From positions 1-49,049 of the IMG/VR virus record IMGVR_UViG_3300010885_022232: a stretch of 49,049 bases of DNA, one strand, 5' to 3'. This document shows positions 1 through 49,049 of the stretch, in pieces. Origin of the DNA: a virus. The notes under the pieces are model-generated. The model was given only the letters and a program-made list of their open reading frames with translations. It did no database searches and was not told the DNA's origin. The translations under genes were made by a program, and so were the position numbers. How positions within the stretch are numbered: position 1 is the stretch's first letter; the number at the start of each line of letters is the position of its first letter.

Positions 1-1
1 T

Positions 2-34
2 ACCCTGAAGCTGATGAAGTCTTCAGGGTTTTTT
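2..34 (+). terminator. Rho-independent terminator at the window's left edge
   Basis: A perfect 9-bp stem (ACCCTGAAG at 2-10 pairing with CTTCAGGGT at 21-29) with a 10-base loop is followed by a run of T (29-34). This is a textbook intrinsic terminator for a rightward gene lying left of the window. It sits immediately before the ATG at 37, so the next gene needs its own promoter or read-through. Confidence 0.85.
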
Positions 35-36
35 CT

Positions 37-432
37 ATGCCTGTATCAGAAATTAAGGTTGTACTTATAGCTAGGGAAGAAGCTTCCTCTATAATACAAG
101 AAGGCCTTTTTTGTTTGAGAATGTCCTTAACTTATGGGGCAGATAACACAGACCATAGCCAATATTGGGAACAATTCATTAAAAAGGTTATCTATTTTAT
201 TGCTAGGAGTAATCCTTGCATTTGGCTTTTGCCAACAACAAAATCACAAAGTTATACAGCTAATCTGCCTGCTAAAACTATCTTTAATGTGATGAAATAT
301 GATGATGAAACAATTTATCAAATTCCTGTTAATGTAGATTACAATTATGTGTTTAAAGGAACATATATTAACCTTAAGCACATAAACATCCTTTTAAAAA
401 AAAGAGGAAAAACTGAATTATTAAAATTTTAA
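37..432 (+). CDS. Hypothetical protein, 131 aa
   Basis: I do not recognise this protein. The first ATG (37) touches the T-tract of the preceding terminator, which leaves no room for a normal leader; the ATG at 121 (starting MSLTYGADN) may be the true start. The later part is rich in aromatic and hydrophobic residues without a clear membrane segment and ends in a Lys-rich tail. The stop lies 11 bases before the beta-grasp gene, so the two are probably co-transcribed between the terminators at 2-34 and 1148-1175. The function is unknown; the link to the ubiquitin-like cassette rests only on position. Confidence 0.6.
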   Translation: MPVSEIKVVLIAREEASSIIQEGLFCLRMSLTYGADNTDHSQYWEQFIKKVIYFIARSNPCIWLLPTTKSQSYTANLPAKTIFNVMKYDDETIYQIPVNVDYNYVFKGTYINLKHINILLKKRGKTELLKF

Positions 433-443
433 AAATTAAAACC

Positions 444-1139
444 ATGAGTGAAGTACAAGCTCCAGTTACAACTGAAAGAGAAATTACTATTTATGCTACT
501 AGAGGTGGCCAAATGAAGAAAATCATGACTTCTGCAACTACTTGGGGAGAATTGCAACCCTTAGTAAGAAGAGAAGGATTTGATTTGTCTTCTTTATTAG
601 CAGCAGAAAACATTAACAAGTCTGACTTGGTAAATGATTTAGCTGTATTGCCAACAACTGCTTTCAGACTATTCTTAAGACCAAAGCAAACTAAATCAGG
701 TGCTTTGGATAGAAAAGAATGTTTTGCTGCTATCAAAGCTCATATTGCTGTTTATCCTGCTGACAAACCAAAATTTACTATTGATGGTAAAAACATGACT
801 CAGTTATCTACTCAAGTAGTACAAGATTTAGTTGCTAAATATTGTAAAAAGTCTACAACTCAAGTTGTAGAAACAGTTAAACAAGTTGTAGAATCTGTAA
901 AAGAATCTAAAACTGTAAGTAATGTAGTTTCTGAGTCTAGAGGTTTAACAAATGCTGAAAGAGTTGAAGAAGCTCTCAAATTAGTAGCTTCTTTATCAGG
1001 TTTTTATGCTTATGAAAAAGTAGAAAAACATTTGAATAAACTTTATGATGAAGTTTCTACTGAAGAACTTGCTCCTCAAATGGCAGAAGAATCTGAAGAA
1101 GATGCTATTAGAAGAGAAGCTAGAGAAATGGGTTACTAG
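444..1139 (+). CDS. Ubiquitin-like beta-grasp protein with C-terminal extension, 231 aa
   Basis: Residues about 12-80 have the layout of a ubiquitin-like/PRTRC-C-like beta-grasp fold: strand (ITIYATRGG), second strand, helix (TTWGELQPLVRREG), then short strands ending in a hydrophobic strand and a polar tail (FRLFLRPKQTKSG, residues 74-86). A second small domain (about 87-135) follows, then a heptad-like linker with QVVETVK and QVVESVK back to back, and an acidic, charged C-terminal part ending MGY. There is no terminal Gly-Gly; the only Gly in the tail of the domain is G86. The downstream E2-like, JAB and E1-like genes suggest it is the modifier of a conjugation pathway. The fold and position are observed or inferred; conjugation is not shown. 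It is followed directly by its own terminator. Confidence 0.6.
   Translation: MSEVQAPVTTEREITIYATRGGQMKKIMTSATTWGELQPLVRREGFDLSSLLAAENINKSDLVNDLAVLPTTAFRLFLRPKQTKSGALDRKECFAAIKAHIAVYPADKPKFTIDGKNMTQLSTQVVQDLVAKYCKKSTTQVVETVKQVVESVKESKTVSNVVSESRGLTNAERVEEALKLVASLSGFYAYEKVEKHLNKLYDEVSTEELAPQMAEESEEDAIRREAREMGY
861..893 (+). repeat. 12-bp direct repeat with 21-bp period inside the beta-grasp gene
   Basis: CAAGTTGTAGAA occurs at 861-872 and again at 882-893. The 21-base period equals seven codons and encodes two consecutive heptads (QVVETVK, QVVESVK), consistent with a short coiled-coil linker between the beta-grasp part and the C-terminal region. Confidence 0.7.
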
Positions 1140-1147
1140 TATTAATT

Positions 1148-1178
1148 AAGGGCTTATGTAATGTAAGCCCTTTAATTT
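1148..1178 (+). terminator. Terminator after the ubiquitin-like gene
   Basis: A 9-bp stem, AAGGGCTTA (1148-1156) with TAAGCCCTT (1164-1172), closes a 7-base loop and is followed by a T/A-rich tract (TTAATTTATTT). It begins nine bases after the TAG stop of the beta-grasp gene and ends before the next ATG at 1186. It probably lowers expression of the downstream E2-like/JAB/E1 genes relative to the modifier. Confidence 0.7.
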
Positions 1179-1185
1179 ATTTATT

Positions 1186-2388
1186 ATGTCAAGAAATATA
1201 AGAGATAATGTAGAAGAACCTTTTAAGGATTTTCTAAATAATGCTACTCTAATGGGATTTCACAAGAAAAAATGGTTCTTAAGTTATCTTTTTGATAAGA
1301 GAAAAATAACTATTTCAGGACTTGTAGGACAAGGACAATCTCATAGGAATAAAGTAAAACAAGATTTCTTTAAAATACTAGACTTATTTGAAGAAAAGTA
1401 TAAAGGACAAGCTGACTTAGGTTTTCATAAAGACAAAGATTCACAATGTTATATACCTTACTTTAAAGTTCTTTACCCACAATTCATTATTAGTAATAGT
1501 CAAGGAAGAACTCATGAGATAAAAGATTTGTTTGTTTTTCATAGTTTTAGATATAGTAATGGTTCTGTACATCCTTACAAATTAGAGGGTGGCAGATTTT
1601 CCAAAACTGATTTAGAAGTTAGTTCAGGATATCAACAAAGTCATTTAGGAAGCCATGGTAATTGGAAAACAACTCCTTTCTATTGTAGTAAATTTTGTGT
1701 TGGTTCTGATACTGATGTTAGTCTAATGCTGGCTGAATTTGAAGTAGAGATGGATTTTGATAGGTATGAGTTATTCTTGTTTTGTGTAGATTCTATGATT
1801 ACTTGGGAATCTTTAGAGGGTGTTCCATATATTAGAATGGAGAATGTTAAAAATGCTAATTCTAATAGGGTAACTAGTACTCAAGATAGGTATGAGAATC
1901 AAGTAATTGATCAAATTATAAAGGATAAAATTCCTTTAGATGTAGACTTTTATGTTTCAGATGGTGTTTATAAAATGCATCCTAACTTAAGAGCATCTGA
2001 GTTTATTAAAGGTATAGTGTTAAAACTTTTTACTTTTGAAATAGCTAAGACAATCTTAGTTACTAGAACTCAAAATACTTTTGATACTTATTTACAAATG
2101 AGACCAGAAAGTGCTGTTGTAAAACAAATAAATGAACTTGTTGCAACAGAAGATTACACTATTTTTAGAGGAAGAAAAATCTATGCTAAAATAGTTAAAG
2201 AAGATAAGAGAAATGACACTCCTATCTCAATAGAAGATTATATTGTTTATCCTAAATTTTTAGAAAATGTCCTTAGAAAACTTGAATCCAGAATCTATGA
2301 GAAAGCAGTTGTCAAGAGTGCAATTGCAATCCAAAATACCAGTAATAATGCCAATAGAGGTGTTACATCAGATACAGTATCTGTGTAA
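1186..2388 (+). CDS. Putative E2-like (PRTRC-B-like) protein, 400 aa
   Basis: The gene lies between the beta-grasp gene and the JAB and E1-like genes. The middle contains a Gly/His-rich stretch (LEGGRFSKTD, then GYQQSHLGSHGNW at residues 148-160) followed by PFYCSKFCVGSDTDV (164-178) and, 27 residues on, W207-ESLEGVPY. Histidines, a short gap, then Cys-x-Gly-Ser before a helix is the arrangement of E2/UBC folds and of PRTRC system protein B, where Cys accepts the modifier; C171 is the best candidate, C167 the alternative. This is motif-level inference without an alignment. The C-terminal 150 residues are unassigned and basic. The 3' end overlaps the JAB gene in another frame. Otherwise it is an unknown conserved protein. 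Confidence 0.5.
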   Translation: MSRNIRDNVEEPFKDFLNNATLMGFHKKKWFLSYLFDKRKITISGLVGQGQSHRNKVKQDFFKILDLFEEKYKGQADLGFHKDKDSQCYIPYFKVLYPQFIISNSQGRTHEIKDLFVFHSFRYSNGSVHPYKLEGGRFSKTDLEVSSGYQQSHLGSHGNWKTTPFYCSKFCVGSDTDVSLMLAEFEVEMDFDRYELFLFCVDSMITWESLEGVPYIRMENVKNANSNRVTSTQDRYENQVIDQIIKDKIPLDVDFYVSDGVYKMHPNLRASEFIKGIVLKLFTFEIAKTILVTRTQNTFDTYLQMRPESAVVKQINELVATEDYTIFRGRKIYAKIVKEDKRNDTPISIEDYIVYPKFLENVLRKLESRIYEKAVVKSAIAIQNTSNNANRGVTSDTVSV

Positions 2389-3499
2389 AAAAATTGCTGA
2401 AGTAGAGTGGTCAGGTGCTCTATTCTATACTACAGAAGGTAGTATAGAAAAACCTGAAACATTTAAAGTTATCTTAAAAACAATTCTCCCTTTAGATAAA
2501 GGCTCAAAAGCCTATACTGAATACAATCTTGATGAAAGATTTATGGATTTTATTGAGGAAGACTTTGAAGAAAGATGTACTTGGAAGTTAGGTCATATCC
2601 ATAGTCATAACAGTATGGCAGTATTCTTTTCCGGAACTGATATGGCAGAGCTTAATGACAATGCTCCAGCACATAATTTCTACTTATCCTTAATTGTAAA
2701 CAATGCTATGGACTTTATGGCCAAAGTTGCTTTTATAGGAGAAGCTAAGAAAGATATTAAACAGGTTCCATATACAGCTAAAAATGTACAAGGCCATGAC
2801 TATATTATTGAGAAACAAGACTTTGAAGTTAATACTCAAAAGTTGTTTATTTATGATTGTGATATTTATAGTGACTTACAAGAACTGTCTGTTACTGACC
2901 AATTTATAGCTCAGGTAGCTAAAATCATGGAGCCTAAACCTGTGAAAACATTTCCTGGAATACTTCCTAATAATGTTACTACAAATCAAACTAAAGGTTG
3001 GAGTAGAGGTAATAGAGATCAAAAAGAAATTGATGCTTGGAATAGAAGTTTTAAGAAAGAAGAACCTAAAAAGCCTTTTAATAATTGGCAAGATTGGGGA
3101 GTTCCTTTAAACTTGGAAGATGAAATAGAAGATTTAGAAGACATAGAGTTACACAATATGTCTATTTATGCTTTTGCTAAAGATTTGTTTAGTTTCACTA
3201 TTTCTCCTTTAGATGAAGAAGAAACTATTGAAGATGTTCTTGATGTCTTAGCTGAATATGAGTCAACACCTCAAGAAGTGGCAAAGTCTGTAATCAATGA
3301 TTATGCTAAGGTTTTTGCTAAGCACTTTCCAAAAGCTTCTGCTACTGATTTTGTACAATTTACTTATGAAACTCTAGATTTACTAGATGATATAGTGATG
3401 ATATATCCTGAAATCAGATTGACCCTTAGAACTATTACATCAATGATTGAAAAATTTATTTCCCATGAGACAGATAAGAGACACAACCCAACAATCTAG
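2297..3499 (+). CDS. JAB/JAMM metallo-isopeptidase with long C-terminal extension
   Basis: The JAMM zinc signature is complete: an upstream Glu in EVEWSG, then HIHSHNSMAVFFSGTD, which fits H-x-H-x7-S-x2-D. Such proteases cleave ubiquitin-like modifiers from targets or trim precursors, the expected partner of the beta-grasp and E1-like genes. The domain fills roughly the first 190 residues. The rest is a charged linker (GWSRGNRDQKE) and an acidic helical part (DEIEDLEDIE; LDEEETIEDV) that I cannot assign and that may bind a partner. ATGs exist at 2267, 2297 and 2348. I prefer 2297: it keeps the first beta strand (KIPVIMP) while reducing the overlap with the preceding gene. The end overlaps the ThiF gene by about 50 bases, suggesting translational coupling. 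Confidence 0.85.
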   Translation: MRKQLSRVQLQSKIPVIMPIEVLHQIQYLCKKIAEVEWSGALFYTTEGSIEKPETFKVILKTILPLDKGSKAYTEYNLDERFMDFIEEDFEERCTWKLGHIHSHNSMAVFFSGTDMAELNDNAPAHNFYLSLIVNNAMDFMAKVAFIGEAKKDIKQVPYTAKNVQGHDYIIEKQDFEVNTQKLFIYDCDIYSDLQELSVTDQFIAQVAKIMEPKPVKTFPGILPNNVTTNQTKGWSRGNRDQKEIDAWNRSFKKEEPKKPFNNWQDWGVPLNLEDEIEDLEDIELHNMSIYAFAKDLFSFTISPLDEEETIEDVLDVLAEYESTPQEVAKSVINDYAKVFAKHFPKASATDFVQFTYETLDLLDDIVMIYPEIRLTLRTITSMIEKFISHETDKRHNPTI

Positions 3500-4166
3500 G
3501 TTTAAAGATGCCCCTTGGTTTCCTAAAAACAATGAAATTTGTTTAGTGGGAGGTGCTGGTGGTATAGGTTCTTGGTTATGTTTTTTCTTAACTAAGATAG
3601 GTTTTAAAGTCAATGTTTATGACTTTGACACTGTTGAAGACCATAATCTAGGTGGTCAATTATTTCAACAAAGTGATATTGGTAAAACTAAAGTAACAGC
3701 TCTTCATAATATAGTACAAAATTTCTGTGGGAACAGAATAGCTACTTTTAATGAAAGAATTACTAGTGACACTCCTAATCATTATTACAGTTTTTCTGCT
3801 TTTGACAATATGGAAGCTAGAAGAACTTTGTTTATGAATTGGAAACAATCTTGGGGTTATGTAGATGATATTAGAGTGCCTATATTCATAGATGGTAGGC
3901 TAGAGATAGAACAATTACAGATATTCTGTGTTACTCCTGTTAATGCTGATAGATATGAAAGAGAGCATTTATTTCATGACAGTGCTGTAGAAGAAGCTCC
4001 ATGTACAATGAAGCAAACTTCTCACACTGCTGCTATGATAGGTTCTCTTATGTCAGCATTCTTTACCAATCACATTACCAATGTTTATTTAGGTGAGACT
4101 CTCAGAGAAGTCCCATTCTATTATGAGTTTGTAGTTCCTATGAACTTCACACAATCAGAGTTATGA
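3447..4166 (+). CDS. ThiF/E1-like adenylyltransferase (PRTRC-ThiF type), 239 aa
   Basis: The protein has the hallmarks of an E1/ThiF/MoeB adenylation domain: the Rossmann loop GGAGGIGS (35-42), the acidic pair in VYDFDTVE (58-64), NLGGQ (67-71) where ThiF has NLxRQ, GKTK (79-82), and the DNMEAR motif (120-125) equivalent to the D-N-x3-R that positions Mg-ATP. APCTMKQ (184-190) supplies C186 in the place of the E1 catalytic cysteine. No paired CxxC zinc knuckles are seen, as in the short phage/plasmid PRTRC form. The expected reaction is adenylation of the modifier C-terminus followed by thioester transfer to C186. M7 (3465) is an alternative start. The stop overlaps the next ATG (ATGA). Confidence 0.88.
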   Translation: MKNLFPMRQIRDTTQQSRFKDAPWFPKNNEICLVGGAGGIGSWLCFFLTKIGFKVNVYDFDTVEDHNLGGQLFQQSDIGKTKVTALHNIVQNFCGNRIATFNERITSDTPNHYYSFSAFDNMEARRTLFMNWKQSWGYVDDIRVPIFIDGRLEIEQLQIFCVTPVNADRYEREHLFHDSAVEEAPCTMKQTSHTAAMIGSLMSAFFTNHITNVYLGETLREVPFYYEFVVPMNFTQSEL

Positions 4167-5314
4167 GAATAACTTTACATACCATAGGTACTTTTTATGG
4201 TAGTCAATTTACTATAACTCCTATTATTGCTAATGATTATATTCCTTTGATAGCTTTTCAAACTAAGTTTATAAGAGAAAGTCTTTTCTATTATGGAAAA
4301 CCTTCTTTTGAAAAAACTGTTTCAAAACCAAATACTCTTAAAAATATTAAAGATGGTTTTGAGTTAAGTCATAGTACAAGGAAGATTAGAATCAATGACA
4401 GGAATTTTTATATTGCTAAGGGAGTTTTCTTTTCAGAAGCAGGTGTACCTTTAATGGTATGTGCTATGAAGAAAGAAGCTTTTTTAGATCAGTCCACCTG
4501 TAAGTACTCTGACTATTATTTAGGTGGAGAGTTCTCCTACAACAATTACGTTTTATTTTATTCCACTTCTTTTTTCACTGACCCTGGTCTAATGCCTTTA
4601 AATAGGAGACTTCAAAAAGAAATATTACAATCTTGCTATGAAAAAGGTATAGAGGTAAGAGTGATTTCCTCCCTAGAAATAGAGAAGAATACCTTTGCAA
4701 GATTATTTGAAGTCAAAAAGACAAAGTCTTTGACACAATTAGAAGCCTACATGGAGCAAGTACTGCCCAATTTCTTACACAATGAAGGAGAGGACACCTT
4801 TGTAGAGAAAGAATTTGAGCCTATAGTACTAGCACATGAAGAAGAACTTTCCGTAGAAGATGAAGCTCTTTTATTTGATAACAACTCTACTATTACTACT
4901 ATTACTACTACATTGCCTTGGGAAATCCCAGCACAGACAATAGCAGATGCTAGAGAGCTAGCTGAACTAGAAGCAGAAGCTGCTACATTTAACCATCCTT
5001 TAGAACCTGAAATAGATTGGGAAACAATTGAAGCAGCACTAGATACAGAAGAATCTGCCCATACAGGTTCTGAAAGAACAGTTAGATTTGTTACTAATCA
5101 AGCAGGAATAGAAATGTTTGAAAATGCTCTTAGAGCTGAAGTATCAAACTTTCTTCCACATCCTGCAGACTCTTTAGTAGAAAGAATGAGACCATTGCAA
5201 GATGCTTATAATGTGCAAATGTTACAAGCACAACAAAGAGGTCAATTACAAGCTGAAAGAGAAGTAGTCAGAGGATGGCAGTCAAACATAGAGCTTATAG
5301 ATGATACGGAATAG
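4163..5314 (+). CDS. Unknown protein coupled to the ThiF gene, 383 aa
   Basis: The start overlaps the ThiF stop by four bases, so the two are almost certainly translated together. I recognise no family. The first 215 residues look like a folded alpha/beta domain with aromatic clusters (SLFYYGKPSF; YYLGGEFSYNNYVLFYSTSFF). From about residue 215 the protein becomes acidic and low-complexity (HEEELSVEDEALLF; STITTITTTLPW), then helical and Glu/Ala/Gln-rich (ARELAELEAEAA; MLQAQQRGQLQAERE) to the end. No membrane segment or zinc motif is seen. Position makes it a candidate substrate, adaptor or ligase-like factor of the ubiquitin-like pathway, which is inference only. Confidence 0.75.
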   Translation: MRITLHTIGTFYGSQFTITPIIANDYIPLIAFQTKFIRESLFYYGKPSFEKTVSKPNTLKNIKDGFELSHSTRKIRINDRNFYIAKGVFFSEAGVPLMVCAMKKEAFLDQSTCKYSDYYLGGEFSYNNYVLFYSTSFFTDPGLMPLNRRLQKEILQSCYEKGIEVRVISSLEIEKNTFARLFEVKKTKSLTQLEAYMEQVLPNFLHNEGEDTFVEKEFEPIVLAHEEELSVEDEALLFDNNSTITTITTTLPWEIPAQTIADARELAELEAEAATFNHPLEPEIDWETIEAALDTEESAHTGSERTVRFVTNQAGIEMFENALRAEVSNFLPHPADSLVERMRPLQDAYNVQMLQAQQRGQLQAEREVVRGWQSNIELIDDTE

Positions 5315-5361
5315 TTCCAAAGGTATTTAAGTTTTTTATTATTAATCCTTAAAAATCTTAT

Positions 5362-5877
5362 ATGGGAATTGGAGCAACTAACAAAAGAAAGGGTAGCACA
5401 GCAGAAAGATATTATGCTAAGTTCTTTAGAGAACTAGGATTTGACTTCTGTGAGACCTCTAGATTTGTGAGTAAAAAGCATGACAATGCTAAGATAGACT
5501 TGATGTATATTCCTTTTAATCTACAGATAAAGGCTGGTATCCAAAAGAATATGAATCCTGGGAAGGAATTATTTATGATGGCTACCTCTATTGCAGGCAT
5601 GTTTCCCCTTGAAGATGAAGTTCATAAAAAACCTTGTTTGTTAATTCATTACAAGCAAGGTAAACCTGGGTCTAGAAGAACACCAGAGATGGAAATAGTT
5701 TATATGTCCTTAACACAGTTTGAAAGATTTAATGAGCATACTGACACTGAGTTAGATTATACTTATAGTAAAGAATTTAAGTTTGACTTGAATTCTCCTT
5801 TCAAACATATTGTAGGCATGACACTTGACCATTTTAAAAGTGAAGTAATCTTAAAACAATATGTAACATGCCAGTAA
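5362..5877 (+). CDS. PD-(D/E)XK nuclease, Holliday-resolvase-like, 171 aa
   Basis: The N-terminal half carries a PD-(D/E)XK core resembling archaeal Holliday junction resolvases: KRKGSTAERYYAK with E15 in the first helix, then ID (D46) and after eight residues QIKAG with K57 as catalytic lysine (Gln replaces the usual Glu). Small nucleases of this kind are common in the replication and recombination block of crAss-like phages. The C-terminal half (about 90-171) is unassigned. A 47-base gap precedes it, the largest in this part of the rightward arm. Its end overlaps the next nuclease gene by 10 bases. A role in cutting branched DNA during replication or packaging is likely but unproven. Confidence 0.72.
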   Translation: MGIGATNKRKGSTAERYYAKFFRELGFDFCETSRFVSKKHDNAKIDLMYIPFNLQIKAGIQKNMNPGKELFMMATSIAGMFPLEDEVHKKPCLLIHYKQGKPGSRRTPEMEIVYMSLTQFERFNEHTDTELDYTYSKEFKFDLNSPFKHIVGMTLDHFKSEVILKQYVTCQ

Positions 5878-7037
5878 TTGTAGCTACAAAAGAAGAAGTA
5901 CAAGAGTACTACGGATCTGATGCCTTAGGTCAGTCCAAATTAAAATTATTATTAGGGGACTTAAGTTCCTTTCACAAAGAGTTTGACTCTTCAGCAGAAC
6001 ATTTTATGATAGGTTCTGCAGTAGATTGTATATTGACTAACTCATTAGAAGCCTTTAATGAGGAATACTATATCTCAAGTGTAGAAAAACTACCTTCAGA
6101 ATCAGTAATAGAAATATTGAATTTAGTTCATCAAGATTTATTGCAAGACTATGCTGAGCATTTAGAAGTAATTACAGGTCAAGAAGAACCTTTACCTGTT
6201 ACACCATTTCATGAGTTTGTAGGAGAACTTAGTGAGTGGAGTACTTATATTCTAAGTGCTTGTGAACAAACAGGGTGGCAACCAAGATGGGGTGCTGATG
6301 CTAAACTTAAGAATATTATAGAGCCTGGTTCTACTTATTTCTTAGATATGTGTCTAGGTTTTGGTAAGACTATTATTAGTCAAACTCAAAATACTACCAT
6401 CAAAAACATTGTTTACTCTTTACAAACTAATCCAAGAACAACTAGTTTCTTTGACAGAAATCTTTATGAGCAGTTACCTGACCTTACAGTGTATTATCAG
6501 TTTCCTATTTACTTTGAGTATAAAGGAGTAAACTGTAAAGCATTACTAGATATGGTATTTGTTTATAGAGATATTGAAGGAAAAATCTTGTCTATTACTG
6601 GAGTAGATTTGAAAACTATGAATGGAAATACTTTTTATTTCCCTAGTAGTGTAAAAGCAAGAAGATATGACATCCAAGCTGCTTGGTACACTCTTGCTTT
6701 ACAACAACATTTTGCAGTTCCTGATGGTTCTGATGTGATTAAACCTTTCCAATTTGTAGTAGAATCTACTTCATTTCAAGGAAAACCTTTAAATTTTATT
6801 GTTGATAAGTCTCTCTTAGGAATAGGAAGATTTGGTAGAAAAGCTTTATCTTTAGTGGACACAGATATGTTCAATGGAGATACTATGGCTAGTGCTATTA
6901 TTCAACATGAAATTAAAGGTTTTGAACAACTTTTAGATTTGTATATTTACCATTCAGAAAATGGTTTTACAGAAGAAAGAGAAATTCAAGAAGCTGGTTT
7001 AAGTCCATTAGTAATCAACTGGGATGGTGTTATCTAA
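5868..7037 (+). CDS. RecE/RecB-like PD-(D/E)XK exonuclease, 389 aa
   Basis: The order of motifs fits the RecB/RecE nuclease family: H45 in AEHFMIGSAVD (the small-residue helix found in RecE and phage exonucleases), D228 in CKALLDMVFVYRD, the D247-L-K249 pair in ITGVDLKTMNG, and YDIQAAWYTLAL (267-278), whose Gln/Tyr helix is typical after motif III. Length and layout resemble RecE C-terminal-type or YqaJ-like phage exonucleases that resect DNA for recombination. It overlaps both neighbours (10 bases upstream, 14 bases downstream), and with the upstream resolvase-like gene makes a two-nuclease unit. I saw no annealing protein beside it. Confidence 0.78.
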   Translation: MPVIVATKEEVQEYYGSDALGQSKLKLLLGDLSSFHKEFDSSAEHFMIGSAVDCILTNSLEAFNEEYYISSVEKLPSESVIEILNLVHQDLLQDYAEHLEVITGQEEPLPVTPFHEFVGELSEWSTYILSACEQTGWQPRWGADAKLKNIIEPGSTYFLDMCLGFGKTIISQTQNTTIKNIVYSLQTNPRTTSFFDRNLYEQLPDLTVYYQFPIYFEYKGVNCKALLDMVFVYRDIEGKILSITGVDLKTMNGNTFYFPSSVKARRYDIQAAWYTLALQQHFAVPDGSDVIKPFQFVVESTSFQGKPLNFIVDKSLLGIGRFGRKALSLVDTDMFNGDTMASAIIQHEIKGFEQLLDLYIYHSENGFTEEREIQEAGLSPLVINWDGVI

Positions 7038-7659
7038 AATTGTAAATACAGAAATGGAAATTGTGATTGGGAGACTGTATATTAACAGAACTGTTAAGTA
7101 TCTAGTTCCTGGTCTTAGTTTCTATGGGCCTACTTTGAAGACTAAATTAAATCTAGTCTTCAAGTTGGCTTTTGGCATACATGATACTCTATTAGAAGGC
7201 TCTTATTTAGAAGGACAAAAGAATATTTATATTCTTGTGGACAAACTTGTAAGACCTGAATTATTCCAAAACTTTATGAATTGGATAAAAAATCAAGAGT
7301 ATTATGTTACTGACTATGTTTATGATTCAATTTTAGAAAATCATAGTAGAAAACACATGATTGTGTTAGCCTATCCCCCTTCAATGGGGGACTGCTATGA
7401 CAAATTCTTGTTAGGTAAATATAGTAAGATGTACACTAGACAAGAGATTACAAGTTATTTTGCTGAAGAAGCTAAACTAGAAACAAGGCAAGTACTGATG
7501 AAAACAGTACATGCTAAACATAGATTTGTTTCTCTAGTAAAAACAACTTTTGGTACTCAATTAGAAGAACAAGATTTCTTAACAGGATCTTGGGAGTATG
7601 ACCTTCCTCCTAATACAGAGGAAGAATTTTTTAACACTTGGAAACCTTTGGGGAGCTAG
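7024..7659 (+). CDS. Hypothetical protein, 211 aa
   Basis: I do not recognise this protein. It overlaps the exonuclease gene by 14 bases; an ATG at 7054 (MEIVIGRLY) is a plausible alternative start that avoids the overlap. It is a mixed alpha/beta sequence with several aromatic residues and no membrane segment or metal motif. It contains a strong GC hairpin inside the coding sequence (CCCCC 7375-7379 with GGGGG 7386-7390), which encodes a PPSMGD loop. The TAG stop is in the loop of a terminator-like hairpin, so it probably ends the transcript that carries the nucleases. Confidence 0.7.
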   Translation: MVLSKIVNTEMEIVIGRLYINRTVKYLVPGLSFYGPTLKTKLNLVFKLAFGIHDTLLEGSYLEGQKNIYILVDKLVRPELFQNFMNWIKNQEYYVTDYVYDSILENHSRKHMIVLAYPPSMGDCYDKFLLGKYSKMYTRQEITSYFAEEAKLETRQVLMKTVHAKHRFVSLVKTTFGTQLEEQDFLTGSWEYDLPPNTEEEFFNTWKPLGS

Positions 7660-7676
7660 TCTCCCCTTAAGTTTTC
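7650..7676 (+). terminator. Probable terminator after the 211-aa gene
   Basis: GGGGAG (7650-7655) pairs with CTCCCC (7661-7666) around a 5-base loop that contains the stop codon, followed by TTAAGTTTTCATT. The stem is short but GC-rich; the T tract is interrupted, so termination may be partial. Confidence 0.5.
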
Positions 7677-7691
7677 ATTAATATAAACAAG

Positions 7692-7913
7692 ATGGCACAC
7701 ACATTAATTATTACAGCATATCAACCTGATTTTACTTTTGCATTAAAAAATTGGATAACTAAAAACATTAATCCTAGTATGGTAAACCCACAAGATGAAG
7801 AAAAGTCTTATTGTTTAGAGACTATTTTACAAGAGAACTTAATGTTGTCATTACAAGATAGTGTTTTAATTACAGAGTTGCAATCACAAAATGTAGAGTA
7901 TGTGGAGTTTTAG
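7692..7913 (+). CDS. Hypothetical small protein, 73 aa
   Basis: This is the first of a run of tiny genes. The sequence starts MAHTLIITAYQPDFTFAL and is soluble and slightly acidic, with a helical C-terminal half. I recognise no motif. It overlaps the next gene by 14 bases and follows a probable terminator, so a promoter may lie in 7667-7691, where I see only AT-rich sequence and no clear element. Confidence 0.6.
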   Translation: MAHTLIITAYQPDFTFALKNWITKNINPSMVNPQDEEKSYCLETILQENLMLSLQDSVLITELQSQNVEYVEF

Positions 7914-8205
7914 AAAAAAAGAAAAAGAACCTAAACAAAAAGACTTTGTAGTTTATAGAAATTACAAACCTGCTAGAATAGTTGGTGCAGAAAGAAAGGG
8001 TAGAAAAACTCATTTACTTTTAGCTTGGACTAATCTTCCTCAAGGGGAAAAAACCTATGAAAAATGGGTTAAAGCTGATGAGTGTATTCCATATACTCCT
8101 CCAGGTAAAAAGACTTTATATCAGCAACTTTATGGTGCTGTTAGATTAAATTGGTTTCAAAAATTAATTGTTAAACTACAAAATTGGTGGTATGGAAAAG
8201 ACTAA
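7900..8205 (+). CDS. Hypothetical basic protein, possible SH3/Tudor-like barrel, 101 aa
   Basis: The protein begins with a Lys/Arg-rich tail (SFRKKEKEPKQK), then has a strand-rich stretch (FVVYRNYKPARIVGAERKGRK) followed by a hydrophobic strand and WVKADECIPY. This pattern is reminiscent of a small SH3- or Tudor-like barrel, but that is only an impression. The Trp-rich end (NWFQKLIVKLQNWWYGKD) could be an amphipathic helix. It overlaps the genes on both sides, indicating one polycistronic message. Confidence 0.6.
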   Translation: MWSFRKKEKEPKQKDFVVYRNYKPARIVGAERKGRKTHLLLAWTNLPQGEKTYEKWVKADECIPYTPPGKKTLYQQLYGAVRLNWFQKLIVKLQNWWYGKD

Positions 8206-8539
8206 ATTACCTATGTCTGAAGAGCAATTTGATGCTATAGTTCATGATAGAACTGTAATGATTAAAAGAACTCTTGTAGAAAAAGGTAAGGAATACAGAA
8301 GAAATAATGACCCTTTACACAATTTTAGGGTAGCTGCTAAAGTGCAAAATACTACTGAAGAGAAAGCTCTTTGGGGATTTGCTGTTAAGCACTATGTATC
8401 ATTTTTAGATATTCTAAATGATATAGAAAGAGGATTCCTTCCTAAAGAGGAAGTTGTAGATGAAAAGATAGGTGACTTAATAAACTATCTTATTTTATGT
8501 GAAGCAAGTATCAAAGAAAAGATTAATAATGGCAAATGA
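8192..8539 (+). CDS. Nmad1/DUF1599-like phage protein, 115 aa
   Basis: The second half, EKALWGFAVKHYVSFLDIL followed by NDIERG and then VDEKIGDLINYLILCEA, matches the small phage proteins annotated as nucleotide-modification-associated domain 1 or DUF1599: an all-helical domain with conserved K-H, D-I and E-K-I-G-D-x-I-N-Y-L. Their biochemical function is not settled; they often accompany nucleotide metabolism genes, and a MazG-like gene lies 4 kb downstream. I choose ATG 8192 (MEKTKLPMSEEQ), which overlaps the preceding stop, over 8168. It overlaps the next gene by 11 bases. Confidence 0.65.
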   Translation: MEKTKLPMSEEQFDAIVHDRTVMIKRTLVEKGKEYRRNNDPLHNFRVAAKVQNTTEEKALWGFAVKHYVSFLDILNDIERGFLPKEEVVDEKIGDLINYLILCEASIKEKINNGK

Positions 8540-8702
8540 TGTTATTACCACAACTTTTGATAAAAACAAATATCAAGAGTTAAAACATGCTTATGAGTTA
8601 GCTATAGAAGATAATAAAGAACAATTCAATTTTTATGGAGAAATTCTTTTAGTCTCTTATGCTAAGTATTTATTAGAATACCTAAAACCCTTAGTAAAAT
8701 GA
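8529..8702 (+). CDS. Hypothetical small protein, 57 aa
   Basis: The start is ATG 8529 (MANDVITTTFDKNKY), inside the end of the previous gene; an upstream ATG at 8499 would lengthen the overlap. The protein is mostly one predicted long helix (YQELKHAYELAIEDNKEQF) followed by a hydrophobic helix (ILLVSYAKYLLEYLKPL). I recognise no family. Its stop overlaps the next start (AAATGA). Confidence 0.6.
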   Translation: MANDVITTTFDKNKYQELKHAYELAIEDNKEQFNFYGEILLVSYAKYLLEYLKPLVK

Positions 8703-8944
8703 ATCAAAAACTAAAAATTGGAAATCTTACTGTTGATTGTTTTTTCAATGAGTATGACAAAAATGCTAAAACTAGAAAACAAATTCCTGGTCATGAATTA
8801 ACTAAACAAGATAAAGTTGCTATTAGCAGAGGTTTAGATGATACTGATTTTGGAGAATTTTACAAATACCAAGATGCAGACAAAGAGATTACTGGCATGT
8901 TTAATGTAGTAATGTTTGAAGAAGAGGAGGAAGAGTATGAGTAA
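8699..8944 (+). CDS. Hypothetical acidic protein, 81 aa
   Basis: This small soluble protein starts by ATGA overlap with the previous gene and ends in an acidic tail (FEEEEEEYE). It contains a strand-like start (KLKIGNLTVDCFF) and a Lys-rich middle. I recognise no motif. The GA-rich bases that encode its acidic tail (GAAGAGGAGGAAGAG, about 8920-8934) lie just before the next start codon at 8937 and could serve as a rare Shine-Dalgarno-like site. Confidence 0.6.
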   Translation: MNQKLKIGNLTVDCFFNEYDKNAKTRKQIPGHELTKQDKVAISRGLDDTDFGEFYKYQDADKEITGMFNVVMFEEEEEEYE

Positions 8945-9122
8945 TATGCAAAACTTAGTACAATGGGCTAAAAATATAGCCAAAGAGTATCCTAGAAATA
9001 GAGATGAAATTTGGGAGCTTCTTTCTTTGTGTCATGATGAAATAAGTGAAGGAGGTTCTGAAATTCAGGAAATTGAAAACTGTAGGGTAGCAATTTGTCA
9101 ACTTGTTGGAATAGATGAATAG
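8937..9122 (+). CDS. Hypothetical helical protein, 61 aa
   Basis: The start MSNMQNLVQWAKNIA at 8937 overlaps the preceding stop (TATGAGTAA). It lies shortly after a GAGGAGGAAGAG run, one of the few purine-rich ribosome-binding-like stretches in the window. The protein is small, acidic and helical (RDEIWELLSLCHDEIS), with two Cys too far apart for an evident metal site. The function is unknown. It overlaps the next gene by eight bases. Confidence 0.6.
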   Translation: MSNMQNLVQWAKNIAKEYPRNRDEIWELLSLCHDEISEGGSEIQEIENCRVAICQLVGIDE

Positions 9123-9312
9123 CTGGAGATTAAATGGAATGGCAGGTCACTTAGCTAGACAGGCTATTAATGAAGGATTAAATCTTCATCATACTCAAAT
9201 TTACAAAGTAGTAAAATCTGTAAACAATGAGGGGATTATTGAAACTCATGAGGGTAAAAAGTATAAATTAACTTTAGAAGAAATTAAAAATGACACAAGT
9301 AGAATTAAGTAG
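9115..9312 (+). CDS. Hypothetical small protein, 65 aa
   Basis: The ATG at 9115 lies within the end of the previous gene. The sequence GMAGHLARQAINEGLNLHHTQIYKVVKS followed by strand-rich GIIETHEGKKYKLTLEEI looks like a helix plus a small beta unit. I recognise no family. It overlaps the next gene by 23 bases. An alternative start is the ATG at 9139 (MAGHLARQ). Confidence 0.55.
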   Translation: MNSWRLNGMAGHLARQAINEGLNLHHTQIYKVVKSVNNEGIIETHEGKKYKLTLEEIKNDTSRIK

Positions 9313-9523
9313 ACATCCTTTTGCAAAACATACTTTTTATAAAGGTATGTACACACACAACAGTGTAGGGTACTCTTTTACATTAACTGTAGAAGAATCT
9401 ATAAACAGTGCTCAACCTGCTATTTTAGTAGAGTTTGGTACAGAAACTAGGCTTTTACCTTTTAGTTATGATAAAGCTTCTAAAGAAATCTTAGCAATCT
9501 ATTTACCAAATGGAAATGTTTAA
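9290..9523 (+). CDS. Hypothetical small protein, 77 aa
   Basis: This is a beta-rich small protein (HTFYKGMYTHNSVGYSFTLTV; PAILVEFGTETRLLPFSYD) without recognised motifs. It overlaps the genes on both sides: 23 bases with the previous one and 14 bases with the Cys-rich microprotein. It belongs to the same run of co-transcribed tiny genes, typical of phage host-takeover regions, but no role can be assigned. Confidence 0.6.
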   Translation: MTQVELSRHPFAKHTFYKGMYTHNSVGYSFTLTVEESINSAQPAILVEFGTETRLLPFSYDKASKEILAIYLPNGNV

Positions 9524-9659
9524 ATTAAAACCAAAAGAATGTATTAACTCAAATTGTAAAAACATTTTTTATGTAATAAAAGTAAATCTTTGTTTACCTC
9601 TACAATGTGAATTTTGTATTAATAAAAGAACTAATGGAAATCAAGAAGCAAAAGACTAA
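9510..9659 (+). CDS. Cys-rich microprotein, possible zinc ribbon, 49 aa
   Basis: An open frame from ATG 9510 to TAA 9657-9659 overlaps both neighbours in other frames and fills the only gap in this operon. It reads MEMFKLKPKECINSNCKNIF, then C-x4-C in ECINSNC and, about 20 residues on, C-E-F-C in LQCEFC. Two Cys pairs of this kind could bind one zinc ion. A second possible use is as the start region for the radical-SAM gene, whose ATG (9634) lies within it. I infer it is real from the tight overlaps and the ordered Cys; it has no known homologue that I can name. Confidence 0.5.
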   Translation: MEMFKLKPKECINSNCKNIFYVIKVNLCLPLQCEFCINKRTNGNQEAKD

Positions 9660-10479
9660 GACTTTAGTTACAAGAGATAATAGTAGGAGCAGTGATGCCA
9701 TAGCTCCTAACTTTATCTATGGCTGTCTAGGAGGGTGTATGAAGTCTTATTGTTATGTAGCTAGGTATAATCATGATAAAGTTTATATCAATGAAAATAC
9801 AGAGCAAATTTTGGCTTCTATCTATGCTTGGGTTGATACTAAACCTTGGCCTAAAGAATCTAATCAAGTAGATGATACTTATTATTGTGTAGATATAGGT
9901 TGTAGTACTGATGTAGCTTTACATAGTAAACATTATAATTGGCAACAGGTATTTGATTTTTTCAATACTCAATACAAAGTAAAATCTACTTTTGCTACTA
10001 AGTATCCTACTAAATTTAAGCTGGATGAGTACAATTTGACTCCTGGTAAGCATAGGATAAGGATTAGTCTTATGCCTCAAAAGATCTCAAGTATATTAGA
10101 GCCTAACACTGATAGTATATCAGATAGAATTGCTATAATACCTGTACTCCAAACAAAAATGGAGGTTCACATTAATTTTAGTCCTATAGTTTACTATCCT
10201 ACTTGGTTAGAAGACTATGAAGAACTATTTAAACAACTACAAGGTATTAATTTTAAATCAGAATGTATTTTTATGACCTATAATGTAAATCAGTTTTCTA
10301 GAAATAGTGGTGCTGTCAATTACTACCTATGGCAACCCAGTATTCAAGAGTCTAAAAACTCTGAGTATGCTGCTGATAATATTAGATATGAAAGATATTT
10401 TAAGAAAGGATTGATAGACCAATTTGTAGCTTTGTATGTAAAATATTTTCCAATTGAAAGTATTAGATATATTTTTTAG
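9634..10479 (+). CDS. Radical-SAM protein, spore-photoproduct-lyase-like, 281 aa
   Basis: Near the N-terminus YGCLGGCMKSYCYVARYN (29-46) gives three cysteines, C31, C35 and C40, for a 4Fe-4S cluster, with spacing C-x3-C-x4-C rather than the canonical C-x3-C-x2-C. The rest resembles SplB: DIGCSTDVALHSKH, an RISLMPQ strand, an ILEPNTDSISDRI stretch, and HINFSPIVYYPTWLEDYEEL, close to the FSPVV-WxEDY motif of spore photoproduct lyases. A DNA lesion repair role for UV thymine dimers is possible; some phage SPL-like enzymes may act on other substrates. I choose ATG 9634 over the GTG at 9607. Confidence 0.7.
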   Translation: MEIKKQKTKTLVTRDNSRSSDAIAPNFIYGCLGGCMKSYCYVARYNHDKVYINENTEQILASIYAWVDTKPWPKESNQVDDTYYCVDIGCSTDVALHSKHYNWQQVFDFFNTQYKVKSTFATKYPTKFKLDEYNLTPGKHRIRISLMPQKISSILEPNTDSISDRIAIIPVLQTKMEVHINFSPIVYYPTWLEDYEELFKQLQGINFKSECIFMTYNVNQFSRNSGAVNYYLWQPSIQESKNSEYAADNIRYERYFKKGLIDQFVALYVKYFPIESIRYIF

Positions 10480-10503
10480 AGTAAAGAATTTTCTTTACAT
10501 TTG
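10473..10503 (+). promoter_or_regulatory. Bacteroidota-type promoter with an 18-bp perfect palindrome
   Basis: TACATTTG (10496-10503) matches the Bacteroidota -7 element TAnnTTTG; TTTT at 10473-10476 sits 19 bases upstream where TTTG is expected. Overlapping the spacer and the first bases of the -7 box is the perfect palindrome GTAAAGAATTTTCTTTAC (10481-10498), a possible operator. The same palindrome could instead be a weak terminator for the radical-SAM gene, but no T-run follows. The gene at 10527 starts 23 bases downstream. Confidence 0.42.
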
Positions 10504-10526
10504 TAAATAATTAAATTTAAAATCCT

Positions 10527-10814
10527 ATGAAAGTAGCAGGAGAATATGTATTAGTGCAACAAACAGACACTAAAAAGAAAAGTTTTGTAATCTTGCCAGG
10601 CAAGAGTGAAAAAGAAGGTTTTACAACCACTTTTGAAATTAAAGAAATTGGACCTATGGTTCCTAAAGAACATGGATTAGAAGTAGGTAAATCACCTATT
10701 TTTCAAAATCATGTGGCTTTTAATGGAATGAATGTAACTTCTCCTAAAGAGCAAAAAGATTTAATTACTGCTTTGACTATTGTTCACTATCTTGATATTG
10801 TTGGGTTAGAATAA
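10527..10814 (+). CDS. GroES-like co-chaperonin candidate, 95 aa
   Basis: Length and layout fit a GroES-type fold: an N-terminal strand (GEYVLVQQTD) like the RVIV strand of GroES, a mobile-loop-like stretch (KKKSFVILPGKSEKEG), a strand/Gly turn (EIKEIGPM), LEVGKSPIFQNHVAFNG as in the VGD-x-V-x-F region, and the ending IVHYLDIVGLE like GroES's ESDILAIVE. Phage GroES analogues (T4 gp31) let the host GroEL fold large structural proteins, which would suit a phage with a 4487-residue protein. The mobile-loop hydrophobic tripeptide (FVI) is present. Identity is inferred from pattern only. The stop overlaps the ligase start. Confidence 0.5.
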   Translation: MKVAGEYVLVQQTDTKKKSFVILPGKSEKEGFTTTFEIKEIGPMVPKEHGLEVGKSPIFQNHVAFNGMNVTSPKEQKDLITALTIVHYLDIVGLE

Positions 10815-11869
10815 TGGACCAAAGAATCTATAAAAAAGATAGTAGTGAAAAGATAAGATACTTATCTATTTCTACTGAAGGTAATATGGTAGTGCAAGAG
10901 TCTGGAGTAGTAGGGACTAATAGTCCTGTGTACAATAGGAGTGCTTGTGAAGCCAAAAATGTTGGAAAAGCTAATAGCACTACTCCAGCAGAACAAGCTG
11001 TCTTAGAAGCCAATTCTAAGATTACTGAGAAGATGAGATTAGGGTATTTTACTTCTATTGCAGAAGCTCAGGAAAAAGGAGGTAAGGATTTCTTACTTCC
11101 TATGTTAGCCAAAGACTACAAGAAAGAACTTAAGAAAGTAACTTATCCTTGTTTTGTACAACCTAAGTTAGATGGTATGAGGTCTTTAGGTTCTGAAGAT
11201 GATGGTTTTATGTCAAGAACAGGAAAAGCTATTGATACTCTTAACCATATAGTATTAGCAGATCTTGAGGGTACTATTTTAGATGGAGAATTATATGCTC
11301 ATGGGATTTCATTCCAAGAGAATATGAAACTAATCAAAAAGTATAGACCAGGACAAACAGAACAAGTTAAGTATCATGTTTATGACATAGTTATGGATGC
11401 TCCTTTTAGTGAAAGACACTCTTATTTATTAAGTTTAGCTATAGAAAATCAAAGTATTGAATTAGTTCCCACTTATTTAGTAAACAATGAAGCTGAAATG
11501 AAAGAGTATCATGCTCAATTTGTAGCTGAAGGATATGAAGGAACTATGATAAGACACTCTGATGAAGGATATGCTGTAAACAAAAGAAGCTCTCAATTAC
11601 TTAAGTATAAAGATTTCTTAGATGAAACTTATACAGTAAATGAAGTATGGCCTTCAGAATCTAGACCTGAGCAAGGTGTAGTAGAATGTGTTACTCCTAA
11701 AGGTATTACTTTTAATACTGGAATGAAATTCAGTCATGAAGCTAGAGAAGAAATACTTAGAAACAAACACATGTACATTGGAATGATGGCTGAGATTAGG
11801 TTTTTTGAATACACTGATTCTGGATTGCCAAGATTTCCAGTATGTGTTGGATTTAGATTAGATAAATAA
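10814..11869 (+). CDS. ATP-dependent DNA ligase with N-terminal WGR-like domain, 351 aa
   Basis: Residues 112-351 are an ATP-dependent ligase nucleotidyltransferase plus OB domain: motif I QPKLDGMR with K118 as the AMP acceptor, motif III-like LDGELYAHG, motif IV EGTMIR, motif V LLKYKDF, and a C-terminal OB part ending FPVCVGFRLDK. The first 80 residues (YLSISTEGNMVVQESGVVGT followed by NVGKANSTTPAEQAVLEANSKI) resemble a WGR domain, a DNA-end-binding module fused to ligases in several phages. It seals nicks in replication or repair. It starts on the last base of the GroES-like gene's stop. Confidence 0.9.
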   Translation: MDQRIYKKDSSEKIRYLSISTEGNMVVQESGVVGTNSPVYNRSACEAKNVGKANSTTPAEQAVLEANSKITEKMRLGYFTSIAEAQEKGGKDFLLPMLAKDYKKELKKVTYPCFVQPKLDGMRSLGSEDDGFMSRTGKAIDTLNHIVLADLEGTILDGELYAHGISFQENMKLIKKYRPGQTEQVKYHVYDIVMDAPFSERHSYLLSLAIENQSIELVPTYLVNNEAEMKEYHAQFVAEGYEGTMIRHSDEGYAVNKRSSQLLKYKDFLDETYTVNEVWPSESRPEQGVVECVTPKGITFNTGMKFSHEAREEILRNKHMYIGMMAEIRFFEYTDSGLPRFPVCVGFRLDK

Positions 11870-11871
11870 GT

Positions 11872-12090
11872 ATGCTTTTTAATATTCACTTTAACTCTAA
11901 AATAATTCAAGTACAACTTGAGAATAAAAAAGAAACTTATTATTTTGATAGTAATACTGGTACTTTATTAGAATATGTAATTAATGAAGAACCAAGAACT
12001 TACCCTTACAAATGTTTCTTCTTTATCTCTTGGTTAAACAATTTCGATACTTTTATAAATAAACTAAAAGAAAAACAATTAATAAAATGA
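11872..12090 (+). CDS. Hypothetical small protein, 72 aa
   Basis: The ATG lies two bases after the ligase stop, and its stop overlaps the next gene's start (AAATGA). The protein is beta-rich at first (NIHFNSKIIQVQLENKKETYYF) and has a hydrophobic aromatic patch (CFFFISWLNNF). It is soluble or loosely membrane-associated. I recognise no family; co-transcription with the ligase and MazG-like genes is the only clue. Confidence 0.6.
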   Translation: MLFNIHFNSKIIQVQLENKKETYYFDSNTGTLLEYVINEEPRTYPYKCFFFISWLNNFDTFINKLKEKQLIK

Positions 12091-12668
12091 GTAAAATTCA
12101 ATCAATCCCTGAATATCAGGGACTAGCAAGTAGAACTTGCCCAGTATTAGGAGTAGAAGGAACTGATGAAAGACACATGAACTTAGGTGTTATCACAGAA
12201 ATTGGAGAAGCTTTAGATATTTTCAAGAAATTCTTAGCTTACAAAAAACCAATGGATTTGGTGAATCTAGGTGAAGAACTTGCTGATATATCCTGGTATA
12301 TTGTAAATAAATGTAGATTTCAAGCAGTGGCTTTAGATGATGATTTTGAAGTAGTATTAGCTGAAACTAAAGAGTTAATAGAAACTAGAATGTTTACACA
12401 AGAAAACTTGCCTATTGAACTTAAATCAGAGGCTATATTGACTTTAATTTTAGCCTCTTATTGTGCACCTATAAACAATATGTTTAATGCACCAGTTATT
12501 CAATTAGCTATGTTATATCATGTTGCTTCTTGGTTTGATTTAGATTTCTTTCAGTGTCTTACTAATAATATTGATAAATTGAAAGTAAGGTATCCTGAAA
12601 AGTTTACTGAAGAAGCAGCTCAAGACAGAGATTTAAAAGCTGAAAGAGCAGAGTTAGAAAAAGAATAA
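12087..12668 (+). CDS. MazG-like NTP pyrophosphohydrolase, 193 aa
   Basis: The all-helical MazG signature is visible: E38-x2-E41 in ITEIGEALDIFKK and E64-x2-D67 in LGEELADISWYI, matching ExxE-(12-28)-ExxD for Mg-binding. The end, KLKVRYPEKFTEEAAQDRD, is the typical C-terminal stretch of phage MazG-like enzymes. It hydrolyses NTPs or dNTPs to monophosphates, and phage versions are thought to tune nucleotide pools or alarmone signalling. A perfect hairpin (12106-12122) lies in codons 7-12. A strong terminator follows directly. Confidence 0.85.
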   Translation: MSKIQSIPEYQGLASRTCPVLGVEGTDERHMNLGVITEIGEALDIFKKFLAYKKPMDLVNLGEELADISWYIVNKCRFQAVALDDDFEVVLAETKELIETRMFTQENLPIELKSEAILTLILASYCAPINNMFNAPVIQLAMLYHVASWFDLDFFQCLTNNIDKLKVRYPEKFTEEAAQDRDLKAERAELEKE

Positions 12669-12674
12669 CAAAAT

Positions 12675-12711
12675 AAAAAAGAGAGATTTGTAAAAAGTCT
12701 CTCTTTTTTTT
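12675..12711 (+). terminator. Strong terminator after the MazG-like gene
   Basis: AAAAAAGAGAGA (12675-12686) pairs with TCTCTCTTTTTT (12698-12709) around an 11-base loop and runs into a T tract. It lies between the MazG-like stop and the next ATG at 12724, ending the ligase-MazG transcript. Confidence 0.88.
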
Positions 12712-12723
12712 AATACTTTTATT

Positions 12724-13482
12724 ATGAAAAAAATTAACCAACAAGAACTAGATTCTATTATGGAAAAAAGTAAAACTGTAACTTTAATAATAGCTATTGC
12801 TGTTATTATTTTACTTTTAATTAGAGGATGTGAAGCTAAACAACAGTTAGCTGCAAATGAAGTCATGAATTCAGCTTTAAAAGATAGTATGAAAACTTGG
12901 AAAGACAAAGAAGGTCATTTCAAAGCTAGTATTACTCTTCTTGAAAACTATAATTCTAAAGCTTTCACTGATTTAGCTTCTGCAGATAGCACTATAATCA
13001 AGTTACAAAAACTTGTAAAAAAGTATGAAGGTAATATTAAAAAAGGAGGTAGTGTAACTACTATTGGGACTGAAGCAAATATTAATATTACTGCTCCTAC
13101 TAAATTAGATGGTGTTACTAAAGTTAAAGACACTATTTATGCTAATTATAAATCAGATTTTAATATTAAAGGTTGGGTGTGGGGCACAGTTTCTGCCACT
13201 AAAGATAGTACTACAATAGGTATGAAATTTAAAGAAGAAATTGATGTTGTTATAGGAAGTGAAAAAACAGGTTTTTTAGGATTAGGAAAACCTAAACCTT
13301 TTGCTGAAGTAACATTACATAATCCTTTTAATGAAGTAAAAACTCTTAGAGCTTACAGTACCAAGTCTTTACCTCCTAAAAAGTTTGGAATAGGCCCTGT
13401 ACTTGCTTATGGAGTTGGATCAGGATTTACTCCAGAAGTATTTGTAGGAGTAGGTATTAATTATTCACTTTTAAGATTGTAA
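12724..13482 (+). CDS. N-terminally anchored envelope protein, possible spanin, 252 aa
   Basis: A single transmembrane segment (about residues 18-34, TVTLIIAIAVIILLLIRG) is followed by a long helical/coiled-coil part (residues 36-105), then a beta-rich C-terminal part containing GWVWGTVSATKDST and finishing with FGIGPVLAYGVGSGF and VFVGVGINYSLLRL. A Gly-rich, aromatic end of this kind recurs in Bacteroidota phage membrane proteins and looks like an outer-membrane-facing strand pair. One TM segment, a periplasmic coiled coil and a terminal beta part would suit a one-gene spanin that bridges the two membranes at lysis. This is inference; the holin is in the other arm at 46 kb. Confidence 0.68.
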   Translation: MKKINQQELDSIMEKSKTVTLIIAIAVIILLLIRGCEAKQQLAANEVMNSALKDSMKTWKDKEGHFKASITLLENYNSKAFTDLASADSTIIKLQKLVKKYEGNIKKGGSVTTIGTEANINITAPTKLDGVTKVKDTIYANYKSDFNIKGWVWGTVSATKDSTTIGMKFKEEIDVVIGSEKTGFLGLGKPKPFAEVTLHNPFNEVKTLRAYSTKSLPPKKFGIGPVLAYGVGSGFTPEVFVGVGINYSLLRL

Positions 13483-13483
13483 A

Positions 13484-13711
13484 ATGGAAGAAGAAGAAGA
13501 AAAAGCTAAATACACTGAAGACCAATTAGAAGAAAAAGAATATCTTGAAAGAGAAATAAGACGTATTTTCTTTAGAGATAAAATATCTAATAGACAAGCT
13601 AGTAGAGGAAAAGATTTATTAAAAAGATGGAAAATTTTAGTCCAATGGGAAGAATGTACTATCCCTTTTATAATAGAAGAACCAAACATATATGAATCAA
13701 AATCAGATTGA
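13484..13711 (+). CDS. Hypothetical charged protein, 75 aa
   Basis: The ATG lies one base after the previous stop. It begins with an acidic run (MEEEEEKAKYTEDQLEEKEYLERE) that forms a predicted helix, then a basic stretch (RRIFFRDKISNRQASRGKDLLKRWK). The strong charge segregation suggests a protein or nucleic-acid binding adaptor, but I recognise no family. It overlaps the next gene by 20 bases. Confidence 0.6.
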   Translation: MEEEEEKAKYTEDQLEEKEYLEREIRRIFFRDKISNRQASRGKDLLKRWKILVQWEECTIPFIIEEPNIYESKSD

Positions 13712-14024
13712 AAAATTACCTTTATTTCCAAAGTATGAAATAGAGGAAACAGATGATGATATTTTTACTCTTAGGAGTAATATTCACATACACAAAGAAT
13801 CCGGAGACTATGTCAAAGTTTATCTTTATCCTATTACATCTACCTATGTTGCTAAAACTAAAATAGAAAAAACATTAATAATAGGAGCACATCTTAGAGA
13901 GTGCTTTAGGATAAGTAAGTATATTGATATGGAAAATTTTCCAACAACTATTTACCCTTTAGTAATAACTCTTGATAAAAGAACTGAACACTTCTTATAC
14001 AGACTACATTTTGATTATACTTAA
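13692..14024 (+). CDS. Hypothetical protein, 110 aa, last gene of the rightward arm
   Basis: This is a beta-rich small protein (ESGDYVKVYLYPITSTYVAKTK; YPLVITLDKRTEHFLYRLHFDY) with no motif I can name. Its stop lies inside the first arm of the terminator hairpin at 14022-14051, so it marks the end of the rightward transcription block. It overlaps the preceding gene by 20 bases. Confidence 0.6.
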   Translation: MNQNQIEKLPLFPKYEIEETDDDIFTLRSNIHIHKESGDYVKVYLYPITSTYVAKTKIEKTLIIGAHLRECFRISKYIDMENFPTTIYPLVITLDKRTEHFLYRLHFDYT

Positions 14025-14062
14025 AGTGAGACCTTAAAAAGCCTCACTTTATTTTCTTTTTT
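14022..14062 (+). terminator. Terminator between the convergent arms
   Basis: TAAAGTGAG (14022-14030) pairs with CTCACTTTA (14043-14051) around 12 bases, followed by TTTTCTTTTTTTT (14052-14064). It terminates the rightward arm. Seen from the other strand the stem is followed by AAGTATAATC, which lacks a T-run, so it may only weakly stop leftward late transcripts. Both arms converge here. Confidence 0.82.
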
Positions 14063-14230
14063 TTACTTACCTTTTACTTTTTTCAAAGCTGGGTTAGCTT
14101 TCTTAGCTGCAGGAGATGCATTTCTACTAGAGGAAGCAAGTATTGCTCCTGCTGCTTTCATTGATACTCCTTGCTTAGAAGCAATACTACTTTGTACTGC
14201 TTTAAATCCTTTGTGAACTACTTTTGCCAT
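14063..14230 (-). CDS. Small basic protein, 55 aa, downstream of the giant late genes
   Basis: This open frame runs from CAT at 14228-14230 to TTA at 14063-14065. It starts MAKVVHKGFKAVQSSIASKQ and ends KKANPALKKVKGK, with about ten Lys and many Ala/Ser, no acidic residue, and an Ala-rich helix (MKAAGAILASSS) in the middle. It could be a DNA-binding or DNA-condensing virion or ejection protein. It is the last gene of the late leftward block, 17 bases after the 1654-residue gene. I cannot name a family. Confidence 0.6.
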   Translation of the reverse strand: MAKVVHKGFKAVQSSIASKQGVSMKAAGAILASSSRNASPAAKKANPALKKVKGK

Positions 14231-14247
14231 GGTTATTTAATTTAAAG

Positions 14248-17200
14248 TTAATATAAGGGTGCATTAGGGTCTTTTTCTTCTTGTTCTTGTTCTTGAGGTA
14301 AAGATTCTCCTGTTACTTCTTTTATTCCAGATTTTCTTTTTTGATTTTCATTATAATTTTCTCTTTCAGGATTAGGAATTAAATCTAAAGCTTCTTCTTT
14401 AGCTAGAGATTTTTTTTCTTCTTCTGACATTTCTTTAATATCTTCATCAGTAGATTTATTATATTCTTCAATAAGTTGAAGTCTCTTCTCTTTTCTAGCT
14501 TTTTCAGCAGTATTTTTATCTTTTTTATAATTAGAATCAAATAATCCATCCATCCATTCATTTTTATCCCACTCTGTTTCCATAGAAGATTCTAAACCTC
14601 CTCTCCAAGTATCATGCCCAATATCTCTAATAAAGGCTGGTAAAAGTTCTTTTCTAAGAGTATTTCCTAATTTAGATTGTCCTTCTCTATTTCCTTTAGA
14701 TATTTCATCTGAACCTTTAGTTACCCCCATTAAATGAGTACAAATTTTTACAATTTTATCCATACTATTTTGAAGACCATTTTTACTACCTAAAGTAGTG
14801 AACATTGCATAAGGGTCCATAGCTAAAGCAATCTCTTGATACATACCTGTAACTTGGTTTTCTACAAAATTATACCATTGTGCATTTTCTTTTCTTTCTA
14901 ATTTTCTTTGTTCCCAAGCTTTAATTTCTTCTTCCTCTTCAGGTTTAGGATCATCATCATCATTTTGTTGAAATAAAGCCTGAATAGCTAACTTAATTAA
15001 TATGAAAGCTGCAGTAGTTTGCATATTTCTTGCCATTAATCTTACATCTTTTATTTCTTGAGAAGTTAAATTAGCTTTATCACTAAATGTAGGTTGTTTT
15101 ACTAATTGTTTTCCAACAGCAATATTAGCAATTTCTACTGGGGTATAAGCTAAACTCTTAATTACAAACAAAGCTTGTTCTCTAATGTTAATTAATTCTG
15201 TGTGATCTACAATAGGACCTTGACCTTTAGATTTTTTATATATTGCCATACCTGCTGCAACAGAACCTGCAGTTAAAAACCCTCCAACAAGAATTGGAGA
15301 AGAAGCTGCAATACCCATAAGACCTGTAACTCCTAACATAAGACCTCCTGCAACAGAAGTCTTTTTATTTAAAAATGTAGATAATAAGTACCCTGTTTCA
15401 GTTTGACCTGTTCTAATATTTTTTTGTTCATATCTATATCTAGAAGAAATGAATCTAGGAATCCAAGTTTTAAATACCATAAAAGGTTTAGTATAAATAC
15501 TTCCTTTTACTCTAGTAACACCAGTTTTACTGTAATCTCCAGCAATACTTTTAGTCATATTATCTATGTCTGTTTTCCAAGTCACCATATCTTCAGTGTC
15601 CATCTCTTCAAACTCAGCAATATTTTCAGGAGTTCTAAACTCTTCTTTTAATCTAAGTTTTCCTCCTGTAGTATCAGGGTCTTCATATACATTAAATGCT
15701 CCTCCATCAAATAAAGGTTCTTGGTTACCATTTTTATCTGTAACCATTTTATCCATAGCCATAGCTAAGATACCTGAAGTCTGATTATAATATTCTACTA
15801 CTTGAGTTCCATACATAGCAGAAAACCACCTAGCTCTTTTTTGTAATTTACTTTGAGCTTTTTGCAACTCATTAGTACCATCTTGTAACCTACCTAATTG
15901 TTTAATAAATAGTTCACTTTTATGCCATTCTTTTGCATAATTTGGATTAATGAATCTAAGCTTGTTTAAGCCTACAAAATGATTTACTGGGTAGATATTA
16001 CCATTACTCCAAAATTCTCCATCTCTGGAAAGCAGAGCAAAGAATCCTTGAGTTCTATTTCTAAAGTTAGCAAGGAAATTATACCCTAATCCAACTTTTA
16101 CAGTTAATTGGTTTACCACTTTATCAAATAAAGCTCCAAACATATAATCTTTACCTAAGAGTCTTAACCTTTGTTCAAGGTCTTGTTTCTCAGAATATAG
16201 TTCATCTGATTTTTTAGGGTCTGTATTATTTGCAATTTCTGATTCTAAAGCTTTAAGTCTTTTAATAGCAGAATTGTAGATAATTTTTTCTTCTTTAGTA
16301 AAGTTTTTATAGAAGTGTTGACCTAAAAGAGCAGGATTGAAATCAGCTTTTCCAAAAGCTTTAATTAAAGCATCACTTACACTTCCTCCAACATCTTTTT
16401 GGTTCTTATTTAGAATTACTTTTTCATTCCAAAACTCTTGTCTTTCTATTTCACTTTTTCTTGCTTGCCCTTTTTTATTAAAAGTAGAATCTTTTTCATT
16501 TTTAATGACATTACTTTTAGCCATATAGACACTCATTTCATTTTTAGCTTCTGTTCTAGCTTTGTGTTCTGCAGAAATTTCTAACAGAGCTTTAAGAAGA
16601 ACAGGTAAATTTAAAGTTTGAGATTGCATTACTCTTTTTTCAGAAAATACTTTTAATTCTCCTACTTTAAAAGTATCTTTTCCTAATTCAGTAGTAAGGT
16701 CTTGTACAGTATCTACCCCTATTGCATCTAAAAGTTTCTTTTGAGACTCAGGAGTTAAATTAGAAATCTTAACTTCAGTCTTATCAGTAATTTGATTCCC
16801 TACTATGTTAGCAATTTCTGTTTTTACAATACTAAAATCTTTATTTACTTCATTAGCTACAGTTTTTATTTCTCCTGCTAATACAACATTATTGTTTTGA
16901 TTATTGTAATTAGGTCTTTTAGCACTTAGTACATTTTTAATAAAACCTTTTACATTAAGCATTTTACCTAGCCCTCTTTTTACTAAAGAAAAGATACTTT
17001 TATCCATTAGTTCTTCAGCAAGTTGTTTTTGCATGTAGAATATAGAGTTAGCACTTACTTTTAAATCAGAGTCTATAAGATTTTCTGCAATAGTTCTTGA
17101 ACCTGCTTTCATAGCACTCCAAAGATTCTTAAGAGCAGGGTTATTATCTATAACATCAAAATCTTTGTCATAGAAATTAGTGTCAACTCCTGCTTTAGAA

Positions 17201-19212
17201 GTTGATCTTGGCATTACAGTATTGTATTTTAAGAAAGAAGGCTTTTCATTAGATTGTGTTCCTACTTGAAACTCAATCATATTACTATTTTTAGCTTGAT
17301 GAGCTTTAAGAAATTCTAAAGGACTAAGTCTTTTATCAGTAATTTCTAAGTTGATTCTTGCAGCATCAGATAAGTCACTATATTTAGTTACATTTTCTTC
17401 AGCCATTTTAAAATTAGTAAGAACTTTCATTTCTTCCATGTAGTTATCAAGGAAGTTTCTTTGTTGTTCAACTATGTGGTCATATTCATCTTGACCTATT
17501 TTAGCAATTACAGAATCTTTATATGCTTGTGCTGCTGTAGAGTCAGGATTTTTAAATCTGTCATAAGTAGGGTCTGTAAAAATATCATGTAACAAAGTAA
17601 AGTCAATAAACTCAGATACATTATCTAAGTCAGTATATTTATCTGTTAAGAGTCTTTCTACTTGGGCCCAATCTTTATTTTCTCTAGCAGCAAAGATGTC
17701 TTTTTTAGATTTTTGCACTATATTAGTTAGAGTAGTATTCCATTTTCTAGAAAATTTACCAACTAAGTTAGGTTTAATATTTCCATTTTCATCTTTTTGA
17801 TAAAACATATTGTAATCATAACCTGAATACACAATTCTACCTGCTTTGGCTGTTATCTTTTTACCTAACTTTTGAAGCTCTTTTTCAGCATCTTCAATAG
17901 CAGCATCAATGTCAGCTATAATTTTTTGAGACTTAGCTGATTCTCTAATAGAAGCTTTTTCATATTCCAGAACCATTAAATCATCCAGAATGTTGTTTTT
18001 ACTGGTAACATTTTGACCTAATCCAAAGAAAAAAGATTCTCCCCAAGAAATATCTTGAAGATTTTTTAGTAACTCATCTTTAACTGCTTCCATGTTTACT
18101 AACTGAGCTCCTGTATTAGGGTCAATAGTAACATGTTGAGGGTATAAAGAAGCTAAATTAGGTGCATGTTTTTCTAATAAATCAATAAAGATATTATCTA
18201 AAGCTCTGTCTATCTTATCTCTAGTGTCATTTATTTGTCCTGCTACATTATCAATAAGATTTTTTACATCTCTTTCATAGTAAGTATTACTCTTAGGAGT
18301 AAAAAGAGTATTACCTTTATTATCTATACTTGTATTGGCAGAAGTCTCTATGTATTTGAATACTTCTTTGGCTAAGAAAATATTATCTAAAGTAGGGTTA
18401 GCAAGAAACTCTTTTATCAAATCAAAATCTCTATTAAAGAAATCTCTCATTAGACTTACTTTATCTGTACTTTTAGCAAAATTACTAATCTCTTTTTCAA
18501 GACTATCTTTTACTAAATTCAATCTTGAGATCTTAGCTGTAGTATCTGCCTGGGGTTTAAGTCTTTTTTCATTATACAACTTTTCAACATTCATCTCAAT
18601 CTTTTTCAACAAAGCTTTTTTCTGCTCTAAATAATCTTCATAAGTAGGCTGCATTACAGTATTAGTATTTGTATTTCTTACAGTACTAATACTTTCATCT
18701 GTATCTTCTTCTTGAGATAACATAGCTTCTTCAGCTGAAGGATAGACATCTCCTTCTTCTGTAACAAAACCTGACTGTCTATTAGTTTCTCTAATTTCTG
18801 CTAGTCTTTTTAGTTCTTTTTTTTGGTCAAGTTCTGTTTGAGCTTCCATTTGAGTGTTGTATTCTCCAATAGAAACTTTGTCTTCATAGATACCTAACTC
18901 TTTTCTTCTATTATCAATAGCTTCAAAAGCAGATTCAATAGGAGTAATTCTAACAATAGTTTCTCTACCTAATTTTGCATTAGAACCTTCATTAGTAGTT
19001 TTAACCTCAGTGTCAAACAAAGAAGTTAAGTTTAAACCATAATTATCATTAATAGCTTTTAATAAATTATTGTGATAAGTTTCAAAATCTGATTGTCTAT
19101 CTAAATCAAGTTTTCTACCACTAGGTTTTCCTTCTTCAGAAATAAAAAATTTTTTCTTTTCTAAATCTGCAAGAGCATTACTCTTAGATTCTTTAAATGC
19201 TAAACATCCCAT
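14248..19212 (-). CDS. Giant crAss-type virion/ejection protein, 1654 aa
   Basis: The protein lies directly after the 4487-aa RNA polymerase gene and is of the very large class found there in crAss-like phages, where such proteins are packaged with the genome. Most of it is helical and charged (many E/K-rich segments, for example residues about 120-160 and the acidic DDDDPKPEEEEE stretch near residue 1415). A hydrophobic pair of segments around residues 1284-1324 (GGLMLGVTGLMGIAASSPILVGGFLTAGSV, broken here by Pro) could insert into a membrane during ejection. No catalytic motif was recognised. The C-terminus is Glu/Lys/Gln-rich (LPQEQEQEEKDPNAPLY). Its start (MGCLAFKES) is 10 bases after the polymerase stop. 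Confidence 0.78.
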   Translation of the reverse strand: MGCLAFKESKSNALADLEKKKFFISEEGKPSGRKLDLDRQSDFETYHNNLLKAINDNYGLNLTSLFDTEVKTTNEGSNAKLGRETIVRITPIESAFEAIDNRRKELGIYEDKVSIGEYNTQMEAQTELDQKKELKRLAEIRETNRQSGFVTEEGDVYPSAEEAMLSQEEDTDESISTVRNTNTNTVMQPTYEDYLEQKKALLKKIEMNVEKLYNEKRLKPQADTTAKISRLNLVKDSLEKEISNFAKSTDKVSLMRDFFNRDFDLIKEFLANPTLDNIFLAKEVFKYIETSANTSIDNKGNTLFTPKSNTYYERDVKNLIDNVAGQINDTRDKIDRALDNIFIDLLEKHAPNLASLYPQHVTIDPNTGAQLVNMEAVKDELLKNLQDISWGESFFFGLGQNVTSKNNILDDLMVLEYEKASIRESAKSQKIIADIDAAIEDAEKELQKLGKKITAKAGRIVYSGYDYNMFYQKDENGNIKPNLVGKFSRKWNTTLTNIVQKSKKDIFAARENKDWAQVERLLTDKYTDLDNVSEFIDFTLLHDIFTDPTYDRFKNPDSTAAQAYKDSVIAKIGQDEYDHIVEQQRNFLDNYMEEMKVLTNFKMAEENVTKYSDLSDAARINLEITDKRLSPLEFLKAHQAKNSNMIEFQVGTQSNEKPSFLKYNTVMPRSTSKAGVDTNFYDKDFDVIDNNPALKNLWSAMKAGSRTIAENLIDSDLKVSANSIFYMQKQLAEELMDKSIFSLVKRGLGKMLNVKGFIKNVLSAKRPNYNNQNNNVVLAGEIKTVANEVNKDFSIVKTEIANIVGNQITDKTEVKISNLTPESQKKLLDAIGVDTVQDLTTELGKDTFKVGELKVFSEKRVMQSQTLNLPVLLKALLEISAEHKARTEAKNEMSVYMAKSNVIKNEKDSTFNKKGQARKSEIERQEFWNEKVILNKNQKDVGGSVSDALIKAFGKADFNPALLGQHFYKNFTKEEKIIYNSAIKRLKALESEIANNTDPKKSDELYSEKQDLEQRLRLLGKDYMFGALFDKVVNQLTVKVGLGYNFLANFRNRTQGFFALLSRDGEFWSNGNIYPVNHFVGLNKLRFINPNYAKEWHKSELFIKQLGRLQDGTNELQKAQSKLQKRARWFSAMYGTQVVEYYNQTSGILAMAMDKMVTDKNGNQEPLFDGGAFNVYEDPDTTGGKLRLKEEFRTPENIAEFEEMDTEDMVTWKTDIDNMTKSIAGDYSKTGVTRVKGSIYTKPFMVFKTWIPRFISSRYRYEQKNIRTGQTETGYLLSTFLNKKTSVAGGLMLGVTGLMGIAASSPILVGGFLTAGSVAAGMAIYKKSKGQGPIVDHTELINIREQALFVIKSLAYTPVEIANIAVGKQLVKQPTFSDKANLTSQEIKDVRLMARNMQTTAAFILIKLAIQALFQQNDDDDPKPEEEEEIKAWEQRKLERKENAQWYNFVENQVTGMYQEIALAMDPYAMFTTLGSKNGLQNSMDKIVKICTHLMGVTKGSDEISKGNREGQSKLGNTLRKELLPAFIRDIGHDTWRGGLESSMETEWDKNEWMDGLFDSNYKKDKNTAEKARKEKRLQLIEEYNKSTDEDIKEMSEEEKKSLAKEEALDLIPNPERENYNENQKRKSGIKEVTGESLPQEQEQEEKDPNAPLY

Positions 19213-19222
19213 ATTTTCTTTT

Positions 19223-22200
19223 TTAAATTGCTAGGCCTCCTTCACAGGCAGATTTGTCTTCTTTGACAAAGGTATCATTTTTTTCTGTATCTGAGATACT
19301 TAGATCTACAGTATTTTCATCCCTAACATCATTGTCAGGACTACTTAAATCAATGTTAGTAGGGTTACCATACATCAACTTATTGGCCTCTTCTTGTTGT
19401 AAAATAAGGTGTACATCAGGTGGGATAAGATCTTCACTAACTAATCTTCTTCCTTTTGACTCTTCATTGATAAAATTCATAGAAGCTACTATGGCATCTT
19501 TAGCTAAAGTGTTATCTTTAAGACCAGGGTAAATTGCTTCAATAATATCCATAAAAGCAGTTTTAATATCTTCCCAAAGATTACTGTTTCCAGCAGTAGG
19601 AATTTTACTCATTTCTTGTTGAAAAGTAGGAGAAGTCATTGAAACAGTAATGAACTCTCTAATATTAACTCCAGCATAAATAAGTTCTTTTTCTCTTTCT
19701 GTAAACCCTGCACCTAAAGAAGCATCTTTAGAGTTTCTTTTGTTTTGTAAATCTGTAATTTCATTTTTGTGAAGTTCTACAAATTTTTGAAAAACAGTGT
19801 TTAACTTTTGAACATGAGTAGGAATATCAATATCTGTTCTTAAAGTAGAACCATCAGCTTGATAATAATTAGTTATTTCTGCAGCACTTACTGTATGAAT
19901 TAACTCATGTATAAAAACTGAAGCAGTTTTATCAGAAGAGACTTCTGTAGTATGTGTAGGGTTAATACTAACATCTAAAGTTTTTCTTGAAGCTCTACCA
20001 GCAGCTGGTAAATTTTTATCTATAACAACTTTTTGGCTACCATTTTTAATTATAGGTAGTAACCATTTAGCTGCTTCAGATAAATAAGCATGTTCAGGGC
20101 TTAAAATAGCATCTGCAATATTTTGAGTCACTTCTCTAACAGTACTAGTTCCTTCTATGATATTGAAAGGTATACCATTGCTTTCTTTAACTTGATTATC
20201 AACTATTTTAGGAGTATTGTTAACAGTTGTAGAATTCATTGCAGAAACATTGGCATTTCTGTACTCATATTCATTAACTCCTTTATTACCTAAAGTATCA
20301 ATTTTTTGGTACATTCCATTACCTACATTTTCATATAAAGAATAAGCTTGTGCATCTCCTTTTTTGTTTTTAATAGACACAAAAGAAGGACTTTTACCTG
20401 CATTATCTACATATTTAAACAAGCCATTTACTTCTTTGTTTCTTTCTTTGTAAGGAACTTTAGGAGCTTTGCTTGGATTATGTTGGAAATACTGTTTAGT
20501 AAATACACTAGGCCCTTCAGAGTTTCTTCCAAGAGCTACTCCAAATATATCAATACTTGAATTTTTCTTAGAATTGAATCCTTGAAGTTTTTTATTAGCT
20601 TGTACAAATACTTGTTTTTCAACTACTTCTCCATTTACAAACTCTTTTTGAGTTTCATAAGTACCTACAGTTTCTAAGTATTCTACAGGAACATATTTTA
20701 CAAACTCAGTAGCTTTTTGAACTCCCCCTTGTAAGAAAGAATAAGAAACTAAATCTTCAGCTAACATTTTAGTTGAATAAGACTTACCATTTTTAGGAGG
20801 TAAAGGAGTGTCCATTAAAATTAATTCAGGAATAGAGTTGTATAACTCTTCTTCATCAAGATTATCTGTAGCTGCATTGTTATATTTGATTACAGAGAAG
20901 TCAGTGTCTCCTAATGCAGACTCATAAGTAAAGCTTCTTACTAATGGATTTTGAGAAAGGATTCTAATTCCTTTGCCAAACCCAGGTATTTTAGCACCCA
21001 CAAGATCTTTCATGTAAGTAGATAAAGAAGTATTAGTATCTGTATCTTTAAATAATTCAAATCTTTTGGCTCTAGGATCCATTTCAAATACATTGTTACC
21101 TTGTCTAGAGTAGATGTATTTTTTAATGCTTTCTACAATCTCTTCAAAGTTTTCAATAATAACTGAGTCAGAAACTTCTCCTTTACCTTGAATAGCAAGT
21201 ATTTCTTTTACTGTGTCAACAATACTTTGTTCCTGGTAAGGGAAGAAATCTTGATACATGGTGTTACCTAATCTAAGTCCATTGATTACAATTTGACCTT
21301 GAGGAGTTGTAGGAGTTACATAATACTCTCCTAACCACTCACCATCTTGTCTACCTTCTTGAGTTTTTGTAAACTCTCCAATAAGATTTTCTACTCCTTT
21401 TACAGTACCATTATCAGGTAAAGTTTTAAGAGCTTCAAATTTTAATTGAGATTCAATCATAGACTTACCTAAAGTATTAGCATTGATGGTCTTTTGAACA
21501 GTAGAAAGAGCTCTAGCTTCTTTTTCTAGTTGAACATAAGTCATAAAAGCATGTAACTGAGTATTTGTGTCTTCTCCACTATACTTAATCCCATCTAATA
21601 AATTTTGTCCATTTAGTATTTTTCCATTAGGTTGAGCTATTTGCCCTGTAGTTGTATCTACAAATTGATACTTAAGATTTAGCCCTTCTCCTACTTGTTT
21701 GTAAGTAATGGCCCCTTCAGATAGTCTAGAAACAGTTTCTGCAATAAGTTCATCTTGTTTTAAGAACTCTCCTAAGATGCCTTTACTTGCTTTCTTTTGA
21801 CTATTAAAGTTTTTAATAGCAGGCTGAGACAGTAACATGTAAGAAATAGAATTTCCTAATTCATCTCTATCAAAACCTAACAAAGAAAGATAAGCATCTA
21901 CATTAATAGTATCTTCATTAACACCTACTCTACCTAAAATTTGTTCTTTCTCATTATCTGTTGCAGTATTTTCTTTTTCAGCAAATACCTCAGCAGTACT
22001 TCTTTGATGATTCTTAGCCCAAGCATTACCATTTACTGTAGGAGTAAGAGTTTTTTGTACTCCTAAAGTACCAGTAGAAATAAAATCTCCAATAGTAGTT
22101 ACTTTAGGATCTCCATTTTCATCCATTATAAATACACTTTTACCTGAAATATTTTGTTGAAGTAACCCATTAAAAGTGGTGTAGTTTGCATATACTCCAA

Positions 22201-25200
22201 TAGCAGTTTTACCAATAGAACCTAAGTCCATTTTCATTTTTTGGTAACTATTAGTAAGCATAGTAAAGTTCATCAAACTTTTTTGATATATTTCATCTGC
22301 TTCTTTTAGTGAAAGATTAGGATTGCTTTCTCTGTATTTAGCAGTGGCAGCATTCTTAACTCCTTCAGCAGTCAAGTTTTCTATTAAATCAGCTTGATTA
22401 GAAGCAAAATCTATAGAAAGTACTTTATTAATTTTATTTTGTACATTAACATCAGGATTATTAAATACAGCTAAATGAGTTTTAATAAACTCATTTTCAG
22501 CAACTTTTCTTTTTAATTCTGTTTCAACTTTACTTAATTTTTGTGCAATACTTAATTGAGGTAATAATAAAGTCTCCAGAGATTCTTCATCTAAAAGAGT
22601 TCCTGTTCCTTGTACAAAACTTTTGAAAAGCTCTTGTGCAAAGTTACTTTTAGCAGAAGCTGTAACATTTTGTAAGTTAGCTTTTTCAATTTTATTTTTT
22701 AAGTCTTGTATCTTAGCATCAGCATATTCTTTTGTAAGAACCTGAATTTTACCTTCTTCATTAGTAATGTGGTTTAATTGGTAAGCAGACTCCTTATCAA
22801 TATCATAGTCAAGACCTTTTTGTTTAGTAAAGTTCTTAGGTACAATCATTAAATCTCCTACTTCAGGAGGAAGGATACCAGCTATCTCAATTGTAGAACC
22901 AGATACATGTGAAGAAGTTGGAGTTCTAAAACTAAAGGCATTAAATAAAGCAGGATCTATCATGCCATCTTTTAATCCTAAAGTTCCATTATCTCTTTTA
23001 AAAATGTATTTACCTTCTTTACCATTAAATCCTTCAAACAAGTCAATAAGCTTTTTATCTGGACCTTTAAATTTAGAAGGTACAAATACTTGTGCTTTTT
23101 TAAATACAGGAGTACCATTTACATCTTCAGTGTGAACACCTTGCAATTCTTTACCATTCCAGTTATTCAAATAAATAACTCTTGATTTATCTACTCCTTC
23201 TAAGTTTTCTTTAAAACTAAACCCTGCTTCAGAGCCTGCCACAAATCCATTACCTGGCATTTTGTGTTTCATAACTCTATTAGTGATAATAGCATTTAAT
23301 AAAGACTCATATCTATTACTATCAGAAGATAACCATAAAGGAGTTTTAAATTCATAATAAATACCTGCCTTACCTTGAAGTTGTTCTAGTTTTAAACCTG
23401 CTAAAGATTTTACACTGTAACCTCTACTAGTAGCTTCCTTGATTAATAAGTCTTGTAATTTAACCATGAATTGATTTTGGTCAATTACTTTTCCTCTTTC
23501 ATCAAGACCTAACTCAGAAAACAATTCAGCTTTTTTACTATCTACAATGTCTTTAAAAGCATTGTTATAGTGTTGATACAACTCTTTACCTGTAAGCATT
23601 TTTCCATCTAAAGGAAAAGTAGCATATTTATCTCTTTCTTCTTCTTTGTATTCTTCTATCATCCCATCTCCAAACAAAAGTTTAAAGAATTGAGTTCCCA
23701 TAGAAACTTTATCATCTTGAGCTTTGTCAGATTTGAAAGGCACATCTTGTTGAATTCTAAAGTTATCTCTTTTAAGAGTTAATACAGAACTTCCTGTATC
23801 AGTAGGATTGTACTCTTTAATATCATTTAAAGAATTTACATCAAAAGGATTAATAGCTTTTACAGTAGCACCTACTTTATTAGCTGTTTGGAATGATGCT
23901 CTGGTAAATCTACCAGTATTTTTTTCCAACTCTTCCATTTTATTTCTTAATCCTTCTAATCTTGTACCTGCAGTAAGCTGAGGTAATAAAGGGAAAGCAG
24001 AAGACTTAATGTAAACAACTCTGTTTACATCTTGTTCTTTATTAATGTAAGTCCCTGTGTGTACAGGTTTAATAGGTTGGAATACTATATTAAGTTCTTC
24101 CTTAGTCAAGTCTTCTTCTTTAGTTAACTTATCATTGATAGTCTTAAGTTCTTTATCAGAAAGTCTTCCCATTCTATGAAGAATAGAAATGTGTTCTGCA
24201 GCTGTAGAATACTCTTGAGCATCAGTAGATTCAATATCAAAGTAAGCAGAAAGATCTGAAAATTCTTTAGATAACTTATCTCTAGTTTCTTTCATATCTG
24301 TCTTAGCTTTTACATAAAGTTCAGGGCTAATGTCAACAATACCTTGCTCATATCTATCTACTATTTTAGCAGCTGTAGCATGCTTTTCAAGTAGAGGAGT
24401 AGCCTTAGTTAAAGCTTCTTCTCCATAATAATTTTTAATTAAGTATTCTGCATTTTCAGTAATATCAATAGAGTCATTTAAAAAGATTTGATTATACTCT
24501 TCATTTCTAGAGTTGGCAATTTTATTACCTGGAGCAATTAATAAAGCTAACCTTTTACCTAAATTAGTACCAATTTGTTTATTGATAGAAATGTAAGCTT
24601 CATCTTTAGAAAAATCCCAAGCATTAATCTTAGTCTTCTCTTGTTTACCTGTTTCTTTATTTAATTTCTCTTCTGTAAATAATTTGTCTTGACTGTAGTT
24701 TGCTATATCTCCAGCAAAAACTTTAAACATTTCAGCATTAAACAATAGATTATTTAATACAAAATCATTTACAGCTAAGTCATAGTCAGTAGAAGCATCT
24801 CTTCCTGCTTCTGTAAAATAGTTTTTATCAAACATTTTAGAAGTAGTCTTACCTCCTTTAGTTTCAGTGTAAGGGGCCCAAGAATCTTTTTTAAATTCTA
24901 CTTCTTGTTGCACTACATCTTCAATAGCATTTTGAAAAGTTTCTTTAAACTCTTCTATAGCCTCATCTATAGTATAATTTAAAGTAGAGCTAGCTAACTT
25001 CTCTATGATTCTTACACCATCAGAAGCTTTTAAAGTATTCATTATAGGTAACAAATGAAATATTTGTGCTCCTTTATCATAGTTTTTAATGTTAGTTGTA
25101 CCTATTTCTCTGTGGAATTTTACAATTCTTTTAAGTTCAGGTAAAACTAATCTTTCAAATAGCATTTCTTTTAGTTGTGTCTTAAATCCTGAGATAGAAC

Positions 25201-28200
25201 CATCCTCTTCTACTTTAAATAAAAGAGATTTATCAGCCATAAAATCAAACACAGCAGTTTCCATATACAAACCTGTACTCTTGTCAGACATAGTAGGAGA
25301 AAGCATGTGTGCCATTCTCATAGTAATGCCATCTATTTTAGTACCTGCAGGTAATTTATCTACTTTTCTATCTTGAAATCCTGCTAAAGCATTCATATCA
25401 AAATCAGTATCACTTAAGTCAGTAAGACTTGCTCTATTAGGGTTGTCTCCTTTTTCTTTAATAGCAGTCAAAGCAACATGATGTACTTGGAACATACCTT
25501 TAAATGCAGGCACATTCTTTAATAAGTCAAGTATTACAGAGTCTTCTGAAAAAGACAATGATTGTAAATCATCTATTAAAGTATTAGTTTGGTCACTAGC
25601 AGCTCTCTTTAAGTTTTGTACCATATCAGTAATATACTTTGTAGGTACAAGAGTAGAGATGTTTTTACCAGTGTCTCTAAAAGATAAAGCAATAAGATTA
25701 GGATTGTATTTAGTTTCAACAGCACTTAATGCTTTAGTAACTCCACCTAAGTTTGAAAACACATTTGTATTTACATCAAACTTCATTCCTATAGGATCAT
25801 TTTTAGCTTTAGTTAAAAAGTCCACAATAGGTACAAACAATCCTCCTGCATTTACACTGTACAAATCTTTGAATGGCACATCTCTTTGAGCATTAAAAAT
25901 ACCTTTTTCATATATCTGAGTCCAAGCAGCATCTTGAAAAGTAAATCCTAATTTACCTAACCAATTTCTTAAATCTGTTTGAGATACATTAGTGTAGTCT
26001 TTGTCCCAAGAATTGAATTCTTCAATCATTCTATCTGCAAAAGCAGTATCTACAGTCCCATCTTTTTTATAAAGACCTGAGACCATATTATCATTTTTCC
26101 ATTTGTTATTTACAATTCTTGAAGCTTCATTAGCATTAGTATTGTACATTTTAAGTACAGTCCCATTAGGACCACTTTCATACATACCAAATTTAGAAGA
26201 CAAAGTATGTCTTACAAAATTGTAAACAAACTCATTCTTAATTTGTTGGTCAGCTCCTTCTAATTTCTTAAGTACATCTTTTACAAAAGGAGATTCACTT
26301 TGAGTTAATTTTTCAATTAACTTATTATAGTCAGACTCTACTTCAGAACCCATACTAAGAACTTTGCTTAACTCATTGTAAACATCATTAAAACTCATGT
26401 AAGATGGTAAGCCTAAGTAAGTTGTTTGAGCAACTCCTTTAGCATCATACTTGTTAATTTTATGTAAGAACCTTCTAAGTCTGTAAGAAGCTTTGGCTTT
26501 ACCTGACTCTTCAATAGATTCTTTGTTATAATCTTTTACATTCTGAGTTTCCTCTTCTGTATTAGTAGCATCTGTTTCTTTTTCTTTTTCAACTAATTGA
26601 GTTTGTTTTTGAATATCAGCAAAAGATTTTTCAAACAAAGGAGTAAAGTTTGCTTTAACATCAGCTATGTTTTTCAAAGTAGTTGAGTAAGCTTCTTTCA
26701 ATAATGCCACTCTACTATCAGTAGAATTACTATTATTTAATTCTGTTTGCAAAGCTTTTAATTGAGTTTCAAGACCTAATAAAACAGAGTCTAACTCTTT
26801 CTTAATATCATCTTTTAATTTGGCTTTAGATACAGCAGATTTATATTCTAAACTTACTTTTTCTCCAATGTTATGTACAATAAATTGTCTGATAGCTTTT
26901 TCTTGAAGGATGTTTAAATTACCAACTGTTTTAAACAAGTTAGCTAATTTAGAAGTGTCTTCAATCATATCATCATTTTCTTCAAACTCATCTAAACTAA
27001 TACCTAAGTTATTCAATAACTCAACATGTTTATCAATGTTTAAAGGTTCTGCAACTATTTCTTTAGCTAATTCTACATTCTCAGTTTGTTGAGTTTTAAC
27101 TTGTTGAGGACCAGTTTCTGCTACAACTGGTGTATAAGAAATTGTAAAAGTAGGTTGTGCTACAGTAGCATATACAGGTTTTTCTTCTGTACCAACATTT
27201 ACAGACTTAAGGTTAGTTTGTAAAGTATCTTTTAAATAATCTTCATAACTCTTATTAGTAGAGATTACTTTACCATTTACAATAGATACTATTTTAGCTT
27301 TGCTGTTTCCAAGTAATTTTAAGTTAGTGTGTTGTTTAACATCAGGATAAACATCTTTATCAAACAATACTTTTTTGTAAGAGTCTAATCTATCTCCTTG
27401 TATTGGAGTTTGGAAAAAAGTCTTAATAAAAGACACTAACTCTAAATGGTTTTCAATATTGAATCCCATATTCTTATTAATATCTGCTTGAATTTTCTCA
27501 GCTTGTTCTTTAGTCATTTCAAACTCAGTACCTTTAATAGTATCAGTTCTTCCTTCTAAAGTCATGTAAGCAGCCACAGCCCATCTAGCAGTTTCAATTT
27601 GCTCATCATTTGCAACTCTTTGAAGAGGGTAAGCTCTATACTGAGGGACTGTTTCTCCTTTATCATTTTTAGTTGTACCAACTTGAGACACCATCCAGGT
27701 GTGCCCATTAGTTCCACCAGGACCAGCTTTAAACAATTGTCTGTCAATTATCTTACCACCAAACTTAGTATCAAAGTTTGTATGTAAATCAGTACCCCTT
27801 TGAACTACTAAAGTAGCTTGAGGATTAGATTCTCTTACAGAAATTTTAGGTTGAGTTTCAGGAATTTTAATAGGAGAACCTTCAGCACTTCTATTTAAAG
27901 TAACTTCTCTTAAACCATTATGAATACTGTCTCTTAGAGCCCTAGCATTGTCAACACCTTTTTGAATATGATTAGACCATGTAGCATCTTGAGCAGCATT
28001 CTGAGGATTTTTAGAACTACCTGCAGGATTCTTAATAGTGTAAGCATTAAACTTATCTACTTCTTGCACATAGCCTAATCTTTTACCTTTTGAATCTGTA
28101 TAGAACATAGGGACTTTATCTCTAAATTCTTGAGTGTCTCTAAAGTTAGAATTAGTTTTTTCTCTTTCAGCAACCCATTTATCAAATGTGGTCATTATTG

Positions 28201-31200
28201 CATTTCCTTCTGCATCTCTGCCATTAGTAGCTGCAATTTGGCTCCACATAGAAGAGTCAGCTATTTCAATAGAAACTTTAGTTCCAGTAGGAAATAAATT
28301 AGGATTGATTAAATCTCTTGGGTCTATTAAATCTCCTTCTTTATAAGCTAAATCAGTGCCTTGAGTCACAGTTGTAATTACTCCTGCATCATTTACTGTT
28401 GTAGAACTCATAGCAGAATATCCTATTCTAGGAGTAATGCTAATATTCTTTCTTTGTTCTTCTTCAGATTCTGCAGTTTGAACTATAGCCATGTTTTCTT
28501 CATCATAACCAATAGTAGTAACATTGTTTTTAACAATTTGTTTTTCTACTTTTTCAGATTGTTCTTGAAATTCTGTAAAAGGACTTACATCTTCTACACT
28601 TACAACTTCTTCAAAAATATTTTGCATATTTTTTACATAGTCAGTTACAGCTTTTTCATAAGGATTAAATAAATCTTCATATACAGCCATGTAATCTCCT
28701 AAATCATAACCATTTTCTTTCCACCCTTGAATCATGTGAGGAAATAAATTTCTTAAAGTTTTTTTATCTGGAGAATATTTATAAGTTTGTTCAGCAAATT
28801 CTCTAAAAGTAGGTTTTCTTCCTAGTCTTTCTTCAATTCTATCTATAGACTCTTTAGTAAAAGCTTTAATTGAAGCCAATTGTTCTGGAGAATAAGTTCC
28901 ACTAGTATCAATAGATAAGTCAAATTCACTATCACTTATGATAATTGCATCTGCTTGTGGAGAAGTTGGAGAAGTAGCAACAGGTGTTTCTTGTTCTTTA
29001 ACTTGTTTTAAATCTTCTTGATACTTTGTTTCAATTTTCTCAAGTTCTTTATCTAACTCTACTTGTCTATCTCTGTATTGAGTAGATTTAGAGTTAGTTA
29101 TATTGTATATAGAAGTATGAGTGTACTTTGTTTCAAATCCTGTTTCTGTATTAGTAACAGTGAAATGATCATTCATAGTAGGCCCAATTTTATATGTAAC
29201 TCCATTGTGAGTTATTTCTTTTGGATATTCATACTCTGTCTTTTGAGGAGTAGATATATTTTTAAATTCTTTTGTATTGGCTTGAAAAGCAGCATCTATT
29301 AATCCACTTTGAACTGTGTAACTTTTTAGGCTGTCTTGCTTAGCATCTTCTATTTCTTTCTTTTGCTCTTCTACAGTTTTAGCTACTGTTGGAGTAACTT
29401 CAGAATTAGCTACAGGAGCAACTGTAGGAGTTGGTAACTCTGCAGGTACAGGAAATATATTAGTAAGTTCATTAATACTAGCTTGTACAAAGCTTTGGTG
29501 AGCTCCTTCAGCTTGATCATCAACTATAGTCACTGTAGCATTAGGTGGAACTACTACTCCATTATCATTTTCTAAATCTGTAAATTGAGTTTCACCTTGA
29601 TACCCAACTTGCTCTGCTCTTTTAAGTAAAAGAGTTTGTAAGTTAGCTGTTTCAAGTTTTTCTTTTTCTCTAAGTTGTTGCAACTCTAGTATTGCTTTCT
29701 TTTTATTAGCTATTTCTTCAAAAAAAGAATCTGCAACTCTTCCCTTATATTGTTTTTTAACTCTTTCCATAGCTTCATCAACTAATTCAGGAGTTTGTTG
29801 TATCTTATTATTGTAATTATATTGAGCAACTTCAGAAGTAAGAATATCATTCTCATAATCTGCTATAGTCTTATCATACACTTGTTCAATACCTTTTTTA
29901 GTCTCAACTCTTTCTTCAAATTCAGGACTAGTTTCATCATTAATTTCTTTATTTAACTCACTGTTATCCATTTGAAAACCAGCTTTTTCCATAAGAAGTC
30001 CTCCAAAAGTATGTACTCTTGTAAGATTCTCATTACTCAATGCTTCAATAAATTGGTGATATTCTTTTTCTTGCTCAGGAGTTTCAAAATCTTCCTTAGT
30101 CAAAAGAGTGTCAATATCATAGTCAATTTTTAAACCTTTTCTTTGAATAAAAGCATCAATGTCTTCTTTAGCTCCTTCTTTTTGTTTTGCTAACTCTTCA
30201 TCAATAAGTTTTACAGTTTGATCATTAGCTAACTTTCTTTCTGATAAATTAAAGATTGTAGCAAAGTTTTCTTTTTCAGAGTGTTTATTATAAACTTCCA
30301 TTAAATTTTCAATTCTTGCTGCAGCTAAAGAAAGATTTTGTTTAGTTGATGCACTTACTTCAGGTTTACTTTGTAGCACTTCTAAATTCTTTTTAAAGTT
30401 GTCTACAGTACCTGTTCTAATAGCCATAGCTGCTAAATTAGTAAACTTGTTTTGTTCAAGTCTATCTGCTTTAGCATGAGAATCTGCAGTATTTTCTCTT
30501 CTTAAAGTCATAATCTTATAATCATAATCTAAAGGACTATAAATAGTACCTCCAGTATTCATAAGAATATTATCAGCTACATCATCATCAGTAACAGCAC
30601 TATCAAGAGCTTTGTACATATCTCTTAACCTTGCTTTATCATTCATATAGTTTCTTCCTCTAGACACCATTCCAATACCTCCAAAAGCAACTCCTTGAAT
30701 AAGAGTCTGAGCAACTACATCTCTATAGAAAGAAGTGTTTTTTAAAGATTCTAATTGTTGAGCATAATCTTGTTTGTAAGTTGGCATAAATTGGTTCCAG
30801 ATTTCCTCTGCAACTTCTCCAGGAAGACTATGAATTAAACTTGCTCTTCCTGTGTGAGCAATAGCATTACCTGATAATTTACCAAGAGATAAATTATTCA
30901 CAATATTTCTTGTATAGTTATATCCTTTAATAGGAGCTGAAACAACTTTACCAAAAGTACTTTGCTCAAACTTTTCAGTCCCTGCTACAATGCCTTTTGC
31001 AATTTTATTACCAATACCTGTTTTTGCTATTTTTCTCATTAGCATATTATTGGTAAGTCCTGGCAAAGCTTCTCCCACATATTTTTCAGAAAAGTTTTCT
31101 TTTACATTTTCAGAAAACCCATACCATAAAGACTCTCCCCAAGTATTTGGTTTATACAAAGTATCAAACTCATCTTTTAAATTTGCTTTACCTGATTTAA

Positions 31201-32686
31201 GGCCTTCTAACTCTTGTTCTTCTTTGTCTGTTCTTTTAGTTTTCTTTTCTAATTCAGAAATTTGATAATCTAAAAGTTCAGTTCTTTTATCAAAACCTTT
31301 TTTATAGTGATTATATCTTTCTTCTCCTACTAAAAGTTTTTCTTTACCCTTCTCATCAGTAATAAATTCCATATTACCTGTTTTAGCTTTAGCAGCCATA
31401 GTGTAAGTACCTGGTAACAACAATGAACCAACTCCAACATTAACAGCTCCCCCAACAGTTTTAGCTCCTAAAGAAGACATTAATAATTTAGTTCCTCCTT
31501 CTCTCCAAGCTTCTTTTAAAGTATTTTTAGCTGCATCTTTTACAATAATATTTGTTATACCTTCTTCTAAAGCTCCTGTAATACCTCCTGTAAGTAAAGT
31601 CCCTTCCATAAAAACTGCAGAAGTAGCTACTCCTGCTCCCCAACCATAACTTAACTTATCTTTAAATAAGTTTTTAGTTTCTAATTGTTGAGTATGTGCT
31701 TCAGATTCTAAAACAGCTTGTTCAGACTCTGTTATAAACTCTTTAGGCTTATAATTAGGGTTATTAACATTAAGAACTTTTTCCTTTTCTATTCTATCTG
31801 CTTTATCTTTTATTCTTGCAGTATGTAAAGATTCTCCAAGACTATATAAACCTACAGTAAGTAAATCTTCTTTTTGAGTACCAAATCCATCCCAAAATCC
31901 TGCTTTACCAGAATTATAATCTGTTATTTGAGTACTTAATTTGTCATATTTAGCAATAGCACTAGTCAAATTATCTATTTCAGAAGTAGTTGTATTACCT
32001 GTGTAAGCACCTCCTTGTGTCTGTTTATGTAAATTTTGAAAAACTTTTAATTTTAAATCTTGTAATCTTTTCTTTTCAGAGTCATATTGAATTTTAAGAT
32101 CTGTTAAAGTTGGTTCAAGGTCTTTTTTTTGTTGAGTGACAAGATTGTCATATTGTTTTTGCTCTTCTTTATTAAGACCTACTTTAGTATTACTAAAGAC
32201 ATCATTAAATCCATGAGTAATCATTCCTGCAATAGCCATTAAAGGTTTTGCAAAGTTGACTCCTTCTGAACTTATAAAATCACTTGAATTTTTAGAATAA
32301 GCAGCAAAAATATCCTTGTTTTCAAGGTTCTCTATTTTAGTTGCATTTTCCATTACAGTTAATGCTTTTTCTGTACCATTTTTTTCAGCTACTTTAGTAA
32401 GAATTTTATCTTTTTTTATAGTTTGTTCTTTAGAGAGTTGTTGTATTTCTTTTTTAGCTTGAGAATTTTCATACTCGATTTTATCTCTTTCTCCTTTATC
32501 TACATAAGTAGCAAGTAATTGAGAACTTATATTATTTTTAGAGGTGTCTTGAGATCTTAGTTCTTCAAAACTTAGTCCTACTCCTGATTCAGTACCTGTA
32601 CCAGCACTAATTCCTTCATCTGCTTGAGATTGTTCTTTTTTTATTTCAGCAAATCTGGATAAAATTTTTCTTGATGGAAATGTCAT
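19223..32686 (-). CDS. Giant virion RNA polymerase with C-terminal zincin domain, 4487 aa
   Basis: GLDYDIDKES contains DYDID at residues 3293-3297, the Mg-binding DxDxD of two-barrel RNA polymerases as in crAss-like phage phi14:2 gp66, whose motif is of the DFDID type. About 400 residues earlier VYIKSSAFPLLPQL (K2894) is a candidate for the other barrel. The enzyme is packaged and transcribes early genes after injection. Near the C-terminus VFIHELIHTVSAAE (HELIH at 4260-4264) plus NIREFITVSM (E4344) fit a gluzincin-type metallopeptidase with HExxH and a downstream Glu. Residues about 349-430 contain Gly/Ala-rich hydrophobic segments that may form a membrane channel. The remainder is long helical filler. 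It is about twice the length of phi14:2 gp66, so several virion proteins are probably fused. No internal stop or frameshift is seen. Confidence 0.85.
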   Translation of the reverse strand: MTFPSRKILSRFAEIKKEQSQADEGISAGTGTESGVGLSFEELRSQDTSKNNISSQLLATYVDKGERDKIEYENSQAKKEIQQLSKEQTIKKDKILTKVAEKNGTEKALTVMENATKIENLENKDIFAAYSKNSSDFISSEGVNFAKPLMAIAGMITHGFNDVFSNTKVGLNKEEQKQYDNLVTQQKKDLEPTLTDLKIQYDSEKKRLQDLKLKVFQNLHKQTQGGAYTGNTTTSEIDNLTSAIAKYDKLSTQITDYNSGKAGFWDGFGTQKEDLLTVGLYSLGESLHTARIKDKADRIEKEKVLNVNNPNYKPKEFITESEQAVLESEAHTQQLETKNLFKDKLSYGWGAGVATSAVFMEGTLLTGGITGALEEGITNIIVKDAAKNTLKEAWREGGTKLLMSSLGAKTVGGAVNVGVGSLLLPGTYTMAAKAKTGNMEFITDEKGKEKLLVGEERYNHYKKGFDKRTELLDYQISELEKKTKRTDKEEQELEGLKSGKANLKDEFDTLYKPNTWGESLWYGFSENVKENFSEKYVGEALPGLTNNMLMRKIAKTGIGNKIAKGIVAGTEKFEQSTFGKVVSAPIKGYNYTRNIVNNLSLGKLSGNAIAHTGRASLIHSLPGEVAEEIWNQFMPTYKQDYAQQLESLKNTSFYRDVVAQTLIQGVAFGGIGMVSRGRNYMNDKARLRDMYKALDSAVTDDDVADNILMNTGGTIYSPLDYDYKIMTLRRENTADSHAKADRLEQNKFTNLAAMAIRTGTVDNFKKNLEVLQSKPEVSASTKQNLSLAAARIENLMEVYNKHSEKENFATIFNLSERKLANDQTVKLIDEELAKQKEGAKEDIDAFIQRKGLKIDYDIDTLLTKEDFETPEQEKEYHQFIEALSNENLTRVHTFGGLLMEKAGFQMDNSELNKEINDETSPEFEERVETKKGIEQVYDKTIADYENDILTSEVAQYNYNNKIQQTPELVDEAMERVKKQYKGRVADSFFEEIANKKKAILELQQLREKEKLETANLQTLLLKRAEQVGYQGETQFTDLENDNGVVVPPNATVTIVDDQAEGAHQSFVQASINELTNIFPVPAELPTPTVAPVANSEVTPTVAKTVEEQKKEIEDAKQDSLKSYTVQSGLIDAAFQANTKEFKNISTPQKTEYEYPKEITHNGVTYKIGPTMNDHFTVTNTETGFETKYTHTSIYNITNSKSTQYRDRQVELDKELEKIETKYQEDLKQVKEQETPVATSPTSPQADAIIISDSEFDLSIDTSGTYSPEQLASIKAFTKESIDRIEERLGRKPTFREFAEQTYKYSPDKKTLRNLFPHMIQGWKENGYDLGDYMAVYEDLFNPYEKAVTDYVKNMQNIFEEVVSVEDVSPFTEFQEQSEKVEKQIVKNNVTTIGYDEENMAIVQTAESEEEQRKNISITPRIGYSAMSSTTVNDAGVITTVTQGTDLAYKEGDLIDPRDLINPNLFPTGTKVSIEIADSSMWSQIAATNGRDAEGNAIMTTFDKWVAEREKTNSNFRDTQEFRDKVPMFYTDSKGKRLGYVQEVDKFNAYTIKNPAGSSKNPQNAAQDATWSNHIQKGVDNARALRDSIHNGLREVTLNRSAEGSPIKIPETQPKISVRESNPQATLVVQRGTDLHTNFDTKFGGKIIDRQLFKAGPGGTNGHTWMVSQVGTTKNDKGETVPQYRAYPLQRVANDEQIETARWAVAAYMTLEGRTDTIKGTEFEMTKEQAEKIQADINKNMGFNIENHLELVSFIKTFFQTPIQGDRLDSYKKVLFDKDVYPDVKQHTNLKLLGNSKAKIVSIVNGKVISTNKSYEDYLKDTLQTNLKSVNVGTEEKPVYATVAQPTFTISYTPVVAETGPQQVKTQQTENVELAKEIVAEPLNIDKHVELLNNLGISLDEFEENDDMIEDTSKLANLFKTVGNLNILQEKAIRQFIVHNIGEKVSLEYKSAVSKAKLKDDIKKELDSVLLGLETQLKALQTELNNSNSTDSRVALLKEAYSTTLKNIADVKANFTPLFEKSFADIQKQTQLVEKEKETDATNTEEETQNVKDYNKESIEESGKAKASYRLRRFLHKINKYDAKGVAQTTYLGLPSYMSFNDVYNELSKVLSMGSEVESDYNKLIEKLTQSESPFVKDVLKKLEGADQQIKNEFVYNFVRHTLSSKFGMYESGPNGTVLKMYNTNANEASRIVNNKWKNDNMVSGLYKKDGTVDTAFADRMIEEFNSWDKDYTNVSQTDLRNWLGKLGFTFQDAAWTQIYEKGIFNAQRDVPFKDLYSVNAGGLFVPIVDFLTKAKNDPIGMKFDVNTNVFSNLGGVTKALSAVETKYNPNLIALSFRDTGKNISTLVPTKYITDMVQNLKRAASDQTNTLIDDLQSLSFSEDSVILDLLKNVPAFKGMFQVHHVALTAIKEKGDNPNRASLTDLSDTDFDMNALAGFQDRKVDKLPAGTKIDGITMRMAHMLSPTMSDKSTGLYMETAVFDFMADKSLLFKVEEDGSISGFKTQLKEMLFERLVLPELKRIVKFHREIGTTNIKNYDKGAQIFHLLPIMNTLKASDGVRIIEKLASSTLNYTIDEAIEEFKETFQNAIEDVVQQEVEFKKDSWAPYTETKGGKTTSKMFDKNYFTEAGRDASTDYDLAVNDFVLNNLLFNAEMFKVFAGDIANYSQDKLFTEEKLNKETGKQEKTKINAWDFSKDEAYISINKQIGTNLGKRLALLIAPGNKIANSRNEEYNQIFLNDSIDITENAEYLIKNYYGEEALTKATPLLEKHATAAKIVDRYEQGIVDISPELYVKAKTDMKETRDKLSKEFSDLSAYFDIESTDAQEYSTAAEHISILHRMGRLSDKELKTINDKLTKEEDLTKEELNIVFQPIKPVHTGTYINKEQDVNRVVYIKSSAFPLLPQLTAGTRLEGLRNKMEELEKNTGRFTRASFQTANKVGATVKAINPFDVNSLNDIKEYNPTDTGSSVLTLKRDNFRIQQDVPFKSDKAQDDKVSMGTQFFKLLFGDGMIEEYKEEERDKYATFPLDGKMLTGKELYQHYNNAFKDIVDSKKAELFSELGLDERGKVIDQNQFMVKLQDLLIKEATSRGYSVKSLAGLKLEQLQGKAGIYYEFKTPLWLSSDSNRYESLLNAIITNRVMKHKMPGNGFVAGSEAGFSFKENLEGVDKSRVIYLNNWNGKELQGVHTEDVNGTPVFKKAQVFVPSKFKGPDKKLIDLFEGFNGKEGKYIFKRDNGTLGLKDGMIDPALFNAFSFRTPTSSHVSGSTIEIAGILPPEVGDLMIVPKNFTKQKGLDYDIDKESAYQLNHITNEEGKIQVLTKEYADAKIQDLKNKIEKANLQNVTASAKSNFAQELFKSFVQGTGTLLDEESLETLLLPQLSIAQKLSKVETELKRKVAENEFIKTHLAVFNNPDVNVQNKINKVLSIDFASNQADLIENLTAEGVKNAATAKYRESNPNLSLKEADEIYQKSLMNFTMLTNSYQKMKMDLGSIGKTAIGVYANYTTFNGLLQQNISGKSVFIMDENGDPKVTTIGDFISTGTLGVQKTLTPTVNGNAWAKNHQRSTAEVFAEKENTATDNEKEQILGRVGVNEDTINVDAYLSLLGFDRDELGNSISYMLLSQPAIKNFNSQKKASKGILGEFLKQDELIAETVSRLSEGAITYKQVGEGLNLKYQFVDTTTGQIAQPNGKILNGQNLLDGIKYSGEDTNTQLHAFMTYVQLEKEARALSTVQKTINANTLGKSMIESQLKFEALKTLPDNGTVKGVENLIGEFTKTQEGRQDGEWLGEYYVTPTTPQGQIVINGLRLGNTMYQDFFPYQEQSIVDTVKEILAIQGKGEVSDSVIIENFEEIVESIKKYIYSRQGNNVFEMDPRAKRFELFKDTDTNTSLSTYMKDLVGAKIPGFGKGIRILSQNPLVRSFTYESALGDTDFSVIKYNNAATDNLDEEELYNSIPELILMDTPLPPKNGKSYSTKMLAEDLVSYSFLQGGVQKATEFVKYVPVEYLETVGTYETQKEFVNGEVVEKQVFVQANKKLQGFNSKKNSSIDIFGVALGRNSEGPSVFTKQYFQHNPSKAPKVPYKERNKEVNGLFKYVDNAGKSPSFVSIKNKKGDAQAYSLYENVGNGMYQKIDTLGNKGVNEYEYRNANVSAMNSTTVNNTPKIVDNQVKESNGIPFNIIEGTSTVREVTQNIADAILSPEHAYLSEAAKWLLPIIKNGSQKVVIDKNLPAAGRASRKTLDVSINPTHTTEVSSDKTASVFIHELIHTVSAAEITNYYQADGSTLRTDIDIPTHVQKLNTVFQKFVELHKNEITDLQNKRNSKDASLGAGFTEREKELIYAGVNIREFITVSMTSPTFQQEMSKIPTAGNSNLWEDIKTAFMDIIEAIYPGLKDNTLAKDAIVASMNFINEESKGRRLVSEDLIPPDVHLILQQEEANKLMYGNPTNIDLSSPDNDVRDENTVDLSISDTEKNDTFVKEDKSACEGGLAI

Positions 32687-32733
32687 TTTTAATCAGTATT
32701 AAATTTATTAGAAATTTTAGTAAAAGTAATAAA

Positions 32734-34884
32734 TTAAAGTCCCATTACAGCTTGTTTAATAATTTTTATTGAAGAAGCATCTGTTCTTTCTATTCCATTT
32801 ATGTAAGCTTTACCATAATCCATAGAATAATGGTTACCTGCTCTATCTTTACTCTCTTTTTTAATCATTTTCCAATTAGTTTTAGAATTTTGGTTTTCAA
32901 AATAAAGAGTATCATCATTTTTAGAAAACCAATTTCTAACTTCAGGACTACTTACTTGATTAACTCCTAATGTAGCTCTAATTGTATTTTTACCCATTTG
33001 AATATGGACACCCATATTAGCTTCTCCTTTAGTATCATAACCTTTAACTATTCCAAAAGTATCTTCAGCTACATCCATTCCTACTTGTTTACCATTTTCA
33101 TAATAAACATACTTTTTCTTAGTCCCTTTACCATCTGTAACAACAGCAGAACTAACAACTCCTAATTTTTGTAATTCTGCAAGAGAGTGATTTCCATCTG
33201 CATTATATACATAAGTTATTTTTTGCCCTTGTTCAATACCTGGTCTTCCATTTAAATTTTTATTTGTTGTAAAAGCAAGTTTAATTCCTTTAGCAGTTTC
33301 TAAAATTTGATTACCTCCTTGTACTCCTCCTAATTTAAACCTAAATTTATCTAAATCATCATTTATTACTTTTTTAAATGATTCTTTAGTGTCTTTAGCC
33401 ATATCTGCATTATTTAAACTAGTAATTTGATTTTCTACATTAACAGCATTAAATTTTCCTTCTGCATGAGCTTTTTCAGTATAAACTTTATAAGCAGCAA
33501 CTATTGTAGGATTTTTGTTCCATCCTGGTTTATACATAATTTTTTGAAGATCAGGTGGAAGACTATTTGTAAAAGAACTGACACTAGCACTAGCAAGACT
33601 TTTTTCTGCATTAGCTCTTTTATAAGATTTTTCTAATTGATCTACAGTAGAAGAAAATCCTTCTTGATTTTTACCTATTTCTCTTAGGGCTGTAAAATTA
33701 CCATTTTGTATTTGCTTATATGCATTTGTATTTGGATTTATTCCTAATTGTTTTGCTATTTGTAAAGCAGAGGAAATTGTAGTATTAACTTTAATAGTAG
33801 AAGAATTGTAATTATTTGCTAAATCAGAAGAAGTAGAATCTCTAGTTATAATAGGAGTCTCATCTATAGTTTCTGCAGTTACATTAGCTTTTGCTTCTTT
33901 TTCATCTGCTCTTGCTGCAGACCATTCTCTACTATAAACTCCATTTTCAGATAAAGTGTTTTTATCATCTCTGTTATCTACTTTAAATGTTTCTGCAGCA
34001 GCTCCCATTTTCTTAGCCCAATAGTTATTAGGATTAAGAACTTCTTTCATTTTAGGTTGTCCATTTTCTATAATAGCTTTTCCTGAGACATCTGTTTCAG
34101 GAACTTTCATGTAAACTTCATTAAGACCTACACTTTCAAAACCTGGAACTTCTAATTTATTATATCTTTGTAAAGCTGCTTGAGTGGCAGGATCAGCATT
34201 AGCTTGAAGCATATATGCTCCTACAATATCATTAGGGTTTAATGTTTCTGTACTTCCTTCTTTTCTATAAACCCAAGGACCTCCAGGAGTATCTTGAGTT
34301 CTTGAAATTTTTTGAGTTTTAAGATGAGCTAAAAAACCTTCATCAAAATCTAATTTATGGTAAGCATCAGCAATTTCAGGTGCTCCCATAGCTTTACCTC
34401 TTTCTTCATTCCATTCTACCCCTTTATATTTAGCTAAAATATTTCTTTTTTCTGCAGCAATATAATCAGCTGAATACCCTTTTTCTTTTGCTAATTTATC
34501 TAAAGTTTCATATTCATTTAATACTTTCTTTTTAATAGCTTCCATAGTACCTACTTTACCTGTAGAACTCCAAGTACTAGTATAATCTCTCTTAAGTTTA
34601 TTTAAATCTGAAGTATATTTTTGATAATTCATAGGATCAGAAGAAATACCTTGTACAGCACTATCAATTCTATTTTGATATTGTTGAATAGTAGCCTTTA
34701 ATTCAGGGGAATCTTGTTCTAATACATCAGCTTTTAACTTGTCTATATAGTCTTGATACTGAGTTATAGTATCATCAACAGCCTTGTCTTTTTTATCAAT
34801 GACTTGACCCATTAATTCATAAGGAAGTTTAAACATAGCATCATCTATGAATGTAGCTTCTGTGCCTTTATAAAATTGTCCCAT
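32734..34884 (-). CDS. Cargo/ejection structural protein, 716 aa
   Basis: This protein is placed between the 642-aa cargo-type gene and the RNA polymerase, the usual site of packaged cargo proteins in crAss-like phages. It starts MGQFYKGTEATFIDDAMFKL, followed by a long coiled-coil-like region (residues about 30-150, with repeats of K-A-D-V-L-E and Y-T-S-D-L-N-K-L-K). The C-terminal third is more beta-rich (GIVKGYDTKGEANMGVHIQM). No enzyme motif is seen. It probably sits in the capsid or portal barrel and is ejected with the DNA; this comes from position and composition. Confidence 0.72.
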   Translation of the reverse strand: MGQFYKGTEATFIDDAMFKLPYELMGQVIDKKDKAVDDTITQYQDYIDKLKADVLEQDSPELKATIQQYQNRIDSAVQGISSDPMNYQKYTSDLNKLKRDYTSTWSSTGKVGTMEAIKKKVLNEYETLDKLAKEKGYSADYIAAEKRNILAKYKGVEWNEERGKAMGAPEIADAYHKLDFDEGFLAHLKTQKISRTQDTPGGPWVYRKEGSTETLNPNDIVGAYMLQANADPATQAALQRYNKLEVPGFESVGLNEVYMKVPETDVSGKAIIENGQPKMKEVLNPNNYWAKKMGAAAETFKVDNRDDKNTLSENGVYSREWSAARADEKEAKANVTAETIDETPIITRDSTSSDLANNYNSSTIKVNTTISSALQIAKQLGINPNTNAYKQIQNGNFTALREIGKNQEGFSSTVDQLEKSYKRANAEKSLASASVSSFTNSLPPDLQKIMYKPGWNKNPTIVAAYKVYTEKAHAEGKFNAVNVENQITSLNNADMAKDTKESFKKVINDDLDKFRFKLGGVQGGNQILETAKGIKLAFTTNKNLNGRPGIEQGQKITYVYNADGNHSLAELQKLGVVSSAVVTDGKGTKKKYVYYENGKQVGMDVAEDTFGIVKGYDTKGEANMGVHIQMGKNTIRATLGVNQVSSPEVRNWFSKNDDTLYFENQNSKTNWKMIKKESKDRAGNHYSMDYGKAYINGIERTDASSIKIIKQAVMGL

Positions 34885-34886
34885 GA

Positions 34887-36815
34887 TTATTTAGGTTTAT
34901 TTTTATTACTTATCCCTGTTTCATCTGCTTTAAACCATTTACCATAATCTTTCATAAGATTTTTAATAATCTCATTTTGTCTCATAGCATTTAAGTCTTT
35001 ACCTGTTTGTTGCATACCAGTGGCTTGGTCTTTTCTTCCTAAACCTAAAGCAGTGTAGTAAGCATCTTTAGCAGCTTCATTAGCCATATCAGCTTGATAT
35101 TGTCCTTGACCTTTAAGTTGATCTGCATTCATGGCTACTCCTGATTTCTGAACATCAATACCTGAAAGTTGTTGAGCAGCATTAGCACTAATTTCTGCAA
35201 TTTGTCCTTGTAAAGCTGTATCATAAAGCCAATCCATTCCTCTCATTTGATTAACTCCTCTAGCAGAATTTCTAGCACCTTTTTTACCTCCTCTTCCAAC
35301 ATCAGTAGCTTTAACTATAGCTTGAGCTTTACTAGTTTCAATTCCTTGTTTAGCATTATCTAACATTCTTTGAGAATCTTTTCCAGCATTAGCAAAAACA
35401 TTAGTATGAGTAATGTCAGTACTTCTTTGTTCATTAGCAGTTTTAATACCTGCATTCATTCCTAAGTAGTTACCAAACATTTTAGTAAGGTCTCCTACAC
35501 CAGGGATCATACCTGCTTCATTTGCAGTTCCAAGTTTTTCTCCTATTTTACCCATAGCTCTACTAAATCTAGTTCCAGGAGGGTTTGCTAACAAATCATC
35601 TGCTTTCTTTTTAGCTACACCATCTTGATAATATTTTTCCATTCCTGCTAATACTCCTGTAGGTTCTACAAAAGGTTTAACAAGACCTGTAGCATCAAAA
35701 CTATCTTTTATTCCAGCTGCATTAACATTTTCTGTAGCATATCCATCAGGCATTTTATCTTTATTTGCAGTTAACCAATCTTGACTTGCTTTATAAGTAC
35801 CAGGTCCAAAGACTTTACCAAAACCTTCTGTTTTAGGGTCAATACCTAAGTCTGATTGAATATATTTCATATCCATTACTCCTCCAGGATTCAACTCATT
35901 ATACTTTGCATAAAAATCTTTAAACATATCTGCATTATATCCTTGACCATAGTTAATACCTGTAGGAGGTGTTCCATTATAATATTTCATAACTCCTCTA
36001 CTACTAGAACCATATCCATATTCCATAGTATCTCCTACAGGATTATCTTGAAGACCTGCCATACCTGTACCAAAAGCTTTTACCATAGTATCAGCCATTT
36101 GTTGTATATTATTAACTTGTTCTTGAAATTGTAAATCAGCTGATTCTTCTTTTTGAATAGCCATCATTCTTCTTTTAGTAGCATTTTTAACAGCAGTATC
36201 TACTAAAGGTTGTGAAGCAATTTTTTCAAGATTAGCAGTTTGTCTTTCTCTAGCTTCTTTTCTTTCAGCTAAAGTTTTATCTCCTACTTTAAGTCTATTA
36301 GAATAAATCTTAGTTCCTTCAGGTACTTTTCCTTTTTCAGGATTAGCATTAGGGTCTTGAGTTACTTCTAAAGGAATACCATTATTTTCATGAGTAGCTC
36401 CTTCAAATTGACCTACTTGTCCTTGAGGAGTTTCATACATTTCTTTATTTTCAACTTCTACATCTTTTTGAACATTGTTCATACCATTAGCTGCAACTGT
36501 TCCATTAACTCCTGTAAGCATAATTTTATTTGGATCTACATCAAGAACTTTATCTAGAGCTTCTTTTGAACCTGGTTTTATCCCACTTTGTCCTGCAAAG
36601 TTTCCTGCCATTCCAATACCTTGTTGAATTAATCCTCCTACCATAGAAACTATTGGAACTAAAGAATTATTAGCAACTTGTTTTTCTGTTTCTGCTAACA
36701 TAATATTATAATCATTCAATGCTTCATTAGGAGTTTGAATGTAATTATTAGGACCAACACCTTTATTGTTAGTTCCATTAGCATATTTCTTTTTAGGATT
36801 CATTTTTGCTTTCAT
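34887..36815 (-). CDS. crAss-type cargo structural protein, 642 aa
   Basis: The motif FEGATHENNGIPLEV (residues about 138-152) followed by GTKIYSNRLKVGDKTLAERK is characteristic of a structural protein conserved among crAss-like phages (the packaged cargo class of phiCrAss001). The first 60 residues hold a Gly-rich hydrophobic stretch (LVPIVSMVGGLIQQGIGMAGNF) that may contact membrane. The middle and end are Gly/Ala/Asn-rich helices with DKMPDGYATENV and GKMAE-type segments, consistent with an extended protein. It lies 31 bases after the muzzle gene and two bases before the next cargo gene. The Lys-rich N-terminus (MKAKMNPKKK) may bind DNA. Confidence 0.72.
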   Translation of the reverse strand: MKAKMNPKKKYANGTNNKGVGPNNYIQTPNEALNDYNIMLAETEKQVANNSLVPIVSMVGGLIQQGIGMAGNFAGQSGIKPGSKEALDKVLDVDPNKIMLTGVNGTVAANGMNNVQKDVEVENKEMYETPQGQVGQFEGATHENNGIPLEVTQDPNANPEKGKVPEGTKIYSNRLKVGDKTLAERKEARERQTANLEKIASQPLVDTAVKNATKRRMMAIQKEESADLQFQEQVNNIQQMADTMVKAFGTGMAGLQDNPVGDTMEYGYGSSSRGVMKYYNGTPPTGINYGQGYNADMFKDFYAKYNELNPGGVMDMKYIQSDLGIDPKTEGFGKVFGPGTYKASQDWLTANKDKMPDGYATENVNAAGIKDSFDATGLVKPFVEPTGVLAGMEKYYQDGVAKKKADDLLANPPGTRFSRAMGKIGEKLGTANEAGMIPGVGDLTKMFGNYLGMNAGIKTANEQRSTDITHTNVFANAGKDSQRMLDNAKQGIETSKAQAIVKATDVGRGGKKGARNSARGVNQMRGMDWLYDTALQGQIAEISANAAQQLSGIDVQKSGVAMNADQLKGQGQYQADMANEAAKDAYYTALGLGRKDQATGMQQTGKDLNAMRQNEIIKNLMKDYGKWFKADETGISNKNKPK

Positions 36816-36845
36816 AACAAAATGTAATTTATTAAAGGTTGAACT

Positions 36846-39800
36846 TTATCTTTCTGATTCACTTCTTTGCAATGCTGAAAAATTAAAGATTAATCTTGTA
36901 TCAGCAAAGTTATCAAATATCAGTCTTACTACCAAGTATTTATCTCTAAAACTTTCAAGCTGTGTCCAGTCTTTATTAAAATCAATAGCAACAGGATTAA
37001 CTACTTTATCTATATAGTAATTACTTTGAAGAGAAGGTAAATCTTTTAAGAACATAGGAACAGTATAATCTGTTCTTATATCTCTCATAGAATTCATAGT
37101 CCAATCTCTTTCATTTCTATCTATTATAGCAACTCCTTGAGTGTTATTAGTTTGTTGTAATAGATAATTAATATTACTATCTTGTTTAGGAGCCAAAGTA
37201 AGAAGACCACTTATTTGTTGAGTATTGTAAAACAAAGCTTTATTAAAAGTCACATATTTTTGATCTAAGTATTCTTCAGAAATAGGGTCAAACTTTTTAG
37301 CTTCAGTTTGAAATAATAAACTACTCCACAACTTAGTTGTCATAGCACTTGGATTATCTACATATTCTACAATGAAAGGATATCTTACACCATAGAAAGT
37401 TTGATAATGATTAGGTCTATTATGTTTATAAAGATAAGCAGAACCTTGTATCCAAGAATAAAACTTTTCTTGTACATGCATATAAAAACTAGGAATATAA
37501 GGATGCCAACTTGTCCACTCTTGTTTCTTTAAAGAATAAGACATTGTATATCCATTGTTTAAAATCTGAGGTACAAAAGGTGTACCAGGAATTTCTTGAT
37601 ATATTTCTACTACTTCAGTTGTTGGAATAATTACTTCATCATAAGAATTGTCTTCTTGTCCAACTCCTCCAAAAAGTAATTCATTTAAATCAACTGATAA
37701 AATCTCTGGAGTAATTATAGGGGCCCCAGGAGCAAGACCAACATCACTTCTATTTGTTTGCACTTTAAATCCATAATCTTCAAGTCCTTTACCTGTACCT
37801 GCAGCAACATTATTTGTATAAGGATTTGGAGCAGTTAAAGTCAACAACATTTCATTCCATTGAGTTTGTGTAAAAGCAGGATTGCGAATTAAAGCATTTG
37901 CTTCAGCAGTTGTATATGAACCTGTTTTAAGAGCTAATAAACATTGTTGCACATAAGCTCTTCCATACCCATAGCTTCCATTTGTTGTTATAGGATAAAG
38001 TACTGCTTTAAAATAACTAAAAGTTTTATACTTTCCTGTAGTAGGGTTAGTAAAAGCTTTATATTGACTTATATAACCATTTGTTGGTTGTGAGACTGAT
38101 CCAACTGTGTTAATTCCAGTATAAACTACAGAGTTAAGATATTCTATATTAAAATGATAAGCATTACTTGGAGCAGGTTGTTGAGCTTCATTGGTAAAAC
38201 TAACATACAGAACTCTTCCATTATGTTCTGCAATTTTTTCAGGAATTTGTAAAATTACATTTGTTATATATAAGTATTGTTCACTAGAATCATTAAAAAT
38301 ATGCAATTTAGTAAGTGTTGTGTCTTCAGGTCTTATTGATAAATACCAAGTTTGTAGAGCTGTAATTACTTGAGTTCTATATAATAATTGTTGAGCACCA
38401 CCATAAGGATTAAGAAAAGAAGTTGTATCTAATGAACAATAAACATGTACATCTAAAGGTAATCCTAAAGAAAAATCATAAACAGTTTTATTAACTGGTT
38501 GTACTATTTGTTTAGTAAATTGTAATTTAGAATTTTTAATACCTGTGTATGACCAACCTAATGTTTTTTGTGTAGCTATAGTTTGAGAAAAATTATTAAA
38601 TATAACAATTCCTGAAGGACTTAAAATTAGTTCATAATCTGATTCAGGTAAGTTAGTTATCTTAAAATCTTTTTTAGTAACAATAAGTCTTTCTTTATTA
38701 GTATCATAAGTAGATAAAAAACCTGTTCCTAAAGCACTTGAAGGATTATTACTGTATGGAAATTCTTTTAAATTACCTTTATAATACTGTTGATCTATTA
38801 TAAAATCCATGTGAGTTTTAAAATAGTTGCTATTACCATTGTCACTAATAGGTTTTAATTGTTGACCATCAAATAAATACCATTTCTTTTCTTTAAAACA
38901 AGGAAATAATATTCCAAACTTAGTTTTAGTTCTTGCCCATTTATGAACATTACCAGCAGAAGAGTTATTATCATCTACAATTTTTCTAGGAGGAATAGAA
39001 AAATATTCTCCTGTTCCAATAAAAGAAATAATGTCTGAGGTAACTCTTTCTTGAAAAGTCTGAGGACAGTGCCAAAGACCTTCTGCAGTGTGTACATAAA
39101 GACTGTTTTGTATTCTATAAATATCAGTTATTTCTCCTGTTTCAGCTTCAAGATCTTTATAATTATTAGGTAAGAACATTCTAAAGTTATCAGTCAATTC
39201 TTCTTGAAAAGATTGCTCTGACCAATACCATCTATGAGGAAAAGTTTCTATACAGTTTGAACAACAGTCATACTCTAATCCAAGAGCATTGTAAATTTTT
39301 TGTTTATTTCTTCTTTTATAATCTGGATTTAAAGCATATATTTCTGCAGCAGGTAAACCTAAATAACCTTTACCTTCTTTTTTTTCAGCATCTAAATAAG
39401 TTAGTTTTTTAACCATGTGAAAATCTAGAGTAGTAGTAGGAGGAACTTGACTAGAAGTTATAGAGTCTAATCCAAAAAATGGCCAATTACCTTCAGGATA
39501 AGTAGTACCTGCTTCTCCTTTACCAGGAGCATTTACAAAATCAGGAGTATTATCAGTAGCACCATGTCTTAATCCCATATTAACTGCAGATTCAAACCAA
39601 AGATTTGCACAATCTCCTAACCATTGAATCTCATCATCTTCAGGATTTTTTTCAAATCCTCTAGAATATCCAGTATAAGGGTCAAGATCATATCTTAAAT
39701 AATTATCTGTTATAGTTTCTCTAAGTCCTTTATTATAAAGATTATTATAAGTTTTATTCCAAGCATCTTGCTTAATTCCAGAGATAGATAAACTAGTTCC

Positions 39801-42800
39801 TATCCCTGCAGCAGCTCCTGCAACAGCTAATCCTGCAGCAACAACTACTAAAGGAGCTCCTGCTCCTAATGTAAAAATAGTTAAAGCAACTGCAGCAACT
39901 ACAAGAAGTGCACCAAAAACAATTTTAAGAATAGATTTCTTACCTACTCTTTTTTTTATTCTAATATCATAGTAAATACTGTTTACATACCTAATAGGAG
40001 AAATATAACTATCTCCATTAAATATTTGACAAGTGCTTGTAGTAGTACCTACAAAAGTATGAGGGTTTTGACTATCTTTATAATAAGGTTCTAATCTAAA
40101 ATTAGAGTAAGGTTCTATGTTATCTCTATATAAATAAACATAAGGTAATCTAAGAGCAGGGTTAAAAGTTGGAGCATTATTAAAAACCATAATACCTGTT
40201 CTATTATCTCCAGCTAAATTAAAAACATCTAATTCTATTTCTTTAGTAGGATCAGCAGTATCTTTTACTTTAGTTAATTTATTTTCTAAAGCAGCTAAAT
40301 AATATACTTCTTTTATATCTGAAAGAAGTAGTTTATAAGGAGTACTAGAAGAAGGAATAAACTCTGTTACAGTATCTCTGGTTTTAATTTGAATACTGAA
40401 CCCATCATCATCTCTTTGAGTTTCTTTATGTTTTCCTTCTACATAACCAGACCCTGGAGAAACATCATTTATTTTAGTCCTACTTTTTATAGTGTCAAGA
40501 GCTTTAAATTCTCCTTGTTGTACAATTTTAGAATAAGTAGCATACTTTACATTATTAAATTTGTACTCAGGAGAGATTACTCCTACTATATTTTTTTGTA
40601 CTCTATTTCCTTGTTCTATCTTATCAGTAAATTCTGGAAAAAGTAAACCTTGAGATACAAAGTTTTTTTCTTTTATAGTTGAAGTAAAGACAGCACTGTC
40701 TACTATAGTTCTATCTTCTTCTTTTCTTTCATTTCTTACTATATAATATCCAGTAATTTTTTGTCCACTAGTATCTATTAAAGAAGGTACATCAATGTTA
40801 GAAAATTTTATACCAAATATTTCAGAAGTATAAATGGTGTCTTCTTTACTTGCAGCTCCAGGAGTTAAATTTACTCTATAAGTCATTCCTGTTTTATTAG
40901 AAACTCCTTGATAATAATAATAACCAAGTACAGGATCTAAAATAGGAGAACCCATAGATACTGTATTAGTAGCTAACAAAGGGTCAGGATTGTATTCAAA
41001 GATTTCTTTAATGTTTGTTATAACAATAGCCATTCCATAAACAGTCTTAGGATTGGTATTAAAATAAGTGACATTTTGTGTTCTGTTTTCTCCTAAAGTA
41101 ACTACATTATCATAAGGATCTAACATATCTAAAAGTTGTCCAGGAACAGAGTCTTCTGTATAATTTATTTCATAATTATAAGCTTGCCTAAAAGTACTAG
41201 GGGCAACTAAAGGTGCTCCAAAATCAGCACTAAGATTTGTACAAGTTTCTCCTTCAGGGCATTCTGTAGGACAAAGTGCATTATTTCTTGTAACAGATAC
41301 AACTAAAGTTTTTACAAAGTCTAAAGAATTGCTTAAATTATCAACTGTTTGTGCAGTTACAAAAGGAATACCAAAATCTGTTCTTAAAGGAAATCTATGA
41401 TGTCTAACAGGAGTATCTGTTAAAGGATTTCCTAAAAAATCTCTTCCCCAAAATAAATCTTCTTCACAAGTATTGTTATCAGTATACTTAGCAACAGTAC
41501 AAGAGTTATCTATATTACTCATAGGATAAACTTTATCTCCTGGAGAGTATATTTGTTTTGCAGCACTTGGGTTTAAACTTTTACCTGGTATATGAAATAC
41601 AGGAGAAGTAGTATTGTCTTCAAAAATATATACAATACCAAAAGAATAAATTTCTCCTGGCATATAACCTAATCCATTAAAATGAGCAGCAGGATTTTTA
41701 GGATTACTAGTATCTAATTTAGATAATACAACAGTTCTAGTTACTAAATCTGTATTAATTTTACTAGCATATTTTTGAAGTTTACAAAAGTTTATTGGTT
41801 TACCTTTAGTATTTCCTAAGATTAATCTATTTTCTATTTGTTCAATACTTTGAGCTTTTTCAATAATATTATTAAACATAGTAACTTCAGCTTGAGTACC
41901 TGAAGATTCATAGTTAAGTCCTGTATAAATAAAAGTTAATTGTCTTGTAGAAATTTCAGAAGTAAATTTAGTATCACTAATTAGACCTCCTCCAGCATTA
42001 GCTTCTGTTATAGCTATTCTATAAAAAGGATAAGTAGTATCTAAAGTATTATCTTTAAAGATTAATTTAATAGCTTTAGTACTATCTTCAAATTGTAAAT
42101 AAGTGTCATTCTTTTCTTTTGTAGCTCCTCTAATATCTCTGTAAGCAGTAGTAGAAGAAGAGTTGTAGATCATTATAGTTTCTGTACTTGTTACAAATTC
42201 TGTAGGATTAAAATCTTCATCTAAGTATTGAATAGAAAAGTTATAAGACCCTGGGGCTAATTTACCTCCTCCATCTAAAACTTCTATACTTTGTACTTCA
42301 GGAATCTTTTTATAAGTTTTAAATAAATTAAATTTAGAAATATCCCAAGGAGAGTTTGCATCAGTTACTTTAAACTCTTCAGGTTTATCTATAATAAACA
42401 TTCTAGGTTTAGGATCAATCCAATATACAACTCTTTCACAACCTCTTCTTAATCTAAAAGTAGCATCAATTTGTTGAGTAACTTGAAATCCTAATTTTTC
42501 AACCTGATTTTTATCATCTACTAGAATAGTTAAAGCACACTCTTTATCTAAGAGAGCTATAATAGAGTTACCACTAAGGTGAGCTAAAAATAATAAATTA
42601 TTTTCATCTCCTATATAGACTTTCCCTACAGGTACATAAGGAGTTGGTGGGGTTGGTGGAATTGTTACAGGTGCAAATACAGGGATAGGATAACACTCTT
42701 GATTAGATTCTTCATTTGCAATAAAACCATAGTCACCTTCTTTAGTTTCATTTACTCCTGTAAATACAAATCTAGTTGTACCTTCAGGTTGAGTCACTAA

Positions 42801-42869
42801 AGTAGAGTCTGTATTTAATCCACCAGGAACATTAGGAGAAATTCCTTCTTGTTGTTTTTCTTGGGCCAT
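36846..42869 (-). CDS. Tail muzzle / stabilisation protein (P22 gp10-like class), 2007 aa
   Basis: The start, PNVPGGLNTDSTLVTQPEG followed by TTRFVFTGVNETKEGDYGF, is the typical N-terminus of crAss-like tail-stabilisation (muzzle) proteins, which cap the short tail and form its gate. The next 1000 residues are beta-rich, as in P22 gp10-type needle-hub proteins. Around residues 990-1035 a hydrophobic Ala/Val/Leu/Gly double segment (GALLVVAAVALTIFTLGAGA; PLVVVAAGLAVAGAAAG) looks like a hairpin that could insert into a membrane. A Cys cluster DCCSNCIE follows by residue 1210, then YVHTAEGLWHCP. It is much larger than P22 gp10. It is preceded by the ring-type gene with only two bases between. Confidence 0.78.
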   Translation of the reverse strand: MAQEKQQEGISPNVPGGLNTDSTLVTQPEGTTRFVFTGVNETKEGDYGFIANEESNQECYPIPVFAPVTIPPTPPTPYVPVGKVYIGDENNLLFLAHLSGNSIIALLDKECALTILVDDKNQVEKLGFQVTQQIDATFRLRRGCERVVYWIDPKPRMFIIDKPEEFKVTDANSPWDISKFNLFKTYKKIPEVQSIEVLDGGGKLAPGSYNFSIQYLDEDFNPTEFVTSTETIMIYNSSSTTAYRDIRGATKEKNDTYLQFEDSTKAIKLIFKDNTLDTTYPFYRIAITEANAGGGLISDTKFTSEISTRQLTFIYTGLNYESSGTQAEVTMFNNIIEKAQSIEQIENRLILGNTKGKPINFCKLQKYASKINTDLVTRTVVLSKLDTSNPKNPAAHFNGLGYMPGEIYSFGIVYIFEDNTTSPVFHIPGKSLNPSAAKQIYSPGDKVYPMSNIDNSCTVAKYTDNNTCEEDLFWGRDFLGNPLTDTPVRHHRFPLRTDFGIPFVTAQTVDNLSNSLDFVKTLVVSVTRNNALCPTECPEGETCTNLSADFGAPLVAPSTFRQAYNYEINYTEDSVPGQLLDMLDPYDNVVTLGENRTQNVTYFNTNPKTVYGMAIVITNIKEIFEYNPDPLLATNTVSMGSPILDPVLGYYYYQGVSNKTGMTYRVNLTPGAASKEDTIYTSEIFGIKFSNIDVPSLIDTSGQKITGYYIVRNERKEEDRTIVDSAVFTSTIKEKNFVSQGLLFPEFTDKIEQGNRVQKNIVGVISPEYKFNNVKYATYSKIVQQGEFKALDTIKSRTKINDVSPGSGYVEGKHKETQRDDDGFSIQIKTRDTVTEFIPSSSTPYKLLLSDIKEVYYLAALENKLTKVKDTADPTKEIELDVFNLAGDNRTGIMVFNNAPTFNPALRLPYVYLYRDNIEPYSNFRLEPYYKDSQNPHTFVGTTTSTCQIFNGDSYISPIRYVNSIYYDIRIKKRVGKKSILKIVFGALLVVAAVALTIFTLGAGAPLVVVAAGLAVAGAAAGIGTSLSISGIKQDAWNKTYNNLYNKGLRETITDNYLRYDLDPYTGYSRGFEKNPEDDEIQWLGDCANLWFESAVNMGLRHGATDNTPDFVNAPGKGEAGTTYPEGNWPFFGLDSITSSQVPPTTTLDFHMVKKLTYLDAEKKEGKGYLGLPAAEIYALNPDYKRRNKQKIYNALGLEYDCCSNCIETFPHRWYWSEQSFQEELTDNFRMFLPNNYKDLEAETGEITDIYRIQNSLYVHTAEGLWHCPQTFQERVTSDIISFIGTGEYFSIPPRKIVDDNNSSAGNVHKWARTKTKFGILFPCFKEKKWYLFDGQQLKPISDNGNSNYFKTHMDFIIDQQYYKGNLKEFPYSNNPSSALGTGFLSTYDTNKERLIVTKKDFKITNLPESDYELILSPSGIVIFNNFSQTIATQKTLGWSYTGIKNSKLQFTKQIVQPVNKTVYDFSLGLPLDVHVYCSLDTTSFLNPYGGAQQLLYRTQVITALQTWYLSIRPEDTTLTKLHIFNDSSEQYLYITNVILQIPEKIAEHNGRVLYVSFTNEAQQPAPSNAYHFNIEYLNSVVYTGINTVGSVSQPTNGYISQYKAFTNPTTGKYKTFSYFKAVLYPITTNGSYGYGRAYVQQCLLALKTGSYTTAEANALIRNPAFTQTQWNEMLLTLTAPNPYTNNVAAGTGKGLEDYGFKVQTNRSDVGLAPGAPIITPEILSVDLNELLFGGVGQEDNSYDEVIIPTTEVVEIYQEIPGTPFVPQILNNGYTMSYSLKKQEWTSWHPYIPSFYMHVQEKFYSWIQGSAYLYKHNRPNHYQTFYGVRYPFIVEYVDNPSAMTTKLWSSLLFQTEAKKFDPISEEYLDQKYVTFNKALFYNTQQISGLLTLAPKQDSNINYLLQQTNNTQGVAIIDRNERDWTMNSMRDIRTDYTVPMFLKDLPSLQSNYYIDKVVNPVAIDFNKDWTQLESFRDKYLVVRLIFDNFADTRLIFNFSALQRSESER

Positions 42870-42871
42870 AA

Positions 42872-43864
42872 TTATCTCATATAAGCTGAGTTACCAGATG
42901 TGTATCTATATTTGTTTGTAAAGTTAGGGTCATTAAAAATCCTATCTTCTGCTTGTCCAAGTTTGCCAAAGAAACCATAGTATCTTTTTCTTCTTGGTAA
43001 TAAATAATTACTTCCTTCCATAAGGTCTTCATACTCATCAGTTCCCCAAGGCATTTTAGCTTTGTTTTTAAACTGCTTAACATATTTTAACCATCTTTGT
43101 TCAGCTATCTGAGCTATTTGCATAGCACCTTCTCTGTGATTCCATCCTTCTCTTTCTTTAGTTTTCCAACCTAAGTAATAAGTAATAGCAGCTTTAGCAG
43201 ATTCATCATCAGGTACCATAGGATAACCTGTTTCAGTATCTACTCTTTGTCTTAAATAAGCTAAAGCAACATGACCTTCTTTAAAAGAAAATCTTAATTG
43301 GTCACCTACAATAGTGTATTCATCAGAACTACTAGAAGTATTTTCACTATACAATCCTGCATCTTGTTCTGTCTCACAAACTAGAGTATTAAAGAAAGTA
43401 TGGTTAGCTAATCTAACAGGAGTAAACTTTGTTCTAAATGCTTTAGAATGAACCCAACCTAAGTATTCATATTGCAAATCAAAATAAGGTCTGTAAACTC
43501 CTATTCCTTCATCATCAATACTATCTCCACAACAATCTGAAATAACTATAGTACCTGGAGTAGGTACAGGAGTAATGTCTTCAACTATAATTTGAGGAGT
43601 ACAAGATTCAACAGTAGTTGGAGACCAAGCATTATTTTTAGCTACTTGAATAATGTAATGTAATCCATTAGGCAATGTTGCTTGAAAGTTTTTAACTTCA
43701 AGAAAAGCAATAGCTTCTTCAGAAGCAGAAGACATTTGCATAAAGCCAAGTGCCTCACCTACCCATTCAATAGCCTCATCTTCATTAAGTTCTACACCTC
43801 TGAAGTCTCTGAGATACTTGGATAGGATAGTATCTACTGTAACATATTGAAATCTGTCTTGCAT
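42872..43864 (-). CDS. Ring / tail structural protein, 330 aa
   Basis: I identify this from neighbourhood and sequence style: it lies between the IHF-like/small gene pair and the muzzle gene, where crAss-like phages keep a ring protein of the collar. It has an N-terminal helical part (VDTILSKYLRDFRGVELN), aromatic beta strands (YFDLQYEYLGWVHSKAFRT), an Asp-Cys-Cys-Gly-Asp turn, and a Lys/Arg-rich C-terminal helical end (RRKRYYGFFGKLGQAEDRIF). PMVPDDESAKAAITYYLGWKT is a stretch I associate with the crAss ring-protein family. No enzyme motif is visible. Confidence is moderate as to structure, low as to exact ring number. Confidence 0.68.
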   Translation of the reverse strand: MQDRFQYVTVDTILSKYLRDFRGVELNEDEAIEWVGEALGFMQMSSASEEAIAFLEVKNFQATLPNGLHYIIQVAKNNAWSPTTVESCTPQIIVEDITPVPTPGTIVISDCCGDSIDDEGIGVYRPYFDLQYEYLGWVHSKAFRTKFTPVRLANHTFFNTLVCETEQDAGLYSENTSSSSDEYTIVGDQLRFSFKEGHVALAYLRQRVDTETGYPMVPDDESAKAAITYYLGWKTKEREGWNHREGAMQIAQIAEQRWLKYVKQFKNKAKMPWGTDEYEDLMEGSNYLLPRRKRYYGFFGKLGQAEDRIFNDPNFTNKYRYTSGNSAYMR

Positions 43865-43865
43865 C

Positions 43866-44132
43866 TTAGTCTAATTTATCTGCCAAAGATTTCTCTTTAG
43901 GCATGTTAATTTTAATTGGATTTTCTTTTTGGTACCATTCTTTTGAATAGTAGTCATATTTAGTATCATCACTTCCTTCAGGAGACCATTGAATATCATA
44001 ACTCTTACAAATTATAAATCCATTTTCAATTTCTCTAACTCTAATGTTAGTAGATTTTTTTACTATTGTTGCTCCTTCAGGTAAAGTAAATTCTTTTTTA
44101 CCTTCTATTTCTGCATTCATTAATTCTGACAT
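43866..44132 (-). CDS. Small conserved structural-block protein, 88 aa
   Basis: Stop and start touch both neighbours (one base before the ring gene, five bases after the IHF-like gene), so it belongs to the same late unit. The sequence starts MSELMNAEIEGKKEF and has a strand-rich middle (NIRVREIENGFIICKSYDIQW) and an acidic/basic tail (PKEKSLADKLD). I cannot name the family; the place matches a small gene often seen between the IHF-like and ring genes of crAss-like phages. It may be an accessory head-tail protein. Confidence 0.62.
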   Translation of the reverse strand: MSELMNAEIEGKKEFTLPEGATIVKKSTNIRVREIENGFIICKSYDIQWSPEGSDDTKYDYYSKEWYQKENPIKINMPKEKSLADKLD

Positions 44133-44137
44133 AACTA

Positions 44138-44608
44138 TTAAGTTTTAATTATATACTCTTTACCTTGTTTTATATTACTATGAATAGCTCTTTTATTAGC
44201 TCTAGCAAGAATAAAATTATAATAAAGTTTGTTCTCTATTGGTACTCTATTTTTAGACCAGTGTAACTTATATACTACACCATTAGTTTCTTCATTTAAA
44301 CAATAAACAACTTTTCTTGTTGCCTTTGCTTCAGGATTTCTTTCCCATAATTTTTTAGTCTCACCCCAATTAGGAGGAAGTAATGGTACACCATCTTTAT
44401 TAAATGCTAACTTCTTTTTTACTCCTTGAATAAACATAGTACCTAATTTTGCTGGAAGAGTTACTTCTTCTCCTTCAATAACTTTGTTTATTAAAAATTG
44501 CATATAGCCATTTGCTATTGAAACAAAAGTATTTAGTTCTACAGGTTTTTCCATCTCTTTGGAATATCTCTTATAAGAACTTCTTATATTTAAATTTGTT
44601 TTCTCCAT
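44138..44608 (-). CDS. IHF/HU-like DNA-bending protein of the structural block, 156 aa
   Basis: Residues about 19-55 (KPVELNTFVSIANGYMQFLI, then EGEEVTLPAKLGTMFIQG) have the alpha-alpha-beta layout of HU/IHF: two helices and a G-x-x-V-x-L-P-x-x-G-x-F strand where HU has the G-x-F motif. Crass-like phages encode IHF-like subunits within the virion gene block, where they may help DNA packaging or act in the ejected nucleoprotein. The last 100 residues are Lys/Arg-rich and partly replace the HU arm. It overlaps the ring gene start by one base. The fold is from motif reading, not alignment. Confidence 0.68.
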   Translation of the reverse strand: MEKTNLNIRSSYKRYSKEMEKPVELNTFVSIANGYMQFLINKVIEGEEVTLPAKLGTMFIQGVKKKLAFNKDGVPLLPPNWGETKKLWERNPEAKATRKVVYCLNEETNGVVYKLHWSKNRVPIENKLYYNFILARANKRAIHSNIKQGKEYIIKT

Positions 44609-45315
44609 TACCTATTACTTCCTTCAGGTCTTTGAATATCTCTTGAGTTACTTACTCTATCTTCTTTCTTTTGACCAAAGATAACAATAATTTCTTGAAC
44701 ACAAATATCAATTAATGGTTCAATTAAATCTCCATCAATATCAAAAGTGTGGTCATAAGTTGGTTTACAATCTGAGCACTCTTGACATTCTTCACAAAAA
44801 GAAGGATAGTGATGTGCTTCTAAAGGATCTTCAGCAAGAAGTTTAATTTTTACTATTCCTGGATTTTTCTTAAGAGGAAAGTATAAATAACCATTTTCAA
44901 ATAAATATTTAGGTTTAGTCCCTGTATATTTATTTCCTTTTAAATACATAACTCCTTGTCTTGTAGTCTCTTCAATTCTTAAACTATTGTCTACAGCCAT
45001 TACATATTCAATATAATGTTTGTTAGAATCTGTCATTACTCTTGGAATCTTAAATTTAGTTCTGTAAACATCACAACCTAAATCTCCTAAACAATCACAT
45101 TCATGACTTGGAACTTTAATTAATTCTACACAAGGAAGAATGGTATAGTTCCAATCACTTAATCTTTGTTTCTTTTTAAGTTGTTGAGATAGTAATTGCA
45201 TTCTAACAGATAATGCTTTATTATAAACATGTCTATCAGATAACCTTGATTCATCACTAGAAACACCTCTAGAATAAAGAGATTGTATTCTTTCTGTTAT
45301 TTCAGCTATTAACAT
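44608..45315 (-). CDS. Ring protein / P22 gp4-like tail accessory factor with Cys clusters, 235 aa
   Basis: The start AEITERIQSLYSRGVSSDES followed by RLSDRHVYNKALSVRMQLL resembles crAss-like ring proteins, relatives of P22 gp4 that attach below the portal. It contains two Cys clusters: SHECDCLGDLGCDVY (residues about 70-85) and FCEECQECSDCKP (about 173-185), then a strand-rich end (FDIDGDLIEPLIDICVQEII). The clusters could bind zinc or form disulfides and are unusual for a tail protein. It overlaps the nuclease gene by 14 bases. Structural role from family resemblance and position; not verified. Confidence 0.68.
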   Translation of the reverse strand: MLIAEITERIQSLYSRGVSSDESRLSDRHVYNKALSVRMQLLSQQLKKKQRLSDWNYTILPCVELIKVPSHECDCLGDLGCDVYRTKFKIPRVMTDSNKHYIEYVMAVDNSLRIEETTRQGVMYLKGNKYTGTKPKYLFENGYLYFPLKKNPGIVKIKLLAEDPLEAHHYPSFCEECQECSDCKPTYDHTFDIDGDLIEPLIDICVQEIIVIFGQKKEDRVSNSRDIQRPEGSNR

Positions 45316-46021
45316 ATTGATTTTCTAAATTTGTTTTTAAAATACCTGTTACATCATCTGTATTAATACAAGTAAACTTACCATCTAATCCTAACCATAC
45401 AATAATTCTTCTAGTAACTCTTACTCCTATTTGTTCTAAGAGTATTTGATAATAAGAAAGTTGTACTACATAATGATTTAAAGGGCAATCTAATAAAGCT
45501 TCAAATGGAGCCAACATAGTTTTACCTTTATAATTCTTTAACAAGTCTTTGTTAGTCTTGTAGTCAGCAATTATATATGTTTGTGTTTTAGTGTCAAATA
45601 GGATAATATCTGCTGTACCTGCAAATAAATATTGGAAGTGGTACATTCTAAGTTCAGCAGTCACTGGAATAATATGTTCTGGTAAACTTGCCCAGAAAGC
45701 AACTATAGCTTCTTCTTGAGGACAGGAAGGTTTAAGACTCCTGTTAAATTGATAGAGTTCTCCAAAGTTATGTACTCTGTGTCCTCTATCTCTAGATTCT
45801 TGATTAATGTCTGCCCATTGTTTTAGGACTTCTTGTGTAGTTACTCCTTGCTTTATAGCTGAATAAGGAGCAACTGCTTGAGCATCAAAATGCTCATAAA
45901 ATTTTGATATTAAACCTGAAACTGAAATGTTAATAGGTTTGTCTTCAACAGAGTATCTGTGCTTCTTTTCTTCAAAAGTCAGTCTACTAAAAGGTTGAGT
46001 TAATTTACTTGCTAAATCCAT
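45302..46021 (-). CDS. RecB/Cas4-like PD-(D/E)XK nuclease in the late block, 239 aa
   Basis: The motifs of the RecB/Cas4 nuclease family appear in order: RGHRVHNFGELY with H84, E123 in a strand, D138 in AGTADIILFD, the D153-Y-K155 pair in YIIADYKTNKD, and VVQLSYYQILLEQ (Q187) as the last helix. It lies among structural genes rather than with the replication nucleases at 5.4-7.0 kb. Processing of concatemeric DNA at packaging or ends is one possibility, but not shown. Its start is 22 bases after the holin gene and its end overlaps the ring gene by 14 bases. Confidence 0.78.
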   Translation of the reverse strand: MDLASKLTQPFSRLTFEEKKHRYSVEDKPINISVSGLISKFYEHFDAQAVAPYSAIKQGVTTQEVLKQWADINQESRDRGHRVHNFGELYQFNRSLKPSCPQEEAIVAFWASLPEHIIPVTAELRMYHFQYLFAGTADIILFDTKTQTYIIADYKTNKDLLKNYKGKTMLAPFEALLDCPLNHYVVQLSYYQILLEQIGVRVTRRIIVWLGLDGKFTCINTDDVTGILKTNLENQYVNS

Positions 46022-46043
46022 ATCACAAAGATATAGATTTATT

Positions 46044-46628
46044 TTATTTTTCTACTTGAAAGATAATCTTTTTTATATGTCTGATTACAGAAAGAGCTTT
46101 TTTACTTATATCAAACCCCATTCTTTTAAAGTTCTCAAATACAATTGAGTAGAACTCAATAGCACAACAAAAACCAACAAAGATTAAAGTAACAGTTAAA
46201 TCTTCTGTACTTACATTTTCAAACTTAAAAGTTCTAATGAAAAATACTTTTTCTATACCCCAAACTCCTAGTATTGCACTAGCATAAGTAAAAGCTTTTA
46301 CAGCTGAAAGTTTAAGTTTATCTGAAGAGATTAAAGATTGTTCTTTAATTGTTGGATCTGTTTTTTCTTTTTCTTTCTTCTCTCTCCAAGAAGCAATTAT
46401 ACCTGTAATAAAATCAAGGACAAAAAATATCAATAAAAGTAATAAAGCTTTTTGAACAGAAGTAAGAACAGAGACTGCTATTGTAGAAGCTCCTGTAATA
46501 ACTCCTGCAGGACTTGATGCCATTGTTTTTAAACTAAGCCCTAGTTTAAAAAAATACTTACTGTATAGACCTACCCATTCCATAATGCTAGCTTTAAATA
46601 TTGATATAATGTTGTGTGACTCTTTCAT
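46044..46628 (-). CDS. Phage holin, holin_4 family type, 194 aa
   Basis: Residues 62-80 (LLLLLIFFVLDFITGIIAS) followed by a charged turn WREKKEKEK match the toxin-secretion/phage holin family (Phage_holin_4): a membrane helix with D72 and G76, then a basic loop. A second hydrophobic helix lies around 112-130 and a third around 142-160 (LTVTLIFVGFCCAIEFYSIV). The end (RMGFDISKKALSVIRH) is typical of the family. Holins open the inner membrane for lysis. I see no endolysin in this window. Its upstream gap (46629-46663) holds TATTTTTG on this strand, which fits a Bacteroidota -7 box. Confidence 0.8.
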   Translation of the reverse strand: MKESHNIISIFKASIMEWVGLYSKYFFKLGLSLKTMASSPAGVITGASTIAVSVLTSVQKALLLLLIFFVLDFITGIIASWREKKEKEKTDPTIKEQSLISSDKLKLSAVKAFTYASAILGVWGIEKVFFIRTFKFENVSTEDLTVTLIFVGFCCAIEFYSIVFENFKRMGFDISKKALSVIRHIKKIIFQVEK

Positions 46629-46663
46629 GATTACAGTCTTTACAAAAATAGCTAAAAAATACC

Positions 46664-46798
46664 TTACCTTCCTTGTCCTTTGTAAGATTTTTTATAATTT
46701 TTTGATGTTTTTAATTTTGACATTTTATTTTTAGCATGTATGCCAGGTCTAGAAACATTAGTTTCTTCCTTTTTAATAACCTCATTTACTTTTGCCAT
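46664..46798 (-). CDS. Small basic Lys-rich protein, 44 aa
   Basis: The open frame runs from CAT at 46796-46798 to TTA at 46664-46666. It begins MAKVNEVIKKEETNVSRPGI and continues HAKNKMSKLKTSKNYKKSYK, ending GQGR. It is about one third Lys/Arg and has the HAK-T-S-K-NYKK-GQGR ending that I associate with a small protein repeatedly seen in Bacteroidota phages. Its function is unknown. It lies one base after the 121-aa membrane gene. It resembles the 55-aa basic protein at 14.1 kb only in charge. Confidence 0.62.
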   Translation of the reverse strand: MAKVNEVIKKEETNVSRPGIHAKNKMSKLKTSKNYKKSYKGQGR

Positions 46799-46799
46799 C

Positions 46800-47165
46800 T
46801 TACTTTGTTAATAAAATTGTATAAATAATTACTCCTACTATAGAAGATATAACCCAACTTGCCATTATATCTCTATGACTTTCAAAATCAATTTGTCTAC
46901 TTTTTCCTTTTGAAACTGCATACATATTTTGCAAGATTTCAAATACATAATACAAAGCAAATGGTACTGCTAGTAGTACAAGATATTGAAATACCAATGC
47001 TTCTTTTAATTTAAAAGTAGATTTTAATAGTGGAGCAAATCCAATAATAAAAAGCACGCTTACAAAGATATGTTTATGCCATCCATATTGTATAATCTTT
47101 TTTCTACTTCCCATATCTTTCCACCAAGAAAGAAATACTGACTTCCAATAATTTAATGTTTCCAT
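46800..47165 (-). CDS. Small membrane protein, 121 aa
   Basis: Three hydrophobic helices are visible: about residues 32-50 (IFVSVLFIIGFAPLLKS), 58-80 (LVFQYLVLLAVPFALYYVFEI) and 103-118 (WVISSIVGVIIYTILL), with a soluble Lys-rich N-terminus and a loop (SKGKSRQIDFESHRD). With the neighbouring holin it may be part of the lysis set (second holin, antiholin or pinholin-like), though size and topology fit no family I can name. A CpG (47057) inside it is the first of the CpG-bearing stretch at the right end. Confidence 0.65.
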   Translation of the reverse strand: METLNYWKSVFLSWWKDMGSRKKIIQYGWHKHIFVSVLFIIGFAPLLKSTFKLKEALVFQYLVLLAVPFALYYVFEILQNMYAVSKGKSRQIDFESHRDIMASWVISSIVGVIIYTILLTK

Positions 47166-47166
47166 G

Positions 47167-47484
47167 TTAATTTAGTTTAATTGCATCTAAGCAATGTTTT
47201 TCAGTTAATAATTTGACTAATTTTTTACCTGTATTTGTTAATGTTTCTTTTAAAATGTTGACTCCTAAAACTTCTGATAAACTTTCATCTTCATTACCAA
47301 ATTTATATCCATCTTTTGTTATAAGATATTTATTCCATAATTCAGCATATTCTTTATTTGCGTATTTATCAAAGTTTAAAGCTGATTTGTAAGAATAATT
47401 TGTTTTATCTTCTATTAAAAAATAATTCCAAACCATAAATATTGGTTGTACTCCCCATGCTATAATATATAGCAATTTACCCAT
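47167..47484 (-). CDS. Hypothetical protein with N-terminal hydrophobic segment, 105 aa
   Basis: The first 20 residues (LLYIIAWGVQPIFMVWNYFL) form a hydrophobic segment that could be an anchor or signal. The remainder is soluble and helical (LNFDKYANKEYAELWNKYL; GVNILKETLTNTGKKLVKLL). I recognise no family. It overlaps the preceding gene by eight bases and lies in the lysis/fibre module. Confidence 0.6.
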   Translation of the reverse strand: MGKLLYIIAWGVQPIFMVWNYFLIEDKTNYSYKSALNFDKYANKEYAELWNKYLITKDGYKFGNEDESLSEVLGVNILKETLTNTGKKLVKLLTEKHCLDAIKLN

Positions 47485-47908
47485 TTTGATAATTTTCTGA
47501 TATGTATGTAGTCAATTCATAGTTTATTTTATCATACAATCCTTGTCCTATTTGTTCACTTCCTAAACTAATTAAAATGTCTTTTGCTTCAACCCATTGC
47601 CCTGCCAATACAGCTGTTCTCATTGGTACTAATAAAGCATCAATTCCTTTATGATCCTCTTCTGAAATAATTCCATTTAACTTTGCAGTTCTTAATTCAG
47701 CAGATAATTTTGCAACAGAATCACGCCCATCATCCATTCTTTTAAGATACTGTTCTGTTTCATATATTTTCTGGTTTTCAAAAATTTGTTCAGCAGTCAA
47801 TGGTTCATCAGGAATAAAATCAACCACAATTTGCCCTTCAGGAGCAATGAAATTATCATCAACTACGTGATACAATTTATTTCCTTGTAAGTCTGTTACT
47901 GTTTTCAT
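47477..47908 (-). CDS. Probable tail-fibre-associated protein (possible chaperone), 143 aa
   Basis: The N-terminus (LQGNKLYHVVDDNFIAPEGQ) is followed by IPDEPLTAEQIFENQKIYE and a long helical part. Small proteins directly after a fibre gene are commonly fibre assembly chaperones, which is the basis for this call; no specific chaperone family is recognised. It starts two bases after the fibre stop. Its DNA contains CpGs at 47724 and 47866, unlike nearly all of the window, so it probably moved together with the fibre tip. Confidence 0.6.
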   Translation of the reverse strand: MKTVTDLQGNKLYHVVDDNFIAPEGQIVVDFIPDEPLTAEQIFENQKIYETEQYLKRMDDGRDSVAKLSAELRTAKLNGIISEEDHKGIDALLVPMRTAVLAGQWVEAKDILISLGSEQIGQGLYDKINYELTTYISENYQNG

Positions 47909-47909
47909 T

Positions 47910-49049
47910 TTAGTTTGTTATTTTTAAAGATGTCATAGCAACTATTTCTCCTAACAATGCATTTTGAGCAGTTATAAAAATATAAATATCATTAGCAGGA
48001 TTTAAAGAAGTTGATGTTAGTGTTACGTTACCAATAATATCATCTGTATAAACACTTGTTGATGCAGGGTAGCCATTTAAAGTATTATCAGCTTTAAAAA
48101 ACATTTTATTTCTAAAAACATTTACTACTTGACTTGATTGACTATATGTTGCTATTAGTGATGCGGATAATCCATTATTTGTATTTGAAGCTCTAACTCT
48201 GTATGTGGTAGAACTTGTTGTAAATGTTTTTGCAATACTAAATGTAAATGTAAAAAAATCACTTGTTGTAAATGTACCTCCTGGAATGACAGGTACTGAA
48301 TATAGAATGCTTTCAATAAGTGAATTCGTTAAATTTGATGTTTGAACTGTAGTTGTATATACTTTTTTAATTACGTTTGTTAATCCTGCCTTAGCGTTAA
48401 ATGTAGTCCAATCCGCAGAAGTAAGATAACCATTAACGCTTGATGTGGCAGCAGCCATACTAATAGCAGGAGTTGCACCACCTGATGATACTACAGGAGC
48501 TGTTCCTGTAACAGATGTAACTGTTCCATTTGTACTAGAAGTACCTGCTCCTATTGCTGTTCTAAAAGTAGAAGCATCTAATGTAGAAATACTATTATCT
48601 GCATTAATTCTAAAAAAAGTAATTGCTGATGGATTTGCAAGAGTAATTAAATTACTTCCTACTGTATTTGCTCCTAAAGATGTTCTACCTGTTGCAGCAA
48701 CTAACCCAGTTGCTCCTCCATCCCATTTATTTCTATCTGTATATGCTGTATCAAATCTAGTCCAATCTGTTGTACTTAATGCTCCTCTATTTGATGCACT
48801 TGCTGTAGGTAAATTAAACTTATGGTCTGTACCACTATCAACTATTGCAAAGTCTGTTCCTGTTGTTCCTATAGTTAATGTTTGAGCAGCTCCTGTTAAA
48901 CTATTAATAGCTGTAATACCTGTACCAGCCATTATACCACTTTGCTGAGTAATACTTAATATAGTAGATTGAACAGCAGGATGTGCAAATGGACTTGTTT
49001 GAGCAGTTTCAGCTATAATAGACATATTAATATCTGCACTTGCCCAATA
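47910..49049 (-). CDS. Tail fibre / receptor-binding protein, partial (N-terminus outside window)
   Basis: An ATG is found at 49025, but the reading frame stays open to the window edge (YWASADIN before MSIIAETAQ), so the gene most likely continues to the right. The body is Ser/Thr/Ala/Gly-rich with two copies of a G-x-L-[ST]-[ST]-x-DWT-x-F unit (RGALSTTDWTRFDTAY and NGYLTSADWTTFNAK), typical of repetitive, trimeric phage tail fibres. TSVTGTAPVVSSGG and ISMAAATSSVNG belong to the same repetitive shaft. The C-terminal half (about 150 residues) is a different, strand-rich domain and would be the receptor-binding tip. All CpGs of this gene lie between 48026 and 48437, that is in the C-terminal half. 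Confidence 0.8.
   Translation of the reverse strand, partial: YWASADINMSIIAETAQTSPFAHPAVQSTILSITQQSGIMAGTGITAINSLTGAAQTLTIGTTGTDFAIVDSGTDHKFNLPTASASNRGALSTTDWTRFDTAYTDRNKWDGGATGLVAATGRTSLGANTVGSNLITLANPSAITFFRINADNSISTLDASTFRTAIGAGTSSTNGTVTSVTGTAPVVSSGGATPAISMAAATSSVNGYLTSADWTTFNAKAGLTNVIKKVYTTTVQTSNLTNSLIESILYSVPVIPGGTFTTSDFFTFTFSIAKTFTTSSTTYRVRASNTNNGLSASLIATYSQSSQVVNVFRNKMFFKADNTLNGYPASTSVYTDDIIGNVTLTSTSLNPANDIYIFITAQNALLGEIVAMTSLKITN

Follow-up and report, generated by a model that had tools for sequence, protein, structure and literature searches.

The five adjacent rightward genes described here most probably form a self-contained, phage-encoded ubiquitin-like conjugation module, a reading to which we assign a probability of about 0.7. 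They lie in a window that comprises the whole IMG/VR record IMGVR_UViG_3300010885_022232 (49,049 bases). The open reading frames that an earlier note had described were all found at the positions it had assigned to them, and the features are as follows.

444..1139, + strand: Ubl modifier precursor, 231 aa (beta-grasp 12-80, K84-S85-G86, helical tail 87-231)
693..701, + strand: K84-S85-G86, putative maturation site, from the invariance of G86 and the tail in every member
1186..2388, + strand: p400, probable E2-like protein, 400 aa (candidate thioester Cys C171, invariant H153)
2267..3499, + strand: JAMM metalloprotease, 410 aa (catalytic region approximately residues 20-160, plus a C-terminal extension)
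3465..4166, + strand: E1-like adenylyltransferase of the ThiF family (catalytic-type Cys codon 4002-4004)
4163..5314, + strand: fifth cassette protein, 383 aa (overlaps the E1 stop codon at an ATGA)

The genes are tightly packed. The end of p400 and the start of JAMM share 122 nt (window 2267-2388), read in different frames, so that one stretch of DNA constrains the ends of both proteins, and overlaps of tens to more than 100 nt recur at this junction in most relatives. As had been proposed, the fifth gene is translationally coupled to E1 through the ATGA at the E1 stop. For E1 itself, the ATG at 3465 is the more likely start than the TTG at 3447, because the relatives begin at the same MRQ; the Cys numbered C186 from the TTG is C180 from the ATG.

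The family assignments of the E1 and JAMM proteins are secure. The JAMM protein has the motif E47...H112-S-H114-x7-S122-x2-D125, which conforms to the signature E-x(n)-H-x-H-x7-10-S-x2-D, and Prok-JAB (PF14464) is detected in 18 of 18 JAMM members (best 4.9e-6), though below threshold in the window protein itself. A profile search against the PDB retrieves CSN5 (E=0.0048). The E1 protein carries GGAGGIGS, DNMEAR and PCT, matches ThiF (PF00899, 1.3e-15) as a single ThiF domain of 239 aa, and finds UBA6, UBA5, MccB and ThiF in the PDB (2e-12 to 6e-11). In profile-profile comparison with the PRTRC ThiF protein the probability is 99.9%, with the Cys aligned to the Cys of PSCS. The ThiF domain, the GxGGxG motif, the catalytic R/K/D residues and the conserved Cys expected of an E1/ThiF protein are therefore all present. 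Residues E47, H112, H114, S122 and D125 of JAMM and D61, N67, K82, D120, R125 and C186 of E1 are 100% conserved among the aligned residues of 114-116 distinct relatives, despite low overall identity, so the motifs are not due to chance. These results bear out the earlier identification of a JAMM isopeptidase family member and of an E1-like adenylyltransferase with a catalytic-type Cys. The label 'thiamine biosynthesis protein', which E1 bears in GenBank entries of phages such as MH675552 and NC_031904, is probably misleading. We do not regard thiamine biosynthesis as a likely role, since no other thiamine gene is nearby and an E2-like partner is present.

The modifier was predicted by AlphaFold with a pLDDT of 86 overall and 96-98 in the beta-grasp (residues 12-80). 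Its Foldseek neighbours in the PDB are UBX, SUMO, ubiquitin and the C. subterraneum (Caldiarchaeum) ubiquitin, with target-based TM-scores of 0.6-0.7, in agreement with the beta-grasp fold suggested previously. Beyond the beta-grasp, the model continues into a linker containing K84-S85-G86 and then into helices. G86, located just past the last strand, is invariant in 108 of 108 Ubl sequences and is the sole fully invariant residue besides Met1; K and S are kept in 94% and 92%, the motif being KSG in 94 sequences, KAG in four and something else in a few. The model thus places a conserved Gly, which could become C-terminal, just after a beta-grasp fold, as expected for a modifier of this class. 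A tail of 1-207 residues follows G86 in every sequence (108/108), a precursor character that the earlier note had overlooked. In most members the tail is a long conserved domain (GKNxT...ST). At least eight natural members have dispensed with the tail, whereas Gly86 is never lost, and the shortest natural Ubls are lone beta-grasps that end in KSGK, KSGLN, KSGTSI, KSGNKN or AAGI.

We regard p400 as probably an E2-like conjugating enzyme. Residues H153, C171, G173, E208, S209 and G212 are invariant in 116 sequences, and the motif HSH...FC-G contains both H153 (codon 1642-1644) and C171 (codon 1696-1698). The AlphaFold model (pLDDT 90, pTM 0.82) consists of one long helix, four strands, a Cys loop (Y-x-x-S-H...C-x-G) and helices, the same succession of elements as in UBC folds. 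However, Foldseek comparison of the model with the PDB and with viral models retrieved no E2 and matched only its own family with confidence; the best PDB match was weak, namely the kinetochore chain 8ovw_O (prob 0.16), which we take to be an RWD protein. Pfam likewise gave no E2 for the window protein, nor did the 25 families that it listed when 77 members were searched include one, and hhalign against PRTRC-B, PRTRC-F and the E2-like protein of a second phage group (see below) aligned nothing past the C-x-G motif. The E2 candidacy put forward earlier is favoured by the gene position, the motif with its two invariant residues and the element order, but a match to E2 by structure, Pfam or profile-profile comparison was not obtained.

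The fifth protein is a fast-evolving member of the cassette. After an iterated profile search, 73 of the 101 distinct ORFs directly 3' of E1 join one family. A Pfam search with the protein returned no match and comparison with the PRTRC-E, PRTRC-F and PRTRC-B profiles found nothing; it may be an adaptor or a substrate.

The distribution of the cassette was evaluated by scanning IMG/VR with three of the proteins, which yielded 28 loci with E1, 100 relatives with p400 (80 kept) and 283 relatives with JAMM (80 kept); the remaining genes were recovered by profile searches within these loci. The order Ubl-p400-JAMM-E1 is complete and on one strand in all 147 phage loci with enough DNA on either side (91 distinct by gene lengths), so that the conserved order anticipated in related phages is indeed found. 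The nearest cultured relatives are the Flavobacterium psychrophilum Fpv phages (E1 identity 59%), and the same block is present in the Bacteroides phages crAss001, DAC15, DAC17 and PhiCrAssBcn, as well as in gut genomes such as cr85 and cr111. In crAss001 the cassette corresponds to gp79-gp76, annotated as hypothetical, hypothetical, metalloprotease and 'thiamine biosynthesis'. The label 'crAss-like' given to this virus is a loose one: the closest cultured relatives, the Fpv phages, belong to Fipvunavirus, which the record does not place under Crassvirales, but true Crassvirales (Steigviridae) do bear the same cassette. In a sample of 395 Bacteroidota genomes no phage-type JAMM was detected, the one weak match falling outside the catalytic region; on these searches, the cassette is a phage set rather than a common host one.

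In cultured phages the cassette is neighboured by primase, uracil-DNA glycosylase and nuclease genes of a replication block, and this position suggests that it is expressed together with replication genes. The 131-aa ORF at window 37-432 is related to, but shorter than, a protein of 177-249 aa that carries the annotation uracil-DNA glycosylase in Fpv3; the ORF is probably cut by the contig start. The PHROGs of the five proteins, 15560 (Ubl), 15310, 16107 and 21448, 15670, and 15446 in the order listed, are all of 'unknown function' and are not connected to one another in the database. As a separate observation, one relative (L013:7715-7995, IMGVR_UViG_3300044846_001842) has a group I intron, matching Rfam RF00028 at 89 bits, between JAMM and the rest of E1, the downstream E1 exon beginning at residue 41, right after the GxGGIGS nucleotide-binding motif.

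Distant kinship of E1 and JAMM led to a second, deeply diverged phage group (L023-L028, L233-L241) with the same order of Ubl, large E2-like protein, JAMM and E1. Its Ubl ends in QESGNK or in QESG plus nine residues (overall, SG plus 2 to 9 residues). The large protein, of 660-730 aa, has the motif YHPH[IV]D..[GA].AC[LYW]G.W, and its profile meets human UbcH7 at the active-site motif in 9 of 12 weak PDB matches (E ~1), which is suggestive only. These cassettes adjoin genes for RecA-like ATPases and primase-helicase-like proteins. No similarity between the two groups' Ubls was detected by hhalign, nor between the window Ubl and PRTRC-C; the links of the Ubl and p400 to their PRTRC and second-group counterparts are by position and design only.

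A tail on the Ubl tends to go with a JAMM gene. In PRTRC operons the Ubl has a tail after the Gly in 8 of 9 cases with JAMM and stops exactly at the Gly (TKG, VKG, SKG or NG) in 27 of 27 without it, counts that are not independent, since they represent about eight lineages with the association lying mostly between clades, and the association is not significant alone at the lineage level; the corresponding figure for operons was computed with 28 loci instead of 27. The exception is the Comamonadaceae OS-4 plasmid (L247), in which JAMM is present and the Ubl already ends in KSKG. The Xanthomonas jumbo phage PhiXhv-12 (L195, 227 kb) has a 140-aa Ub-like candidate ending in SGG beside E1, together with an 892-aa multi-Cys protein containing HPHM...SLCLGS, and no JAMM across its whole genome. 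In the Bil system, BilC trims BilA and thereby exposes the reactive Gly (reviewed in PMC11354881). Given this precedent, the invariance of G86 and the co-occurrence of tail and JAMM, we think it very likely that JAMM matures the Ubl by cutting at the invariant Gly. For Ub-like proteins of prokaryotes in general, the pairing of tail and JAMM yields a simple prediction of whether such a protein is made as a precursor and, if so, of its cleavage position.

From these assignments a reaction sequence can be proposed. JAMM would cut the 231-aa precursor after Gly86, exposing ...QTKSG-COOH. By analogy with the chemistry of its family, E1 would then use ATP to adenylate Gly86 and link the tag to its own invariant Cys in a thioester, from which the tag would move to C171 of p400, if the latter is indeed an E2. 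In the last step the tag would be attached, most likely through an isopeptide linkage, to a target in the infected cell that is, at a guess, a protein of the phage or of its host; JAMM may also take it off. Since the hosts of this phage group are not known to have a proteasome, the tag would more probably regulate or inactivate its target than mark it for degradation.

Other functions can be imagined for the same genes. The E1 could thiocarboxylate the beta-grasp protein, which would act as sulfur donor for a cofactor, nucleotide or tRNA, with JAMM serving only in maturation and p400 as the acceptor enzyme. The ThiF annotation in phage records and the matches of E1 to ThiF models are in line with such a sulfur carrier, and JAMM-matured sulfur carriers occur in bacteria (Iyer et al. 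2006, PMC1779556); yet the loci read contain no rhodanese domain or other thiamine or Moco gene, the E1 is closest to PRTRC ThiF, and p400 occupies the slot of the HPH...C E2-like protein of the second phage group. We therefore consider this quite improbable. It is also conceivable that the beta-grasp and helical domains constitute a non-covalent or structural replication factor while the enzymes serve another purpose, e.g. peptide modification. Such a role would suit the long conserved tail of most members and the adjacent primase gene, but it sits so poorly with the loss of the tail, never of Gly86, and with the lone beta-grasps of the minimal members that we give it very little weight.

An unlikely but related idea is that the cassette attacks or mimics host Bil or CBASS Cap2/Cap3, for example with JAMM stripping host tags and the phage modifier competing. 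The cassette is phage-encoded, and its JAMM and E1 align weakly to the CBASS JAB and E1-E2 models. A decoy or stripper alone, however, would need no complete and catalytically intact E1 and E2-like set such as is kept in 147 of 147 loci. Counter-defence would be compatible with the conjugation module if the tag target were a host defence protein.

Complete ubiquitin-type conjugation sets have been reported before from bacterial defence systems and from plasmids; the one proposed here is kept as a conserved block by lytic phages, human-gut Steigviridae among them, masked by the 'thiamine biosynthesis' label. If the conjugation module is real, bacterial viruses run their own protein-tagging pathway. 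A fuller proposal is that the core genes of crass-like phages from gut and water encode every component of a viral ubiquitin-type pathway (precursor tag, processing protease, E1 and a new E2-like family), that the tag carries a helical pro-domain which can be released, and that the pathway covalently labels infected-cell proteins and is required for infection to proceed normally; this seems to us evenly poised between true and false. The cassette is testable in phages already in culture, namely crAss001, DAC15 and the Flavobacterium Fpv phages.

Operons combining Ub, E1, E2 and JAB were predicted in prokaryotes by Iyer et al. 2006 (PMC1779556), whose group 6d, from PRTRC plasmids and ICEs, comprises a Ub-like protein, JAB, E1, E2 and an alpha-helical protein. 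Papers on crAss001, crass-like genomics and crassvirus structure make no mention of ThiF, JAB or ubiquitin, and in the part of the literature covered we found no paper describing the cassette in phages, so an earlier mention may exist. The parallel to PRTRC drawn by the earlier note is valid for gene content (Ubl, E2, JAMM and E1), for E1, which is homologous including the position of the Cys, for the weakly homologous JAMM and for the Ubl tail after Gly where JAMM occurs, but does not extend to family membership. The phage cassette differs in its location in virus genomes, its other fifth gene and its long Ubl tail domain. Membership was rejected on five counts. The window E1 scores 43.7 bits against PRTRC_ThiF (TIGR03736), below the curated cut-off of 144.75. 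Prok_Ub (PF14454) does not match the window Ubl and does not figure in the 25 families that 84 Ubl members matched most, whereas the positive control PRTRC-C scores 9e-31. Prok-E2_D (PF14460), which PRTRC-B matches at 3.5e-50, does not match the window p400 and is absent from the list of 25 families obtained with 77 members. DUF2016, present in the PRTRC-A control, was not found at the N-terminus of the window JAMM. Lastly, no ParB, PRTRC-E or PRTRC-F lies beside the cassette, as judged from cultured-phage neighbours and an NCBIfam search.

With Bil the cassette shares Ubl, E2, JAMM and E1 in the same functional order, the Ubl being matured by JAMM in Bil (PMC11354881). However, BilA has two Ubl domains, in contrast to one beta-grasp followed by helices; BilD combines an inactive and an active adenylation domain (~450 aa), in contrast to the short single domain of the phage E1; and Bil belongs to the host, whereas the cassette is carried by the phage. 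The BilD model meets the phage E1 at E=0.016, and neither BilA nor BilB has a match among the cassette proteins. With its one Ubl domain and one ThiF domain, and lacking BilA and BilB matches, the cassette was not accepted as a Bil system. The E1 and JAB enzymes of CBASS type II (Cap2/Cap3) are distantly related to those of the cassette, but there E1 and E2 are fused in Cap2, which conjugates a nucleotidyltransferase, and a beta-grasp modifier is absent. Among the lambda-type tail assembly proteins TAPI/TAPK, too, a Ub-like protein of phage origin has a JAB peptidase as its neighbour (Iyer et al. 2006, PMC1779556), but in a structural-gene context and without E1 or E2. Judged by these sequence comparisons, the cassette belongs to neither PRTRC nor Bil and adds a new, phage-borne branch to the prokaryotic Ub/E1/E2/JAB theme; it is nearest to group 6d (PRTRC) in its E1 and content and to Bil in its order.
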